NCBI GenBank assembly: GCA_027491355.1
Contig: JAIXWI010000029.1
Span: forward strand, 62,001 to 126,000
From: Bacteroidota bacterium
Lineage (GTDB): Bacteria; Bacteroidota; Bacteroidia; UKL13-3
Length of the DNA stretch: 64,000 nt
Reading direction: 5' to 3'
In this document: piece after piece, positions 1-64,000 of the stretch
Layout: the number at the start of each line of letters is the position of its first letter
Numbering within the stretch: the stretch's first letter is position 1
The notes under the pieces: generated by a model
Seen by the model: only the letters and a program-made list of their open reading frames with translations
What the model was told of the DNA's origin: nothing
The model's database searches: none
Translations under genes and position numbers: made by a program

Positions 1-1197
1 TCATGTACCAACTCTTCTTATGAAGATTTGTCAAGAGCAGCATCTATAGCAAAACAAGCTATTGAAAAAGGTTTGAGTACAAAGGCTGAATTTGGTATCA
101 ATCCGGGATCAGAACAAGTAAGGTATACTGCTGAAAGGGATGGTTTGTTGAAAACCTTCACCGATTTAAATGCTTCTATTTTTACCAATGCTTGTGGTCC
201 ATGCATTGGTATGTGGGACCGAGTAGGTGCTGAGAAGGCTGAAAAAAATACCATCATTCATTCTTTCAACAGAAACTTTGCAAAAAGAGCAGACGGCAAT
301 CCTAATACTTATGCATTCGTAGCTTCACCTGAAATGGTTGCAGCTATTGCAATTGCTGGCGACTTGTCTTTTAACCCAATTACAGATACATTGGTCAACA
401 AAGATGGTGTAGCTGTAAAATTGGATCCACCAACTGGAGATGAATTACCTGTAAAAGGTTTTGCTGTTGAAGACGCTGGATACATTTCACCAGCAGTTGA
501 TGGAAGCAGTATAGAAGTAGCGGTATCTCCTACTTCAGACAGATTGCAATTGTTAGATCCATTTGCTGCATGGAATGGCAAAGACCTAGAAAATTTAAAA
601 TTACTTATAAAGGCAAAAGGCAAGTGTACAACTGACCACATTTCAATGGCAGGTCCTTGGTTAAAGTACAGAGGCCATCTGGACAATATTTCAAATAATA
701 TGTTAATTGGTGCCGTAAACTATTTCAATGAAAAAACAGACAGTGTAAAAAATCAATTAACTGGTGAATACCAATCTGTACCTAAAGTTCAAAGACAATA
801 CAAAGCAGCTGGGATTGGCTCAATAGTTGTTGGCGATGAAAACTACGGTGAAGGTTCGAGCAGAGAGCACGCGGCCATGGAGCCTAGACATTTAGGAGTG
901 AATGCTGTTTTGGTTAAATCTTTTGCCCGCATCCATGAAACTAACTTAAAAAAACAAGGCATGCTGGCCTTGACTTTCATCAACAAAGATGATTACAATA
1001 AAATTTTAGAGGACGACCAAATTCATATCAAAGGGTTGACCTCATTTAGTGCAGGTAAACCATTGACAATTGTTTTGAGTCATGCAGACGGCTCTTCAGA
1101 ACAGTTTGAAGTAAGCCACACCTACAATGACCAACAAATTGAATGGTTCAAAGCTGGTGGAGCATTGAATATCATCAGAAAACAAATTGGGAAATAA
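1..1197 (+). CDS. Aconitate hydratase, C-terminal part (5' end outside window)
   Basis: TCA-cycle enzyme interconverting citrate and isocitrate with a [4Fe-4S] cluster. The frame is open from base 1, so about 398 C-terminal residues are visible and the N-terminus lies upstream. The first visible residues are [12 protein letters not shown], the first cluster-cysteine motif of aconitases. The other two cysteines are in [12 protein letters not shown] about 60 residues on. The C-terminal swivel domain carries [19 protein letters not shown], the substrate-binding serine/arginine motif. The sequence resembles the mitochondrial-type aconitase found in Bacteroidota rather than bacterial AcnB. A strong terminator follows the stop by about 15 bases. 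Only the truncation by the window edge is odd. Confidence 0.95.
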
Positions 1198-1213
1198 GCT
1201 ATACAAACAGCAT

Positions 1214-1246
1214 AAAAAAGGCGGCAACTTCGTTGCCGCCTTTTTT
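1214..1246. terminator. Bidirectional rho-independent terminator between convergent genes
   Basis: Six A residues, a 9-bp GC-rich perfect stem (GGCGGCAAC / GTTGCCGCC, loop TTC) and six T residues. The A-run and T-run let it work on both strands. It separates aconitase (plus) from the convergent Omp28-like gene (minus). Confidence 0.92.
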
Positions 1247-1271
1247 ATGGACTAAAATTTAAATCAAACTT

Positions 1272-2093
1272 TTAGTTCATGCTGGTAAGTGTACCATTCA
1301 CATATAAATAATCAGAACCTATTTTTTTCCATACCACTATAATTGCACCCATATTTTCTGTTTTCCATGCTGGATTTAAAAGAGAAGTATAAGTTTTACT
1401 GGTTACATCTCCAGTAATTGGAATCACACTTCCCCATGCACTTGCAGTTGATACTGCACGAATAACATAGTCATGTTGTTGATTCACATTGGCTGGGGCG
1501 TTAGATATTTGTTGTGTTGAAATGACCCCGTTTTCATAAAAATAAACAGACATCAAGTATTCACCATTTGCATTGGTATCAAAAAATTTAGAATGTGCAT
1601 CTACTGAAATTTTACCATCAGCAATTTTTAAATTATTCAATGCAACGCCTACAACTACGGGATTATTGGCAAGGAAGGTATCAACTGATGCAATAATTTT
1701 ATTACCAGTTGCAGCTATGTCGCTGTAAACACCATTAGCGAAGGTTAAACCATTTCCAACTACTATACGTGGAACTGAATTTGATTTAAACCTTGGCAAA
1801 TTTGAAACAGCATTCATAGCCGTTAAGCTCAAAGGATCGTTACTGTGAATTGCAATAGGAAGAATTTTATCTTTTCCTTTTGCAATGGCGTCATTGAAGC
1901 CTGGAATACCATAAGCTCCGCATGGAGGGCACCAGGTACCTGTAATATCAATTACTAGTGCTCTATTTTTCTGTTCAATGTTAACAGAAGGGGTTGTGTT
2001 GTTTGGACCAGCGCTCTCTTTCTTAGAACAACTGATGAGCCCCAAAGTGCAAGACATAATAAGGGCGAAAGACTTGATTCCTCTCATTTTCAT
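1272..2093 (-). CDS. Omp28-like lipoprotein with thioredoxin fold
   Basis: A 273-residue predicted lipoprotein. A basic N-terminus and hydrophobic stretch end in the lipobox LISC (Cys22), so the mature protein should be lipid-anchored in the envelope. Residues 45-60 read ALVIDITGTWCPPCGAYG, a thioredoxin-like strand followed by a WCPPC redox motif (Cys55, Cys58). The remainder resembles the Omp28-related outer-membrane family, in which a thioredoxin-like domain is joined to a C-terminal beta-sandwich. A role in periplasmic disulfide or redox handling is an inference from the CPPC motif. It is monocistronic: the upstream gene ends in its own terminator and a terminator lies beyond its stop. 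Start chosen at the first Met (MKMRG); the Met two codons on is equally possible. Confidence 0.8.
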   Translation of the reverse strand: MKMRGIKSFALIMSCTLGLISCSKKESAGPNNTTPSVNIEQKNRALVIDITGTWCPPCGAYGIPGFNDAIAKGKDKILPIAIHSNDPLSLTAMNAVSNLPRFKSNSVPRIVVGNGLTFANGVYSDIAATGNKIIASVDTFLANNPVVVGVALNNLKIADGKISVDAHSKFFDTNANGEYLMSVYFYENGVISTQQISNAPANVNQQHDYVIRAVSTASAWGSVIPITGDVTSKTYTSLLNPAWKTENMGAIIVVWKKIGSDYLYVNGTLTSMN

Positions 2094-2173
2094 TTAAAAA
2101 TTATTAAGTTATTGATGCTTCAAGATATCTATTTTATTGAACTAAGCAAAAAATATGTGGCATTTGATAAAAA

Positions 2174-2210
2174 CAAAAAAGGCGCCGAATCAAAGATTCG
2201 GCGCCTTTTA
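2174..2210 (-). terminator. Rho-independent terminator of the T9SS cargo gene
   Basis: An 11-bp perfect stem GGCGCCGAATC / GATTCGGCGCC (2181-2191 and 2195-2205, loop AAA) is flanked by an A-run at 2175-2180 and a short T-run. On the minus strand the A-run reads as the U-tract, just after the stop codon of the 2227-3948 gene. Confidence 0.9.
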
Positions 2211-2226
2211 AAAAATATAAACTTGA

Positions 2227-3948
2227 TTATTCAGTAACCATCAATCTTTGAGTTTGAGTAGTTTTACCCGCTTTTACGCTCACTGTATAAATACCAGGAG
2301 TTAAAGAAGATAAATCCATGTTGTATTCATAAATAGATGCACCAACATTACCCAAATCTTTTACCATCACTTCTTGTCCTAAAATATTGTGAACACTAAC
2401 TGAAACATCAGAATTAGATTTTAAATCAAATCTAACAGCTGTTGACTTAGTTGCAGGATTAGGGAACAAACCAGTAATTGCAATGTGGTTACCATCTTCA
2501 ATACCAGCTTTCACGCTACCTTGAATTCTCAAATTGAAATAACAATCTAAGAAATCCTCACCTGATGCAAACGCTTGAGAAACAATGTATCCTCTCCAAC
2601 CTCTGAAAGATGCATAAGATGCAAATCCGTAAGCAAACATAGGAGTGTTATAAAAAACGGTATTGTTCCAACCTGTTGTTCCACTGTTAGATTCAAAACC
2701 AAATCCAAAATAATTGGTTCTACGTGGAGCTTTAGTAACAGTTGCAGGATCTCTTTGGTCAATGTACACTGCTGTATCGTTAGTGAAAGTATAAGTATAG
2801 TATGGCAACTGTTGCAATCTCAATGTTGCAGTAGACGCAATAAATGCTGAATCAATCACAGTACCTGCAGTGTCAAAAGTATAGTTATAGTAATCAGCTT
2901 TGTACACCGTTAATGTATCTGTTGGAGTTGTAGGATTTAAAACATCGAATCTTACAATTTGAACAGGAGGATTTAGAGTTGAATCAGTTCCCGGCAGCGT
3001 ATTGTTGAAGAAATTAGTATAAGTTGGGTTGATGCTGTACGAAATAGAATCAACTTGATTGCCATTTACCAAGAAGCTTGGCGATGTTTTCAATGTAGAA
3101 TCAGATTTTACTTGAATAACAGACGGTATGCCTGATTTGTAAGTTACAGTAAATGCTACAAGGTTGTCTGATTTGTTTCCATCAGAAATATAATCCATTC
3201 CTTTTGGTGCTGCCAATTGTGCATATTTAGAACTCCAACTATTTTCAAAGCCTCCGTTGCTGATTGCACGTGTAGTATCAAAATAATTGTTTACACCACT
3301 GTTTAACAAGAAAGTATCTATTTTAAAGCAATTTGCTGGCATTCTTGTTAAAGTATCCCATGCGCCAATAGGCAATGCATATCTGGTACTATCTGTAAAA
3401 GAACTTTTTCTGATTTGTGCGCCTTTCCAATATGCTATAAAAACAGTGTCTACGACAGGTTGATCAACGCCTTTGGCATCTTTCATAGTTTCTACATTTC
3501 TTACATACAAATATCTAAACAAAATAGAATCTAATGTATAGCTGTTAAACCTAGATAATTTGTTCTCTGGTTTTGGGTTGCCATCTGACAAATCAATGAT
3601 ATCATCTGTAGGATCTAAAATGTGACCTGCACTCATAATCCATGGATTTCTAACAAGACCATCAATGTCAATAAATTTGATGAGGGTATCATTGTTCATA
3701 AAATTTACAAAATACCTCAAACTACCGGCCAATCCGATATCACTTTTAGACATCATTTCTAATACGCCATACCAATCAGAAGAATCGTTTTCTCCAAACT
3801 TTGCTAAATTCTTTTTGTTTTGAAATGAAGTAGCAGAGTGGTACTTACTTTGGTTACGCGAGGTAGAAATTCTTGATTCTACATTCTGAGCAATTGCTCC
3901 TACCGCAACCATGAATAACGCTAAGGTTAATAGTAACTGTTTTTTCAT
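2227..3948 (-). CDS. Secreted protein with T9SS type A sorting domain
   Basis: A 573-residue protein with a signal peptide (MKKQLLLTLALFMVAVGAIAQN). Its C-terminal domain of about 75 residues begins GLFPNPATKSTAVRFDL, passes NILGQEV and ends PGIYTVSVKAGKTTQTQRLMVTE. This is the type A sorting domain recognised by the type IX secretion system, so the protein should be exported across the outer membrane and anchored or released. The long central region is rich in Thr, Asp, Asn and aromatic residues; I recognise no catalytic domain in it. A PCMD-like or other surface domain cannot be excluded. It is monocistronic, with a good Bacteroidota promoter about 60 bases upstream and a strong terminator. 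Cargo status is secure; function is unknown. Confidence 0.85.
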   Translation of the reverse strand: MKKQLLLTLALFMVAVGAIAQNVESRISTSRNQSKYHSATSFQNKKNLAKFGENDSSDWYGVLEMMSKSDIGLAGSLRYFVNFMNNDTLIKFIDIDGLVRNPWIMSAGHILDPTDDIIDLSDGNPKPENKLSRFNSYTLDSILFRYLYVRNVETMKDAKGVDQPVVDTVFIAYWKGAQIRKSSFTDSTRYALPIGAWDTLTRMPANCFKIDTFLLNSGVNNYFDTTRAISNGGFENSWSSKYAQLAAPKGMDYISDGNKSDNLVAFTVTYKSGIPSVIQVKSDSTLKTSPSFLVNGNQVDSISYSINPTYTNFFNNTLPGTDSTLNPPVQIVRFDVLNPTTPTDTLTVYKADYYNYTFDTAGTVIDSAFIASTATLRLQQLPYYTYTFTNDTAVYIDQRDPATVTKAPRRTNYFGFGFESNSGTTGWNNTVFYNTPMFAYGFASYASFRGWRGYIVSQAFASGEDFLDCYFNLRIQGSVKAGIEDGNHIAITGLFPNPATKSTAVRFDLKSNSDVSVSVHNILGQEVMVKDLGNVGASIYEYNMDLSSLTPGIYTVSVKAGKTTQTQRLMVTE

Positions 3949-4006
3949 GTTTGTTTTATTTATAATTTAATATTTATCTGTCAGAGGTCCCTGAAAAAGA
4001 CGACTC

Positions 4007-4037
4007 CAATATTAAGTAATTCTTATTTAAACTCAAA
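4007..4037 (-). promoter_or_regulatory. Bacteroidota-type promoter for the T9SS cargo gene
   Basis: On the minus strand the sequence reads TTTG, 19 bases, TAATATTG. This matches the Bacteroidota primary-sigma consensus (TTTG at -33, TAnnTTTG at -7) with one mismatch and ideal spacing. The predicted transcript start is near 4001, giving a leader of about 50 bases before the ATG at 3948. Confidence 0.7.
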
Positions 4038-4064
4038 GTCAATTCAAAACCTATTTTGGTTGCA

Positions 4065-6026
4065 TTAGGTTCCAGGTTCAGTCCAGTCTCCATTTTGCTT
4101 GATAATATCTATCAATTCTAGAACGGCACTTTCCGATTGCACCCCCTTTTTAACAACTTCTTTTCCTTTGTACAAAGTTATCTTTCCAGGACCTGAACCT
4201 ACATAACCATAATCTGCATCAGCCATTTCACCCGGGCCATTGACAATACAACCCATGATGGCAATCTTTACACCTTTTAAGTGGTCAGTAACTTTTCTAA
4301 TTTTGGCGGTTGTTTCTTGTAAATCAAACAAGGTTCTTCCACAGCTCGGGCAACTAATGTATTCTGTCTTGCTAATTCTTGCTCTAGCTGCCTGACATAT
4401 GCCAAAAGACAAGTCGTTGACTAACTGAGCATTACAATTATTAGCACTCAACATCAATCCATCTCCCATGCCATCAATTAATAAAGTACCAAAATCAGAT
4501 GCTGTTTGCAACATCACTTGTTCAAACGGTAATTCTGAAACTGGGTTGATGACAATTGGCCCCAGAAAACCTTTTTGTTTTAAGAAAAAAATACAGTTTC
4601 TAAAGTCCATCAAAGGTGCCTTAGATTGACTGTTTATAACTAATACTGCTTGAGGAATTGACTGTAATTGATTGATGAAATCGGCTTGTATTTGACTGGT
4701 TGTAACATGAATAAAATTAAGACCAGATGAATAAATGGTATTGTTGTGTAATTGTTCTATTTTGAACATTGGATATGCACCAATTTTTTGATTCAGCTTC
4801 ACCCAAGTAGCTGCATTGTAGATGGCAGCCATTCCCATTGGTAGCATAAAATCAGCCTGAAGATCTCCTAAATAGAGGAAATCAGCACCCAAATCAGACA
4901 TTTTCCATTTGTCATTGATGACATCAAATTGATAGCCAATGGCAGACAAATCTGAGGGCATTATGGCTTTACTTTTGCTAAAATCTGCAAAAATTCTTGG
5001 CACCTGTTCACCGCCAATATTTAGCATTTCCTTACTTTTTAATTTTGTATATTGATAAGGGTTCCAGGTGGTTGTTGAATTGGAATCAATTTTTGGCATT
5101 TCATTTTCAAGTTCAACTACTGGCTGTTCTATTGTCAATCCAGTTCTTGACTGATACCTTTTTACCAAATCTCTTGCTACTGGGATTTCGAATTCTGGAT
5201 CTTCTGTTAAAGATACCCTAACGGTGTCACCTATACCATCTTCTAACAAAGCACCTATGCCCAACGCTGATTTAATTCTTCCATCATTGCCATCACCTGC
5301 TTCAGTTACCCCTAAATGCAATGGATAATGAAAATTGTTCTCATCCATGGTTTTCACCAATAATCGGTATGCTTGAACCATCACTTGAGGGTTGCTTGAT
5401 TTCATACTCAATACAATATTATGAAAACCCTCATTGTTAGCTATTCTTAAAAACTCCATGGCTGATTCTACCATTCCAAGAGGAGTATCTCCATACCTGC
5501 TCATAATTCGGTCGCTTAAGCTACCATGGTTTGTTCCTATTCTTAAAGCCGTGCCATACTCTTTACAAATTTGAATTAAGGGGACAAATTTCTGTCTAAT
5601 TCGGTCTATTTCTTCTTGATACTGGGCATCTGTGTACTCAATCAAATCGAAGCGTTTTTTATCAGCATAATTACCCGGATTGATGCGAACTTTTTCTACT
5701 ATTCTAGCTGCCATTTCAGCCGCATTGGGTGTAAAATGAATATCAGCTACTAATGGAATATTGACACCGTGTTGTTTTAACGACAATTTAATCTGTTCAA
5801 GGTTACGAGCCTCATTGATACTTGGTGCAGTTAGTCTTACCAATTCACACCCAGCTTCTACCAATTTTAAAATTTGAGCTACTGAACCTTTGGTATCCAT
5901 GGTGTCTGTAGTAGTCATACTTTGAACACGAATTGGATAATCACTTCCTAAATATAAATCACCAATACGTACTTGAACTGTTTGTCTGCGTTGGTATTTT
6001 ACTAAACTAGCGCTAAATGTTTTCAT
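4065..6026 (-). CDS. ispG: (E)-4-hydroxy-3-methylbut-2-enyl-diphosphate synthase (flavodoxin), long insert form
   Basis: Penultimate enzyme of the MEP isoprenoid pathway, converting MEcPP to HMBPP with a [4Fe-4S] cluster. The N-terminal TIM-barrel begins RRQTVQVRIGDLYLGSDYPIRVQSMTTTDTMDT. The C-terminal cluster domain has CPSCGR (Cys559, Cys562) and MGCIVNGPGEMADADYGYVG (Cys593). At 653 residues it is far longer than the roughly 370-residue E. coli enzyme. The extra 250 or so residues lie between barrel and cluster domain, the form known from Bacteroidota, Chlamydiae and plants. All three cluster cysteines are present. It lies 3 bases downstream of the SDR gene and is probably cotranscribed with it. 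Confidence 0.96.
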   Translation of the reverse strand: MKTFSASLVKYQRRQTVQVRIGDLYLGSDYPIRVQSMTTTDTMDTKGSVAQILKLVEAGCELVRLTAPSINEARNLEQIKLSLKQHGVNIPLVADIHFTPNAAEMAARIVEKVRINPGNYADKKRFDLIEYTDAQYQEEIDRIRQKFVPLIQICKEYGTALRIGTNHGSLSDRIMSRYGDTPLGMVESAMEFLRIANNEGFHNIVLSMKSSNPQVMVQAYRLLVKTMDENNFHYPLHLGVTEAGDGNDGRIKSALGIGALLEDGIGDTVRVSLTEDPEFEIPVARDLVKRYQSRTGLTIEQPVVELENEMPKIDSNSTTTWNPYQYTKLKSKEMLNIGGEQVPRIFADFSKSKAIMPSDLSAIGYQFDVINDKWKMSDLGADFLYLGDLQADFMLPMGMAAIYNAATWVKLNQKIGAYPMFKIEQLHNNTIYSSGLNFIHVTTSQIQADFINQLQSIPQAVLVINSQSKAPLMDFRNCIFFLKQKGFLGPIVINPVSELPFEQVMLQTASDFGTLLIDGMGDGLMLSANNCNAQLVNDLSFGICQAARARISKTEYISCPSCGRTLFDLQETTAKIRKVTDHLKGVKIAIMGCIVNGPGEMADADYGYVGSGPGKITLYKGKEVVKKGVQSESAVLELIDIIKQNGDWTEPGT

Positions 6027-6029
6027 AAC

Positions 6030-6746
6030 TTATTCAATATCCCCTAATTGTGGACGGATTAATATTTCTTCAACAGTTGAAGCTTCAGAAAGTTCTGAAG
6101 CTGCCAATACCATTTTTGCAATGTCTTCAACCGGCATAAACCTTTCTAAAGGCAAATTGGTCCCAGTCCAACTGTTGGTATAAGTAGGACCAGGTAATAC
6201 TGCAGTAACTTTTATACCCGTATTTTTTAATTCTTCGCGTAAAACTTGAGTCATCCCGTACAAAGCAAATTTGCTCATGCAATACGAACCTCCATTTGGG
6301 TATGCTTTGATGCTGGCTGTTGAACATATGCTAAATATGTGTCCGCTGCCGTTTTGAACCATACTGGGAACAATGGCCCTGGTTAAATAATAAGCACTTG
6401 CTAAATTGGTGCTGATTTGTGTTTCGAAGGCCCCGTCTGATTCTCCCAAAACAGTACCTGGCATAAAAACACCTGCATTGTGGACCAAAACATCTATTTG
6501 ACTGAACTCAGCCAAAACCCTTGATGCAAAAGCTTGAACTGCTGTTTTAACTGAAACATCACATGTTTGAAAATAAAACTTTTGTTCAGGAAATTGATTG
6601 CTCAAACGCGCTTGAAGCTCACTTAACTCATTGATGTTTCTGGAGCAGCCTATCACATCATAGCCCTTGGCTGCAAACTGCTCCACTATGGCCAATCCAA
6701 TTCCTTTAGTACAACCCGTTACCAATAATGTTCCCTTTTTTTGCAT
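6030..6746 (-). CDS. SDR family NAD(P)-dependent oxidoreductase
   Basis: Classical short-chain dehydrogenase of 238 residues. The cofactor glycine motif is TGCTKGIGLA (residues 10-19), NAG is at 90-92, and the catalytic YxxxK is Y155-C-M-S-K159. The Ser of the triad lies in the SICSTAS strand just before. The stop codon is 3 bases from the start of ispG, so the two are likely one operon. There is no evident biochemical link to isoprenoid synthesis and the substrate cannot be deduced. A divergent MlaE gene starts on the other side of a 130-base gap. Confidence 0.88.
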   Translation of the reverse strand: MQKKGTLLVTGCTKGIGLAIVEQFAAKGYDVIGCSRNINELSELQARLSNQFPEQKFYFQTCDVSVKTAVQAFASRVLAEFSQIDVLVHNAGVFMPGTVLGESDGAFETQISTNLASAYYLTRAIVPSMVQNGSGHIFSICSTASIKAYPNGGSYCMSKFALYGMTQVLREELKNTGIKVTAVLPGPTYTNSWTGTNLPLERFMPVEDIAKMVLAASELSEASTVEEILIRPQLGDIE

Positions 6747-6877
6747 GGTTTATTTGTTCTGCTTGCGAAGTTATTTGAAACGGGTCTATTTTTTTAATTA
6801 ATTTGAACACAATAAAATATTCGCAAATAGGCAATCTTTTAATTTATTTTTGACCCAACAGATATTTGAATTACAGC

Positions 6878-7621
6878 ATGAAATACCTCAATCTATTCGG
6901 CGAATACTTATTGTTTTTAAAACGCAGCATTGGTAAACCTGAAAAATTCAAAATGTTTAGAGAATTGTTTGTCCGTGATTTATATAAAATGGGCAACGAT
7001 TCATTTGGCATTGTTTCAATCATTTCTATTTTCATTGGAGCGGTTGCAGCCATCCAAATTGGCTACCAATTGGTAGGGAGTTTAGTTCCGATGTATGTAT
7101 TGGGGAGGATTGTTCGTGACTCTAATATTTTAGAATTTTCTCCTACTGTAACCGCCTTGGTCATGGCAGGTAAAATTGGTGGAAACATTGCTTCAGAAAT
7201 TGGCACCATGAAAGTGAGCGAACAAATTGATGCGCTTGAAATTATGGGAGTAAACTCAGCTAAACATGTTGTACTTCCTAAGTTAGCAGCAAGTATCATT
7301 GCAATTCCAGCATTGGTAATATACTCCATGTTCCTATCTAATTTAGGCGGTATCATTTCTGTTAATTTTTCGGGAATTGTTTCAGTTAGTGGATACATTC
7401 AAGGTTTGTTAATGGATTTTGACGGATTCTCAATTACATATGCCCTCACCAAAGCATTTACATTTTCTTTTTTAATTACAACCATCTCTGCTGCCCATGG
7501 ATACAAGACTGAAGGTGGTGCTTTAGAGGTAGGCTGGGCCAGTACTCGGGCTGTGGTTCAAAGCTGTATTGCCATCATCTTTTTTGATTTCATCCTAACA
7601 CAAATCATGCTTTACAAATGA
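6878..7621 (+). CDS. mlaE: MlaE/YrbE-family ABC transporter permease
   Basis: Inner-membrane permease of a phospholipid/sterol-type ABC transporter (MlaE/TTG2B family), 247 residues with about five hydrophobic segments. Typical signatures are present: IGAVAAIQIGYQL, the conserved loop EFSPTVTALVMAGKIGGNIASEIGTMKVSEQIDALEIMG, and a C-terminal GGALEVGWASTRAVV stretch. I chose the ATG at 6878 rather than a TTG four codons upstream. A TATTTTTG -7-like box lies at 6845-6852, without a clear -33 element. The stop overlaps the start of the ATPase gene (ATGA). Transport direction cannot be read from sequence; family members move lipid between the membranes. Confidence 0.9.
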   Translation: MKYLNLFGEYLLFLKRSIGKPEKFKMFRELFVRDLYKMGNDSFGIVSIISIFIGAVAAIQIGYQLVGSLVPMYVLGRIVRDSNILEFSPTVTALVMAGKIGGNIASEIGTMKVSEQIDALEIMGVNSAKHVVLPKLAASIIAIPALVIYSMFLSNLGGIISVNFSGIVSVSGYIQGLLMDFDGFSITYALTKAFTFSFLITTISAAHGYKTEGGALEVGWASTRAVVQSCIAIIFFDFILTQIMLYK

Positions 7622-8346
7622 TAGAACTTAAAAATATCAACAAATCATTTGAGGGGAAACAGGTTTTGTTTGATGTCTCTGCTCAATTCGAAAAAGGAAA
7701 ATGTTCATTTGTGATAGGTGCAAGTGGCGGCGGAAAAAGTGTACTCATGAAAACAATGGTTGGCCTATTGGTTCCAGAATCAGGCAATATCAATTTTGAT
7801 GGAAGAGACTTTTTGAATATTGCATACGAAGAAAAAAAAGTAATCCGACAAGAAATTGGCATGTTATTTCAAGGGGGTGCATTGTTTGACTCTTTATCAG
7901 TTGAAGACAATGTGGCATTCCCATTGAGAATGTTTACCAATTGGAGTAAAGAACAAGTATTGGAAAGAGTGAATTTCTGTTTAAAAAGAGTGAACCTAGA
8001 AAATTCTAATCAATTGTTTCCTTCAAATATCAGCGGGGGTATGAAAAAAAGGGTGGGTATTGCCAGAGCAATTGCATTGAATCCTAAATATTTGTTTTGT
8101 GATGAACCTAACAGTGGTTTAGACCCTATTACCTCACGCTTGATTGATGAACTCATTGCTGAAATTACACAAGAATTCAACATTACAACGGTCATCAATT
8201 CACATGACATGAAAAGTGTTTTTGACATGAGTGATCAAGTTACTTTTATGTACAAAGGAAAAGCCTGGTGGAAGGGGAATAAAGAAGCCATCAGAGATTC
8301 AAACTGTAAAGAACTCATAGATTTTATAAAGGCCAGTGAATTCTAA
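7618..8346 (+). CDS. mlaF: ABC transporter ATP-binding protein, MlaF type
   Basis: A 242-residue ATPase partner of the MlaE-like permease, sharing a 4-base ATGA overlap with it. It has Walker A GASGGGKS (residues 34-41), a Q-loop in MLFQGGALFDSLSV, signature ISGGMKKRVGIARAIA, Walker B KYLFCDEP and the switch His in VINSHDM. FQGGALFDSL and GGMKKR are typical of the Mla/Ttg2A clade. No MlaD/MCE substrate-binding gene follows; a heme-lipoprotein gene begins 9 bases later. The MCE partner is presumably encoded elsewhere. Confidence 0.92.
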   Translation: MIELKNINKSFEGKQVLFDVSAQFEKGKCSFVIGASGGGKSVLMKTMVGLLVPESGNINFDGRDFLNIAYEEKKVIRQEIGMLFQGGALFDSLSVEDNVAFPLRMFTNWSKEQVLERVNFCLKRVNLENSNQLFPSNISGGMKKRVGIARAIALNPKYLFCDEPNSGLDPITSRLIDELIAEITQEFNITTVINSHDMKSVFDMSDQVTFMYKGKAWWKGNKEAIRDSNCKELIDFIKASEF

Positions 8347-8355
8347 TTTAAAGCT

Positions 8356-8817
8356 ATGCATTTGAGAATAATTTCAACAGTTCTATTCGTACTTACTTTG
8401 GTACTAGGTTGCTCGCACTTAGACGAAAATGAGAATGATATTGAAGAAAGTACAGCAACTGAACATTCCCACAATACAGGAAAAAATTGTAGTAGCTGTC
8501 ACAATTCAAATGGGAATGAGGCTAGTAGTTTGTGGTGGACAGTGGCTGGGAGTGTATACAACAGCAACAATAAACCTGTAAACAATGTTTCCATAGAATT
8601 GAGAGATAATAAAAACAGAACCGGAAATTTAATCAAACAAATTACCAGCGATTTGAGTGGAAACTTTTACACCAATCAGATTGTTAATTTTAAGAATGGA
8701 TTGTATCCTGTAATTGTTAGTGGAAATACAGTTAAAACAATGCAATCCCCATTCAATGGTGGAAGTTGTAATTCTTGTCACAATGGAATCTCTACAGCTA
8801 TTTTAAAAATCAATTAA
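8356..8817 (+). CDS. Lipoprotein with two CxxCH heme-type motifs
   Basis: A 153-residue predicted lipoprotein (signal LFVLTLVLGC; lipid Cys about residue 19). Two c-type heme-attachment motifs are visible: CSSCH near the N-terminus and CNSCH near the C-terminus. Between them lies a stretch resembling a carboxypeptidase-regulatory-like beta-sandwich (SVYNSNNKPVNNVSIELRDNKN). A diheme electron carrier on the outer face of a membrane is plausible. The family is not one I can name, and metal binding without heme is possible. It starts 9 bases after mlaF and is followed after 1 base by a second CxxCH lipoprotein. Confidence 0.65.
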   Translation: MHLRIISTVLFVLTLVLGCSHLDENENDIEESTATEHSHNTGKNCSSCHNSNGNEASSLWWTVAGSVYNSNNKPVNNVSIELRDNKNRTGNLIKQITSDLSGNFYTNQIVNFKNGLYPVIVSGNTVKTMQSPFNGGSCNSCHNGISTAILKIN

Positions 8818-8818
8818 T

Positions 8819-9160
8819 ATGAAATTACATTTAGCATTTTGCTCCTGCTTGTTTTTTGTTTTAAGCGCATGTTATTACGACAAAGCCGAAGAGCTTTATC
8901 CTAATAATTACAACCAAACCGATACAAGTGCAGCTACTTATGCCGCACATATTGCTCCTTTGATCAACACCAAGTGCATGAATTGTCACAATACAACAGC
9001 GCCTATTTTAGGAGATTACTCGAAACTAAAAATCATCATCGACAATGGCTCGTTCAACAACCGTGTCATGGTTCAAAAAAACATGCCTCCAAGTGGCTTA
9101 TCAATTTCAGAGTTGTCAAAAATTCAAAAATGGTTGAATGCAGGAGCATTGAACAATTAA
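8819..9160 (+). CDS. Small lipoprotein with cytochrome c-like CxxCH motif
   Basis: A 113-residue predicted lipoprotein (LFFVLSAC, lipid Cys about 18). It has one c-type heme motif in the context YAAHIAPLINTKCMNCHNTTAPILGDYSKL, the usual N-terminal helix of single-domain cytochrome c-like proteins in Bacteroidota. The late sequence VMVQKNMPPSGLSISELSKIQKWLNAGA supplies a Met in an MPPSG context, the expected distal ligand region. Its ATG lies 1 base after the stop of the preceding lipoprotein gene. It is likely an electron carrier working with the neighbouring proteins; no substrate can be assigned. Confidence 0.75.
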   Translation: MKLHLAFCSCLFFVLSACYYDKAEELYPNNYNQTDTSAATYAAHIAPLINTKCMNCHNTTAPILGDYSKLKIIIDNGSFNNRVMVQKNMPPSGLSISELSKIQKWLNAGALNN

Positions 9161-9172
9161 AATGTGATTAAA

Positions 9173-10081
9173 ATGAAGAGAATTTTAGTTTTAATAGGCA
9201 CGTTGGTAACTTTCAATTTGTTTGCTCAAGATGATTTAATGAAGGAACTGCAAGACATGAGCCCAAGTAAGCCCAACCCTATTTATGCCACTTTTAAGTC
9301 GACCCGAATCATTACAGGTCAGAGCATTGAACACATTGCTGCCAAACACTTAAACTTGGTTATACTTCACCGCTTTGGTGAAATCAATGGAGGAGCCTAT
9401 ACCTTATGGGGGATAGACCAAGCCAATATGCGCATTGCATTAGAATATGGCATCAATGATAAATTACAAATTGGTTTGGGCAGAAGTAGCATTGGTAAAA
9501 CATACGATGGCAATGTGAAATGGAAAATTTTGGCACAATCAAAAGGCAAGGGCGGTATGCCTATAAGCTTGGGGTATTATGGCAATATTGCTATAAACAC
9601 CTTGGAATGGGCCGATCCAACCATAGACAATTATTTTACTTCCAGATTAACCTATTTTCACCAATTGAACATTGCAAAAAAAATAAACGAATATGTGAGT
9701 TTACAAATTGCACCAACATTGGTGCACCAGAACATTGTAGATAAAATTGCAGACAAAAACAGCACTTTTGCAATAGGATTGGGTGGTAGTTTTAAACTAT
9801 CAAGAAGTGTGCGATTTAACATAGAATACTATCCTAGACTTACAGCCAGAGAACAGTTAACAAACAATGGAGTCAGAGCATACGACTATTTAGGAATAGG
9901 TTTTGATATTGAAACAGGAGGTCATGTATTTCAATTGATGTTTACCAATGGTGATGGCATGCTAGAACAACAAATGGTAAGAGAGACCAAAACACAATGG
10001 AGCAATGCCGGGATTAGACTTGGCTTTAACATTGCACGTACTTTTTCTTTTGACAATCAAAAAACAAACAAAACATGGTAA
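9173..10081 (+). CDS. DUF5777 family beta-barrel protein
   Basis: A 302-residue protein with a signal peptide (MKRILVLIGTLVTFNLFAQ) and a body of alternating beta strands typical of outer-membrane barrels. The segment TFKSTRIITGQSIEHIAAKHLNLVILHRFGEINGGAYTLWGIDQANMRIALEYGI matches my recollection of the DUF5777 family. Start chosen at the ATG at 9173; an in-frame GTG three codons earlier is less likely. It lies between a CxxCH lipoprotein and a YceI-family gene, overlapping the latter by 7 bases. The arrangement suggests an outer-membrane module fed by heme lipoproteins. Function is unknown. Confidence 0.75.
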   Translation: MKRILVLIGTLVTFNLFAQDDLMKELQDMSPSKPNPIYATFKSTRIITGQSIEHIAAKHLNLVILHRFGEINGGAYTLWGIDQANMRIALEYGINDKLQIGLGRSSIGKTYDGNVKWKILAQSKGKGGMPISLGYYGNIAINTLEWADPTIDNYFTSRLTYFHQLNIAKKINEYVSLQIAPTLVHQNIVDKIADKNSTFAIGLGGSFKLSRSVRFNIEYYPRLTAREQLTNNGVRAYDYLGIGFDIETGGHVFQLMFTNGDGMLEQQMVRETKTQWSNAGIRLGFNIARTFSFDNQKTNKTW

Positions 10082-10644
10082 CATTTAAATTGAACGTATT
10101 AGCCAAACAAACCTTAATTGTATTGGCTTTGTTATTGTTTTCTAATTCAACAAAGGCTCAATTGTATATCACACAAAGTGGCATTGTGAGTTTTTTCTCA
10201 GCAACTGCAATGGAAAATATAGATGCCACCAACAAACAAGTAAAAACAATCTTAAACTCAAAGGGGGAATTGGTTTTTTTAATTGCCAATACAGAATTCA
10301 TTTTCCCGAACAAACTCATGCAAGAACATTTCAATGAAAAGTACATTGAAAGTGAAAAATACCCACAAAGTTCCTTCAAAGGAAAAATCAACGAATCTTT
10401 TGATTTAACTAAACCTGGCGAATATAATGTTACCGCTACCGGTAAGTTAAACATTCATGGTGTAGAACAAGAAAGAACCATTAATGGTAAAATAGTAGTA
10501 ACAGATAAAGATGTACAACTTGTTGCTATTTTTATTGTAAAACTAACCGATCATCATATCAAAATACCAAAGTTAATCATGGCAAAAATTGCAGAAGCTG
10601 TAGAAGTAAAAGTAAACTGTACTTTGCTCCCAAAGAGCAAATAA
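10075..10644 (+). CDS. YceI family periplasmic protein
   Basis: A 189-residue secreted protein. A signal peptide (LIVLALLLFSNSTKAQ) is followed by the YceI lipocalin-like fold. Recognisable strands are SGIVSFFSATAMENIDATNKQ, LVFLIANTEFIFPNKLMQEHFNEKYIESEKYPQSSFKGKI and GKLNIHGVEQERTINGKIVV. YceI proteins bind isoprenoid or fatty-acid-like ligands in a barrel. Here the gene is the last of a four-gene operon with two CxxCH lipoproteins and the DUF5777 barrel, so a quinone-like or polyprenyl ligand is a reasonable inference. It overlaps its upstream neighbour by 7 bases and ends 5 bases before the convergent icmF gene with no visible terminator. Confidence 0.88.
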   Translation: MVTFKLNVLAKQTLIVLALLLFSNSTKAQLYITQSGIVSFFSATAMENIDATNKQVKTILNSKGELVFLIANTEFIFPNKLMQEHFNEKYIESEKYPQSSFKGKINESFDLTKPGEYNVTATGKLNIHGVEQERTINGKIVVTDKDVQLVAIFIVKLTDHHIKIPKLIMAKIAEAVEVKVNCTLLPKSK

Positions 10645-10648
10645 GCTG

Positions 10649-13600
10649 TTACATATTTCTTCTGTACTGGCCTCCAACCTCAAACAATGCCTTAGTGATT
10701 TGTCCTAAAGAGCAGTATTTTACAGTTTCCATCAACTCTTCAAAGATATTTTGATTTTGTATGGCTTTGTATTGCAATGTTTTGAGCATCTCCTCCCCTT
10801 TGCTTGCGTTACCCTTTTTCATGTCATTCAACAATTGAATTTGGAATTCTTTTTCTTCAGTTGTTGATCGGATAACTTCTTTTGGCAATACGGTAGGAGA
10901 ACCTTTGCTAGATAAAAATGTATTTACCCCAATAATTGGAAACTCACCTGTATGTTTGAGTGTTTCGTAATACAAGCTTTCTTCCTGAATTTTGGTTCGT
11001 TGGTACATGGTTTCCATAGCACCCAAAACGCCACCTCTTTCAGTAATTCTATCAAATTCACTCAATACAGCTTCTTCAACCAAGTCGGTTAATTCTTCTA
11101 TGATGAATGAACCCTGTAATGGATTTTCATTTTTAGTCAATCCCAATTCTCGGTTAATGATTAATTGAATGGCCATGGCTCTTCTAACTGATTCCTCAGT
11201 TGGTGTGGTAATAGCTTCATCATATGCATTTGTATGTAACGAATTACAATTGTCATAAATGGCATACAATGCCTGAAGCGTGGTTCTGATATCGTTGAAA
11301 TCAATTTCTTGTGCATGCAAAGACCTACCAGAAGTTTGTATATGGTACTTTAACATTTGGCTGCGTTCATTTCCTTTGTATTTGAGCTTCATTGCTTTAG
11401 CCCAAATTCTTCTGGCAACCCTTCCTATGACTGCGTATTCAGGATCAATACCATTTGAGAAAAAGAACGATAAGTTTGGTGCAAAATCATCGATGTTCAT
11501 CCCCCTACTGAGGTAATATTCTACAAAAGTAAAACCATTAGACAAGGTTAATGCCAACTGTGTAATAGGATTCGCTCCTGCTTCTGCAATATGGTATCCA
11601 CTTATAGAAACAGAATAGAAATTTCTGATGCCGTTTTCAATAAAATATTGTTGCACATCGCCCATTACGCGCAACGAAAACTCCGTACTGAAAATACAGG
11701 TATTTTGTGCTTGGTCTTCTTTTAGAATATCAGCCTGTACTGTACCTCTAACTTGTTTGAGTGTTTCTGTTTTAATTTGTGTGTAAACTTCATGAGGCAA
11801 AACCATATCGCCTGTAACACCTAATAAAAGTAATCCTAAGCCATCATTCCCTTGAGGCAATGAATCGTTATAAACCGGACGTTCAACTCCTTTAGCTTTG
11901 TAAATATCATTTATTTTCTGATTGACTGCTTCTTCTAATCCATTCTTTTTGATATACAATTCGCATTGTTGGTCAATGGCTGCATTCATAAAGAAAGCAC
12001 AAATAATTGCAGCAGGCCCATTGATGGTCATTGAAACAGACGTCTTAGGGTCTGCCAAGTTGAATCCTGAATATAATTTTTTGGCCGCATCTAAATTCCA
12101 AACACTCACGCCTGAATTACCAATTTTCCCGTAAATATCTGGGCGATGGTCTGGATCATTTCCATACAATGTAACTGAATCAAATGCAGTACTCAAACGC
12201 GCAGCTGGCATTCCTAAACTTACATAATGAAAACGTTTGTTTGTTCTCTCCGGACCACCCTCTCCGGCAAACATGCGTGTTGGGTCTTCACCTTCTCTTT
12301 TAAATGGATAAATTCCTGCAGTATAAGGAAATTCACCTGGAAAATTTTCTTGTAAAACCCATTTTAAAATGTCGCCCCATGCTTGAAATTTTGGAACAGC
12401 AACTTTTGGAATTTCTAGTTGAGACAAAGAGGTAGAATGTGTTTTAATTTTAATTTCTTTGTCTCTTACCTTAAACACATAAAACTCATTGGTATATTGT
12501 GCTCTTTTCTGATCCCAATTTTCTAAAACCTTTTTGTTTCTTGGATCTAAATCCAATTCCAATTGTTCATAGGTGGCTTTCAAAGATTTTACGATTCTAT
12601 CTTTGTCTTCTAATTTGCCATTTTCAAGCAATTGAATGGTGGAATGCAAACCATGTAATTGGTTCGCAATTTGCACTTGGTTCTCTACCCATTGGTCATA
12701 AGCTCTGTTGTTTTCTGAAATCTCAGATAAATATCTTGTTCTTGCAGGAGGGATGATAAAAACTTTCTCGCTCATTTCATTGGTAACAACAAAATTTGAG
12801 TGCAAATCTGTTTTTGTTTTTTCAATGAGTTTGTCCATGACAGCCTTGTACAAAGTATTCATACCTGGGTCATTGAACTGAGATGCAATGGTACCATAAA
12901 CCGGCATTTCATCTGGATTTTGATCGAATAACTGGTGGTTGCGTTGAAATTGTTTTTTTACATCTCTCAATGCATCCAACGCACCTTTTTTGTCGAATTT
13001 ATTAATGGCAATGATATCGGCAAAATCCAACATGTCTATTTTCTCAAGTTGTGTTGCAGCTCCATATTCAGGTGTCATTACATACAAAGCCACATTGCTA
13101 TGGTCCATGATTTCTGTATCACTTTGACCAATTCCTGAAGTTTCTAAAACCACCAAGTCAAAGCCAGCAAATTTCATAATATCTACTGCTTCTTGCACGT
13201 GTTTTGAAAGGGCAAGATTACTTTGACGTGTGGCCAATGAACGCATGTAAACCCTGTTGTTTTTAATGGCATTCATTCTAATTCTATCACCCAATAAAGC
13301 ACCACCTGTTTTCTTTTTACTTGGATCTACAGAAATAATGGCAATGGTTTTATCTGTGAAATCATTCAAAAACCTTCTTACCAATTCATCTACTAAAGAC
13401 GATTTTCCTGCACCACCGGTTCCTGTAATGCCTAAAACTGGAATCAATGATTGATGCGCTTCATGGGTAATTTGTGCATATAATTTTTCAAAGTCTTGAG
13501 AATTGTTTTCTGCGAATGAGACCATTTGGGCAATGGCTTTCCAATTTCTTTGTTTTAACAATTCAGGCTTAAAATCTTGAATGATTCCTGTAGGGAAATC

Positions 13601-14029
13601 ACATTTAGAAAGCATGTCATTGATCATACCTTGAAGGCCCATGGCCCTCCCATCATCTGGATGGTAAATTCTGCAAATACCATAATTGTGAAGTGCTTCT
13701 ATTTCTTCAGGTAAAATGGTTCCTCCCCCCCCTCCAAAAATTCGAATGTGTTCACAGTTTTTTTCTTTCAATAAATCATACATGTATTTGAAGTACTCTA
13801 CATGTCCGCCTTGGTAGCTGGTCATGGCAATGGCATTTGCATCCTCCTGAATAGCGGTATTAACAACTTCTTCTGCACTTCTATCATGTCCTAAATGAAT
13901 GACTTCTGCGCCACTTGCTTGAATGATTCTGCGCATGATATTGATTGCCGCATCATGCCCATCAAACAAACTGGCAGCAGTAACTACTCTGATTTTATGT
14001 TTAGGAACGTATTTTTCTACCAAGTCCAT
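10649..14029 (-). CDS. icmF: Fused isobutyryl-CoA mutase IcmF (B12 domain, G-protein chaperone, mutase)
   Basis: A 1126-residue fusion. First comes an N-terminal B12-binding domain ([16 protein letters not shown], base-on His; [10 protein letters not shown]). Next is a MeaI-type GTPase chaperone (Walker [10 protein letters not shown] near residue 205; [21 protein letters not shown]). Last is the catalytic TIM-barrel. The substrate-selecting residues are Phe587 in RMFAGEGG and Gln775 in AQNTC. Methylmalonyl-CoA mutases have Tyr and Arg at these places, so isobutyryl-CoA/n-butyryl-CoA (or related branched acyl-CoA) isomerisation is indicated. The GTPase would load and repair adenosylcobalamin. 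The gene is alone on its strand with a good promoter; no separate large/small mutase subunits are nearby. Confidence 0.93.
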
Positions 14030-14045
14030 ATTTCAAAATTTGTGA

Positions 14046-14076
14046 CAAAAATAAGGCTTTAAGGGCATTAAACAAT
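14046..14076 (-). promoter_or_regulatory. Bacteroidota-type promoter for icmF
   Basis: The minus strand reads ATTG, 19 bases, TATTTTTG: a perfect -7 TAnnTTTG and a three-of-four -33 element at ideal spacing. The predicted transcript start near 14040 gives a leader of only about 10 bases before the ATG at 14029. No B12 riboswitch fits in that space. Confidence 0.72.
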
Positions 14077-14157
14077 TCAAAAAAGCTCGTTTAAACGACA
14101 GAACTTAGGGCTTGAAAAGTCATAAATTTTATATTTGAAAAATTTATACCCATAAAA

Positions 14158-16503
14158 GTGAATTTTAAAAATTATATCGTTGGCTGCATACTGCTGTTTA
14201 GAGTGTTGAGTATTTCAGCTCAAACTCCTGAAATTTCATCCTATACACCAAACAAAGGGCCCATAGGCTGTTTAATCAAAATCATTGGCAAAAACTTAAG
14301 CCAAATTGATACTGTGCTCTTAGGTGGACAACCATGTATTTTGGTAAATAAATCTGCAAACAGTATCAGTATCATGCCTATGACAAAGTGCCAGAGCGGT
14401 AAAATATACTTGGCTAACGCATATGGCAATTGTAACAGTTTAGGGGATTTTGAAATCACAAAAGCCGCAATTCCCTCTGGTCAACAAGGAGAAAAATTAA
14501 TTTTCAGTGACAATACTGGTTTTTCTTTTATGGGTCATTCAGTGGCAATTGGAGCAGACGGCAACAATGCCATTTTTGGTGCTCCACGCAATAACAGTTA
14601 CAAGGGTGCAGCATGGGTTTTCACACGTAATCAAACAGAATGGAGTCAGCAGGGAAATAGATTGCAAGCAACTAGCAGTACTGAACAAGCTCACACAGGA
14701 TTTTCAGTTGCCATGAGCGCAGATGGCAATACAGCTGTTGTAGGGCAAGTATTTGATGGAGGAACCTATTATGTTGGCGCTGCTTTGATTTATGTAAGAA
14801 CCGTTAGCACATGGACGCTTCAGGCAAAATTAATTGGCTCAGACTATATTGGCTCTAGTCACCAAGGATATTCAGTAGCAATGAGTGCAGATGGCAATTC
14901 AGTTATTGTTGGAGGAGAAACGGATAACAATGGAAGCGGTGCTGTTTGGTTTTACAAAAGAACAAATAATAGTTGGTCACAAATAGGCCATAAAAAATAT
15001 CAAGATGGTGTAAATTTTAAAAGGCACGGATTTTCTGTTTCTATGAGTGCAAATGGTAAAATGGCAATTGTTGGGGAACCATATAGTGCAGAAAACGGTT
15101 CATTTTGGACCTATATGTATGCTGATACTGGTTGGTACCAAATTGGCAATAAAATAACCAATCCTGACCCTACAAATTGTGATAATTTCGGAATTCAGTT
15201 GTCCTTGAGTGCAGATGGAACAACTGCTATCGTTGGAGCCGCAGAAAACAGACAAAATGTATGTGCTTGGATTTATAAATTTTCTGACAGCACATGGACT
15301 TTTGCCAGTACAAAATTAAAGGGAAAAGATGCAACTCAAAGCAATGGTTTGTTTGGCCTTTTTGCTGGAGTTGGCATCAATGCCAATGGAAAAATTGCAG
15401 TGCTTGGAGATGCCAATGACAACAAAGGCTTAGGGGCTGTTTGGGTTTTTAGTGAAGAAAATGGTGAGTGGACACAATATGGAAACAAACTAGTTGGCAG
15501 GTCTTCAAACAATATTTATGGATCACAGGGTGCTGCTGTTGCAATTAGCGCAGATGGCCAAACCATTTTATTGGGTGCTCCAAATGACCGTGGAGATATA
15601 GGTGCTGTATGGGTATTTGTTGAATCGGAAAACGCGCAATTGGAAAGTATCAATTTGAGCAATACCCAGTTGGCAGCAGCTTTCAATTCAGAAAAATTAG
15701 ATTACGATATTGAAGTTGAATATGAAACCAAGTTCACTTCAATGGGTATTAAAAAATTAGAACCTGGAGGTAAAATCCTCATTCAAATCAATCAACATGA
15801 TACCATTGATATTACCACAAATCCTGTACTTGATAGCATTCCATTGTTTCCTGGTAAAAATCTTATCAAAATTTATGTGATAGCAGAAAATAAAATCAAG
15901 CAACTTACTTATACCATCAACATCAACAGATTGCCACCAAGTGCCGATTTAAGTTCATTAGAAATAGGTGGAATTACGCTTGATCCAATATTTACACCAC
16001 AACAAAATTATTATGAAGCTTCCATCTCTCATGACTTTCATGCTAGCACAATAAGAGCAACTAAAAAAGGGAGTGGAGCACAAATGAAATTGATTGTTAG
16101 AGATTCCATAGCTATTGAATTGGCGAATGACATTGCTTCTGATTCCATCGAATTTTTCAAGGGTGAAAACATCCTAAAAATTGAAGTGATTTCGGCAGAT
16201 TCAATAGTTAGTAATAGCTATCAAATAAAAATCAACAAAGCAGTACCAATTGGGCTTGAAAAATTGAATGCCAACAAACAATTTACTTTCTTTCCTAACC
16301 CTGTTTTAGACGAATTAAATTTCAACTATTCATTCTCAGAAAATACACATTTTGAAATATTAGATAGGCAAGGTAAAATTGTCAAAACTGGTATGCTCTC
16401 CGCAAGCGAGCAAAAAATCAATGTAAACGAATTAGCAAAAGGACTTTATGTATTGCGGTTGTTAGAGGAAAATTATTTGAGCAGAAAGTTTTTGAAATTG
16501 TAA
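14158..16503 (+). CDS. FG-GAP repeat surface protein with IPT/TIG, cadherin-like and T9SS sorting domains
   Basis: A 781-residue protein starting at GTG; no in-frame ATG precedes the signal peptide NYIVGCILLFRVLSISAQ. Domain order: an IPT/TIG-like immunoglobulin fold (about residues 25-105, SSYTPNKGPIGCLIKIIGKNL); about seven FG-GAP-type repeats (105-490), each with a core like SVAMSADGNTAVVG plus WV(F/Y); two cadherin-like beta-sandwich segments (about 500-690, L-S-L/I pattern with TYTININRLP); and a T9SS type A sorting domain (FFPNPVLDELNF ... KGLYVLRLLEENYLSRKFLKL). A TATATTTG -7-like box is at 14130-14137. It should be a secreted or cell-surface adhesin-like protein. No catalytic motif was seen. 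Confidence 0.85.
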   Translation: MNFKNYIVGCILLFRVLSISAQTPEISSYTPNKGPIGCLIKIIGKNLSQIDTVLLGGQPCILVNKSANSISIMPMTKCQSGKIYLANAYGNCNSLGDFEITKAAIPSGQQGEKLIFSDNTGFSFMGHSVAIGADGNNAIFGAPRNNSYKGAAWVFTRNQTEWSQQGNRLQATSSTEQAHTGFSVAMSADGNTAVVGQVFDGGTYYVGAALIYVRTVSTWTLQAKLIGSDYIGSSHQGYSVAMSADGNSVIVGGETDNNGSGAVWFYKRTNNSWSQIGHKKYQDGVNFKRHGFSVSMSANGKMAIVGEPYSAENGSFWTYMYADTGWYQIGNKITNPDPTNCDNFGIQLSLSADGTTAIVGAAENRQNVCAWIYKFSDSTWTFASTKLKGKDATQSNGLFGLFAGVGINANGKIAVLGDANDNKGLGAVWVFSEENGEWTQYGNKLVGRSSNNIYGSQGAAVAISADGQTILLGAPNDRGDIGAVWVFVESENAQLESINLSNTQLAAAFNSEKLDYDIEVEYETKFTSMGIKKLEPGGKILIQINQHDTIDITTNPVLDSIPLFPGKNLIKIYVIAENKIKQLTYTININRLPPSADLSSLEIGGITLDPIFTPQQNYYEASISHDFHASTIRATKKGSGAQMKLIVRDSIAIELANDIASDSIEFFKGENILKIEVISADSIVSNSYQIKINKAVPIGLEKLNANKQFTFFPNPVLDELNFNYSFSENTHFEILDRQGKIVKTGMLSASEQKINVNELAKGLYVLRLLEENYLSRKFLKL

Positions 16504-16512
16504 CATCAAATG

Positions 16513-17295
16513 CTAAAACTTATACACAAAAGCATTCCTAATACTGGTTGTTTGAGCAGGAATTTGAGTGGGTGGATTTGACTGATAATTTTGGCTGATA
16601 CTGAACCTAAATTTCAAATTTTGAGAAAAGTAAAAATCCATTTTTATCTCTGAGAGCAATCTGTAATCAGCGGTGTTGATGATATCAGGCTGGTAATAAC
16701 ACACTCCATCTATTCCAAACTGACCTGTTTTATAAAAAGTTCCTGAAAGGTATAAACTCAATCGGTTGTGCACGTTTTTTCTTGATTCATCAGTTGTATT
16801 TTCATATTCATACATCCACATCGGACCTAAGTATAATTTCAGGCTGTCTTTTTCTACAATTCTGATGCGAGGGCCGGCCCCTATTAATCCCCTGAAATTC
16901 AAGCCCAATTGCTGGTTAAATTGAGACTGTACAAATGCCTCACCACATAACCACTCATTTAAATCTCTTTTGAAGCGCACATGTTGGTAGGTGTTGTAAT
17001 TTAAATTTTTAGTGTTGGATTGTAAGAAATTAAATTCATTGATGACCAAATAAGTGGTGAGGTTACGCTTCCACATCAAATCTATGGTGTTACCAATATT
17101 TAAATAGGTATTGGTATTTTTAAAGTATTCAAAATTAAGCTGAATATTGCCCTGAAGTGAGGTATCTCTGAGGTTGTACCTTCGGCTCTCAACATTTACA
17201 ACTTGTTGAGCTCGAAGCATGTTGACAGATAAGCAACTGAAAATAATGGCAAATTGTAACCTCAAATGATTTTTTTTTACGCAAGATAATGGCAA
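16513..17295 (-). CDS. DUF2490 domain-containing outer-membrane protein
   Basis: A 260-residue protein: a signal peptide ending around LRAQ, then amphipathic beta strands ending in the aromatic C-terminus IRNAFVYKF, as in outer-membrane barrels. The pattern LNIGNTIDLMWKRNLTTYLVINEFNFLQ and GLIGAGPRIRIVEKDSLKLYLGPMWMYEYEN fits DUF2490. The start is TTG at 17295. No in-frame ATG lies upstream before a stop, and the next ATG would remove the signal peptide. A minus-strand TAAATTTG box at 17326-17333 fits a promoter -7. It is divergent from the DUF5606 gene. Function is unknown. Confidence 0.7.
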   Translation of the reverse strand: MPLSCVKKNHLRLQFAIIFSCLSVNMLRAQQVVNVESRRYNLRDTSLQGNIQLNFEYFKNTNTYLNIGNTIDLMWKRNLTTYLVINEFNFLQSNTKNLNYNTYQHVRFKRDLNEWLCGEAFVQSQFNQQLGLNFRGLIGAGPRIRIVEKDSLKLYLGPMWMYEYENTTDESRKNVHNRLSLYLSGTFYKTGQFGIDGVCYYQPDIINTADYRLLSEIKMDFYFSQNLKFRFSISQNYQSNPPTQIPAQTTSIRNAFVYKF

Positions 17296-17338
17296 GCATG
17301 TTTTTTTACTACATTTGTCATTCTACAAATTTAAATAC

Positions 17339-17884
17339 ATGGAATTAAAAGATTTAGTTGCCATTTCAGGCATTGGAGGTATTCATTATGTTACCGGAAG
17401 AAGTAAAAATGGTTTGATTGTTGAAACAATTGGAACAGGCAGAAAATTTGCTACCAACTTTCATGATAAAGTTTCTGTGTTACAGGATATTTCAATATAT
17501 ACAGAAGCAGGAGACTTACATTTATCAGATGTCTTCAAAACTATTAAAGAAAAAGGCAATACCCCTGAACCTAAAGCAGATTTAAAAGCTGTCAGAAAGT
17601 ATTTAATTGATACCATTCAACTAGACAGTGAAAGGGTATACGATAGCGACATCAAAAAATTAATGAACTGGTACCATTTGCTACAAGACAAACTGGATTT
17701 CTCTAAATTGAGTAAAGAAATAGCTGAAGAGCAACATGAAGCTCCTGCTCAAACTGAAGCTTCAACTGAAGTTGAGGCGCCTAAAAAGAAAGCAGCTGCA
17801 AAAAAAGCAACTGCGCCTAAAAAAGAAAAAGAAGCAGCCACTGAAACTGCTCCTAAAAAAACAGCCAAAAAGAAAGCTGAATAA
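17339..17884 (+). CDS. DUF5606 domain-containing protein with Lys/Ala-rich tail
   Basis: A 181-residue cytoplasmic protein. Residues 1-60 (MELKDLVAISGIGGIHYVTG ... FATNFHDKVSVLQDISIYT) match the DUF5606 domain, restricted to Bacteroidota as far as I know. From about residue 140 a tail of repeated Lys, Ala, Pro, Thr and Glu (PKKKAAAKKATAPKK) resembles histone-H1-like or low-complexity nucleic-acid-binding tails. I chose the ATG at 17339; a TTG eight codons earlier is poor. A TACATTTG -7-like box at 17310-17317 precedes it, and a strong terminator follows. A nucleic-acid or ribosome role is only an inference from the basic tail. Confidence 0.8.
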   Translation: MELKDLVAISGIGGIHYVTGRSKNGLIVETIGTGRKFATNFHDKVSVLQDISIYTEAGDLHLSDVFKTIKEKGNTPEPKADLKAVRKYLIDTIQLDSERVYDSDIKKLMNWYHLLQDKLDFSKLSKEIAEEQHEAPAQTEASTEVEAPKKKAAAKKATAPKKEKEAATETAPKKTAKKKAE

Positions 17885-17903
17885 GTTTTATTTTTAACAA
17901 CTT

Positions 17904-17950
17904 AAACCTGGCACTAAATGACATAAGTTTTTTAGTCGCCAGGTTTTTTT
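17904..17950 (+). terminator. Rho-independent terminator after the DUF5606 gene
   Basis: AAACCTGGC (17904-17912) pairs with GCCAGGTTT, and inside it ACTAAA pairs with TTTAGT with one bulged C. The result is a 15-bp stem followed by a run of seven T residues. Confidence 0.9.
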
Positions 17951-18038
17951 ATGCCTTTAATTAGGCTTTATCTTAAAAAAATGAGCACTTGTTTATAGGC
18001 TTAATTCAATGGTATTAATTACATTTGAATAAAAAAAC

Positions 18039-19739
18039 ATGCTAACAATTGTACATAGAAACTTCTTACCTGATCAGTTAAAAGTAAATACTTGGAATGT
18101 TATTCAACCTTATTTTGATGATTTGTCCAATAGAGCTATCAATTCTGTGAAAGAACTAGAAAAATGGCTCAAAGACCGCAGCGAACTTGAAGCCTTTTTA
18201 AGTGAAGATTTAGCTTGGCGATATGTTAAAATGACCTGTAATACTTTATCAAAAGACCTGGAGGATGCATATTTATTTTTTGTCAACGAAATTGAACCTC
18301 AAATTGCCCCTTATACTGACAGCTTAAACAAAAAATTAATCGATTCCCCTTTTTGTAAAGAACTTCATGCTGATACTTATTTTGTTTACTTGAGAGGCAT
18401 TAAAAAAGAAATTGAAATATTCAACGAAAAAAACATCCCTATTTTTGCGCAAATTGCTACAGCGTCTCAAAAATATGGAAACATTGTTGGAGGACTCACC
18501 GTTGAATTTGAAGGCAAAGAATTGACATTACAACAAGCATCAAATTACCTGAAACATACAGACCGCTCAGTCAGGGAAAAAGTTTTCCATTTGATACAAG
18601 AAAAAAGATGGGCACACACCCAAGCATTGGATGAGTTGTTTGATCAATTGACTCGGCTCAGACACCAAGTAGCCATCAATGCCGGATTTGAAAACTACAG
18701 AGATTACAAATTTGCCGAACTAGGCAGATTTGACTATACCCCTGAAGATTGTTTTTCTTTCCATGACGCTATCAAAAACGAAATTGTGCCATTGGTAAAA
18801 AAGTTGAACCAAGAACGCGCAAAAAAACTAGGTCATGCTTTAAAACCATGGGATTTAGAGGTTGACACACAACAAAGAAGTGCATTGGAACCTTTTACGA
18901 GCGGTGCTGACTTGTTAGATAAAACCATTCAGTGTTTCAAAAAAATTGATGACTATTTTGCATGGTGTATTGCCACCATGGACGAAATGAACCGCTTAGA
19001 TTTGGAGAGTAGGAAAGGAAAAGCGCCTGGTGGTTACAATTATCCAATGGCAGAAACCCATGTGCCTTTTATTTTTATGAATGCAGCAAGTAGTACCCGT
19101 GATGTAGAAACCATGGTGCATGAGGGTGGACATGCGGTGCATTCTTTTTTATCAAAAGACTTGAGCTTAGCTGCTTTTAAAAATTGTCCGAGTGAGGTAG
19201 CAGAGTTGGCTAGTATGAGCATGGAACTATTGAGCTATGAAGGCATGGATGTTTTTTATCCAGAACCAGAAGCTTATGTCAGGGCCAAAGAAGAACACCT
19301 TGAAGGCATTATTAAAATTCTTCCTTGGATTGCTTGCATTGATAAATTTCAACATTGGATTTACACACATCCAACACATACAGCAGCTGAAAGAAATTTG
19401 TATTGGGCGCAGTTGAGTGATGAGTTTGGGACTGGAGAAGTAGATTGGACAGGCATCGAACATTATAGAAATACTTCATGGCAAAAACAATTACATCTTT
19501 TTGAAGTTCCTTTTTATTACATAGAATATGGCATTGCACAATTGGGTGCCATTGCTGTTTGGAGAAACTTCCAAGAAGATAAAACAAAGGCAATTGAACA
19601 ATACAAAAAAGCATTGAGCCTAGGCTATACAAAACCCATCAAAGAAATTTATAAGGAAGCTGGTATTGCATTTAACTTTGAATCCAGTTATATCAAAGAA
19701 TTGGTGTCATTTTTAGAAAAACAATTACACAAGGCATGA
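18039..19739 (+). CDS. M3 family metallopeptidase (oligoendopeptidase F-like)
   Basis: A 566-residue cytoplasmic zinc peptidase with no signal peptide. The catalytic motif is HEGGH (His361, Glu362, His365) in the context VETMVHEGGHAVHSF, and the third zinc ligand Glu lies in the following ELASMSMELLSYEG helix. The length is normal for the PepF/M3B group, which degrades short peptides from protein turnover. A TACATTTG -7-like box ends 12 bases before the ATG (18020-18027). The stop overlaps the next start by 4 bases (ATGA), making it the first gene of a probable operon. Confidence 0.93.
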   Translation: MLTIVHRNFLPDQLKVNTWNVIQPYFDDLSNRAINSVKELEKWLKDRSELEAFLSEDLAWRYVKMTCNTLSKDLEDAYLFFVNEIEPQIAPYTDSLNKKLIDSPFCKELHADTYFVYLRGIKKEIEIFNEKNIPIFAQIATASQKYGNIVGGLTVEFEGKELTLQQASNYLKHTDRSVREKVFHLIQEKRWAHTQALDELFDQLTRLRHQVAINAGFENYRDYKFAELGRFDYTPEDCFSFHDAIKNEIVPLVKKLNQERAKKLGHALKPWDLEVDTQQRSALEPFTSGADLLDKTIQCFKKIDDYFAWCIATMDEMNRLDLESRKGKAPGGYNYPMAETHVPFIFMNAASSTRDVETMVHEGGHAVHSFLSKDLSLAAFKNCPSEVAELASMSMELLSYEGMDVFYPEPEAYVRAKEEHLEGIIKILPWIACIDKFQHWIYTHPTHTAAERNLYWAQLSDEFGTGEVDWTGIEHYRNTSWQKQLHLFEVPFYYIEYGIAQLGAIAVWRNFQEDKTKAIEQYKKALSLGYTKPIKEIYKEAGIAFNFESSYIKELVSFLEKQLHKA

Positions 19740-20341
19740 AAATAATTTGTATTGGTAGAAACTACGCTGCACACGCAAAAGAATTAGGTAATGAAGTTCC
19801 TGAAAGCCCAGTTATATTTTGCAAACCCGATACAGCGTTATTAAAAAATGAGGAGGCATTTTACCATCCAGAATTTAGCAACGAAATACAACATGAATTA
19901 GAATTGGTGATTCGCATTCAAAAAATGGGCAAAAAAATTCAAAAGCAATTTGCGCATTTATATTACAACGAAATCACTGTTGGGCTTGATTTTACAGCAA
20001 GAGATAAACAAAATGAATTGAAACAAAAAGGATTGCCATGGGAGTTAGCTAAAGCATTTGATGGTTCAGCATGTGTAGGAAAATTTATCCCATTGCCAAC
20101 AACAACCAATGGCATCGCTTTTTCTTTGAAGAAAAATGGACAATTGGTGCAAGCAGGAAATACAGAACAAATGATACATACTTTCGATGACATTGTAAGT
20201 TTTGTATCTAATTATTTTACACTCAAAGTTGGTGACCTTATTTATACAGGAACTCCTGCAGGCGTAGGTAAAATTGAAATTGGCGATGTACTGCAAGGTG
20301 CTATTGGTGATCAACAATTGTTGCATTGTGAGATAAAATAA
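19736..20341 (+). CDS. Fumarylacetoacetate hydrolase (FAH) family protein
   Basis: A 201-residue short FAH-fold enzyme that begins directly with the catalytic core (MKIICIGRNYAAHAKELGNEVPESPVIFCKPDTAL). Metal ligands of the family are in HELELVIRI (the E-x-E pair) and in GLDFTARDKQ (Asp). The substrate loop SACVGKFIPLP and the C-terminal GDLIYTGTPAGVGKIEIGD are typical. Members are acylpyruvases, oxaloacetate decarboxylases or ring-cleavage-product hydrolases; sequence does not decide among them. It is translationally coupled to the M3 peptidase (4-base overlap), and the M23 gene follows immediately after its stop. Confidence 0.88.
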   Translation: MKIICIGRNYAAHAKELGNEVPESPVIFCKPDTALLKNEEAFYHPEFSNEIQHELELVIRIQKMGKKIQKQFAHLYYNEITVGLDFTARDKQNELKQKGLPWELAKAFDGSACVGKFIPLPTTTNGIAFSLKKNGQLVQAGNTEQMIHTFDDIVSFVSNYFTLKVGDLIYTGTPAGVGKIEIGDVLQGAIGDQQLLHCEIK

Positions 20342-22120
20342 ATGCTTAACCTGAGAACATATTTGGTTATTTTTTTGTGTTGGACATTGAACACCTTACC
20401 TCAAATAGTTTATGCACAACTAAAAAAAGAAGGCTTGTTTAGGTATCCGCTTGATTCATTGCCACATTTTATCTCTCCTTTTGGTGCCATCAGAGAAAAT
20501 CATTTTCACAGTGGAGTCGATTTAAAAACTCAAGAGCGAGAAGGTTTACCCGTTTATGCTGCTGCTGATGGATACATTTCTAGGGTAAAAATTGCTGCCA
20601 ATGGATATGGTAAAGCAATTTATGTTGATCATCCCAATGGGTTCACTACTGTATATGGACACTTACAATCTTTCAAAGAACCCTTCGCTTCTTGGATTAA
20701 AAATGTGCAATACACCAAACAACAATTTGCATTTGACAGTATTTTAAAACCAGGAATACTCAAGGTTCAACTAGGAGATACTTTAGGTTTATCTGGCAAT
20801 TCAGGTGGCTCAACAGGACCTCACTTACATTTTGAAATCAGAGAAAGCAAAACTGAAGAAACTTGGAATACAGGCTTATTTGGCATGCTACCCTATGATA
20901 CATTGAACCCATTTTTAAATACTTTACATTTTTACCAATTTGTACCAGAAGGTATTTTATTAGAAAAAAGAATCGAAGGGATTCCTAAAAAGCTCGTTAA
21001 AAACGATGCAGATTCAGTGTTCGGCGACTTGTATGTGTACACTGACACTATTTTTTTGAAAGCAGATGAATATGGTATAGGCATAGAGGCTTTTGATTGT
21101 ATACACACTAAAAAAGAAACCAAAGGCGTTTATCAATTTGGGTTGATTTACCATTTAGAAGAAATTTTCAAATTCAAATTGAACAAGTTTGCCTTCAGCG
21201 AAACCAAATATGTGAACCATCATGTTGATTACCCTTGGTTCAAAATCAAAAAAGAAAAAATACAAAAATGCTTTGTTGATGATGGCAACAAGTTCAGTCA
21301 AGCAAGCAGTCATACAAACAAGGGAAAGTTTTATGTAAAACCTAATTGCTTAGATTCTATTGTTGTGTTCATTGGAGATATTAACGATAACATGAGCTTT
21401 ACCCAATTCTATATTTGGGGTGATAGCAGTGGTGTACCCAACAAGCAAAAAACCGAGTATTTTAACCGAATTCAAAACAAACCCATTTGGAATCCTAACC
21501 TGCCTTTTCATTTTGAAGTTCCTGGTTTCAAGCTCAATGCCATTGCACACGCAACATACGATACCATTTACTTTGACTTTGAAGCTTTGAACGGATTAAA
21601 AAATTCGTATGCTACAGTATATAAAATCCATCAACCTTATACTGCCATTCACCAACCCATTCAAATTGCAATTGAATGCAATCAAAACAACCCTTTGATC
21701 AATCAGTATTTATGTCTAGCAACAGTTAGTAAAAACAATGAATTCAGGTATGCTGGCGGTAATTACCATCAAGGTTGGGTGAAAGGAAATATTAGCAATT
21801 TTGGAAACTATACAATTGTAGCTGATAGTATTGCACCAACTGCCATTTGGAGTAAAAGCAATCAAAATGATACTACTGCAGTAAGAATGGTCATAGATGA
21901 TAATTTTTCAGGAATTAGCAGTTATGCATTGTATCTGAATGAGCAATGGGTATTGGCCGAATATGATGCCAAAAACAACCTACTAACCTATTCTTTTGAC
22001 GAGGTTTATACCAAACAAAGGTTAGCAATTGATGTGAACCCAGTAGCTAACTGGAAATTAGTTATAACAGACAAACAAGGCAACTTAGCAAGTTTCAATT
22101 GGCAAAGTACTTGGAAATAA
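20342..22120 (+). CDS. M23 family metallopeptidase (LytM domain)
   Basis: A 592-residue exported protein (signal LVIFLCWTLNTLPQIVYAQ). The LytM/M23 domain lies near the N-terminus. Its zinc motif is HSGVD (His56, Asp60) in FGAIRENHFHSGVDLKTQ, with the second motif HLHFE (His161, His163). This class cleaves peptidoglycan peptide cross-links. The remaining 400 or so residues look like beta-sandwich domains with no family I recognise. The start codon directly abuts the stop of the FAH gene. A structural or cell-separation role is plausible; catalytic residues appear intact. Confidence 0.9.
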   Translation: MLNLRTYLVIFLCWTLNTLPQIVYAQLKKEGLFRYPLDSLPHFISPFGAIRENHFHSGVDLKTQEREGLPVYAAADGYISRVKIAANGYGKAIYVDHPNGFTTVYGHLQSFKEPFASWIKNVQYTKQQFAFDSILKPGILKVQLGDTLGLSGNSGGSTGPHLHFEIRESKTEETWNTGLFGMLPYDTLNPFLNTLHFYQFVPEGILLEKRIEGIPKKLVKNDADSVFGDLYVYTDTIFLKADEYGIGIEAFDCIHTKKETKGVYQFGLIYHLEEIFKFKLNKFAFSETKYVNHHVDYPWFKIKKEKIQKCFVDDGNKFSQASSHTNKGKFYVKPNCLDSIVVFIGDINDNMSFTQFYIWGDSSGVPNKQKTEYFNRIQNKPIWNPNLPFHFEVPGFKLNAIAHATYDTIYFDFEALNGLKNSYATVYKIHQPYTAIHQPIQIAIECNQNNPLINQYLCLATVSKNNEFRYAGGNYHQGWVKGNISNFGNYTIVADSIAPTAIWSKSNQNDTTAVRMVIDDNFSGISSYALYLNEQWVLAEYDAKNNLLTYSFDEVYTKQRLAIDVNPVANWKLVITDKQGNLASFNWQSTWK

Positions 22121-22153
22121 AAACCAAATAAATAATTCTTTGTTAAATACATT

Positions 22154-22606
22154 ATGAGTATTACATTAAAAGTCGGAGACAAAGCCCCTGCGTTTAAATG
22201 CAGCAACGAACACAATGAAATGGTTCAACTCAAAGATTTTAAGAACCAAAAACTGGTTTTGTATTTTTATCCAAAAGACGACACCCCAGGTTGCACTGCT
22301 GAAGCCTGCAACTTAAGAGACAATTATGCAGCTTTTCAAAAAGCAGGCTACCATATTGTGGGCGTTAGTCCGGATTCAGCAACCAAACACCAAAAATTCA
22401 TTGCCAAGTACAATTTACCATTTTCATTGTTAGCAGATGAAAACAACGAGGTAGCTCTAGCCTATGGTGTTTGGGCAGAAAAAAGTATGTATGGGAGAAA
22501 ATACATGGGCATCTTACGCAGCACATTTGTAATAGATGAAAAAGGTATCATCAGCAAAATCATTGAAAAAGTAGATACCAAAAATCACAGCAATCAATTA
22601 CTTTAA
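22154..22606 (+). CDS. bcp: Thioredoxin-dependent thiol peroxidase (Bcp/PrxQ)
   Basis: A 150-residue atypical 2-Cys peroxiredoxin that reduces hydroperoxides using thioredoxin. The peroxidatic Cys47 and resolving Cys52 are in PGCTAEACNLRD, the PrxQ five-residue spacing. FYPKDDTPGCT and the later STFVIDEKGIISKII are family hallmarks. Length is normal. It lies 33 bases after the M23 gene and 17 before a lipoprotein gene, so it may share the operon. Confidence 0.95.
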   Translation: MSITLKVGDKAPAFKCSNEHNEMVQLKDFKNQKLVLYFYPKDDTPGCTAEACNLRDNYAAFQKAGYHIVGVSPDSATKHQKFIAKYNLPFSLLADENNEVALAYGVWAEKSMYGRKYMGILRSTFVIDEKGIISKIIEKVDTKNHSNQLL

Positions 22607-22623
22607 GTTTAAATCATTTAACC

Positions 22624-23250
22624 ATGCCAAGTTTAATAGCTAGAATTTTAATGCTCGCAATGGTATTCATGGCTTCAAGTTGTGGCACCTTGTTTTTGAA
22701 AATGTATGGCATGAAACAAGCTTCTAGCTTTGACAATGATGGTTTAGAAAACCTTTGTAAAAAATACAATATCCCAATTGCGAATGCCTATAGTTTAGAT
22801 ACGTCATACATGACATTTCTTAGGCAACAAGACACGGTTCTGTTTGAACAACAAATTCAAAATCATTATCAACCTTTACAGGTATTATACTATGACCAAT
22901 CTGGCAAATTGTTGTCCTTCCATATCAATTGTTATGCAGGCGGATTTCCCAATTTAAAATGGTCGCAAATTGAAACACAAATCAATTCAATTCCTCTTAC
23001 TCAAGCACCTATTGATAGCTTAGTCCCTTTCCATGAATTAAAAAAATTCATGAAAAAAATTAAAAGTCAAAGTGATTTGGAGCAAAGTAATGTACAATAC
23101 CATATTGTTGTTTTATGGAACAATTACATGGGAAGGCAAAGCAAAAGACTGCTCGAATTGGTTAAAAGAAAATCATCCGAAAATTTATACAAAAATCAAC
23201 AATTGTATTTTGTAAATACTGATAATTTTGTTGCTAAATACTACAATTAA
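22624..23250 (+). CDS. Predicted lipoprotein of unknown function
   Basis: A 208-residue protein with a lipoprotein signal (IARILMLAMVFMASSCGT; lipid Cys about 20). The mature part has no domain I can name. It has the feel of a thioredoxin-like or small alpha/beta fold: YHIVVLWNNYMGRQSKRLLELVKR resembles a strand followed by a helix, but no CxxC is present. It is the last gene of the plus-strand run and ends 10 bases from the convergent GT2 gene. Confidence 0.6.
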   Translation: MPSLIARILMLAMVFMASSCGTLFLKMYGMKQASSFDNDGLENLCKKYNIPIANAYSLDTSYMTFLRQQDTVLFEQQIQNHYQPLQVLYYDQSGKLLSFHINCYAGGFPNLKWSQIETQINSIPLTQAPIDSLVPFHELKKFMKKIKSQSDLEQSNVQYHIVVLWNNYMGRQSKRLLELVKRKSSENLYKNQQLYFVNTDNFVAKYYN

Positions 23251-23259
23251 ATATTGGGA

Positions 23260-24426
23260 TCATGCACGTTTGGCCCTTTCCCAATTGGCAGATTGCTTTC
23301 CAGAAATGTATTTGATAAAGCCTAAATACATGCACAAATTCATGATAAAAAAGTAATAAGGGACAAACAATACTTTTACTTTTATCTGCTTATTTTCCAT
23401 GTACCAACCTAACAGTGCAAAGGCATAAAATACAACTTGCAATGTCATTAAAACAGTAAACAGTAAATCAGTTTGCTGAATTACCAATAGGGCATTACAA
23501 ACAAAAACCAACAACAAACAAAGTGGCGCCAATGTCCAACGAGATACTCTGTGCGAAAAAAATAAAAAAAACACTTTAGGATGTAAAAAAGGATTGAATG
23601 CTGACTTTAAGCGGAACATACTTTGCCATGCACCAGCTGCAATTCTTACTTTTCTTTTGAGTTCTTCTTCAACATTGGCACTAGCGGTTTCTGATGCACA
23701 AGCTTCTTTTTCATATATAACCCTGTAACCTGAAAGCACTATTCCCATACTTTGCATCAAATCATCTAGTAAAGTATCTTCTGGTAATGGCTTATACAAA
23801 TTGGTTCTGTAACTCATTAATTCACCAGCAGCGCCCACAATGGTATAAAAATCAGAATCCATTTGTTTAAGAAAACTCTCATATTTCCAATATATACCCT
23901 CTCCTGCTCCACTGGCATTCTCTTTGTGCTTAACAGCTATTCGCTTTTCTCCAGTAACTGCACCTACATCTGCAAACTGATAATGTTTAACCATTTCTTT
24001 TAAGGCATTTGCATTGAGATGGGTATTTGCATCACAAAAGACAACTATTTCTGCATTGACATATTGCATGGCTCGGTTCATAGCTGCAGCCTTTCCTCTT
24101 CTTGCAGACTCATGTAAAGCCATTACTTGATTATATTGTTGTATAATGTTGGGTGTTTCATCACTTGAACCATCACTGATAAAAATGAGTTGAAGTTTTT
24201 CAATCGGGTAATTTAATGCCAATGAATTTTTAATTTTCTCTTCAATGTAGCCAGCCTCATTGAAACAAGGAACTATAAGGGCAACCGTAGGCTCATAGCT
24301 GCTATTAAAATGTTGTTTTTTAGCTGGTTTTAACTTGTTAAAAAGCCATAAAATTAGCCCATAACCTAAATAACTGTATGCTATTATTCCAAGTCCAATC
24401 CAAAAAATAGTTTCTATACAATACAT
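23260..24426 (-). CDS. Membrane glycosyltransferase family 2
   Basis: 388 residues counting from the ATG at 24426, which sits 1 base after the methyltransferase stop; a longer in-frame start would overlap that gene by 59 bases. There is an N-terminal membrane segment (FWIGLGIIAYSYLGYGLILWLF), then a GT2 core: VALIVPCFNEAGYIEEKI, FISDGSSDETP, CDANTHLNANAL (DxD-like) and LPEDTLLDDLM (catalytic Asp). Four further hydrophobic segments follow. The topology resembles processive synthases of the poly-GlcNAc/cellulose kind, but the QxxRW position reads differently (AAGAWQ). It is the last gene of the nine-gene polysaccharide operon. Confidence 0.85.
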   Translation of the reverse strand: MYCIETIFWIGLGIIAYSYLGYGLILWLFNKLKPAKKQHFNSSYEPTVALIVPCFNEAGYIEEKIKNSLALNYPIEKLQLIFISDGSSDETPNIIQQYNQVMALHESARRGKAAAMNRAMQYVNAEIVVFCDANTHLNANALKEMVKHYQFADVGAVTGEKRIAVKHKENASGAGEGIYWKYESFLKQMDSDFYTIVGAAGELMSYRTNLYKPLPEDTLLDDLMQSMGIVLSGYRVIYEKEACASETASANVEEELKRKVRIAAGAWQSMFRLKSAFNPFLHPKVFFLFFSHRVSRWTLAPLCLLLVFVCNALLVIQQTDLLFTVLMTLQVVFYAFALLGWYMENKQIKVKVLFVPYYFFIMNLCMYLGFIKYISGKQSANWERAKRA

Positions 24427-24427
24427 A

Positions 24428-25189
24428 CTATTTCTTTTTCCATGAGGTATAAAATCCACCTGAGAGTTGTCTTGGTAGGAAATCAATCATCCAACAATCA
24501 AACTTTTGAAGCAACCGAATGCGTTTTGTTAATAAAGAAATTGGAAATATTCTTTCTAAAAAATCGCCATTTTGGTATTGAAAAGAAACAAAACCTTCAT
24601 TGTTCATCATACGAGTTAAAGCAGCATATGTAAAAAAATGAATGTGCGTTAAATCCTCATTAGAGGATTGTAAAGTAGTTGCATTGTAACCTAAAAACTT
24701 TTTTAATGCGGTAATACCTTTATCTAATTTCCGGGCAGTTAACCATTGCATAGGTCGTGTAATTAAAACTTCTCTTGGTCCAAAACCATTTGGCACAGTA
24801 GCAACAAATACTCCGTCCTGATTGAGCATTTTGGCAATCAATTGAACCATTTGCGCAGGTGCTTCTAAATGTTCTAAAACCTCACTACAAATAACAGCAT
24901 CATATTTTTCTGTTACAGTCAATTTGCTTACATCTAAAACCTCAAATCTTACTTTTTCAAATGTGTTTTTCTTTTGAGCATTTGCAATTGAATGTGCATC
25001 TATATCTACACCAAGCACATCATAACCAAGAGAACCCAAAGCTAAACTGATATTGCCATTCCCACAACCAATATCTATAATTTTAGCACCTACTTTACCC
25101 AAGCTATTAACTTGTGCTACAATAAAGTCGAGTCTTTTTAAGTCCTCAACATCTGAATAGGATGTATATGAATAATATTCTTTTGACAT
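24428..25189 (-). CDS. Class I SAM-dependent methyltransferase
   Basis: A 253-residue soluble methyltransferase. Motif I is IIDIGCGNGNISLALGSLGYDVLGVDID and the later VICSEVLEHLEAPAQM is typical of the UbiG/methyltransf-11/23 group. The C-terminal region has hydrophobic-aromatic segments that may associate with the membrane. Its location among glycosyltransferases suggests methylation of a sugar or of a lipid-linked glycan intermediate. It is 3 bases downstream of the GT4 gene and 1 base upstream of the terminal GT2. Confidence 0.88.
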   Translation of the reverse strand: MSKEYYSYTSYSDVEDLKRLDFIVAQVNSLGKVGAKIIDIGCGNGNISLALGSLGYDVLGVDIDAHSIANAQKKNTFEKVRFEVLDVSKLTVTEKYDAVICSEVLEHLEAPAQMVQLIAKMLNQDGVFVATVPNGFGPREVLITRPMQWLTARKLDKGITALKKFLGYNATTLQSSNEDLTHIHFFTYAALTRMMNNEGFVSFQYQNGDFLERIFPISLLTKRIRLLQKFDCWMIDFLPRQLSGGFYTSWKKK

Positions 25190-25192
25190 ATA

Positions 25193-26347
25193 TTATTGCT
25201 TTAACCTTGAATTAAAATTTGATAAAACATATTCATACAATTGAATTGTTTCTGCAGCATTTTGTTTCCATGAAAAATGTGCAGCACGGGCTAGACCATT
25301 GTGAACCAATTGTTGCTGAAGCTTATCATTGTTCATCAATTGTAAAATTGCATCAGCTATAGATTTAGGATCAGTTGGATTGATGAACAAGGCTGCATCG
25401 GCTGCAACTTCAGGCATAGAAGAAGTATTGGATGCTATTACCGGAACACCACATTTCATGGCTTCTAACATTGGTATGCCAAAACTTTCTCTTAATGATG
25501 GATATAAAAAAACTTTAGCTTGATTCAAAATTACAGGTAACTCTTGATTGGGCACATAAGGTAAAATTTGAATATGCTGTATTAATTCATTGGCTTTAAT
25601 TGAAGACAACAATGATTGAATGTACTGCAAATTGATATCTGGCATCACTAATTTAAAATACAAATTGCCTGCTTGCTTTAACAGATGCATTGCTTTTAAA
25701 ACACCAATGACATTTTTCTTTGGATCTGTATTACCAATAAAGAAAACAAATTGATCGGGTAAATTATACTTCTTGGCTGATGAATTTAATTGAACTTGAT
25801 TGTTTATTCTAAAAAAATGAGCACCTACACCGTTGTAGATACAACGCACAAAATTTGATTCAAATTTAAAAAATGCATCAATGTTCTTTTTTTCAAAATT
25901 AGAAACAGTAATAATTCCTACAGCCTTCCTAACTATTTTAGGAACGAGCCAAGCCCTGTATCTGTTGCCAAATCTTTGGTAAAATGAAGTAGAACTACCT
26001 GTTTTATTTTCAAGGTAAATAATGTCATGCAGTGTAACTAAGAGTGGAACTGAAACAAAAATTGGTGCGGTATTGGCTGTACAATGTAACAGGTTCACTT
26101 TGTATTTTTTAACCGCCCAAGGCAAAATCAATTGTTCCCAAATAGGATACGGCGCATTGGGTAGTGTTACTATTTTAATTCCGCTAATACCTGATAAACA
26201 TTTATTGTCAGAACCTTTTTTAACAAATACAACAAATTCTAATTCAGTTTCACAAGTACGCAAATGCCTAATCAATTCTAAAGCAACAATATCCATACCG
26301 TGCTTTTTTTCTCTAAATAGCCGTTGTGCTTCTATTCCTACTCTCAT
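25193..26347 (-). CDS. Glycosyltransferase family 4
   Basis: A 384-residue GT-B enzyme: N-terminal half MRVGIEAQRLFREKKHGMDIVALELIRHL and a C-terminal nucleotide-sugar domain. It has FVFFIGNTDPKKNVIGVLKAM, the conserved loop FLYPSLRESFGIPMLEAMKCGVPVIASNTSSMPEVAADAALFINP (the E-x7-E motif) and a terminal helix. Retaining GT4 enzymes add sugars such as mannose, glucose or rhamnose. It overlaps the upstream GT2 by 1 base. A role in assembling the repeat unit is inferred. Confidence 0.92.
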   Translation of the reverse strand: MRVGIEAQRLFREKKHGMDIVALELIRHLRTCETELEFVVFVKKGSDNKCLSGISGIKIVTLPNAPYPIWEQLILPWAVKKYKVNLLHCTANTAPIFVSVPLLVTLHDIIYLENKTGSSTSFYQRFGNRYRAWLVPKIVRKAVGIITVSNFEKKNIDAFFKFESNFVRCIYNGVGAHFFRINNQVQLNSSAKKYNLPDQFVFFIGNTDPKKNVIGVLKAMHLLKQAGNLYFKLVMPDINLQYIQSLLSSIKANELIQHIQILPYVPNQELPVILNQAKVFLYPSLRESFGIPMLEAMKCGVPVIASNTSSMPEVAADAALFINPTDPKSIADAILQLMNNDKLQQQLVHNGLARAAHFSWKQNAAETIQLYEYVLSNFNSRLKQ

Positions 26348-27606
26348 TATTTAGAACTAAATTTATACAATACCCCTTTTAATTGATTACCAGTTTGCTG
26401 CATATCTGACTCAATTGGTGTAATTTCAGGCTTTACCAATGATGAATGTTGAGTATGTAAAAAAACCTTACTCGCTCCTTTACTTTTAAAAAAAGCTAAA
26501 ACCATTATTAAGAATGCCTGTGGCAACCTGAATGCTGCAAACAATGTATTAGAAGTAAAAAAATATGAAGGCACAGCAATCAAATAACTAATGGCACAAA
26601 GTAAGAATAAAACAAAAAACCATGTACTCAAAATAGAAAATGGAGCAAACAACAGAAAAGAACAAAAGAATGTAAAGCCTAACAACAATACCCTAGGCAA
26701 TAAAATTCTTTGTAAAGCCTTGTCAAAAAAATCTATAGAACCTTTACTAAACAAGTTATAAAGTCCCTCCAAAAAAACCGCATTGAAATCAAAAAATTGT
26801 GAAGCAATCCAACGTTTTCTCTGCTTTAAAAATACGTTTGAGTTCTGTACCTTTTCGTCATAAACCAAGGCATCCTCTTCAAATAAAACTTTTACCTGAT
26901 TCCTGATTAAATAAAACTCCAATTCCTTGTCTTCTACTGGCGATTCAATGTTTAGCATGGCTTCTTTGTAAAAGGCATACTGTATTGCCTGACCTGATCC
27001 TGATAAAGCACTAGATAACCCCAGCGATACATGACCTCTTCTAAAAACATGGTTATTGATTTCTTCACTTATGCCATCTAGAATAGCAAATGTTGAATCT
27101 AAATTTTTTGCTGTACGGTGTCCTTGTATTGCAATTTCATGGTCCTGTAACCTTAAATTAATCTTCTTTAAAAAGTCTAATTCTAGAATATTGTCAACGT
27201 CTAATACAATACAATAATCGTATCTTACATCTGGAATTAAACCCAAAGCAGCATTGATTGACTTAGCTTTTGTACTCGATTCAAATTCAACTTCAACTAC
27301 CGCAATAGGCATTTCCAATAGCTGATCAATGGTTGATTTTTTCAAGTGATCGGCAATAACAACTACCTGAAACAATTGATTAGGATAATTGAGCTTTAAG
27401 GCATGGTAGACTGAATTGACAATCACTTCATCGCTTTGGTAAGCTGGTATCAATATTAAAAACTTGTTTTGTTTTGTTTGAATGAGCGATGAAAAATCAG
27501 TTTTTTTATAAAATGAACCCGCAATGGAAAATACAAAAATGTAAATGACATTCAATCCTAAAACAATGAATATAGCAATTTCAATGATATGAATAAATTG
27601 AATCAT
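26347..27606 (-). CDS. Membrane glycosyltransferase family 2 with QxxRW motif
   Basis: A 419-residue GT2. A short N-terminal membrane helix (IAIFIVLGLNVIYIFVFSI) is followed by LILIPAYQSDEVIVNSV, the DxD equivalent in YCIVLDVDNILELDFL, the catalytic-base region SPVEDKELEFYLI and the QRKRW motif (QxxRW). Then come several C-terminal membrane helices. The D, DxD, ED and QxxRW set is that of processive or polymerising GT2 enzymes. It overlaps the neighbouring GT2 by 4 bases. Confidence 0.88.
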   Translation of the reverse strand: MIQFIHIIEIAIFIVLGLNVIYIFVFSIAGSFYKKTDFSSLIQTKQNKFLILIPAYQSDEVIVNSVYHALKLNYPNQLFQVVVIADHLKKSTIDQLLEMPIAVVEVEFESSTKAKSINAALGLIPDVRYDYCIVLDVDNILELDFLKKINLRLQDHEIAIQGHRTAKNLDSTFAILDGISEEINNHVFRRGHVSLGLSSALSGSGQAIQYAFYKEAMLNIESPVEDKELEFYLIRNQVKVLFEEDALVYDEKVQNSNVFLKQRKRWIASQFFDFNAVFLEGLYNLFSKGSIDFFDKALQRILLPRVLLLGFTFFCSFLLFAPFSILSTWFFVLFLLCAISYLIAVPSYFFTSNTLFAAFRLPQAFLIMVLAFFKSKGASKVFLHTQHSSLVKPEITPIESDMQQTGNQLKGVLYKFSSK

Positions 27607-28517
27607 AACTTTTTATTGGGTTGAAGATCATTGTAGATATTGAAATGAAATAAGTTCCAAAAGGCTCCTCTTAACATTGCATAAGCTAAACTAAACTGAA
27701 ACTTCAAAGCATGAACAAAAATGCCTTTTGGAAGGGCAACAAACCAAAAAAACATCATTGCTGCCATTTTTTGAAAACCTCTTGTATTGCGCCTAGTAAA
27801 CACCAACCTATTGCGTGTTAAATAATAAATTTTGAGTGGACTTTTCTTTCCTGTAGACATTGATTCTTTATGTAATACTTTTGAAAGGCCACAAAACCAA
27901 ACTTCAAATCCAGCATTTTTAATGCGTTCGTAATAATCTGTTTCTTCATAATACAGAAAAAACAAATTGGACATGTTACCTACTTTTTCAATGACAGCTC
28001 TGCTAAACATACACGCTGCTCCATGTATTGCATAAGTAGGATAATTTTGAGAATACTGATCACAGTCAGTCTCTCCATAACCTATTGCAAAACCTCGACC
28101 TGTATACAAATTTATTCCTGTACCACCAGCAAACTGCACTTTGGATGCATCATCGAAATACAACAATTTAGCTGTAACTGCACCTATTTGTGGCCGTTCT
28201 TCCATTAGCGCCACCATTGGCTCTAAAAAATCTGGTGAAGGCTCTGTATCATTATTTAGCAGTAAAATATAATCACCTTTTGCATGCTGAATACCCAAAT
28301 TATTTCCACCCGCAAATCCTAAATTTATATCACTCTTTAAAAGCGTAATTTCGGGATATGTCACTTTTAAAACTGAAGCATCTTCTGCAGAAGCGTTGTC
28401 AATAACAATTATTTCATAGTTTGGATAAGATACCTTTTGCATTGCAGCTAAAAAAGCTTGGGTGTGCAATAATCCATTATAATTGACTGTTATGATACTG
28501 ACAAGTGGCGAGTTCAT
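27603..28517 (-). CDS. Rhamnosyltransferase-like glycosyltransferase family 2
   Basis: 304 residues from the ATG at 28517; a TTG two codons earlier would overlap the upstream stop. GT2 core: LVSIITVNYNGLLHTQAFLAAM, VIDNASAEDA, SDINLGFAGGNNLGIQHAKGDYILLLNNDTEPSPDFL, and the acceptor segment FFLYYEETDYYERIKNAGFEVWF. These are hallmarks of the WcaA/RfbF-like, often rhamnosyltransferase, subgroup. A hydrophobic C-terminal part probably lies at the membrane. It sits 2 bases after the Wzy-like gene. Confidence 0.9.
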   Translation of the reverse strand: MNSPLVSIITVNYNGLLHTQAFLAAMQKVSYPNYEIIVIDNASAEDASVLKVTYPEITLLKSDINLGFAGGNNLGIQHAKGDYILLLNNDTEPSPDFLEPMVALMEERPQIGAVTAKLLYFDDASKVQFAGGTGINLYTGRGFAIGYGETDCDQYSQNYPTYAIHGAACMFSRAVIEKVGNMSNLFFLYYEETDYYERIKNAGFEVWFCGLSKVLHKESMSTGKKSPLKIYYLTRNRLVFTRRNTRGFQKMAAMMFFWFVALPKGIFVHALKFQFSLAYAMLRGAFWNLFHFNIYNDLQPNKKL

Positions 28518-28519
28518 GA

Positions 28520-29971
28520 TCAATTAGGGCTTAAAGAAACTTCAGGCTCGTCAAACAAAGTGGCTGTACTCAATATTGCCATTGAGATATACATCAATGC
28601 CCCTAATGGTGCTTGTCCGAATACTGGATTACCAAAACTTGCTGCTAAAATTCCTAAAAAACCACCATACAAGGCAATGATTTTTTGACGGGTATCTCTA
28701 TTTTTCAACTTTCGAATATTGACTACACCCATCACAATTACCCACGCAAGGGTCAAGGCATAAATACTCAAACCAACCACACCATTTTCAGCCCAAATTT
28801 TTACGAACCAACTATCTGTTGGTAAACTTGCCAAGTACGAACCTGGATAATACCTTCTTGCCCAAACGTCTGTAGTTCCAATACCTGCACCAAAAGGTTT
28901 ATCAACTAAATATGTTCTTAATTTAGCTTGATTTGCTAAACGTACAAGTAAAGATGCCTCTTTAGGGTCAATAGCTGTTCTAATACGATAAATTTGATAA
29001 TTTGTATTTCCTATGTAAGTAAACTTCAAAAAAGCAAATACAATTAATACTGCTCCTAAGCCTGGTACTAAAATTTTAAAGTTTCGTGCTAAAAACAAAT
29101 AACATAAAATACCAACAAACACCACGAAAACGGGCCCCCTACTACCAGAAGATCCCATTCCAACCAAACACAACATTGCCCCTAAAGCATAGAGTATTTT
29201 TTTCTTTCTTGAATAGGGTCCAAAAGATAAAATTAAATAGATAAGCGCAGTGTATGACATGGTTACACCAAACTGACTCGCATCAGAAAAAAACGAGAAC
29301 GCCCTCAACTGATTACCCAAGATATGTGTTGTTTTACCTTCACGGTCTAGCCAACCTTTCTCATAAGCATCAACCCCAATATAAATTTGCTTCATACCCC
29401 ATAGAGAGCTTACTATTCCCCAGCCCATCAAAATATTAAAGAAGGCATTTAAATTTTCTTTTTTAGTAAATAAAATCAAAGCCAAAGGAATGGTTTGGAT
29501 GGCATAAAATGAGATACCCCTTACTGCGTATGCCCATGCTTGTAACTTAGGTGCTTCAGGATTAAATGCTTGAAACAATGTATATAAGAACCACAAGATG
29601 GTTGTATAAAAGATACCATTGTGTAAATGCTTGATATTGTCTTTAGTTAATTTAAAAACAATGGAGAGGGTAGTAAGAAATAATACACCATCAACTGTCA
29701 AGCCTAGCGGAGCTCCAATGATGTATCTGTTGAGTCCGATAAAGAAGTAAGAGTAATTGATGTAAAACAAAATACCAATAAATGGATTATTAAAAATTAG
29801 TACAATCAATCCAATAACAGCTGGTAAAAAGGCTACTAAACTTCCTACACCCACACTACCAATAGCTAGAACCAACGCCATTGATACTCCTGTTATAAAA
29901 ATAAGGCCAGCAATAAAGTAATTGCTAACCTGAGGGGTCATAAAGCCTTGTGAAACTGGTCTAACGGCCAT
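28520..29971 (-). CDS. O-antigen ligase / Wzy-type polymerase family protein
   Basis: 483 residues with about 12 hydrophobic segments and a large periplasmic loop (YRIRTAIDPKEASLLVRLANQAKLRTYLVDKPFGAGIGTTDVW). The segment GSSGSRGPVFVVFVGILCYLF and the R/G-rich loop typify the Wzy_C/O-antigen ligase superfamily. In this locus it more likely polymerises repeat units than ligates O-antigen, because Wzx- and Wzz-like genes lie next to it. I chose the ATG at 29971; a TTG two codons upstream exists. It overlaps the flippase gene by about 11 bases. Confidence 0.85.
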   Translation of the reverse strand: MAVRPVSQGFMTPQVSNYFIAGLIFITGVSMALVLAIGSVGVGSLVAFLPAVIGLIVLIFNNPFIGILFYINYSYFFIGLNRYIIGAPLGLTVDGVLFLTTLSIVFKLTKDNIKHLHNGIFYTTILWFLYTLFQAFNPEAPKLQAWAYAVRGISFYAIQTIPLALILFTKKENLNAFFNILMGWGIVSSLWGMKQIYIGVDAYEKGWLDREGKTTHILGNQLRAFSFFSDASQFGVTMSYTALIYLILSFGPYSRKKKILYALGAMLCLVGMGSSGSRGPVFVVFVGILCYLFLARNFKILVPGLGAVLIVFAFLKFTYIGNTNYQIYRIRTAIDPKEASLLVRLANQAKLRTYLVDKPFGAGIGTTDVWARRYYPGSYLASLPTDSWFVKIWAENGVVGLSIYALTLAWVIVMGVVNIRKLKNRDTRQKIIALYGGFLGILAASFGNPVFGQAPLGALMYISMAILSTATLFDEPEVSLSPN

Positions 29972-31289
29972 TTGCAATTATCTTTTTAGTCCAAAATTTA
30001 AATTCATCCCAACCATATATAAATACATTACGGATTCTAATTCCTAAATGTTTTTTAAGATGGTAATAACCAAAAACTACACCCGCCAAAAATGTTAAGG
30101 TAGAAACAAACGCCACAGCCTCTAAATTGCCGAAAATTAAAATACCAATACAATCTCCAACCACATTTACTAAAACCATCAAAGAAACTTTCATAAAATT
30201 AATATGTGGTTTATTGATGGTATCTAACAATACACCTGAAAATTTATCCAATGGCAATATGGCCATGTAAGGTGCAAAAAGTCTGAGTATAATAACTGAA
30301 TCGGTATAACCTAAACCTCCAATTAAATAAATAACCCAATTGGCCAATAAAAAACTGAACAAGGAAATGGGAAATAAAATAAAAAAAATTAAACCCGTTC
30401 TTCTTTCAAATAGTTCTTTTAACTCTTTGTGTTGTCCATTTGCAAACATTTTTGCGTACTCAGGTAAAGCGGTAACAGCAAAACTCCTGAGAGGCATTTC
30501 AATGATTTCGTTTAAACGGGTTGATACATTGTATGTAGCAACACCACCAGAACCTAACATATTACTAATAATGAAAGTATCTGAGCTTCTGAGTAAATTT
30601 GCACCAATTAGCGTACCCATACTGAATTTACCAAAGTGAAATATTTTAGACAATACTTCTTTGGTTGCTAAATAAATGTGCTTGATACCAGACCAACCTA
30701 AAAAGATACAAAGTAAACTGACTATAAAATGTGTCAGTGTGTAACCAAGTAACACGTTTTCAATATGAGCGTCGGTTTTAACAAAAAACCATACAAAACC
30801 TAAGAATAGCAATTGATTGAGTATACGAATAAAACTCATTGAGATAATTTTGAGTTTGGCATTCAATAACCATGTAGCAAAATTATGAGGCAAAGTAAAG
30901 AGCGCAACCAACACAAACCATTTAAAAAAGAACAAATACTCAGGTAGCCACTTAAAAGTATCACATACAATGTAACTCACAGCAACTATCAGCAAATAAA
31001 TACCTGTTACTAATAAACTGATTAAAAAAGAAGAACCAATGATTTCTTTACCACTTTCTGGAGTTTTAGCACCTGCTAAATTTTTCACCAAGGCATTTAA
31101 AACTAGACCTATTCGAAGTGTATCAAAAATCCCGTACAATGCTAAAAAAACAATCCAAGAACCAAATTCAGACTTATCTAAAAAACGTGCAAGTGAGGCA
31201 AATGTGAACAAGCCAAGCAAAGCACCTACGCCATTCCCTATAAGGGAAGAAAAACTTTTGCTTCTTATCACCTGTGTAATTGCACGCAT
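29961..31289 (-). CDS. Oligosaccharide flippase (Wzx-like, MATE/MOP superfamily)
   Basis: A 442-residue integral membrane protein with about 12-14 hydrophobic segments. The N-terminus SLIGNGVGALLGLFTFASLARFLDKSEFGSWIVFLALYGIFDTLRIG is characteristic of polysaccharide-biosynthesis flippases, as is the central GANLLRSSDTFIISNMLGSGGVATYNVSTRLNEIIEMPL. It should move undecaprenyl-linked repeat units to the periplasmic face for the adjacent Wzy-like protein. It lies 11 bases after the Wzz-like gene in the same operon. Confidence 0.9.
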   Translation of the reverse strand: MRAITQVIRSKSFSSLIGNGVGALLGLFTFASLARFLDKSEFGSWIVFLALYGIFDTLRIGLVLNALVKNLAGAKTPESGKEIIGSSFLISLLVTGIYLLIVAVSYIVCDTFKWLPEYLFFFKWFVLVALFTLPHNFATWLLNAKLKIISMSFIRILNQLLFLGFVWFFVKTDAHIENVLLGYTLTHFIVSLLCIFLGWSGIKHIYLATKEVLSKIFHFGKFSMGTLIGANLLRSSDTFIISNMLGSGGVATYNVSTRLNEIIEMPLRSFAVTALPEYAKMFANGQHKELKELFERRTGLIFFILFPISLFSFLLANWVIYLIGGLGYTDSVIILRLFAPYMAILPLDKFSGVLLDTINKPHINFMKVSLMVLVNVVGDCIGILIFGNLEAVAFVSTLTFLAGVVFGYYHLKKHLGIRIRNVFIYGWDEFKFWTKKIIANGR

Positions 31290-31300
31290 TCAATCAAAAA

Positions 31301-33490
31301 TTATTGCTCCAATTCGTGCCTAACAACTTTCTTCTTAGACTTATTTGTTTTAGGAAAAGCTCCAACTAAGTTTTCAAGATTTTCAATTTCTACATGGTTT
31401 AACCACATCATGATTTTATTGTCAGCAGTAGATGCCTTTCTAAACAACTGTAAAATGTATTCATCAGATTGGGTCCAACTTCTTCTTGCATCAACCACCA
31501 TCAATGACAGACGGCTATTGCGAATGAGCTGATTTGGCAATGCATTGACACTGATTGCAGGTATTTCAACAATGATAAAATTAAATGCATCTTTTCTAAC
31601 TCTTGATAACTCTGGCAATAAATTGTCTTCTGTTCTAGCAGTGAATAATTTACTAGTAATGTCATAGTGAATCATTCTAAACCTTCTGTCTTCAGTTTCC
31701 GCATCCTCTAAAGCATCGTCATTAGATAAAAACAAAACAGAATAATCTAAGCTATAAAGTTTTTCTGCAAGTTTTTGTGCTGCATAGGTTTTACCTTCAA
31801 ACTCTTTAGAACTCAAAACTGTTATTAAATAATTGGTTGTTTGCTCTGGTGCATTGTCCAGTTCAATTTTCAAATTTGAAACTGCATAATCCAATAAAGT
31901 ACTTTCAACTTTACCTATTTGTGGATGCTGCATGCCCGCTCTATTTGGCAAGGCAGAAAATGTTTTTAATTCAGTAAGCATTTCGCCTCTTTGAGTATTC
32001 TTGATAGAGCTATCCAGTAATTCTTTTGCTACAAAATAAATGAGTAACAAAAAGAATGCTCCCAAGAATGACAAAATAATTAACAATGCCCTTCTTGACG
32101 CCAGTGGTTTTGTTGGAAACAATGGCTGGTCCATTACTTGCAAATTGTTAGACATTTCTATATTCTGTTGTCTCAATTTAGCCAAGTGTAAACCGTGTAA
32201 AATTTCTAAGTATTGTTTTTCAGCAACAGAAATCTCTCTTTCCAACCTGCTTACTTGCATGTTTAAAGGTGAGAATTCATTGTATTTTCTGTCAAATTCT
32301 TTTCTTCTGTCTATATAAACTTGTAAGCGTGCTTCAGATGCATCAGCTCCTATAACCTCTTTTAGCCAGTTTTCTAAAACTACATTTGAAGGTACCGATT
32401 CTATGGTATTGTTGATGCTGTAATACTGTAATACCCAAAGTTTCATTTCTTGTTTGATAACATCCACTTTGGATGCCAACTTAGAAATTTTTTCATCATT
32501 GTTACTGTATAACTTAGCACGTTCGTACTCCTCATGTGCATCTGCAAGCTGCTTCCTAAGCCTATTTAATTCACTGTTGTTTTTAAGTAAAATTTCTCTC
32601 GACTCTAACTGATCTTCTAGTCTGGCAATGGCTCTTTTATGAGATTCATAAGCCATTAATTCTTTGTAATATTCAGTTTCATTGGTCTCGTTCTCAATAG
32701 CCACAGCTTTAGCTTGCTCATAGTAATTGATGATTTTATTACGAATACCAAAATCTTTTAACTTATTTTCAGAGTTATTCAACTCAATTGCAGCATCTTT
32801 TAACCTTGCTTCAAACCACTTTACAACATTTACTGTTTCCGACCCTTTTAATAATTTGTATTTTTCAATGAATACTTCACTGGCAAACTTTACTGTATTC
32901 CAACAAACACCTTGATCGCTAGATTTGAATTTTATATCAATAAAATCTGAATTTGATTTACGCTCAGCAGATAAATTAGAGGCTATTTTTTGTAAACTGT
33001 AATGCGAATTAGACTCAGATAACAAACGCATCACAACATTGTCTGTTGAACTATTTTTTTCCTTCCTGAGACGCTCAACTGTTGCAGAGAAATTGCCTGG
33101 AACAATTAATTTAGCCCTGGTTTCTTCGCTGATTTCTTTTTTGAGTTTTTCAAAGCTTTCCGGTCCCAGATACAAAGGATCTGGCATTTCTAACAACAAA
33201 TGTTGTGCAAGTAAACTCAATGCAACATCTTCTAAAGTTTGCCTTGCTTTGATGGTTGCCAATAAGTTATCAAATGCGTTGTTAACTGCAAAGTAATCGA
33301 CTCTATTTACCTCTTCTCCGCTAGTAATTCCGTAACCTGAAGCAAAACCTGTGTAAATACTGGTATTGGATTCAAATTCTTTTGGCATTTTAGCTGTCAA
33401 AAAATACACCAATAGTGCCACTAAGAATGGAAAAATAATTAACCATTTCAGATTTCTATTGAAAATACGTAAGAACTGGGATATTGTCAT
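31301..33490 (-). CDS. Wzz-like polysaccharide chain-length protein with degenerate BY-kinase domain
   Basis: A 729-residue co-polymerase. Membrane helix 1 is near residues 17-33, followed by a large periplasmic coiled-coil region (about 180-430) with a GNVR-like segment, then membrane helix 2 (LIILSFLGAFFLLLIYFVAKELL, about 475-500). A cytoplasmic P-loop-like domain follows. In that domain the Walker A analogue is SSKEFEGKT, the Walker A' position reads VLFLSNDDAL instead of a VLLIDxD motif, and Walker B reads FIIVEIPA instead of IIIDxPP. The C-terminus (KTNKSKKKVVRHELEQ) has no tyrosine cluster. It should organise polymerisation and export, but is probably not an active tyrosine kinase. Confidence 0.87.
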   Translation of the reverse strand: MTISQFLRIFNRNLKWLIIFPFLVALLVYFLTAKMPKEFESNTSIYTGFASGYGITSGEEVNRVDYFAVNNAFDNLLATIKARQTLEDVALSLLAQHLLLEMPDPLYLGPESFEKLKKEISEETRAKLIVPGNFSATVERLRKEKNSSTDNVVMRLLSESNSHYSLQKIASNLSAERKSNSDFIDIKFKSSDQGVCWNTVKFASEVFIEKYKLLKGSETVNVVKWFEARLKDAAIELNNSENKLKDFGIRNKIINYYEQAKAVAIENETNETEYYKELMAYESHKRAIARLEDQLESREILLKNNSELNRLRKQLADAHEEYERAKLYSNNDEKISKLASKVDVIKQEMKLWVLQYYSINNTIESVPSNVVLENWLKEVIGADASEARLQVYIDRRKEFDRKYNEFSPLNMQVSRLEREISVAEKQYLEILHGLHLAKLRQQNIEMSNNLQVMDQPLFPTKPLASRRALLIILSFLGAFFLLLIYFVAKELLDSSIKNTQRGEMLTELKTFSALPNRAGMQHPQIGKVESTLLDYAVSNLKIELDNAPEQTTNYLITVLSSKEFEGKTYAAQKLAEKLYSLDYSVLFLSNDDALEDAETEDRRFRMIHYDITSKLFTARTEDNLLPELSRVRKDAFNFIIVEIPAISVNALPNQLIRNSRLSLMVVDARRSWTQSDEYILQLFRKASTADNKIMMWLNHVEIENLENLVGAFPKTNKSKKKVVRHELEQ

Positions 33491-33491
33491 C

Positions 33492-34241
33492 TTACTTTTT
33501 TCTCCTTATCAAACTTACAAGTGGTACACCTAAAACTGATTCAAACTGTAGAATAGAACTGTAATAAAACCTAAAGGATTCTTGGTAAGCAGCTTCAGCA
33601 TCTGCCATTACGTTTTTTTGCCTGGCATATTCAGCAATGTGAATGGTACCTTCTCTCCACTCTTTTTCTGCCACACCACAAGCAACAGTTTGTGTGATTA
33701 AATCTTCATTTCTTCCTTTATACAGCCTGTTATATCCCACCATATCGGCATAAAACATTCCTAACTTTCTCCTTAATTCTTGAGCTTCTGCTTCTTGTTT
33801 AAATTTAGCCAAACGTATTTTTTCTTTAGCTTCATTTACACGACCTCTGTGACCCATGACATCAAATACTGATAATTGAATATTGAAGCCTGCTCTGTAA
33901 CCCTCTTTAATTTGTGTCAAACCTGTTGGTTGAGATTGATCTGCATATGCAAAGAAAGGTAAGTTACCAAAAGAATAATTATAAAACACACTTAAGTTAC
34001 CAGCCCATAACCAACGAGTATATCGTTCGTTCCACATAGCCGATAACATTGCAGCATGCTCTTGCTTTTGTGTTGCATTGTTAATCATTGCAATTTGAAA
34101 AAGCGAATCGAACCGAGGTAACAAGACTTCAATGTCTACTTTAGGATCTAAAAAAACAGGGTCTACAGCTTGCGCGTTCAAAGGCTTAGAACCTGAAAGC
34201 GCAATTAGTACAAACACTATTTTAAAAAACTTTTTAATCAT
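33492..34241 (-). CDS. Half-length TolC-like outer-membrane protein
   Basis: A 249-residue exported protein (signal FKIVFVLIALSGSKPLNAQA). It reads like one of the two OEP repeats of TolC: a long helix with LFQIAMINNATQKQEHAAMLSAMWNERYTRWLWAGNLSVFYNYSFGNLPFF, a beta stretch GFNIQLSVFDVMGHRGRVNEAKEKIRLAKFKQEAEAQELRRKLGMFYADM, and a final helix pair. Usual TolC family members have 400 or more residues with two such repeats. It is the first gene of the polysaccharide operon, 1 base before the Wzz-like gene, and no Wza-type export gene is present. It may form the outer-membrane exit as an oligomer of half-units (inference). Confidence 0.75.
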   Translation of the reverse strand: MIKKFFKIVFVLIALSGSKPLNAQAVDPVFLDPKVDIEVLLPRFDSLFQIAMINNATQKQEHAAMLSAMWNERYTRWLWAGNLSVFYNYSFGNLPFFAYADQSQPTGLTQIKEGYRAGFNIQLSVFDVMGHRGRVNEAKEKIRLAKFKQEAEAQELRRKLGMFYADMVGYNRLYKGRNEDLITQTVACGVAEKEWREGTIHIAEYARQKNVMADAEAAYQESFRFYYSSILQFESVLGVPLVSLIRRKK

Positions 34242-34621
34242 AAAGAGTGGTGCGGTATGGGTGTAACCAACACTTCAACAAAGTAAAGACAGAACACCTA
34301 TGTATATGAAAGCAGTTATTAACCCCAATTTTAAAGTGTCCAATATTTTGACATTGCATTTAAAACGACAGGTTTGCAACGGAATTGTAAACGCACATGA
34401 AACTTTTAATCCGAACAAGCAAATCATTATTTTAAAAAAACAGGGTCGGCCTAAAAGCCTTTAATTTCTGAGTCTTACAGCTTAAGAACTGTTGACTCTA
34501 GAATAGAAATTCATTTTAAAAAAGCTTGAGCAACAACTACTGCTCTTTTTAAAATAGCTTCTTGAAATAGAATTATAACTTACATTTTCTGTAATATTGA
34601 ATTAAATATCAATAGAAACAG
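34242..34621. other. 380-base divergent intergenic region of the polysaccharide locus
   Basis: This gap separates the minus-strand polysaccharide operon from the plus-strand acyltransferase gene and must hold both promoters. I find no good TTG-N19-TAnnTTTG match and no clear sigma-54 (GG-N10-GC) site on either strand. At 34513-34555 an interrupted inverted repeat is present: ATTTTAAAAA and GAGCA pair with TGCTC and TTTTTAAAAT, with a 5-base bulge. It could be an attenuator or leader hairpin ahead of the acyltransferase. A short stem GGC(CTAAAA)GCC is near 34450. No open frame of note. Confidence 0.5.
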
Positions 34622-35236
34622 ATGGGTATTCAACAAATTGTCAAACAAAATATTTTTCTAAAAAAGCTTGTTCATTATTTATTAATTCCAAAAGAGCAAG
34701 CCAGACCCAGAACATGGGTTAAGTTGTTTGTGAATCCATTTTTTCATCAAAAGGGGAAAGCGGCTGTCATATGCAAAAACACCAGAATGGATGTGCTACC
34801 CTTTCAACATTTTTCATTAGGAGACCATTCAACAATTGAAGATTTTGCTACTGTAAACAACGGTGTTGGGGCTGTTACCATTGGATCATATACACGAATA
34901 GGAATTGGAAATGTTATTATTGGTCCTGTTCAAATAGGCAACCATGTTATATTGGCACAAAATATTGTAATCAGTGGCCTGAATCATCAATATAAAGACA
35001 TTTCATTACCTATTTCAAAACAGGCTGTCACTACTAAAATGATTCAGATAGGTGATGAATCATGGATAGGTGCCAACGCAGTTATTACAGCAGGAAGTAC
35101 TATTGGCAAACATTGTGTAATTGGAGCAGGTTCAGTAGTCACAGGTATCATTCCTGATTATTCTGTTGCTGTTGGCAACCCCGCTCGTGTTATAAAGCAA
35201 TACAATTTCTCGAGCAAAAGCTGGGAGAAAATTTAA
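34622..35236 (+). CDS. Hexapeptide-repeat acyltransferase (WcaF-like)
   Basis: A 204-residue left-handed beta-helix acyltransferase. Hexapeptide repeats run from about residue 60 to 190 (ATVNNGVGAVTIGSYTRIGIGNVIIGPVQIGNHVILAQNIVISG, then IGDESWIGANAVITAGSTIGKHCVIGAGSVVTG). The catalytic-type His lies in SGLNHQYKD. These enzymes O-acetylate sugars using acetyl-CoA. It is the only plus-strand gene inside the locus, flanked by minus-strand genes. Its stop codon shares TTAA with the stop of the convergent sugar transferase. Acetyl decoration of the glycan is an inference from context. Confidence 0.88.
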   Translation: MGIQQIVKQNIFLKKLVHYLLIPKEQARPRTWVKLFVNPFFHQKGKAAVICKNTRMDVLPFQHFSLGDHSTIEDFATVNNGVGAVTIGSYTRIGIGNVIIGPVQIGNHVILAQNIVISGLNHQYKDISLPISKQAVTTKMIQIGDESWIGANAVITAGSTIGKHCVIGAGSVVTGIIPDYSVAVGNPARVIKQYNFSSKSWEKI

Positions 35237-36441
35237 ACATTTTCTTTCTGCAATAATGCCGGAATTGTTTTCAGTATCAATTTAATATCACTCCAAAACG
35301 AATTTTGCTTGGCATATTCATTGTCTAAGTTCATTCTTTCTTCTTGACTCATTGGACCAGACTTACCTCTTTCTGTAACCTGCCATAAACCAGTAATTCC
35401 AGCAGGAGCTAAGAACCTTAAAGCAAAATAATCTGTGGTTAATTTTTCAGCTTCATACAAAGGTAGTGGTCTATTTCCTACCAAACTCATGTCACCCTTT
35501 AGTACATTTAACAATTGAGGAAGCTCGTCAATGCTGGTATTTCTAATAATTTTACCCAATCTTGTGATACGTGGATCATTTTCAATTTTTATGAATTTCG
35601 AACCTTCTTTCAGCTTCTTAACATCTGCAAAAATTTTCTCACAAATCATGTCTCCATCCATGTACAATTTTCTCCTGCAAGATGTCTGATTGATTCTACA
35701 ATCTTCACACAAATAATTACGGTATTCTTCCATTTTATTTGCATCTATATTGATGTTGTTAGCAGATGTATACTGATTTAAATGTTTAATTTCATCTAAC
35801 AACTCATCAGCATCCTTTCGCATAGACCGAAACTTGTAAAAATCAAAAATAGCATAACCCGTCCCCACTCTTTTTGATGCATAAAATACAGGTCCCTTAG
35901 ATTCCAACTTAATCAGAATGGCTATGATGAGGAAGAATGGAGACAATACTAACAAAGCCAATGATGCAACTGTTATATCAAAAATACGTTTGGGCAAAGG
36001 CATTCTATAGTGTGGCAAGTTGAAATCATTGTGCTTATGCCCATGTGAAAACATGGGTGGATTTTCTATGAGATAATAGGCTCTGGTTAAAAAATCTTCA
36101 GCATTGATAGGCCTTTCAAAAATATCTGCATAATGCTCAGACATTGCAATTGAACGGTTAGAAAAAGTAATTCTGTCAAAAATGGCAATAAATGGAACAA
36201 ATTGAGTGTTTGGAATATGCTTACAATTTTGACGTAAATTAATGCCATTCACATCTAACAAATCAGAATGCGTTACAATTAGTTTTAAAGGCTCATTTCT
36301 ATTGGCCCAATAAATAAATTGAAAAATATTTTGAAAATAATGGATTTCAAAATGCTCCCTAAACAAATGAGAAAACTCTACAATTGAATCGGGGTGATTG
36401 GAGATATAAGCAATACGCGGCTTTCTTTTGTTAATTTCCAT
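35233..36441 (-). CDS. Sugar transferase with N-terminal pseudo-receiver domain and four-Cys insert
   Basis: A 402-residue fusion. Residues 8-125 look like a response-regulator receiver fold (RIAYISNHPDSIVEFSHLFREHFEIHYF ... FERPINAEDFLTRAYYLI), but the phospho-acceptor Asp strand reads LIVTHSDLLDVNG and the conserved Lys is Arg, so it should not be phosphorylated. After this come a membrane helix (ITVASLALLVLSPFFLIIAILIKLES) and the polyprenyl-phosphate sugar-phosphotransferase core (GPVFYASKRVGTGYAIFDFYKFRSM; TSIDELPQLLNVLKGDMSLVGNRPLP). An insert carries Cys245, Cys248, Cys255 and Cys267. The enzyme should start repeat-unit assembly on undecaprenyl phosphate. It lies 1 base from the receiver gene. 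Confidence 0.9.
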   Translation of the reverse strand: MEINKRKPRIAYISNHPDSIVEFSHLFREHFEIHYFQNIFQFIYWANRNEPLKLIVTHSDLLDVNGINLRQNCKHIPNTQFVPFIAIFDRITFSNRSIAMSEHYADIFERPINAEDFLTRAYYLIENPPMFSHGHKHNDFNLPHYRMPLPKRIFDITVASLALLVLSPFFLIIAILIKLESKGPVFYASKRVGTGYAIFDFYKFRSMRKDADELLDEIKHLNQYTSANNINIDANKMEEYRNYLCEDCRINQTSCRRKLYMDGDMICEKIFADVKKLKEGSKFIKIENDPRITRLGKIIRNTSIDELPQLLNVLKGDMSLVGNRPLPLYEAEKLTTDYFALRFLAPAGITGLWQVTERGKSGPMSQEERMNLDNEYAKQNSFWSDIKLILKTIPALLQKENV

Positions 36442-36442
36442 G

Positions 36443-36823
36443 TTAGATTTTTCTGAGTCGTCTCAAAATATTTTCTATTCTAACCTCTAACTCTTCCGGA
36501 TTGAATGGTTTAATTAAATAATCATCAGCACCAGCCTTCAAGCATTTTATTTTCTCTGAACTTTCTTCATTCCCAGACAAAATAACCAATGGAATTTCTT
36601 TAAAAAAACCGCTCGATCTGATTTGTCTGATAAATGCAATACCATCTAATTCTGGCATATTGATATCTGCTACAATGACATCAGGAATAACGCCTTGTTG
36701 CATCCATTCCAATGCTTCTTTGCCATTTTTCTTTGCAACCACATTGAAACTTTTGCCAAAATAGAAATCAAGTATTTTTAAAATACTAATCTCATCATCT
36801 AATGCCAGTAGGGTTTTTTTCAT
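36443..36823 (-). CDS. Receiver-only response regulator
   Basis: A 126-residue single receiver domain. The acidic pair is LALDDE (Asp9, Asp10), the phospho-acceptor is Asp53 in VIVADINMPELDG, Thr/Ser is in VILSGN, and the conserved Lys is in DYLIKPFNPEEL. No output domain is present. It lies between the NtrC-type activator (9 bases upstream) and the pseudo-receiver sugar transferase (1 base downstream). It may therefore signal by protein-protein contact to the glycan machinery or act in a phosphorelay. No histidine kinase is in the window. Confidence 0.92.
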   Translation of the reverse strand: MKKTLLALDDEISILKILDFYFGKSFNVVAKKNGKEALEWMQQGVIPDVIVADINMPELDGIAFIRQIRSSGFFKEIPLVILSGNEESSEKIKCLKAGADDYLIKPFNPEELEVRIENILRRLRKI

Positions 36824-36832
36824 TGCTTATTT

Positions 36833-38206
36833 CTATTTCTTATGCAACTGCTGAAAGGCAGGAGTTTTCATAATTCTATAAATGGTAGATTTACCAACGT
36901 TCAATTTTTTAGCCACAGTGATCACATTGTCATCATACTTTTCTAAATACGTTTTAATGATCAAATTGGTATAATCGTCTAAGGTCATTTCTTTACTCAT
37001 TAAATTACTCATTGATTTTTCCATATTGTACACAATGTCTTTCACATCAATGGTATTGTCATCACACATTACACATGCTAGTTCAATAATGGCTTTTAGT
37101 TCTCTGATATTACCAGGATAAGTGTATTCCAATAACTTTTTCTGAGCATCTGCATTGATGGTGATTTTCTTTACTTTATTTTCTTTGCAGTACTCTTCAA
37201 CAAATGAACGCGCAATGTAAATGATATCATTGCCTCTTTCTCTCAATGGCGGCAATGCAATTGGTAAACCTAAAAGTCTGTAATATAAATCTTCTCTGAA
37301 ACGACCTTCTTGAACCTCTACTGCTAAATTTTTGTGCGTTGCAACAATCACTCTTACATCAATAGAAATGGTTTGATTACCACCAATTCTGGTTATTTCT
37401 CTTTCTTGTAAAACCCTTAACAATTTTGATTGAAGACTCAAGTCAAGTTCTCCAATTTCATCTAAAAAAATTGTTCCTTTATTGGCTTGTTCAAACTTCC
37501 CAATTCTTCTTGCATCAGCACCTGTAAAAGCACCTTTTTCATGACCAAACAATTCACTTTCAATTAGGTCTTTGGGAATAGCGGCTACGTTTACAGGTAC
37601 AAAAGCTACTTTTTTGCGTTCACTGTGGTAATGAATGGCTTTTGCTACCAGCTCCTTTCCTGTACCAGTTTCTCCAGTAATTGAAACCGTAATTTTACTA
37701 TTGGCTGCTTTTTCTATCAACGAAAAGGTTTTCTTTATGAGGTCACTGTTGCCAACAATTGTCTTACTAAAATCGTATTTTTTACCTAAATCTTCTTGCA
37801 ATGCACTGATTTGTGTTCTCAAATGCGTATTAGTGAGTGCATTCTGAATAGAATTGATTAGGCGAGGTTTTGTATCTTCATTTTTAATAATGTAATCGAA
37901 TACCCCTAACTTCAATAATTCAACAGCAGTATTGATGTCTTCTTGTCCTGAAATTACGATGACCTGAATTTGATCGTCAATTTCTCTGATTTTTTTGAGC
38001 AATTCGGCACCATTCATGCCTGGCAATGAATAGTCAATGGTAATCAAATCAGGCTTTTTATGCAGATTTGACAAGCAAGATTTAGCATCTTCGAAAGTCT
38101 CTACCTTGTAATCCGGATTGAGTCCTACTGAATAAGACAAAAAATTACGGTACCAGGTATCGTCTTCAACTATGAATATGCTAAAATTTGATTTTGTGTC
38201 AGCCAT
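36833..38206 (-). CDS. Sigma-54-dependent NtrC-type response regulator
   Basis: A 457-residue transcription activator. The receiver domain (phospho-acceptor Asp58 in LITIDYSLPG, Lys108) is followed by an AAA+ domain with Walker A GETGTGKE, the sigma-54-contacting loop GAFTGA, Walker B GTIFLDEIGEL and a sensor/arginine-finger region. The C-terminal Fis-type helix-turn-helix is NVITVAKKLNVGKSTIYRIMK. All key residues are intact, so it should need sigma-54 and phosphorylation. It heads the three-gene regulator/sugar-transferase operon and is the obvious candidate controller of the polysaccharide locus (inference); no sigma-54 promoter was identified. Confidence 0.95.
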   Translation of the reverse strand: MADTKSNFSIFIVEDDTWYRNFLSYSVGLNPDYKVETFEDAKSCLSNLHKKPDLITIDYSLPGMNGAELLKKIREIDDQIQVIVISGQEDINTAVELLKLGVFDYIIKNEDTKPRLINSIQNALTNTHLRTQISALQEDLGKKYDFSKTIVGNSDLIKKTFSLIEKAANSKITVSITGETGTGKELVAKAIHYHSERKKVAFVPVNVAAIPKDLIESELFGHEKGAFTGADARRIGKFEQANKGTIFLDEIGELDLSLQSKLLRVLQEREITRIGGNQTISIDVRVIVATHKNLAVEVQEGRFREDLYYRLLGLPIALPPLRERGNDIIYIARSFVEEYCKENKVKKITINADAQKKLLEYTYPGNIRELKAIIELACVMCDDNTIDVKDIVYNMEKSMSNLMSKEMTLDDYTNLIIKTYLEKYDDNVITVAKKLNVGKSTIYRIMKTPAFQQLHKK

Positions 38207-38265
38207 GCCTGCTTAATTGTTTCAGACAAAGATGGTTAAAAATCTATACTTTGTACACTTAGTTC

Positions 38266-39210
38266 CTAACTTGTAATGTTAGTTGTACGATTTTGTATAA
38301 AATCGGCATACGCCAGGGCAATGCCATCTTCCAAATGAATAGATGGCTTCCAACCTAAATTAAACATAGCTGAAGAGTCCATTAACTTGCGTGGAGTGCC
38401 ATCTGGTTTACTTGCATCGAATTTTATTTCCCCCTCATAACCAACAACTTTTGCAATAACTTTTGCCAAATCACGGATGCTGATATCAGCGCCATATCCT
38501 ATATTCAAAAAGGGTTTTTCATGGTACTTTTGCATCACCAATAAAGCGGCCTCAGCCAAATCATCCACATATAAAAATTCGCGAAGAGGTTGACCTGTTC
38601 CCCAAATTATTACTGCTGCAGCATTGTTTATTTTAGCCTCGTGAAACCGTCTAATTAAAGCGGGCAATACATGTGAATGCTCGGGGTGATAATTATCGTT
38701 AGGACCATACAAATTGGTAGGCATTACGGATACATAATTGCAATTGTATTGGTCTCTGTATGCCTCACACATTTTTATTCCAGCAATTTTTGCAATGGCA
38801 TACGGCTCATTGGTAGGCTCTAAAAGTCCTGTTAACAAAGCACTTTCTTTAATGGGTTGTGGTGCTAATTTTGGATAAATACAACTTGAACCAAAAAACA
38901 TCAATTTTTGAACACCACTCACATACGATTGGTGAATGACATTGTTTTGAATCATCAAATTGTCGAAAATAAACTCGGCACGATAGGTGTTGTTTGCCAG
39001 AATGCCTCCAACTTTTGCAGCGGCTAAAAACACAAATTGAGGTTTTTCTGAAGCAAAAAAAGCGGCAACTTGTTGGGTATTTCTCAAGTCCAACTCAGAA
39101 GATGTTCTATGAATAATATTGGTAAATCCTGCTTTTTTCAAACACCTCATTATGGCAGAACCCAACATCCCTCTGTGTCCGGCAATATAAATTTTATCGT
39201 TTAATTCCAT
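38266..39210 (-). CDS. fcl: GDP-L-fucose synthase
   Basis: A 314-residue extended SDR enzyme that turns GDP-4-keto-6-deoxymannose into GDP-L-fucose. The NADP motif is [12 protein letters not shown] near residues 9-20. [37 protein letters not shown] holds the catalytic Ser and YxxxK (YAIAK). [22 protein letters not shown] is the family hallmark. The partner GDP-mannose 4,6-dehydratase (gmd) is not in the window. Fucose is thus a likely constituent of the glycan made here. Confidence 0.95.
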
Positions 39211-39246
39211 TTCTTAAAACTCTTTTAAATCCAAATCAAATATAAC

Positions 39247-39990
39247 TCAATTAACCTTTTTGATTCCGGAGTGAAACACTTCCATCAAATTTAACTTATC
39301 GTGCTCTGAAAACTTTGCATTGTATATCATGCCAAATTCGGAACTGTACTCTTTGGCATCATATACAGGGATTGAAAGTGGTCTTTTATAAAATATAGCA
39401 ATCAGCTCTTGGTGTAAGAAAACCAATTGTAACCTTATTGTAAAGCAATTTTGGATAAAATCATACTGTTTAGTTACAAACGGGACATAACCCAAACAAG
39501 TATCTTGTTGCTCAAATCCAAATTCTTTGAAATACTTTTCAAAAAAGTTGACTTTTTCATTGTTACGTGCAAACTTCATCATGTTGGTTAATGCCAATTC
39601 AGGAACAGATAACGGATCTATGGCTGCTTTATCAATGAGTGCAACTATAAAAATTTTAGTACAAGAATCGTTAAACGCCATTCCATTTAATGGTATTAAT
39701 TCTTGTAATGACTTACCTATTTTTCGGAATGAAAAATCAAACAACAATGTATTTTTTTTGAGCGTGAGACCATCAACCAATTGTTTGTTCTTAACTATGC
39801 AAACCAACAATACTTTTTCATGCCTTGGAGAAAATGGATGACTGTAAAATGAAGTATTTGTTTGCAATTCAAGTAAGTTACTCAAATCTGCTTCAGCATA
39901 TAAAGTAGCAATCCCCGCAGTTTTTTCAGCTTTGAGTTGGCAAAAAAACAAGCAAGCAATACAGGCAAGAATGAGTTTATTTTTTAGCAA
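39247..39990 (-). CDS. Exported protein of unknown function
   Basis: A 247-residue protein starting at TTG; the frame closes upstream before any ATG, and the TTG gives an intact signal peptide (KLILACIACLFFCQLKAE). I do not recognise the mature domain. It has few cysteines and alternating beta/alpha character, and the ending LMEVFHSGIKKVN is not barrel-like. It overlaps the DedA gene by 14 bases, indicating translational coupling. Fcl lies 36 bases downstream. Confidence 0.6.
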   Translation of the reverse strand: MLKNKLILACIACLFFCQLKAEKTAGIATLYAEADLSNLLELQTNTSFYSHPFSPRHEKVLLVCIVKNKQLVDGLTLKKNTLLFDFSFRKIGKSLQELIPLNGMAFNDSCTKIFIVALIDKAAIDPLSVPELALTNMMKFARNNEKVNFFEKYFKEFGFEQQDTCLGYVPFVTKQYDFIQNCFTIRLQLVFLHQELIAIFYKRPLSIPVYDAKEYSSEFGMIYNAKFSEHDKLNLMEVFHSGIKKVN

Positions 39991-40630
39991 ATTGGTGTTT
40001 AATCACTTGGAATATAATAGGTAAAACAGAGACAAATACTATACCTAACACTACTTTTTCAAAATTATGTTGAACCCAAGGTATATTTCCTAGGAAATAG
40101 CCAGCCAATGTGATACTGCATACCCAAATGAGTGCACCAACAATACAAAAAGTTATGTATCTGCTGTACTTCATGCTGCCAACTCCGGCAACAAAGGGAG
40201 CAAAGGTTCTTACAATTGGAACAAATCTGGCTATGATAATTGCAACAGAACCATGCTTTTCATAAAAGGTTTCGGTTTTACGGATGTATTCTTTTTTAAT
40301 GGTAAACAAGCCAAATAATTTGGCGCCTTCACCTTTTTGAGCTAAAAATCTACCTATCATGTAATTGGTATTGTCCCCTAACAAAGCCGCTAATATTAAT
40401 AACACAATCACCAACCAAACCTCCAAACCATTTGCTGGATTGCCTGCAAGTAAACCTGCAGTAAACAGAAGTGAGTCGCCCGGCAACAATGGCAGTACTA
40501 CTAATCCTGTTTCACAAAAAACAATTAAAAAAAGCAAGCCATAAATCCAAATTCCATGATTGGCTACAAATGTTTCTAAAAAGCCTTTTGTATTGGTTAG
40601 TAGCTCTTTTATAATTTCTAAAAATTCCAT
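39977..40630 (-). CDS. DedA family membrane protein
   Basis: A 217-residue integral membrane protein (SNARE-associated/DedA/VTT fold). Signatures include LPLLPGDSLLFTAGLLAG, GDNTNYMIGRFLAQK and FARFVPIVRTFAPFVAGVGSMKYSRYITFCIVGALIWV with the conserved Arg residues. DedA proteins help recycle undecaprenyl phosphate and other lipids across the inner membrane, which suits a position beside a glycan locus. It is the first gene of a short minus-strand operon with the exported unknown. Confidence 0.92.
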   Translation of the reverse strand: MEFLEIIKELLTNTKGFLETFVANHGIWIYGLLFLIVFCETGLVVLPLLPGDSLLFTAGLLAGNPANGLEVWLVIVLLILAALLGDNTNYMIGRFLAQKGEGAKLFGLFTIKKEYIRKTETFYEKHGSVAIIIARFVPIVRTFAPFVAGVGSMKYSRYITFCIVGALIWVCSITLAGYFLGNIPWVQHNFEKVVLGIVFVSVLPIIFQVIKHQFAKK

Positions 40631-40688
40631 CTTGTTAGTTTAAAACAGCGCAAGTTTAATGAAATCTCATTGCTTTTTATAATTTTGT

Positions 40689-40814
40689 ATGATGACTTTC
40701 AAGTATAAAATGTTTTTGGCAGTAATGGTTTTGATGATGGTATTTGCTGCTGCAGCTTGCAATACTCACAAAGGAATTGCACGCAATAAAAAATGTAACT
40801 GTCCGGTATTCTAA
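40689..40814 (+). CDS. Small predicted lipoprotein (41 aa)
   Basis: A short frame of 41 residues: a basic N-terminus (MMTFKYK), a hydrophobic core with many Met (MFLAVMVLMMVFAAAAC) ending in a lipobox-like AAAC, then NTHKGIARNKKCNCPVF. The stop codon directly abuts the ATG of the next GT2 gene (TAAATG), which supports real translation and coupling. A TAATTTTG -7-like box at 40680-40687 lies just before it, so the Met at 40710 may be the true start. Lipidated small proteins ending in Cys-x-Cys-Pro are otherwise unknown to me. Confidence 0.6.
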   Translation: MMTFKYKMFLAVMVLMMVFAAAACNTHKGIARNKKCNCPVF

Positions 40815-41633
40815 ATGAATAAACAACCATTATTGAGTTTAATAACCGTTTGCTACAATGCGGCTGAGGTATTAGAAAACACCTTGTTATCAGCCATGAA
40901 TCAAACTTTTCAGGATTTTGAGTTAGTTATCATAGATGGCGGATCTAAAGACAACACGCTTGAAATAGCAAAAAAATTTAGCCCTAAAATTGGTTACATC
41001 GTTTCTGAAAAAGACAGTGGCATTTATGATGCCATGAACAAAGGCATTAAAGCAGCCAAAGGCAAATGGGTTTACTTTTTAAATGCAGGTGATGCATTTT
41101 ATTCTCCCAATGTTCTCAGTAATATTTTTGACAAACAACTGCCAGCAAACATTGAATTGTTGTATGGGCAAATTGAAACCAAAAACGAACCTACAGGCAT
41201 CAATTACATTGCAGGTAAACGAGTTGCTATTAAGGACTTTTATCATAGCTATCCTATCTGTCACCAAGCAACTTTCAGTCAAAAAAAATTATTTAACGAG
41301 ATTGGTTATTTCAATACCAAATACAAGTTAGCAGCCGATACCGAATGGTTTTATAGGGTATTCAAACAATTACCAAATGCAACATTGTTTATAGAGTTAC
41401 CCATTGCCTTTTACGACATTCAAGGAACCACCTATTACAAAAGAATGGCAGGTTACAGAGAATACCTTGACTTTGGAAAGCATCATTTTCCATTTTACAT
41501 TAGCTTCAAAAATTACCTCAACTATCCTTTACTTTGGATGAAAGTGAAAGCAATCAGGCTATTAACTGACACTGCTATTTTTAAAGTTTACCGTAAGTTA
41601 AAATTCAAAAACAAACAAGCACACAACCAATGA
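40815..41633 (+). CDS. Glycosyltransferase family 2 (WcaA/WcaE-like)
   Basis: A 272-residue soluble GT2. Core motifs are LLSLITVCYNAAEVLENTLLSAMNQTFQDFELVIIDGGSKDNTLEIAKKF and DSGIYDAMNKGIKAAKGKWVYFLNAGDAFYSP (DxD equivalent). YPICHQATFSQKKLFNEIGYFNTKYKLAADTEWFYRVFKQLP is typical of the WcaE-like group of colanic-acid-type transferases. It begins directly after the small lipoprotein stop and overlaps the methyltransferase start by 4 bases (ATGA). Confidence 0.92.
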   Translation: MNKQPLLSLITVCYNAAEVLENTLLSAMNQTFQDFELVIIDGGSKDNTLEIAKKFSPKIGYIVSEKDSGIYDAMNKGIKAAKGKWVYFLNAGDAFYSPNVLSNIFDKQLPANIELLYGQIETKNEPTGINYIAGKRVAIKDFYHSYPICHQATFSQKKLFNEIGYFNTKYKLAADTEWFYRVFKQLPNATLFIELPIAFYDIQGTTYYKRMAGYREYLDFGKHHFPFYISFKNYLNYPLLWMKVKAIRLLTDTAIFKVYRKLKFKNKQAHNQ

Positions 41634-42292
41634 GTTTGATTATACCACACAAGTTTCGCTTTTTACCAAAAAATTATAAAAACAAAGCATTTAACCTCTT
41701 GGATGTAGGTGCTGGCAGTCACAGTGCCACCAAAACCAAAAAAGAATACCCGCTCTGTAATTATTTCGGTATTGACATTACCAAATCGTATGAGAATGAC
41801 GAAGCTGATTTCAAAGCAATGTCAGGATTCTACCAAATGGATCTGACCCAACTCAATTTCACTGAAATTCCCGATAACTTTTTTGATGTAATTGTAATGA
41901 GTCATATAATTGAGCACCTTAGTAATGGAGACAAAGTGATTGCAGGCTTGATGCCCAAATTAAAAGCAAATGGATTTGTGTACATAGAATACCCGTGTGA
42001 AGCCAGTACACGCTTGCCAAGCATGAAAAGAACATTGAACTTTTATGATGATCCTACACATGTAAGGATATACAACACCAAAGAAGTTTCTAGCATTTTA
42101 AATGAGGCTTGCGTAAAAACTATTAAAAGTGGAAGAAGAAGGTATTGGCCATATATTATATTGTTACCACTTACACTTTTTACTGAAACATTGAAGTATG
42201 GTTTTGTACCTGGTGGTGTTTTTTGGGACATTGCAGGATTCGCCGAATATGTATTTGCAAAGAAGATAAGCCAAACAAATGACAACATTTAA
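41630..42292 (+). CDS. SAM-dependent methyltransferase
   Basis: A 220-residue class I methyltransferase. Motif I is FNLLDVGAGSHSATKTKKEYPLCNYFGIDIT, the post-motif acid is in FDVIVMSHIIEHLSNGDKVI, and a hydrophobic C-terminal segment follows. It overlaps its GT2 neighbour by 4 bases and the Nif3-like gene by 14. It probably modifies a glycan or lipid-linked sugar, judging from the GT2 next to it; the substrate is not determinable. Confidence 0.85.
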   Translation: MSLIIPHKFRFLPKNYKNKAFNLLDVGAGSHSATKTKKEYPLCNYFGIDITKSYENDEADFKAMSGFYQMDLTQLNFTEIPDNFFDVIVMSHIIEHLSNGDKVIAGLMPKLKANGFVYIEYPCEASTRLPSMKRTLNFYDDPTHVRIYNTKEVSSILNEACVKTIKSGRRRYWPYIILLPLTLFTETLKYGFVPGGVFWDIAGFAEYVFAKKISQTNDNI

Positions 42293-43379
42293 AACCATTT
42301 TCAATTTCTTTGAAAAAATAGCCCCATTTTCCCTTCAAGAATCTTATGACAATTCAGGCTTGATTGTAGGAGACCCTGAGCAATTAGTAAAGGGGGTACT
42401 GGTTAGTTTAGACTGTACCGAAGCAGTAGTAGCAGAAGCCATCCAAAAAAATTGCAATTTAATCATCTGCCACCACCCTATTGTTTTTCAAGGCTTAAAA
42501 AAGTTGAATGGCAACAATTATGTTGAAAGAACAGTAATCAAAGCCATTCAAAACCAAATAGGCATTCTGGCAGTTCATACCAACCTTGACAATGTTTACA
42601 ATGGGGTAAACCATGTGATTGCTAGTAAAATTGAATTGGAGAATTGCCAGATTCTAAAACCAATAACTGGAAACCTGGTTCATTTGAGTGTTTTTGTTCC
42701 GCAAGAAAATGCTGAAACGCTAAAAAAAGGCTTGTTTGAAGCTGGCGCTGGGAAAATAGGGAATTATGACCAATGTGCTTTCCAAACACTTGGCAATGGC
42801 AGTTTCAGGCCAACAGCCAACAGCAATCCATTTGCTGGTGAAATAGGGAAAACCTCATTTGTAGATGAATATAAAGTAGAAGTAGTATTCCCTAAAAATC
42901 TCACAAACAGTGTTTTATCAGCAATGAAGCGCCATCATCCTTATGAAGAAGTGGTCTATCAATGTATTGAATTGTTGAATACGCATCAGCAGACCGGTGC
43001 AGGGATGGTAGGAAATTTACCTGAAGCCATGTCTTCAACTGCTTTTTTAACCTTGCTCAAGCAAAAAATGGAATTGCAAGTCATTCGTTACACATCACTT
43101 GAAAATCAATTGATTAAACGTGTGGCAGTTTGTGGTGGAGCAGGGAGTTTCTTGCTTAAAGATGCCATTGCCAAAGGAGCCCAAGCATTTATAACTGCTG
43201 ATTTTAAGTACCACGAATTTTTTGATGCCGAGAACAGGCTGTTAATAGCTGATATTGGGCATTTTGAGAGTGAAAAATATACGAAAGATTTAATAAGCGA
43301 CTTGATTGTCAAAAATTTTCCTAATTTTGCCGTTCTTTTATCTCAAACTAATACTAACCCAGTAAACTACTTTTACTAA
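42279..43379 (+). CDS. Nif3-like dinuclear metal center hexameric protein
   Basis: A 366-residue member of the NIF3/YqfO/GTP cyclohydrolase I type 2 family. Metal-ligand motifs are NLIICHHPIVFQG, GILAVHTNLDNVYNGVNHV and ITADFKYHEFFDAENRLLIADIGHFESE. The middle insert (about residues 125-230, VFVPQENAETLKKGLFEAGAGKIGNYDQC) is the PII-like domain of the long YqfO form. Biochemical function in bacteria is unsettled. The gene overlaps the preceding methyltransferase and is followed 2 bases later by the C4 zinc-ribbon gene. That Nif3-zinc-ribbon pair is commonly conserved. Confidence 0.93.
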   Translation: MTTFKTIFNFFEKIAPFSLQESYDNSGLIVGDPEQLVKGVLVSLDCTEAVVAEAIQKNCNLIICHHPIVFQGLKKLNGNNYVERTVIKAIQNQIGILAVHTNLDNVYNGVNHVIASKIELENCQILKPITGNLVHLSVFVPQENAETLKKGLFEAGAGKIGNYDQCAFQTLGNGSFRPTANSNPFAGEIGKTSFVDEYKVEVVFPKNLTNSVLSAMKRHHPYEEVVYQCIELLNTHQQTGAGMVGNLPEAMSSTAFLTLLKQKMELQVIRYTSLENQLIKRVAVCGGAGSFLLKDAIAKGAQAFITADFKYHEFFDAENRLLIADIGHFESEKYTKDLISDLIVKNFPNFAVLLSQTNTNPVNYFY

Positions 43380-43381
43380 AT

Positions 43382-44146
43382 ATGGCAGCTGCAAAAGAAA
43401 TAAGTATTGAACAAAAATTGAAAGCATTGTTTAAGCTTCAATTGATTGATTCTAAAATTGACAATCTTCGTTCTGTAAGAGGCGAACTTCCAATGGAAGT
43501 AGCTGATTTGGAAGACGAAATTGCTGGTTATGAAACCCGTTTGGTAAACCTACAAGCAGATATCAAAAAAATGGACGAGTCAATCTCTGCCAACAAAACA
43601 AAAATTACAGATGCCAAAGCTTTGGTTAAGAAATATGAAAAGCAATTGGAAAATGTAAAGAATAACCGTGAGTATGAAGCATTATCAAAAGAGATTGAAA
43701 TTCAGGGTTTAGAGCAACAAGCTGCTGACAAAAGAATCAAAAACATTCAGTACGACATTGAGCAAAAGAAAACAACTTTGGAAAACTTGAAGACTGATTT
43801 GGAAGGTCGTAAAGCTGATTTGAAAACTAAAAAATCTGAATTAGATACCATAGTTAAAGAAACTGAGAAAGAAGAAAAAGATCTACTCAAAGTACGTGAT
43901 GGAGCGCTTAAAGTAGCAGATGAACGCTTGGCTATGTCATATGAAAGGATCAGAAGAGGCATTAAAAATGGCATTGGTGTAGCTAATATTCAAAGAGATA
44001 GCTGTAGTGGATGTTTTGCTGGAATCCCCCCTCAAAGACAAAGTGATATCAAGCAAAGAAAGAAAATCATTGTTTGTGAAAACTGTGGCCGTGTATTAAT
44101 TGATGCCGGACTTTCTGAAGAAGTAGAAGCAGAAATGCATTTGTAA
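43382..44146 (+). CDS. Coiled-coil protein with C4-type zinc ribbon
   Basis: 254 residues. A long antiparallel coiled coil (about residues 25-185) is followed by a zinc ribbon, CSGCFAGIPPQRQ ... VCENCGRVLID (two CxxC pairs). This is the family found next to Nif3-like proteins in many bacteria. The fold suggests nucleic-acid or protein binding; no enzymatic motif is present. It starts 2 bases after the Nif3-like stop, and a terminator follows its own stop by about 20 bases. Confidence 0.92.
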   Translation: MAAAKEISIEQKLKALFKLQLIDSKIDNLRSVRGELPMEVADLEDEIAGYETRLVNLQADIKKMDESISANKTKITDAKALVKKYEKQLENVKNNREYEALSKEIEIQGLEQQAADKRIKNIQYDIEQKKTTLENLKTDLEGRKADLKTKKSELDTIVKETEKEEKDLLKVRDGALKVADERLAMSYERIRRGIKNGIGVANIQRDSCSGCFAGIPPQRQSDIKQRKKIIVCENCGRVLIDAGLSEEVEAEMHL

Positions 44147-44165
44147 ACAAAATTGATTAAAATTG

Positions 44166-44189
44166 AAGCCGCTTTATGCGGCTTTTTTT
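44166..44189 (+). terminator. Terminator ending flush with the next start codon
   Basis: Stem AAGCCGC / GCGGCTT (loop TTTAT) followed by seven T residues. The T-run ends at 44189 and the next ATG is at 44190. It lies just after the zinc-ribbon gene. Confidence 0.85.
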
Positions 44190-45674
44190 ATGCGTAAAAT
44201 CTACCTATTTATTCTGCTCGTATTGATTAGCTTTTCAAACAAAGCTGAAACTGGATTCAAGATTACTCCCAGAATCATTACTATACAGGACCACATGGTA
44301 AAACTTCGCCTTAAAAAAGCTGAACAACTGATTCAACAAGAATTACAAGCCGACCCTGGAAATTTAGCCGCTATATTTTATCAAAATTTTTTAGCCTGTT
44401 ATCGAATTTTGATTACCCAAAACCAAGATGCCTATCAAGCCTACAAAAAGAATGCAGCAGATTGGATAGAGAAATTTGAAGATTGGGAAACAAACTCCTC
44501 ATTTAAAAATTATGCCATTGCGCATATGCATATGCAGTTGGGGTTTTGTGAAGTTTTATTCAATAATTATTTAGGTGCAGCCTACGATTTTAGAACTTCA
44601 TTTAAAATGAGCCAAACTTTGTATCTGGAAAAACCAGATTTTTTACCCAATCATAAATTATTTGGATTGTTAAGTGCTGCATTTGGTACTTTTCCAGAGC
44701 AGTACAAATGGGTCATTCGGGCCATTGGAATTGAGGGAAATTATGAAAAGGGCTTACAATTACTCAAAGACTATATTCTAAAAAGTAATGGCAACCCTGC
44801 ACTCAAATGCGAACGAGGTGAAGCGCTGTTTGCTTATTCATTTTTAAAACTGAATTACAGCAGGCACAAAGAACAAGCATGGGAATTTATCAAAAAAAAT
44901 AGTCAAGACTACACAGAAAGCCCTGCAATCGCTTATTTAAGAGCATACGCAGCAGAAAAGTCTTTCGACCCAAAAGAATGCATCAATACTTGCTTAAAAC
45001 GACCTATAGGGCCAGATTACGAGGAAATACTGTTGTTTGACTATTTACAAGGATCAGCCCGTCTAAATTTATTGGAAAAAGATGCCGCAATTTGGTTGAA
45101 GAAGTATGTTACTTTTCATCCAGGTAGTTTTCTAAAAAAAGATGCCTACAGAAAATTAGCTTGGGATGCATTACTGAACAATAATCTTGAAAAGTATAAA
45201 ACATACAGACAGCTGTCTATCAAATACAATGCCCAATCTGAAGAAGAAAAATGCATTGAACAAGATTTAAAATCTGGTATTTATCCATCAACCACATTGA
45301 TCAAAGCCCGCTTGTTATTTGATGGTGGTGATTGGCATGAGGCCTATAAAACGATTGAGTCTGGTTCAGAAAAAAGTTTACCTTCTCAATATCAAAAATT
45401 AGAATGGCATTACCGCAAAGCAAGAATCTTTATTGAATTGAAGAATTATAAATTGGCACAATACCAATTCAACCAGTGTATAAATTATCAAAAAAACTGC
45501 AACTCATACATGGTACCAAATGCTTATTTACAAATGGGTTATTTGTATGCTATGAATAACCAAAAACAACAAGCTTTGTCTTCAATAAAAAAAGTATTCG
45601 ATTTTGACAATTATGATGGTAAACGGGTTTTAGAACAAGAGGCTCAAAACGCAATTCATGAAATAACAGAATGA
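44190..45674 (+). CDS. Exported TPR-like helical repeat protein
   Basis: A 494-residue protein with a signal peptide (RKIYLFILLVLISFSNKAE), mostly helical. Repeat-like pairs occur at the start (MVKLRLKKAEQLIQQELQADPGNLAAIFYQNFLACY) and end (YQKLEWHYRKARIFIELKNYKLAQYQFNQCINYQ, then AYLQMGYLYAMNNQKQQALSSIKKVF), fitting divergent tetratricopeptide repeats. The start is ATG 44190; a TTG nine codons upstream lies in the terminator stem and is rejected. No catalytic motif. It is probably a periplasmic scaffold. Confidence 0.78.
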   Translation: MRKIYLFILLVLISFSNKAETGFKITPRIITIQDHMVKLRLKKAEQLIQQELQADPGNLAAIFYQNFLACYRILITQNQDAYQAYKKNAADWIEKFEDWETNSSFKNYAIAHMHMQLGFCEVLFNNYLGAAYDFRTSFKMSQTLYLEKPDFLPNHKLFGLLSAAFGTFPEQYKWVIRAIGIEGNYEKGLQLLKDYILKSNGNPALKCERGEALFAYSFLKLNYSRHKEQAWEFIKKNSQDYTESPAIAYLRAYAAEKSFDPKECINTCLKRPIGPDYEEILLFDYLQGSARLNLLEKDAAIWLKKYVTFHPGSFLKKDAYRKLAWDALLNNNLEKYKTYRQLSIKYNAQSEEEKCIEQDLKSGIYPSTTLIKARLLFDGGDWHEAYKTIESGSEKSLPSQYQKLEWHYRKARIFIELKNYKLAQYQFNQCINYQKNCNSYMVPNAYLQMGYLYAMNNQKQQALSSIKKVFDFDNYDGKRVLEQEAQNAIHEITE

Positions 45675-45706
45675 ATATCCCAAAGTGGGAATTCATGTGC
45701 TATTTT
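45671..45706 (+). terminator. Hairpin overlapping the stop codon, possible terminator
   Basis: ATGAAT and TCCCA pair with TGGGA and ATTCAT around loop AAG (one bulged A). Five T residues occur a few bases later. It is weaker than the other terminators here. Confidence 0.4.
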
Positions 45707-45862
45707 TAACCAATTTAGCTGTTTCTATACAATCTAATCTTCTGATTTTTTGAATTTTAAAAAAATGGCACCATGTTCGGTGCTTTTGGATAAAGTTTCA
45801 CAACAATTGAGTGTTTTTTTATATAAATTGCACAAATAATTAAAAAGCGTAAAGCCATTTCA

Positions 45863-46210
45863 ATGATTACAGAAAGCCAATTTGCAAAAGTAGTTTTGAT
45901 AGATGATGACCCTATCAATAATTTTGTGACCAAAAAATTATTGTTAAAATTTCAGCCAATGTTAAACATTGTTGAATTTTTAGATGCAAGAGAGGCGCTA
46001 ACTTATTTGGAGAAAGAATCTGCTGATTTTATTTTCTTGGACATTCATATGCCAAGCATGGATGGATGGGGATTTCTAGATGAATTAAAAAAACGTAAAA
46101 ACGATATTCCAGTGCTCATGCTGAGCTCTTCAATAGACCCTAACGATCACCAAAAATCCATTGCTCATTCAAGTGTAAAAGGCTTTTTAATTAAGCCCTT
46201 GATGAATTAG
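45863..46210 (+). CDS. Receiver-only response regulator
   Basis: A 115-residue single receiver domain: acidic residues VVLIDDDPINN, phospho-acceptor Asp60 in FIFLDIHMPSMDGWGFL, Ser in VLMLSSS, and the final Lys112 in GFLIKPLMN. It ends almost at the conserved Lys-Pro, so the last helix is shorter than usual. No kinase or output gene adjoins it; lysS begins about 40 bases later. The fold is certain; the partner is unknown. Confidence 0.9.
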   Translation: MITESQFAKVVLIDDDPINNFVTKKLLLKFQPMLNIVEFLDAREALTYLEKESADFIFLDIHMPSMDGWGFLDELKKRKNDIPVLMLSSSIDPNDHQKSIAHSSVKGFLIKPLMN

Positions 46211-46252
46211 TTTTAAAATCGTTCGATACCCCTTATTTTCGTGCCTTCAATT

Positions 46253-47797
46253 ATGGATGCACTTAAAAACTTAAGCGAACCCGAAAGAATTCGCAGACAA
46301 AAACTAGCCGATTTACAGCAATTAGGAATTGATGCTTATCCAGCAGAATCATTTCCTGTTAATTATTACTCAACCGATATAAAAACAAGATTCAACCCAG
46401 AAGACGAACAATGGAAAAATGTTTGTATTGCAGGAAGAATCATGGGTGTAAGAGACATGGGGAAAGCGGCTTTTGTTGTAATCCAAGATGACAAAGGAAA
46501 AATTCAGGCCTATGTAAGAAGAGATGATATTTGCCCAGACGATGACAAATCACTGTATGACAATGTATTCAAAAAACTTTTCGATATAGGTGATTTTATT
46601 GGCATACATGGCTATGTATTTACAACCAAAACTGGAGAAATATCAGTTCATGCTTCTAAAATACAAATGCTCAGCAAAGCGCTTCGTCCTTTACCAATTG
46701 TTAAAGAAAAAGAAGGTGAAACTTTTGATGCAGTAACAGACCCTGAATTCAGGTATAGACAACGCTATGCAGATTTAATTGTCAATCCGCACGTAAAAGA
46801 TACCTTCCAAAAAAGAAGCTTGATGATCAAAACCATCCGTGATTTTTTAAACAATCATGGCGCTTTGGAAGTAGATACACCAGTATTACAGAACATACCA
46901 GGTGGTGCGGCTGCACGTCCATTCATTACACACCACAACGCCTTGGATGTTCCTTTTTATTTAAGAATTGCCAATGAATTGTATTTAAAAAGACTCATTG
47001 TTGGTGGATTTGATTGGGTATATGAATTCAGCAGAAACTTCAGAAATGAAGGCATGGATAGGACACACAATCCTGAGTTTACCATTTTAGAATTTTATGT
47101 AGCCTATAAAGATTATTTCTGGATGATGGATTTCACTGAGAAAATGTTGGAAGCCACAGCCATAGCATTACATGGAAAAACTACTGTGCCTTGTGGAGAC
47201 AAAACCCTTGATTTCAAGGCCCCTTTTAAACGCATCAGTATATTTGATGCCATCAAAGAAAATACTGGAATAGATGTCTCAGCAATGAACGAAGATGAAC
47301 TCAGAGCAGTTTGCAAACAATTGCATATTGAAACAGAAGCTTCAATGGGCAAAGGCAAATTAATTGATGAGCTTTTCAGTGAGAAATGTGAAGGCACTTT
47401 TATACAGCCAACATTCATCATAGATTACCCTGTTGAAATGAGTCCATTGACCAAAAAACACCGTTCTAAACAAGGTTTGGTAGAGCGTTTTGAGTTAATG
47501 GTGAATGGCAAAGAAATTGCCAATGCTTATAGCGAATTGAACGACCCTATTGACCAACGCGAACGTTTTGAAGAGCAAGTAAAACTCATGGAAAGAGGCG
47601 ATGATGAAGCCATGTTCATAGACCATGATTTCTTGAGAGCCCTTGAATACGGCATGCCACCTACAGCTGGAATTGGTATTGGCATTGACCGCTTGTGTAT
47701 GCTCATGACCAACGAAGTTTCTATACAAGACGTATTACTATTTCCACAAATGAGACCTGAGAAAAGGGATGAAGAATTAAACGAAAATGCTGAATAA
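46253..47797 (+). CDS. lysS: Lysine--tRNA ligase (class II)
   Basis: A 514-residue class II synthetase. The anticodon-binding OB fold is near residues 55-150 (NVCIAGRIMGVRDMGKAAFVVIQDDKG). Motif 2 is FRNEGMDRTHNPEFTILEFY and motif 3 is AGIGIGIDRLCMLMTN. I chose the ATG at 46253; a GTG four codons earlier is also open. The enzyme core ends with VLLFPQMRPEK and is followed by an acidic tail RDEELNENAE. That last stretch, from the ATG codon of MRPE to the stop, is repeated four times downstream in altered forms. Confidence 0.96.
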   Translation: MDALKNLSEPERIRRQKLADLQQLGIDAYPAESFPVNYYSTDIKTRFNPEDEQWKNVCIAGRIMGVRDMGKAAFVVIQDDKGKIQAYVRRDDICPDDDKSLYDNVFKKLFDIGDFIGIHGYVFTTKTGEISVHASKIQMLSKALRPLPIVKEKEGETFDAVTDPEFRYRQRYADLIVNPHVKDTFQKRSLMIKTIRDFLNNHGALEVDTPVLQNIPGGAAARPFITHHNALDVPFYLRIANELYLKRLIVGGFDWVYEFSRNFRNEGMDRTHNPEFTILEFYVAYKDYFWMMDFTEKMLEATAIALHGKTTVPCGDKTLDFKAPFKRISIFDAIKENTGIDVSAMNEDELRAVCKQLHIETEASMGKGKLIDELFSEKCEGTFIQPTFIIDYPVEMSPLTKKHRSKQGLVERFELMVNGKEIANAYSELNDPIDQRERFEEQVKLMERGDDEAMFIDHDFLRALEYGMPPTAGIGIGIDRLCMLMTNEVSIQDVLLFPQMRPEKRDEELNENAE

Positions 47798-47845
47798 GGT
47801 CGAATTCACAAACGCCTTTAAAAAAACAATTAAATTGTTTGCTAA

Positions 47846-47890
47846 ATGAGACCGGAGAGGAATAATGATGCTGAAGAGATTACTGAATGA
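47846..47890 (+). repeat. Array unit 1: short frame MRPERNNDAEEITE
   Basis: A 14-codon frame ending TGA, followed immediately by GGTCGAATTC. Its first codons repeat the lysS end with R for K at residue 5; the tail differs from that of lysS but stays acidic. Translation is unproven. Confidence 0.6.
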
Positions 47891-47936
47891 GGTCGAATTC
47901 AAGAACACCAATAAAAAACAATTTACAGGTTCTTAA

Positions 47937-47984
47937 ATGAGGCCCGAGAAGAGGGATGATGAAAATTTAGAAGAAACTGTATAG
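47937..47984 (+). repeat. Array unit 2: short frame MRPEKRDDENLEETV
   Basis: A 15-codon frame ending TAG, followed immediately by GGCCGAATTC. Against lysS its MRPEKRD codons differ at third positions without changing residues. Translation is unproven. Confidence 0.6.
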
Positions 47985-48030
47985 GGCCGAATTCAAGAAC
48001 ACCAATAAAAAACAATTTACAGGTTCTTAA

Positions 48031-48072
48031 ATGAGACCGGAGAGGAATAATGATGCTGAAGAGATTACTTAA
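48031..48072 (+). repeat. Array unit 3: short frame MRPERNNDAEEIT
   Basis: A near-perfect copy of unit 1. One G-to-T change turns the last Glu codon into TAA, and the ancestral TGA follows in frame before GGTCGAATTC. Confidence 0.6.
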
Positions 48073-48121
48073 TGAGGTCGAATTCAAGAACACCAATAAA
48101 AAACAATTTACAGGTTCTTAA

Positions 48122-48169
48122 ATGAGGCCCGAGAAAAGAGATGACGAACCTTCTGAAATTGATGAATAG
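48122..48169 (+). repeat. Array unit 4: short frame MRPEKRDDEPSEIDE
   Basis: A 15-codon frame ending TAG, followed by GGCCGAATTCA and CGAGCACC. The shared 43-bp spacer is absent, and sequence leading to the terminator follows instead. This is the downstream boundary of the array. Confidence 0.6.
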
Positions 48170-48201
48170 GGCCGAATTCACGAGCACCTGAAACCAAGAT
48201 C

Positions 48202-48249
48202 AAAATACCCGAAAGTAATTGCCAATAGCAGCTTTCAGGTATTTTTTTT
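48202..48249 (+). terminator. Terminator after the lysS tail array
   Basis: ATACC-C-GAAAG pairs with CTTTC-A-GGTAT (two 5-bp blocks with one mismatch), followed by eight T residues. It would end the lysS transcript after the whole array. A competing 8-bp stem uses ACCTGAAA at 48186-48193 with TTTCAGGT at 48233-48240. Confidence 0.75.
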
Positions 48250-48270
48250 AGCCAATTCCTAAATCTTATC

Positions 48271-48309
48271 AATCATCAAAACTTGTAATTTTTGCAAGTT
48301 TTGATGATT
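48271..48309. repeat. Perfect 15-bp inverted repeat
   Basis: AATCATCAAAACTTG (48271-48285) and its exact reverse complement (48295-48309) enclose a 9-base loop. A second near-palindrome, GCTT-T-CCCATGGGAAGC, lies at 48319-48335. Neither has a proper T-run on the plus strand. Confidence 0.8.
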
Positions 48310-48402
48310 TTGAACAAGGCTTTCCCATGGGAAGCTTTCTATCTGCAAAATAGTAATCCATACATACTTTCAAACTAAAAGCATGTGAATGGAATTTGCT
48401 TT

Positions 48403-48600
48403 TTAAAGCATGCCCACAGCATGGTTGCTTACCAGCACATTGTTGCTGTTACGAATAACTGCTTGGTAGCTCATTTTGTCAAGGGCTTGGGCGAATAGAA
48501 AATTACTCAACAAAAGGCTTGCAAATAGAAAGAGGAATAGATTTTTTATTGAAATTGATGGTAACTTATTTTGATGAGGGTATTGCTTTTGACTAGTCAA
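48403..48600 (-). pseudogene. Truncated 5' fragment of a secreted surface-protein gene
   Basis: 65 codons from a TTG at 48600; there is no ATG, so the true start is uncertain. The fragment has a clear signal peptide (ISIKNLFLFLFASLLLSNFLFAQ) followed by ALDKMSYQAVIRNSNNVLVSNHAVGM. That sequence is the stereotyped N-terminus of large Bacteroidota surface proteins, which normally continue for hundreds of residues. Here it stops within two codons of the motif. It appears to be a gene remnant. It lies in the otherwise geneless stretch between the lysS array and the LytTR regulator. Confidence 0.65.
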
Positions 48601-48823
48601 TTGGCATTTAAATCATTGAAATGAATGTCTGTAAACCTACAATTAACACCATAAAATTTCCAATGAAGTTGTCATTTAAAACAATGAATCAACCATTCAT
48701 ACGCTATACCTTGAGGATTGCATTTTGATACTTGTCTGGCAATCAAAGCTACTAAAAGCATTCATCCACCACAAAGTTTCCCCAATCACATTGAATTTAC
48801 CTCAAAATAGATAAATTTGCAGT
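48601..48823. other. Geneless spacer before the LytTR regulator
   Basis: No convincing frame on either strand. The only element I support is a promoter-like ATTG, 18 bases, TAAATTTG at 48790-48819 pointing at the LytTR gene. The remaining bases could be decayed upstream sequence of the truncated gene. Confidence 0.5.
48790..48819 (+). promoter_or_regulatory. Bacteroidota-type promoter for the LytTR regulator
   Basis: ATTG, 18 bases, TAAATTTG (perfect -7). The -7 box ends only 4 bases before the ATG at 48824, so the transcript would be leaderless or nearly so, or translation starts further in. Confidence 0.5.
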
Positions 48824-49600
48824 ATGGTTAACCTCAATAAAATAAAATCAGTAGTAGTTGATGACGTGGACATGATTCGCATGACCATGAAGAAATTGTT
48901 GCAAAATTTTCCTGTAATTGAATTGGTTGGTGAAGCGGCTGATTATGAAAGTGCGAAGGAACTCATCAACAAAACTAAACCCGACTTGGTATTTTTAGAC
49001 ATTGATTTGAATGGAATCACCTCACTTGATTTGGTTAACGAAGTAAATTGCAATCCTAAAATAATTTTCATTACTGCGCATCCTGATTTTGCTTTGAAAG
49101 CATTTGAATTGAACGCTGTTGATTATATCATGAAGCCGATTAGTATTGACAGAATACGCAAGGCGATTGAACGCATTACCAGCACCATGGTTACAGCAGA
49201 AATTGAAGCAAATCCTGAAGAACCTGTTGCTGGATTCAATGAATCTGAAGAAGGGAAATTAGAAGCCGATCAATTAATTTTATTGAACTTCGATAACAAA
49301 ATGAACTTCATCAAAATCAAAGACATTCATTACATTGAAGCATTTGGTAACTACACAAAAATCTATATGATGGATGGGAAATTGAGTATTACCTATAACT
49401 CAATCAAAGGATGGGCCAGTCGTTTACCAGAAGACCTATTCATTCAAATCCATAGAAGCACTATGGTAAACTTAAGCCAGATCACGAAAATTGAGAGAGC
49501 TGCTAACGATACAGGTAGATTGCAATTAAATGGAATAGAAAAACCATTTGAGATTAGCCGAAGCTATTTCTACCAGATGAAGAAGAAATACAAATTGTAG
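48824..49600 (+). CDS. LytTR-family DNA-binding response regulator
   Basis: 258 residues. The receiver domain (residues 8-125) has the acidic pair VVVDDVD, phospho-acceptor Asp59 in LVFLDIDLNG, Thr in IIFITAH and Lys in VDYIMKPISIDRI. A linker rich in Glu precedes the LytTR domain (about 150-255) with IKDIHYIEAFGNYTKIYMMDGK and LPEDLFIQIHRSTMVNLSQITKIE. No sensor histidine kinase adjoins it. It ends 3 bases from the convergent lpd stop. Targets are unknown. Confidence 0.94.
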   Translation: MVNLNKIKSVVVDDVDMIRMTMKKLLQNFPVIELVGEAADYESAKELINKTKPDLVFLDIDLNGITSLDLVNEVNCNPKIIFITAHPDFALKAFELNAVDYIMKPISIDRIRKAIERITSTMVTAEIEANPEEPVAGFNESEEGKLEADQLILLNFDNKMNFIKIKDIHYIEAFGNYTKIYMMDGKLSITYNSIKGWASRLPEDLFIQIHRSTMVNLSQITKIERAANDTGRLQLNGIEKPFEISRSYFYQMKKKYKL

Positions 49601-49603
49601 TTC

Positions 49604-50998
49604 TTACATGTGAATGGCACGGTTTGCAGTTGCTGCAAGTGCCGCTTCTTTCACTCCTTCTGCATAAGTTGGATGTGCATGGCTCATTCTTGCAATGTCT
49701 TCAGCACTTGCTCTGAACTCCATAGCAACAACAGCTTCAGCAATTAAATCTGCCACCCTTGGTCCAATCATGTGAACGCCTAAAACTTCATCAGTAGCAG
49801 CGTCTGCAATTATTTTCACAAAGCCATCAATGTCCATACTTGCTCTGGCTCTTCCTAAGGCACGCATTGGGAATGAACCTACTTTGTATTGAACACCCGC
49901 TTTCTTTAATTCTTCTTCAGTTGAGCCTACACCAGCTACTTCAGGCCAAGTATAAACAACACCAGGAATCAATTTGTAATTGATATGTGGTTTTTGACCT
50001 GCAATGATTTCAGCAACAAATACGCCTTCTTCTTCTGCTTTGTGTGCAAGCATTGGACCAGCAACCACATCACCAATAGCATAAATTCCCTTGATAGCAG
50101 TTTCTAAATGTTGATCGGTTGGGATGCGGCCTCTTTCATCTAATTTTAATCCAATTTTATCTAAGCCCAATTTATCGGTATAAGGTTTTCTACCTACACT
50201 TACCAAGCAATAATCTCCTTTTAGAACAACTTCTTCTCCTTTAGGGTTGTCAGCAGTAACAACCACTTCTTTACCTTTGGTAACAGCTGATTTTACTTTA
50301 TGGCTAAAATGGAATTCAAAGCCTTGTTTTCTGAGAACACGTTGCAATTCTTTTCCCAATGCAGCATCCATTGTTGGAATGATGGTATCTGTATATTCAA
50401 CTACAGAAACTTTAGCCCCCAATCTTGCATAAACGGAACCCAATTCTAATCCGATAACACCTCCACCAATAATAATGAGGTGTTTTGGAATTTCTTTCAT
50501 ATTCAATGCTTCTGTTGAGGTAATGATGCGCTTTTTATCCAATTCAATTCCAGGTAAACTTGCCGGCTTTGAACCAGTTGCAATGATGACTTTATCAGTT
50601 TCTATTTGTTGTGATTTTTCCCCATCAATGTGTATCAAATTTGCACTCACAAACGAGCCCATACCATGAAATACATCGATTTTATTTTTTTTCATAAGGA
50701 AATCAATGCCATCACAGGTTTGTTTAATTACTCCATTTTTACGCTCAATCATTTGAGCCAAATTGATTGCTATTCCTTTGAGTTCTAATCCATGTGCTTG
50801 AAAATTATGGGTAGCGTTATGGTAATGCTCTGAACTATCTAACAATGCTTTTGAAGGTATACACCCTACATTTAAACAGGTCCCTCCTAGGGTTGCATAT
50901 TTTTCTATTAAAGCTGTTTTAAATCCAAGTTGAGCTAGTCTGATGGCAGCTACATACCCGCCGGGTCCAGAACCAATAACAGTCACATCGTATTTCAT
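49604..50998 (-). CDS. lpd: Dihydrolipoyl dehydrogenase (E3)
   Basis: 464 residues from the ATG at 50998; a TTG six codons upstream gives a less likely start. The FAD motif is VIGSGPGGYVAAIRLAQLG. The redox disulfide is GGTCLNVGCIPSKALL (Cys41, Cys46). The NAD motif is IIGGGVIGLELGSVYARLG. The catalytic His-Glu pair is in SHAHPTYAEGVKEAALA. It reoxidises dihydrolipoyl groups of 2-oxoacid dehydrogenases; the E2 gene odhB is about 850 bases away on the same strand. A TACTTTTG -7-like box is at 51014-51021. Confidence 0.96.
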   Translation of the reverse strand: MKYDVTVIGSGPGGYVAAIRLAQLGFKTALIEKYATLGGTCLNVGCIPSKALLDSSEHYHNATHNFQAHGLELKGIAINLAQMIERKNGVIKQTCDGIDFLMKKNKIDVFHGMGSFVSANLIHIDGEKSQQIETDKVIIATGSKPASLPGIELDKKRIITSTEALNMKEIPKHLIIIGGGVIGLELGSVYARLGAKVSVVEYTDTIIPTMDAALGKELQRVLRKQGFEFHFSHKVKSAVTKGKEVVVTADNPKGEEVVLKGDYCLVSVGRKPYTDKLGLDKIGLKLDERGRIPTDQHLETAIKGIYAIGDVVAGPMLAHKAEEEGVFVAEIIAGQKPHINYKLIPGVVYTWPEVAGVGSTEEELKKAGVQYKVGSFPMRALGRARASMDIDGFVKIIADAATDEVLGVHMIGPRVADLIAEAVVAMEFRASAEDIARMSHAHPTYAEGVKEAALAATANRAIHM

Positions 50999-51108
50999 GC
51001 TATAAAATTTGTACAAAAGTAAGTTTTAATCTCAAAGGTTTTAAAAAAATAGCTTCCAAACTGCTAACTTTATGCTGAATTTGTAAAAATGCTGCTTAAA
51101 ATTGTACC

Positions 51109-51852
51109 ATGTTCAATAACCAACTATCAGTTGTAATCATTGCAAAAAATGAAGCACACCAAATTGCGAAGTGCATCCATTCAGCTAAATTGGTTAGTTC
51201 AGACATTTGGGTTATAGACAGTGACAGTTCAGATGGAATGCCTGAAATTGTAAAAAACTTGGGCGTTCATTATGCAAACCATCCTTGGAAAGGGTATGCC
51301 GAACAAAAAAACTACGGCAACTGTTTGGCAAAAAACAATTGGATTTTTTCTTTGGATGCAGACGAAATGTTAACGGATGCTTTGGCTCAAGAAATACATC
51401 AACTCCATTTAAACGACGATAAAAAAGTATATGCCTTAAACAGGCTCAATCATGTTGGGAACATTCCCGTTTATCATGGCAACTGGAACCCCGACTGGCA
51501 AAATAGAATATTCAATAAAAAAATTCAACATTGGGATACCGCATTGGAGGTACATGAAACCCTGTTATTGCATCAAAAAACAGAGGTCATACAGCTCAAA
51601 GAAAGGTTGTTACATTTTACTGTTGTTGACTTGGCATCTTACCAAAAAAAATTAGATCATTACGCCGCTATATACAGGGCTAAAAACAGGCAAATTGGAA
51701 ACTTCAAGTTATTTATAAAACAACTCTTCTCTCCAAGTTTTGGATTTCTAAAAGAATTCATATTCAAACAAGGATATAGAGACAAAAATGTAGGATTTGA
51801 ATTGGCCAAACTACATTTCAGTTACACACAAAAAAAATACAGGAAATTATAA
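51109..51852 (+). CDS. LPS-core-type glycosyltransferase family 2
   Basis: A 247-residue GT2 related to the WaaE/KdtX beta-1,4-glucosyltransferases of lipopolysaccharide core. Motifs are [74 protein letters not shown] (DxD) and [26 protein letters not shown]. It has no signal peptide and should act on the cytoplasmic face. It is placed between lpd (divergent) and odhB (convergent, stops overlapping by 6 bases), with no obvious functional link to them. Confidence 0.88.
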
Positions 51853-53061
51853 TCCAAGCACCATTTTATGAGGGTCTTGACCTCCTGTTAACAACAAGGT
51901 TGGGTTCTCCAAACATTGTTTTACTTTTACCAAGAAGCCTACACTCTCGCGTCCATCAATGATGCGGTGATCATAGCTCAAAGCCAAATACATCATAGGT
52001 CTGATTACTATCTGACCATCTCTGACAACTGGTCTTTCAACAATGTTATGCATGCCTAAAATGGCTGATTGAGGAGGATTGATAATTGGCGTGCTCATCA
52101 TAGAACCAAACACACCACCATTGGTGATGGTAAATGTTCCACCTGTCATTTCTTGCAAGCTCAATTTATTGTCTCTGGCTTTGCCAGCTAATGTGGCTAC
52201 TTCCTTTTCTATTTCTGCCAAGCTCATGCTTTCAGCATTACGAATAACCGGAACTACCAGGCCTTTTGGTGCACTTACCGCAATTGAAATGTCACAAAAA
52301 TCATGGTAAATAATTTCTTCTCCATCAATGTAAGCATTTACTGCAGGGAACTGCTTTAAGGCCACACAAACTGCTTTTGTAAAGAAACTCATAAAACCAA
52401 GGTTCACACCAAACTGGTCTTTGAATTGTGCCTTGAATTGGCTCCTCAAATCCATGATAGGTTTCATGTCAACTTCATTGAAGGTGGTTAACATGGCTGT
52501 TTCATTTTTTGCAGCAACCAATCTTTTACTAACCGTTTTACGCAAAGAGGTCATTTTTTCTTTTCTTTCTTCACGTGTTTTGGTTTCGTTACTTACCACT
52601 TTCAAAGTAGCATTCATGGCATCTGATTTGGTAATACGGCCATCTTTTCCGGAGCCTTTTACATCGGTTGCAGCTATGCCTTTTTCTGATAGTATTTTAG
52701 CTGCAGCAGGACTTGGAGTTCCACTTGCATAGCTATCGTTTTTTTCAGATTTAACAGGTGCAGGCTCTTCTTTTTTAGCCTGAGTTTTTGGAGCTTCAGG
52801 AACTGCTGCACCAGCAGGTTTTGCGGCTGTGGTATCAATACTGGCAATGAGCGCTCCAATTGCAATGGTATCTCCTTCATTTGCAATGACCGTTAATATT
52901 CCAGCTTTTTCAGCGTTCAATTCAAATGTTGCTTTGTCTGATTCAAGTTCACAGATGAGTTCATCCATTTCTACATAATCTCCTGTTTTCTTATTCCAGC
53001 GAGCAATGGTTACTTCATTGATGGATTCTCCAACTGTAGGTACTTTTATTTCTAATGACAT
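51847..53061 (-). CDS. odhB: 2-oxoglutarate dehydrogenase E2, dihydrolipoyl succinyltransferase
   Basis: 404 residues. The lipoyl domain (1-80) has the lipoylated Lys43 in [11 protein letters not shown]. An Ala/Pro/Lys-rich linker is followed by a peripheral-subunit-binding domain ([33 protein letters not shown]) and the catalytic trimer domain ([17 protein letters not shown]; active-site [15 protein letters not shown]). The E1 gene (odhA/sucA) is not adjacent: upstream is 230 bases of non-coding sequence and then a TonB receptor gene. A good promoter precedes it. Confidence 0.96.
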
Positions 53062-53080
53062 GCGCTTAATTTTATGGGTA

Positions 53081-53111
53081 CAAAAATAGGAATCTAATGT
53101 CTTTAATCAAG
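53081..53111 (-). promoter_or_regulatory. Bacteroidota-type promoter for odhB
   Basis: The minus strand reads CTTG, 19 bases, TATTTTTG: a perfect -7 and a three-of-four -33 at ideal spacing. The expected transcript start is about 15 bases upstream of the odhB ATG at 53061. Confidence 0.72.
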
Positions 53112-53294
53112 TTACAAAATAGAATTGGTATCTTTTGCTTTTTATTTTGAAGATAATGAATTTAAATCAACTGATTATTAAATAATTACATAGCAATAGC
53201 CCATTTGAATGCAATTAAATAAATCTATTTGAAAATTATAGCAATGCTTCTTTTCTAATTCAGTTGTTTTATACTATTTTGCAAGCTTAGCAAT

Positions 53295-56153
53295 ATGAAA
53301 AGAGGATTATTCATTTCATTGATTTTACTGATAACAAGCTCAACGTTTGGACAAAACTTGGCTAGCATTACCGGAAAAATCATCGATAAAAAAGACCAAT
53401 CAGAATTGATTGGAGTAACCGTACTGATACAAGGTACCGGCTTTGGTACTGCAACAAATGTCAATGGTCAATTTACCATTAAGGGCATTAAACCTGGAGA
53501 ATACAACCTTGAAGTATCTTACATTGGCTACAAAAAGGTTATTCAAACAGGTATTCGTTTAAAGGCAAATGAAACCAAGGATTTAGGTACCATTCAATTG
53601 GCAGAAGCTACAGCAAACATTGACGAAGTAGTGGTAATAGGTAAAAAGCCATTGATTGACATAGAAAAAGGTCAATCAGTCAATGCCATTTCTCAAGAAA
53701 ATATTGAATTAGCCCCTGCTCGTCAATTACAAAAAATCATCAATACCCAACCTGGAGTTATTCAATCTCCTGCTGGCGTTAGCATCAGAGGAAGCAGAAC
53801 CTACGAAACAGGTACATACATTGATGGGGTTTCAGTTACCGACCCAATGGCCGGAACCGGATTTGGTTTAGACATAGGGGCCAACGCAATTGGAGAAATA
53901 GAAATTACAACAGGTGGAATAGGTGCTGAGATTGGGGATGCAACTGCAGGAGTAGTAAGTGCTAAAACTAAAACTGCTGGTAATAAATTGGATGTGAGTG
54001 CAACCTACAAGCGAGACCAATTTGGTTTCAACAACAATTACAAAAGTTGTTTCAATAGTCAATTGGCAGAATTAACAGTGGGGTCTCCTCTTTTAAAGAA
54101 ACTATTCGATAACCGACTCAAAGGCAACATGGCGCTTAGGGGAAGTTTTACAGATGAATTTTACAAAAACCCAGCCAATCAGCTCAATTCTTCTATAATG
54201 GCAGAACAAGGTTTTGGCGCAACCAATTTGTCTCCATACCAAGATAACCGATGGAGTGCTTTGTTCAAATTGAACTATGATTTCAAAAAAGGGAAAATAT
54301 TGACGGCAACTGTCATGAAGAGTGTCACCATTAACCAAGACATTAACATGTTGCGAATTTTTGGAAATGATGTGCCTTACCAACCAGGTTTTCAATACCC
54401 ATTTAGTCAACAAATGGACAATGCCAATACATTTACGCATGATGCCGCAATGCAGATGTTAAATTTCAAACACTCCGTTTCAAAAAGGTTCAGCTACAAT
54501 GCAACAGTATCCAGACTTTGCGTACAATTACGAGCAGATGCAAATGGCTTACCTTGGAGGCCTCAATCTGTTAACCAAGTATTTGATCCAAGTTCAATCA
54601 ATACCTATCCAGTAGAGATTTACCCTACAGGATCCGGTTCTGTAGTATGGGTGAGTAACCCTTCAGGATTTTTCAATAACAATGGCATTGCTACCTTGTG
54701 GCATCACCATTACCTAGAAGAATATGTAGTGAAAGCACAAGGAAATCTTTTTAGCAAGAATTCACTTAATAAATTGAGTTTTGGCTTTGAAATGAAATTC
54801 CAAGACATGCTTTGGATAGATGTTCAAAGACCATGGATAGGGGCACCACTTCAATTACCAGATGGTAGTTTTACCCAATCAGATAGATTAGGATCACAAA
54901 GTGATTTATGGACAGTTAAACCTAGAAGAGGTGGTTTTTTCTTAACCGATCAAATCAAATATAAAGGATTAGTAGCAAGTATTGGCGGCCGCTTTGAGTA
55001 TTGGGCACCAGGAAAATACATTGACGAAGCAGTAATGAATCCGAAGTCTCCTATTCTTGAATCCATGCGTCAAGATTACCTGAACTCGAGCACCAAGATT
55101 GGAGACATGAGATACAAATTCAGATTTTTACCTAAAATCAATGCAACATTTCCAATTGCTGAAAACCAAATGCTGTATTTTAACTATGGACATACTACTA
55201 TTTTGCCTCATCCCAGCTTTATTTACCCTGGTTTAGATCCAAATTATCAAGATAGATCCACATTGGCCAGAGTGGGCAACCCCAATTTAAATCCTGAAGT
55301 TGATATCAGCTATGAACTTGGACTAAAAAGTCAATTGACAAGTAATGATGCATTAACTGTTGCTGCATTTTGGAAGGATAAATATGATTTTGTAAGCGCT
55401 GCGTCTGTGGTCATTCCAGATATCACTGGGCGAGATGTAACAAGAACCATCCGCATCAATTCTGATTATGCACGTTCAAGAGGCATAGAGTTGAATTATA
55501 TCAAACGAATTGGCTCACTCTATCAAGGACAGGCCTCCTTTACATACATGATGACCAGTGGACAAAGTGCCTCTGCCAATGACAAGCTCAAAGATTTATT
55601 AGCAAGCGGTAACTCAGAAGATACACGTGAATATTATTTACCTTGGGATGTTCCATATGATTTTAAAACAAATCATATCTTTAAATTTGAAAATAAAAAT
55701 GGTTACCTAGGAAAAAGTTGGTTGAACCATTTTAGCATTTACATAGAATCTGTGTTCCGTTCGGGAGTGAGGTATACGCCATACGTCTTTGACAGAGAAG
55801 ACCCCAATACTGGAAGGCCAATTTATGTGATTGACCCTGATCCAAATGCCAGATGGAGTAAAAGAGGAACCGACTGGTTTTGGGTTGATTTAACAATCTC
55901 TAAATGGTGGAAAACTAAATCGTATTACTTTGCCATGAACGTTCAAATTACCAATTTGTTTGACAATAAAAATGCAGCAATCATTAATCCAGTAACTGGC
56001 AAAGCCTACCAAACAGGAGACAATGTTCCAGATTCTTGGATGGACCCTCGTTACAACGATCCTAGATTGGGTTCCAACGGGCCTCCTCCCTCCAATCCGG
56101 CGCGTTACTTAGAACAAAAACACATTATGCTTGGTTTGAACTTAAAGTTTTAA
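53295..56153 (+). CDS. TonB-dependent receptor with carboxypeptidase-regulatory-like domain
   Basis: A 952-residue outer-membrane receptor. After a signal peptide ([16 protein letters not shown]) comes a CarboxypepD_reg-like domain ([59 protein letters not shown]). A plug follows ([50 protein letters not shown]) and then a long 22-strand-type barrel ending in [11 protein letters not shown] with terminal Phe. There is no SusD partner, so it is not a standard polysaccharide-utilisation pair; the substrate is unknown. It is divergent from odhB. Confidence 0.92.
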
Positions 56154-56182
56154 TCAAAACATCTCAATACTATTTGTTATTT

Positions 56183-57412
56183 ATGAAAAAACAAGCTTCT
56201 TATTTTATAGAACTTGAGCACCATTATGGAGCTCACAACTATCATCCAATTCCTGTTGTCATTGAAAAAGGTGCCGGCATTCATGTTTGGGATACGGAAG
56301 GTAACTGCTATTTTGATTTCTTGTCTGCCTATTCAGCAGTAAATCAGGGACATTGTCATCCAAAAATTGTAGAAGCCTTGGTAACACAAGCCCAAAAAAT
56401 TACACTAACCAGTAGGGCCTTTCACAACAATTTGCTAGGGGAATACGAAAAATACATCTGCAACTATTTTGGTTATGATAAAGTATTGCCCATGAATACG
56501 GGTGTAGAAGGAGGAGAAACTGCAATTAAACTAGCAAGAAGATGGGGATATCAAATCAAGGGTATTGCTGAAAACAAAGCAGAAATACTTTTTGTTGAAG
56601 GTAATTTTTGGGGTCGTACAATGGCTGCAATTAGTTCATCTAATGACCCAAGTTCATACGCAGGTTTTGGCCCATACATGCCTGGTTTTAAATTGATCCC
56701 TTACAATGATTTGGAAGCACTAGAGCAAGCATTTGCGAGCAATCCAAACATTGCAGCATTTATGTTTGAACCTATTCAGGGAGAAGCAGGCGTTGTTGTT
56801 CCTGACAATGGTTACTTGCAAAAAGTAAGAGCCTTGTGTAGCCAATACAATGTATTGATGATTGCTGACGAAGTACAAACTGGATTGTGCAGAACAGGAA
56901 AATTATTGGCTTGCGATCATGAAGATGTGAAACCAGATATACTCATTTTAGGGAAAGCTTTATCTGGAGGTTTGTTACCTGTTTCAGCAGTACTTGCCAG
57001 TGATGAAATTATGTTAACCATACAACCCGGAGAACACGGCTCTACTTATGGGGGAAATCCGTTGGCTTGTGCTGTTGCCATTGCTGCACTTGAAGTTTTA
57101 AAAGAAGAGAATCTTGCTGAAAATGCAGCTAAAATGGGAGTTATATTTAGGTATCGGATGGAGCAACTGATGCAAAAAACGAATTTAATTACTACAGTTA
57201 GAGGAAGTGGCTTGTTAAACGCCATCGTTATCAAACCTTTTGGAAACAATCAAACTGCTTGGGATGTTTGTTTGAAATTGAAAGAACATGGACTTTTGGC
57301 AAAACAAACGCATGGTGACATCATTCGTTTTGCACCACCCTTAGTAATCAATGAAGCACAAATGCATGAAGCTTGCAACATCATTGAACAAACAATTTTA
57401 AACCTAAACTAG
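56183..57412 (+). CDS. rocD: Ornithine--oxo-acid transaminase
   Basis: A 409-residue PLP-dependent class III aminotransferase that converts ornithine to glutamate 5-semialdehyde. The start is the ATG at 56183; a TTG three codons before is less likely. Family-specific motifs are [82 protein letters not shown], and the PLP-lysine Lys258 in [10 protein letters not shown]. It is followed 4 bases later by fhs. Confidence 0.94.
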
Positions 57413-57416
57413 GCAC

Positions 57417-59081
57417 ATGAAATCAGACATTGAAATTGCACACGAAAGCAAATTGAGACCCATTCAACAAATTGCCGATTCAATTGGCATTAGTGCTGAA
57501 AATGTTGAACAATATGGCAAATACAAAGCCAAGGTTTTGGTAGATTTTAATCCTTTTAAAATTGCACAAAGCAAACTAATTTTAGTAACAGCCACTACAC
57601 CGAATAAAAGTGGTTCTGGTAAAACAACTACATCTATTTCTTTGGCTCAAGGGTTACACAAATTGGGTAAAAATGCCATACTTGCATTGAGAGAACCCTC
57701 ATTAGGTCCTTGCTTTGGCATGAAAGGTGGCGCCGCTGGAGGTGGTTATTCGCAAGTACTACCAATGGAAGATATTAACCTGCATTTTACAGGAGATTTT
57801 CATGCCATTACAAGTGCAAACAACACTTTGGCGGCCTTAATTGACAACTACAATTATTTTAACAAAGGTACGCCAAAAGCATTGAAACAAATTTTGTGGA
57901 GACGTGTATTAGATGTAAATGACCGCTCTTTGAGATACATACTCTCAGGACTAAGTGGGAGTACCAACGGAATTCCTACAGAAACAGGATTTGACATTAC
58001 GCCTGCAAGTGAAATCATGGCAATCTTTTGTTTAGCCAAAGACCTCAACGATTTAAGAAACAGAATTGACCGCATTTTAGTAGGTTATACTTATGAAAAT
58101 GCACCTTTTTATGTGAAAGATTTAGGAGTTGGTGGTGCATTAATAGCATTACTCAAAGATGCATTTCAGCCTAACTTGGTACAAACTATTGAAGGTGGTG
58201 CCGCGTTTATACATGGTGGACCATTTGCAAATATTGCTCATGGTTGTAATTCAATAATGGCAACAAAAGCTGCATTAAATTACGGTGAATATGCCATTAC
58301 TGAAGCTGGTTTTGGCAGCGACTTGGGGGCTGAAAAATTCCTCAATATCAAATGCCGTGAAATGGGCTTAAAGCCTGCAGCAAGTGTATTGGTTACCACT
58401 ACTCAATCTTTAAAACTACATGGTGGTGTTGATGAAAAACTCATCAAACAACCAGATTTAAATGGACTACAAAGTGGTTTAAAAAACTTGGAACGTCACA
58501 TAGAAAACTTACAAAGTTTTGGTCAAACTGTTATTGTTTCATTGAATAAATTTGGTTTTGACACTGCTCAAGAAATAGCATACATTGAAGAGTGGTGCAT
58601 AGCCAAAGGTACGCATTTTGCCATCAACGAAGGTTTTGCAAATGGCGGTAATGGTGCCATTCAACTGGCTCAGAAAGTGGTTGAAATTTGTGAAAACAAT
58701 TCCTCTAAAGCCATCAACCACACCTATGAATTAGATGACGCAATTGAAGTAAAGTTGCATAAAATTGTCACCAAAATTTATAAAGGTAAAGGCATTACAC
58801 TCAGTAAACAAGCCAAAGCATCATTGAAAAAAATACAAGAGTTGGGCGCAGAAAAACTTCCAGTATGTATTGCTAAAACACAATTCTCTTTTACAGACAA
58901 CGCAGCCTTGGTTGGTGCAGCTGAAAATTTCACTATCCACTTTGAAAACTTAGTACTTAACAATGGTGCGGGCTTCATTGTTGCAGTTGCAGGTGAAATT
59001 ATGCGCATGCCGGGTTTACCTAAAATACCTTCAGCTATGCAAATAGATGTAGTAAATGGTGAAATTATTGGTTTGAGTTAA
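57417..59081 (+). CDS. fhs: Formate--tetrahydrofolate ligase
   Basis: A 554-residue enzyme that makes 10-formyl-THF from formate, ATP and THF. The P-loop is TPNKSGSGKTTTSISLAQGL (about residue 60). EPSLGPCFGMKGGAAGGGYSQVLPMEDINLHFTGDFHAITSANN is the most conserved stretch of the family, and EAGFGSDLGAEKFLNIKCR follows. Full length is typical. It sits between rocD and an aldehyde dehydrogenase gene with 4- and 10-base gaps, indicating an operon. Confidence 0.96.
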   Translation: MKSDIEIAHESKLRPIQQIADSIGISAENVEQYGKYKAKVLVDFNPFKIAQSKLILVTATTPNKSGSGKTTTSISLAQGLHKLGKNAILALREPSLGPCFGMKGGAAGGGYSQVLPMEDINLHFTGDFHAITSANNTLAALIDNYNYFNKGTPKALKQILWRRVLDVNDRSLRYILSGLSGSTNGIPTETGFDITPASEIMAIFCLAKDLNDLRNRIDRILVGYTYENAPFYVKDLGVGGALIALLKDAFQPNLVQTIEGGAAFIHGGPFANIAHGCNSIMATKAALNYGEYAITEAGFGSDLGAEKFLNIKCREMGLKPAASVLVTTTQSLKLHGGVDEKLIKQPDLNGLQSGLKNLERHIENLQSFGQTVIVSLNKFGFDTAQEIAYIEEWCIAKGTHFAINEGFANGGNGAIQLAQKVVEICENNSSKAINHTYELDDAIEVKLHKIVTKIYKGKGITLSKQAKASLKKIQELGAEKLPVCIAKTQFSFTDNAALVGAAENFTIHFENLVLNNGAGFIVAVAGEIMRMPGLPKIPSAMQIDVVNGEIIGLS

Positions 59082-59091
59082 GCAGCTAACA

Positions 59092-60465
59092 ATGCAAATT
59101 TACCAAAGTATCAATCCTTATACTGAAGCACTGATTGCAGAGTTTCAATTGTGCAATGACGATGAAATAAAAACCGCATTAGTCCAAGCCAAAAAAGCAC
59201 AAAAAGCATGGGCTAGTGTTTCATTAGAATCAAGGGCCATATTTTTGTTTCAATTAGCTGATTTATTAAAAAAAGAGGCCAACAGATTGGCAGAAATTGC
59301 CAGTAAAGAAATGGGTAAAACTCTTGAACATGCAAAAGCGGAAATTCTAAAGTCGGCTACTGTATGTAATTATTATGCAATAAATGCTTCAAGTATTTTA
59401 AAAGCAGAAACTGAACTCATAGAGCCACAATTAAGTATCGAGAAAATTTATGAACCTATGGGAACTGTGCTTGGAATTTATCCATGGAACTTCCCTTTTT
59501 GGCAAATCATAAGAAGCGCTATACCAGCTGTAATGGGAGGCAACGCGGTACTAATTAAACCCGCACCCAATGTTCCTATGAGCAGTCTTGCTTTGCAATT
59601 ACTTTTTGATAAAGCTGGATTTCCTCCTGGTGTATTGCAAACATTATTTGTATCTAATGCACAAATAGCCGAGCTAATTACCAATCCAAATATTTCGGCA
59701 ATTACCTTAACAGGAAGCAATAAAGCAGGTGCAGCAGTTGCAACATTAGCAGGTAAAGCCATCAAACCATTAGTGTTAGAATTGGGAGGAAGTGATCCTT
59801 TTATCATCTGTGAAGATGCCGATTTAGAGGCAATCATAGCGCATGCTGTTTTTTCGAGGTTTCAGAACAACGGTCAAAGTTGTGTAGCGGCAAAACGCTT
59901 CATTGTACATGAATCTTTGGTGGCCCAATTTGAACAGTTACTGATACAAAAATTACAACAAATGAACTATGGCGACCCATTGTTGACAAGCACTGATATT
60001 GGTCCTTTGGCCAGAAAAGATTTAAAAGAGCTTTTAGCACAACAAGTAAACCAAAGTTTGCTAATGGGAGCAGAAGTTGTGTACCAACACAACAATATGC
60101 CTGACAAAGGTTTTTTTTATCCAGCAACCGTATTAAAAGCAATTCATAAAAACTCACCGGCTTATACTGAAGAATTGTTTGGACCCGTTTTAAGCATCTT
60201 TCCCTTTCAAACTATTGAACAAGCCATTGATTTGGCAAATGACACTGTTTATGGACTGGGATGTAGTATTTGGACCAAAAACATTGAACTAGGTAAAAGT
60301 ATTTCAAACCAAATAGCATGCGGAATGGTTTACATCAACCAACTTGTTAAAAGTGATGTGAGATTTCCTTTCGGGGGTTGTAAACAATCAGGATTTGGGA
60401 AGGAATTAGGACCAGAAGGATTGAAAGCTTTTTGTGTTCTAAAAACTCGTTGGATCAATGCTTAA
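59092..60465 (+). CDS. NAD-dependent aldehyde dehydrogenase (succinate-semialdehyde type)
   Basis: A 457-residue ALDH. Motifs: MGTVLGIYPWNFPFWQIIRSAIPAVMGGNAVLIKPAPNVP (cofactor Asn and Lys), ITLTGSNKAGAAV, general-base Glu230 in LVLELGGSDPF, and nucleophile Cys264 in NNGQSCVAAKRF. The C-terminal KSDVRFPFGGCKQSGFGKELGPEGLKAFC is typical of the GabD-like subgroup. With rocD upstream, glutamate-semialdehyde or a C4 semialdehyde would be a fitting substrate, but this is inference. Its stop overlaps the stop of the convergent small membrane-protein gene. Confidence 0.9.
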   Translation: MQIYQSINPYTEALIAEFQLCNDDEIKTALVQAKKAQKAWASVSLESRAIFLFQLADLLKKEANRLAEIASKEMGKTLEHAKAEILKSATVCNYYAINASSILKAETELIEPQLSIEKIYEPMGTVLGIYPWNFPFWQIIRSAIPAVMGGNAVLIKPAPNVPMSSLALQLLFDKAGFPPGVLQTLFVSNAQIAELITNPNISAITLTGSNKAGAAVATLAGKAIKPLVLELGGSDPFIICEDADLEAIIAHAVFSRFQNNGQSCVAAKRFIVHESLVAQFEQLLIQKLQQMNYGDPLLTSTDIGPLARKDLKELLAQQVNQSLLMGAEVVYQHNNMPDKGFFYPATVLKAIHKNSPAYTEELFGPVLSIFPFQTIEQAIDLANDTVYGLGCSIWTKNIELGKSISNQIACGMVYINQLVKSDVRFPFGGCKQSGFGKELGPEGLKAFCVLKTRWINA

Positions 60466-60629
60466 ATTTTACCTTTTTTTCTGAGCCAATACAAGAAAAA
60501 AACAATGGCTAGAACAAAAAACAAGTAAGCTTTACCCTGAACAAAATTTTCAAAAAAAGAAATCCAAAATCCTACTATTAGTGAGGAGATTGAAAGAATG
60601 AGCCAATTTCTGATGATCCAGTTGTCCAT
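60462..60629 (-). CDS. Small membrane protein (55 aa) following lptC
   Basis: A 55-codon frame on the minus strand, ATG at 60629, 4 bases after the lptC stop. It starts MDNWIIRNWL, has two hydrophobic helices (ILSISSLIVGFWISFF and KAYLFFVLAIVFFLYWL) and ends in RKKGKI, a positive-inside C-terminus. Tight spacing after lptC and the two-helix layout support it as a real gene. No family is recognised; by position it could assist LPS transport or be an unrelated passenger. Confidence 0.65.
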   Translation of the reverse strand: MDNWIIRNWLILSISSLIVGFWISFFENFVQGKAYLFFVLAIVFFLYWLRKKGKI

Positions 60630-60633
60630 GAAC

Positions 60634-61176
60634 TTATTTGTTTAAGTATACGATTCCTTTGATATTGAATATTTTGGGCTGTTTGAAATCTGTTTTGGTT
60701 TCTAGGCCAGTTCCATAAATAATTTTGTCTTTACTATGAATGCTGACATACTTGTCTGTTGAAATCAAGTCTCGGGTTTCGTCCCAAATTAATTCTTCAG
60801 TTTGTATGGTATCTCCTTGATCATTTACTACTACTACATTGTTTTTAACTAACATGCTTAAGTTGCGCTCATCTCTTCTTGCGTATTTAGCTTTGATGAA
60901 ACTTGAAACTTTCCCATTTTCCTTATAGAAATAGGCTGTAATACCCTTGTTCATTTCAGAATAATTCAACTCTTCGCTGCTATATCTTTCCAGCAATGGA
61001 GCAAAAACCCTTGCCTTTAAATAGCCGCTATCTGTGTAATTAATTCCAATATTGATTCCTCTCTCAGTAGGAATCAAACCTGAATTAGATGAAACTTTAA
61101 CCTTGTCTATATCTTTGTTTGTACAAGCAACAAAAAACAGCACAAACAATAACCAAAATAAAAAGTGCTTAATCAT
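60634..61176 (-). CDS. lptC: LPS export ABC transporter periplasmic protein LptC
   Basis: 180 residues from the ATG at 61176 (MIKHFLFWLLFVLFFVAC), which gives a lipoprotein-like signal; a longer frame would run 50 bases into the upstream gene. The mature part has the LptC/OstA-like beta-jellyroll pattern GYLKARVFAPLLERYSSEELNYSEMNKGITAYFYKENGKVSSFIKAKYARRDERNLSMLVKNNVVVVN. LptC bridges the LptBFG transporter to LptA. The ATG overlaps the stop of the barrel gene by 8 bases, so it is translationally coupled. Lipidation, rather than an N-terminal membrane helix, is usual in Bacteroidota. Confidence 0.88.
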   Translation of the reverse strand: MIKHFLFWLLFVLFFVACTNKDIDKVKVSSNSGLIPTERGINIGINYTDSGYLKARVFAPLLERYSSEELNYSEMNKGITAYFYKENGKVSSFIKAKYARRDERNLSMLVKNNVVVVNDQGDTIQTEELIWDETRDLISTDKYVSIHSKDKIIYGTGLETKTDFKQPKIFNIKGIVYLNK

Positions 61177-62476
61177 ACCTGTACCTATTGAACCAACGGT
61201 CTGCAAAATTGATTCCAAGTACCAGTTTAAAATAATTTTCTTGAATTTGATTGGTACTCAAATTACCTCTTCTCATAAACTCAACAGCAATGTTTAAAGT
61301 AGATTTAGAACGGCCCATTGGAAATCCTAATCCACAACTGATGGCCATCTCTTTTAACGGTTGATTGTTAATATTAATTGGTGTTTGATCAAACCTAAAA
61401 CCCGTCCTGTAAGTGGTTCTTTTAAAAATATTTTTGTATTGATAAGCATCAGGGCAATAAGAAACACCAGCACTGAAACCAAATGCTTTTTGTAATAAAT
61501 CTTGACTTCCAAATAATTTGTATTGGGTCCAATCAGCAAATCTAAAATCTGATGCTATTAGCCACTTTTCTGCTTTTCCAAAACTAAAACCAATTTGAAA
61601 CAATGAAGGCATGTTTAAAGTTCCTGTCTGTTGTGTTTGGTTACTAATGGTATCTTTGGTTCCGATTCCTAAACCAACAGGCAAAGTTCTTATTAGAATT
61701 TGCTGATCAGCTTTTAATGCTGCTTGAGGTCTGAAATTTGCACCCACTACAAATTCTAAGCTATCTGAATAATTTAACTTAACAGGGTATTTAAAATAGC
61801 GATGGTATTGAGCCGCTATACTAATTACTGAACCAGATGCATAGCTATCCTTGTCTTGATTCATTCCAAACATATTGTATTGACTAGGAATGATTAATTG
61901 ATTGGTATGTTTGAGTTGTCCAAAAATAAATTGATAATCAATGCCCACAGAAACATGTTTAAAGAGTCGCATTCCTATTCCGAAATGCACTTGGCTCAAA
62001 CCTCCTTTACCAGAAAAAATTTTAGAAACAGGAACCATGAACGTATCATTTTTGACACTGTCTATTGAGTTTATTTGGTAACCAATTGATGAAAAAGGCG
62101 CCAATCCAAATGACAACCCTATTTCTTTTTTAGTCGACAAAGGCATTCCAAAATTGATATAGGAAAGCCATGCATTGCTATTGGTTACTTTTTGATTAGC
62201 TGTTGCTATTTCAGCATTGCTTAAGGCAGCACCTGCTTCAATATTGGTTTGTTTTAAAGCTCCAAAAGATGCGCTATTGGAAACATTGATCAGAGATTGC
62301 ATGCGTATACCCTGGCCTATTTGTCCCATAGACAAAAAATTGGCATTGCCAGTATATACAATTTCACCTATCCCCAACATAGAATAAGGAGAAGCTGTAA
62401 TGTTTTGAGCATACACAAACCTACATGTCATAGTCAAAATAGCCGCAAAAAATAAACAGAATCTGTTTTTAAACAT
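61169..62476 (-). CDS. Predicted outer-membrane beta-barrel protein
   Basis: A 435-residue exported protein (signal LFFAAILTMTCRFVYAQ) with alternating beta strands. It has TASPYSMLGIGEIVYTGNANFLSMGQIGQGIRMQSLINVSNSASFGALKQTNIEAGAAL near the start, and FRFADWTQYKLFGSQDLLQKAFGFSAGVSYCPD and FKLVLGINFADRWFNRYRYD at the end. This resembles the FadL/OMPP1-like and PorV-like barrel families without allowing a firm choice. It lies between coaX and lptC with overlaps on both sides, an arrangement I recall as common in Bacteroidota. A transport role is inferred. Confidence 0.7.
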   Translation of the reverse strand: MFKNRFCLFFAAILTMTCRFVYAQNITASPYSMLGIGEIVYTGNANFLSMGQIGQGIRMQSLINVSNSASFGALKQTNIEAGAALSNAEIATANQKVTNSNAWLSYINFGMPLSTKKEIGLSFGLAPFSSIGYQINSIDSVKNDTFMVPVSKIFSGKGGLSQVHFGIGMRLFKHVSVGIDYQFIFGQLKHTNQLIIPSQYNMFGMNQDKDSYASGSVISIAAQYHRYFKYPVKLNYSDSLEFVVGANFRPQAALKADQQILIRTLPVGLGIGTKDTISNQTQQTGTLNMPSLFQIGFSFGKAEKWLIASDFRFADWTQYKLFGSQDLLQKAFGFSAGVSYCPDAYQYKNIFKRTTYRTGFRFDQTPININNQPLKEMAISCGLGFPMGRSKSTLNIAVEFMRRGNLSTNQIQENYFKLVLGINFADRWFNRYRYD

Positions 62477-63182
62477 TCAATTGCAAAATTAAATGAAGCC
62501 CGTACATCATCAGGTTTCTCTCAACAAATAAAGGGCTTTTAAGTTGTTTTGACAAAAGTTCTGCATTTCCACCGCAAAGCAAAACTTGTAAATCAGGGTA
62601 TTGCACTCGAAGTGCCTGAATGTGGTATTCAATTTCTGCAATCATACCAAAGTAAGCGCCACTTTGCATGCAATCTATTGTGTTTGTACCTATTTGTACT
62701 TCAGGAATTTTAGCTGCTAAAAGTGGCAATTTACCAGTAAAATGATGCATGCTATTTAAACGCATTTGTAAACCAGGACTGATTGTACCGCCAATGTATT
62801 CATTTTTTGCATTTACCAAATCCAGCGTCAAACAGGTTCCCGCATCAAACACTAAACATGATTTTCCCTTGTGAAAATATTGTGTTGCAGCCGCCAATGC
62901 AATTCTATCTGTGCCCAAGGTTGTAGGACTTGAATACTTATTAATAAAAGGTAATTTGAGGTCATGGTTTAGCAAAAGCAATCCTTTAATTGAAGTAAAA
63001 TCTTCAACTGATTTAGAAGTTACGTTACTGGCTATAGCATGATTTACATTGTTTACATCCATGAGCATTTGTAGCTCAGTTGCTACTAAATTGTCAAAAG
63101 TCTTACACCATTCCAATTGTGATCCTTTAAAAAGAGCCACTTTGGTGCTCGTATTTCCAATATCAACTGTCAGTTTATTCAT
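62469..63182 (-). CDS. coaX: Type III pantothenate kinase
   Basis: A 237-residue ASKHA-fold kinase carrying out the first step of CoA synthesis. The phosphate motif is MNKLTVDIGNTSTKVALFKG. LGTDRIALAAATQYF and SCLVFDAGTCLTLDLV (second phosphate loop), then GGTISPGLQMRLNSMHHFTGKLP, are diagnostic. It overlaps birA and the barrel gene by 8 bases on each side, so the operon is coupled. Confidence 0.95.
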   Translation of the reverse strand: MNKLTVDIGNTSTKVALFKGSQLEWCKTFDNLVATELQMLMDVNNVNHAIASNVTSKSVEDFTSIKGLLLLNHDLKLPFINKYSSPTTLGTDRIALAAATQYFHKGKSCLVFDAGTCLTLDLVNAKNEYIGGTISPGLQMRLNSMHHFTGKLPLLAAKIPEVQIGTNTIDCMQSGAYFGMIAEIEYHIQALRVQYPDLQVLLCGGNAELLSKQLKSPLFVERNLMMYGLHLILQLNV

Positions 63183-63936
63183 TGCTGCTATTCAAACTAC
63201 AATATACAAGCTCTTTGTTCAAAAAACTCAAAATCTCCCCATCAATCATAACATGTAACTTACCATGGTTACCGATTCCCAATATTTGACCTGTCTGTTT
63301 GATACCTTTAATGATAAATTCGGCAGACTCACCTTTTTGCAGTAAATGACTTTCATACAAACTTTTCAATGGTTCAAATTTTCTCATTTGCAGCATGCTA
63401 TAAAAATGATCTAGACACTGACAAAGGGCTTTTCTGAGCATTGGTAATTCAAATTTTGTACCACTTAGTTGAGCCAATGAAATTGCGAATGCGTTCTCAA
63501 AGTTAAGTTGATTGACATTGAGCCCAATTCCCACTACACTGTTTTTGAGTTTATTACCAGCAATGGAATTTTCAATCAAGATACCCCCTATTTTATGCCC
63601 ACTCACTACCAAATCATTGGGCCACTTAATCCAAACTTTTTTATCAGGAAGAAAGGTGGCTAAAAACTGCCTGCAGGCCAAGGCAATGGCAAAATTCAAA
63701 TACATTTGTTCCTCAATCTTTAAAAAATGAGGGTTATACAGTACGCTTAATAATAAGTTTTGTGAAGGCGCAGACTCCCATTTAGCATTTGCTTGTCCTT
63801 TCCCTTGGCTCTGAAAATGAGTGTAAAGTAAAGTCCCCTCAGGTATTTTATTAAACTGTTCTTCCAATTTCAATGCTTCATTGGTAGAACTTGTTTCTTC
63901 AATAAAAATAACGTGATTACCTGTAATAGAGTTCAT
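63175..63936 (-). CDS. birA: Biotin--[acetyl-CoA-carboxylase] ligase
   Basis: 253 residues, catalytic domain only (no N-terminal helix-turn-helix), so it is an enzyme and not a repressor. Motifs are IFIEETSSTNEAL, THFQSQGKGQANAKWESAPSQNLLLSVLYNP (GxGR/K-type adenylate loop), WIKWPNDLVVSGHKIGGILIEN and VVGIGLNVNQ. A C-terminal SH3-like domain closes it. It is first in the birA-coaX-barrel-lptC operon. Confidence 0.94.
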   Translation of the reverse strand: MNSITGNHVIFIEETSSTNEALKLEEQFNKIPEGTLLYTHFQSQGKGQANAKWESAPSQNLLLSVLYNPHFLKIEEQMYLNFAIALACRQFLATFLPDKKVWIKWPNDLVVSGHKIGGILIENSIAGNKLKNSVVGIGLNVNQLNFENAFAISLAQLSGTKFELPMLRKALCQCLDHFYSMLQMRKFEPLKSLYESHLLQKGESAEFIIKGIKQTGQILGIGNHGKLHVMIDGEILSFLNKELVYCSLNSSNE

Positions 63937-63981
63937 ATTGAGGAAAAAGGTTATTTTGCATAAATTTTAGTTCCTGTAAAA

Positions 63982-64000
63982 ATGGCCAAAAGCACCGAAA
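63982..64000 (+). CDS. Start of a plus-strand gene (3' end outside window)
   Basis: Only MAKSTE is visible from the ATG at 63982. It is divergent from birA. In many Bacteroidota the gene divergent from birA is rsfS (ribosome silencing factor), so that is a candidate, but six residues cannot identify it. Confidence 0.3.

Follow-up and report, generated by a model that had tools for sequence, protein, structure and literature searches.

Solved structures of the YceI family have isoprenoids or ubiquinone-8 bound; in Burkholderia, protection against lipid peroxyl radicals comes from a YceI protein, BcnA, together with LcoA, a cytochrome b561, and the authors propose that LcoA, whose cytochrome family uses bis-His haems, may re-reduce the quinone bound to BcnA (accessible part of PMC9113575). 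Two other kinds of described system join cytochromes to outer-membrane barrels: Cyc2, an Fe(II) oxidase with an N-terminal monohaem domain and a C-terminal barrel (accessible part of PMC6344600), and porin-cytochrome complexes of the MtrAB type, in which a barrel gene accompanies genes for c-type cytochromes with at least eight haems. The locus analysed here, in a window of 64,000 nucleotides from a Bacteroidota genome, resembles each of these in part. As in BcnA-LcoA, where the bound isoprenoid quinone is proposed to be kept reduced, the YceI gene goes with that of a redox partner in the membrane whose histidines are conserved (compared with the accessible part of PMC9113575), whereas here YceI is paired with a barrel of outer-membrane type and with periplasmic carriers that can replace one another, and the window's genome has no match to cytochrome b561 (PF01292) that could be linked to YceI. 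Like Cyc2 it combines a monohaem cytochrome c with a beta-barrel, whereas the window has these as separate genes and adds a YceI partner. Like MtrAB systems it sets c-type cytochrome genes beside a barrel gene, whereas its two cytochromes have two and one haem motifs, the C1-type relatives that were read carry one to three, and there is no decahaem partner. In the open-access journal literature we found no paper that names DUF5777 or PF19089 or gives a function for this barrel, and none that combines YceI, Rieske and c-type cytochrome; the accessible passages of one paper that mentions YceI, cytochromes and flavobacteria describe no such module, and the accessible main text of PMC9113575 has no word beginning with 'Bacteroid'.

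The initial annotation had drawn a module from four genes, a two-CxxCH lipoprotein (C2), a one-CxxCH lipoprotein (C1), an uncharacterized barrel (DUF5777) and a YceI protein, which follow one another at distances of 1 and 12 bases and then overlap by 7. The coordinates, read again, agree with this packing (Table 1), and motifs and Pfam agree with the gene contents. The barrel is a full-length DUF5777 member (E 6.8e-92, 307.6 bits against a cut-off of 23.1, positions 1-247 of 247), for which an in-frame GTG also lies at 9164; YceI (PF04264) scores 41.8 bits against 23.7. C2, with two CXXCH motifs, falls within the multihaem CXXCH definition, marginally over the family cut-offs (Cytochrome_C7, 25.4 against 24.8; Paired_CXXCH_1, 24 against 20.6), and C1 matches no Pfam cytochrome family above its cut-off, its only hit being a sub-threshold one to PccH (E 0.0007). 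The genome (2.44 Mb) encodes a single DUF5777, three YceI proteins and cytochrome c assembly proteins. Identical gene order in same-genus genomes (L154-L155) rules out an artefact of window assembly.

Table 1. Genes and conserved motifs of the locus, in window positions
Feature	Position	Strand	Remarks
MlaE permease (PF02405)	6866..7621	+	first gene of the same-strand run
MlaF-like ABC ATPase	7618..8346	+	ends 9 bases before C2
C2, two-haem lipoprotein	8356..8817	+	153 aa; lipobox-like LVLGC
C2 first haem motif, CSSCH	8488..8502	+	residues 45-49; preceded by invariant His39
C2 second haem motif, CNSCH	8767..8781	+	residues 138-142
C1, putative monohaem class I cytochrome c lipoprotein	8819..9160	+	113 aa; lipobox-like LSAC; core electron carrier
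C1 haem motif, CMNCH	8975..8989	+	residues 53-57
C1 distal Met89-Pro90	9083..9088	+	likely axial ligand; invariant in alignment A6
DUF5777 (PF19089)	9173..10081	+	predicted 12-strand outer-membrane beta-barrel; ATG start at 9173
DUF5777 His66	9368..9370	+	strand 1, predicted lipid-facing by alternation; 219/220
DUF5777 His251	9923..9925	+	strand 11, predicted lipid-facing by alternation; 219/220
DUF5777 Arg289	10037..10039	+	strand 12, predicted lipid-facing by alternation; 218/220
YceI-family periplasmic lipocalin	10075..10644	+	apparent signal peptide

The same-strand run begins upstream of these four genes, at MlaE/MlaF (6866-8346). Just before MlaE, at 6845, lies the sole TAnnTTTG of the + strand between 6700 and 9200, which we take to be a Bacteroidota -7-like element, so that the six genes may share a single promoter. 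Close upstream on the - strand is the gene of the isoprenoid-precursor enzyme IspG (4065-6026), and a fused isobutyryl-CoA mutase, IcmF (10649-14029, - strand), converges on YceI from 4 bases away.

Of 247 genomes sampled evenly across the phylum Bacteroidota, 98 (~40%) carried DUF5777, as did 39 of 40 relatives and none of 14 control genomes. Neighbourhoods were read in batches (100 first, then 20 regions of which one was already included, 20 around C2 in relatives, 80 loci of named records and another 20); linkage was counted within three genes of DUF5777, a carrier being a C1 with a haem motif, a Rieske protein or a cupredoxin. Among the 114 phylum neighbourhoods with DUF5777 by profile, 91 had YceI, 102 a carrier and 83 both; the corresponding numbers were 70, 76 and 67 for the 79 of the named-record set, and 13, 15 and 13 for the 15 of the family set. 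These sets overlap in part (for example, L156 and L177 apparently come from one contig, judging from its length and gene order) and are therefore not summed. The linkage is sharply local: in the phylum sample YceI accounted for 97 of the 660 genes within three positions of DUF5777 vs. 5 of the 549 at positions four to six, and carriers for 121 of 660 vs. 5 of 549, a fall-off that rules out chance adjacency. Thus the grouping first seen in one genome recurs far beyond it. Weak Pfam matches missed by our own profile (L255-L258 and L260) are excluded from every count, while distant homologues without the His pair (L254 and L259) are in the neighbourhood counts given above and out of the positional control, barrel tree and residue conservation. 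Truncated members (L261 and L122) were omitted from the tree and from conservation, and five redundant sequences from conservation. The carriers of L048, L074 and L079, missed by the gene caller, were found by hand, but the 102 of 114 does not include this correction. Three loci (L069, L122 and L262) are close to the end of a contig.

The order C2-C1-DUF5777-YceI is typical of the window's family, and C1-YceI-DUF5777 is commoner elsewhere. On four plasmids of named Bacteroidota the barrel comes with YceI and a carrier in all four cases, and in three of them the small cytochrome bears the label 'hypothetical protein'. Plasmid unnamed5 of Hymenobacter volaticus (L297) holds two module copies, which are separated by genes that include a truncated haemoglobin and hemA. 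The module often has a fourth member, a tRNA_anti-like (OB-fold) protein (PF12869 in L035), seen in 22 of 114 phylum and 34 of 79 named-record loci. In other subtypes the barrel is accompanied by NrfD with 4Fe-4S subunits, or by a two-CxxCH protein, and these are among the 23 of 114 loci that lack YceI within three genes; YceI is thus not strictly needed. At L095 (4259-10565) DUF5777 clusters with a 4Fe-4S protein, NrfD and two cytochromes, with no YceI within three genes and with what is presumably a HlyD-like efflux part, and at L158 (6796-7308) an L,D-transpeptidase (YkuD) gene stands between DUF5777 and YceI. Sigma-70 ECF factors recur upstream of the module (a cluster of 33 loci, e.g. L057:9593-10135), as does a protein of ~426 aa in 18 loci, and envelope-stress control is possible. 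COX1 occurred in 236 of the 247 genomes, and all 11 genomes without it also lacked DUF5777; we give this oxygen link little weight, since 8 of the 11 come from one family, and COX1 is too widespread to test it well.

Among the 171 C1 genes of <200 aa near DUF5777, the haem site is CX2CH in 104, CX3CH in 7 and CX4CH in 59, the one exception being a 68-aa reading frame; the C1 haem motif proposed in the initial annotation is thus conserved in 170 of 171, and a distal Met-Pro in 168. The haem cysteines, the histidine and Met89-Pro90 are all invariant in alignment A6, of which one row (L094) is a different cytochrome of its cluster, and a profile search matched cytochrome c6 as well as c-subunits from the bc1 and cbb3 complexes. 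Judged by these motifs, C1 is a class I cytochrome c of lipoprotein-like type. Two- or three-domain cytochromes stand beside C1 in many loci, and at some loci C1 gives way to a Rieske protein (PF00355 in L036) or to a cupredoxin of plastocyanin/azurin type (PF00127 in L084); of 112 phylum loci, 10 had Rieske only and 3 cupredoxin only. A tree of 201 barrels requires 6 changes of the carrier label (the minimum possible being 2) and 4 of the Rieske label, values that are approximate because the tree was built with FastTree. Three unrelated one-electron carriers thus share one position in the module, and the only function common to them, single-electron transfer, is what the swaps retain. On the strength of these sequence patterns we consider electron transfer as such probable, and far more so than any particular direction or purpose for it.

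C2, which the initial annotation had counted with the rest, proved to be a more local component. Its two haem motifs are conserved, both sites being present in all 25 aligned rows (the second as CX4CH in L158), as is the His before the first site. C2 itself turned up in 28 of 40 relatives, with 23 of 24 inside the window's family (counting the window's own genome) and 5 of 16 beyond; common in that family and with a few relatives in the class, it is separate from the barrel in part of the genomes and is therefore an accessory. Its predicted structure is of moderate quality (pLDDT 72.8, with haem regions <60), and the middle of the protein resembles a transthyretin/carboxypeptidase-regulatory-like sandwich (Z up to 7.3, in the range where chance is possible), so that C2 may consist of haem sites flanking such a sandwich. 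MlaF lies at most three genes upstream of 14 of the 32 C2 genes, and MlaEF is linked to C2 rather than to the module core. This bears on a non-redox reading in which the module would traffic envelope lipids or isoprenoids and the haem proteins would act as sensors. MlaE and MlaF directly upstream, in the window and part of its relatives, invite it, as does the isoprenoid binding of YceI (accessible part of PMC9113575); with MlaEF going with C2 and not the core, and three different redox proteins swapping at one position, we regard it as very unlikely.

The AlphaFold2 model of DUF5777 has 12 strands (mean pLDDT 91.1), with hydrophobic and polar sides alternating in every one. By sequence there was no solved relative of note (best E 0.31). 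The closest folds were porins and transporters, namely FapF (Z 17.6, rmsd 3.5, 210 aligned), KdgM (Z 17.4, rmsd 2.1, 167 aligned) and NanC (Z 16.8, rmsd 3.2, 191 aligned); among the matches listed the porin-like ones had low TM-scores (0.32-0.51 by query length) and yielded no functional lead, so the fold search was set aside as a guide to function. Twelve-strand enzymes of the OMPLA and LpxR types were among the fold matches (Z 12.0 and 15.2). Over 220 unique sequences the most conserved residues were Phe285 and Gly284 (220), Phe253, His251, Gly80, Phe68 and His66 (219) and Arg289 (218). From strand alternation in the model, the triad of His66, His251 and Arg289 would lie on the hydrophobic, lipid-facing side and not in the lumen, on strands 1, 11 and 12, which are neighbours at the predicted barrel seam, and the tight turn preceding His251 should be periplasmic. 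A polar side chain turned towards lipid carries a cost if it serves no purpose. One member (L109) has His at position 289, and a single full-length member (L108) lacks both His and Arg, with all three triad residues lost (Asn, Leu, Phe); no haem, Rieske or cupredoxin gene lies near its barrel, and its genome has two further DUF5777 genes with cytochromes (L064 and L110). Since this is the one loss among full-length members, the link between triad and carrier amounts to one event, and L061, L081 and L090, which keep the triad with no carrier within three genes, speak against a strict rule.

The conserved patch could be structural, formed of an oligomer interface and a C-terminal assembly signal on an ordinary porin, the carriers being neighbours in a respiratory island. 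Arg289, Phe285 and other strand-12 residues may in part serve as such a signal, which the GFNxxRxF ending of many members resembles, the seam residues may form an oligomer interface, and porins and transporters (FapF, KdgM, NanC) are the best folds. We know of no assembly signal that includes an invariant lipid-facing His, however, and the carrier exchange together with a fusion described below favours a direct functional link, which leaves this explanation unlikely. A second account would make DUF5777 a b-type cytochrome of the outer membrane, His66 and His251 ligating a haem on the outer wall, Arg289 binding a propionate and the carrier exchanging electrons with it. The near-invariant His pair on strands 1 and 11 with Arg on strand 12 between suits this, both His were lost together in L108, and the b561 partner of the YceI protein in BcnA-LcoA is likewise bis-His (accessible part of PMC9113575). 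Yet the loss is a single event, the two His are about 10-16 Å apart on a rough register estimate, and none of the literature matches listed describes a b-haem in an outer-membrane barrel; we think this quite improbable.

At one locus (L276, in genome G030; the same gene as L130) carrier and barrel are one protein: a 421-aa single-frame fusion of a C1-type cytochrome to DUF5777 (10072-11337, - strand), with CX4CH and a distal Met-Pro in the N-terminal cytochrome and with the His66/His251/Arg289 triad retained; a second C1 gene adjoins it. The fusion has the Cyc2 order, N-terminal monohaem and C-terminal barrel, in a single protein, where the window has separate genes. Such an arrangement, the barrel's neighbouring cytochromes of one, two or three domains, and the putative porin-cytochrome and Cyc2-type genes reported in some Bacteroidetes (accessible part of PMC6344600) could suggest a split conduit of Cyc2-like or porin-cytochrome type, in which a monohaem carrier would plug the barrel or dock on it from the periplasmic side and electrons would pass across to or from extracellular partners such as Fe(II). 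We judge this unlikely: there is no multihaem wire, the conserved patch is predicted on the lipid side, the Rieske and cupredoxin proteins that stand in for C1 do not resemble surface oxidases, and YceI would be left unexplained. An outer-membrane barrel of even strand number has both ends in the periplasm, which should put the haem of the fusion on the periplasmic side. The initial annotation had offered, as a coherent reading, an electron-transfer path at the surface or outer membrane. Its envelope part gains from the conserved haem lipoprotein, the barrel, YceI, the three swapped carriers and the fusion; its route to the cell surface does not, given C1-type cytochromes of one to three haems, conserved strand residues predicted on the lipid side and barrel ends expected in the periplasm. 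A conduit that reaches the surface, though possible, finds no support.

The YceI profile (A5) matches the solved YceI chains 1y0g, 5ixg, 5ixh and 1wub, and by analogy with its family YceI would carry an isoprenoid. Another YceI of the same genome, without a signal peptide (L031), adjoins superoxide dismutase and, presumably, pirin. With no b561 match in the genome, the DUF5777 module could fill an LcoA-like role.

We therefore propose, tentatively and at somewhat below even chances for the reading as a whole, that C1, DUF5777 and YceI work together as a redox unit at the periplasmic face of the outer membrane. A lipid-anchored carrier, cytochrome c here and Rieske or cupredoxin elsewhere, would shuttle electrons one at a time between the periplasmic chain and a partner soluble in lipid, which might be a quinone, a lipid radical or haem; the docking site of this partner on the outer barrel wall would be His66-Arg289-His251, close to where the seam of strands 11, 12 and 1 meets the periplasm. 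YceI would ferry, hold, supply or collect an isoprenoid, most likely menaquinone, so that the unit could keep an outer-membrane quinol pool reduced and quench lipid radicals, working in a manner akin to the BcnA-LcoA antioxidant pair. NrfD and 4Fe-4S proteins are quinone-linked subunits, and in a subset of loci the barrel adjoins both, in favour of this redox unit; the cytochrome c assembly proteins of the window's genome and the superoxide dismutase beside another of its YceI genes also count for it. The more specific view that DUF5777 is itself an outer-membrane redox protein, with an active site on its lipid-facing wall (haem or quinone at the triad) served by the carriers and by YceI as quinone shuttle, seems to us rather doubtful.

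The barrel occurs in ~40% of sampled Bacteroidota genomes, yet in the open-access journal literature we found no paper on it, and its linkage to carrier and YceI suggests an overlooked outer-membrane redox device of many Bacteroidota. The exchange of three carrier folds offers a handle on the function of the module. If the proposal is true, a redox chain would reach and work in the outer membrane of Bacteroidota, with quinone- or haem-based redox chemistry there, and the role of YceI, long unclear, would become testable in a second, independent setting.
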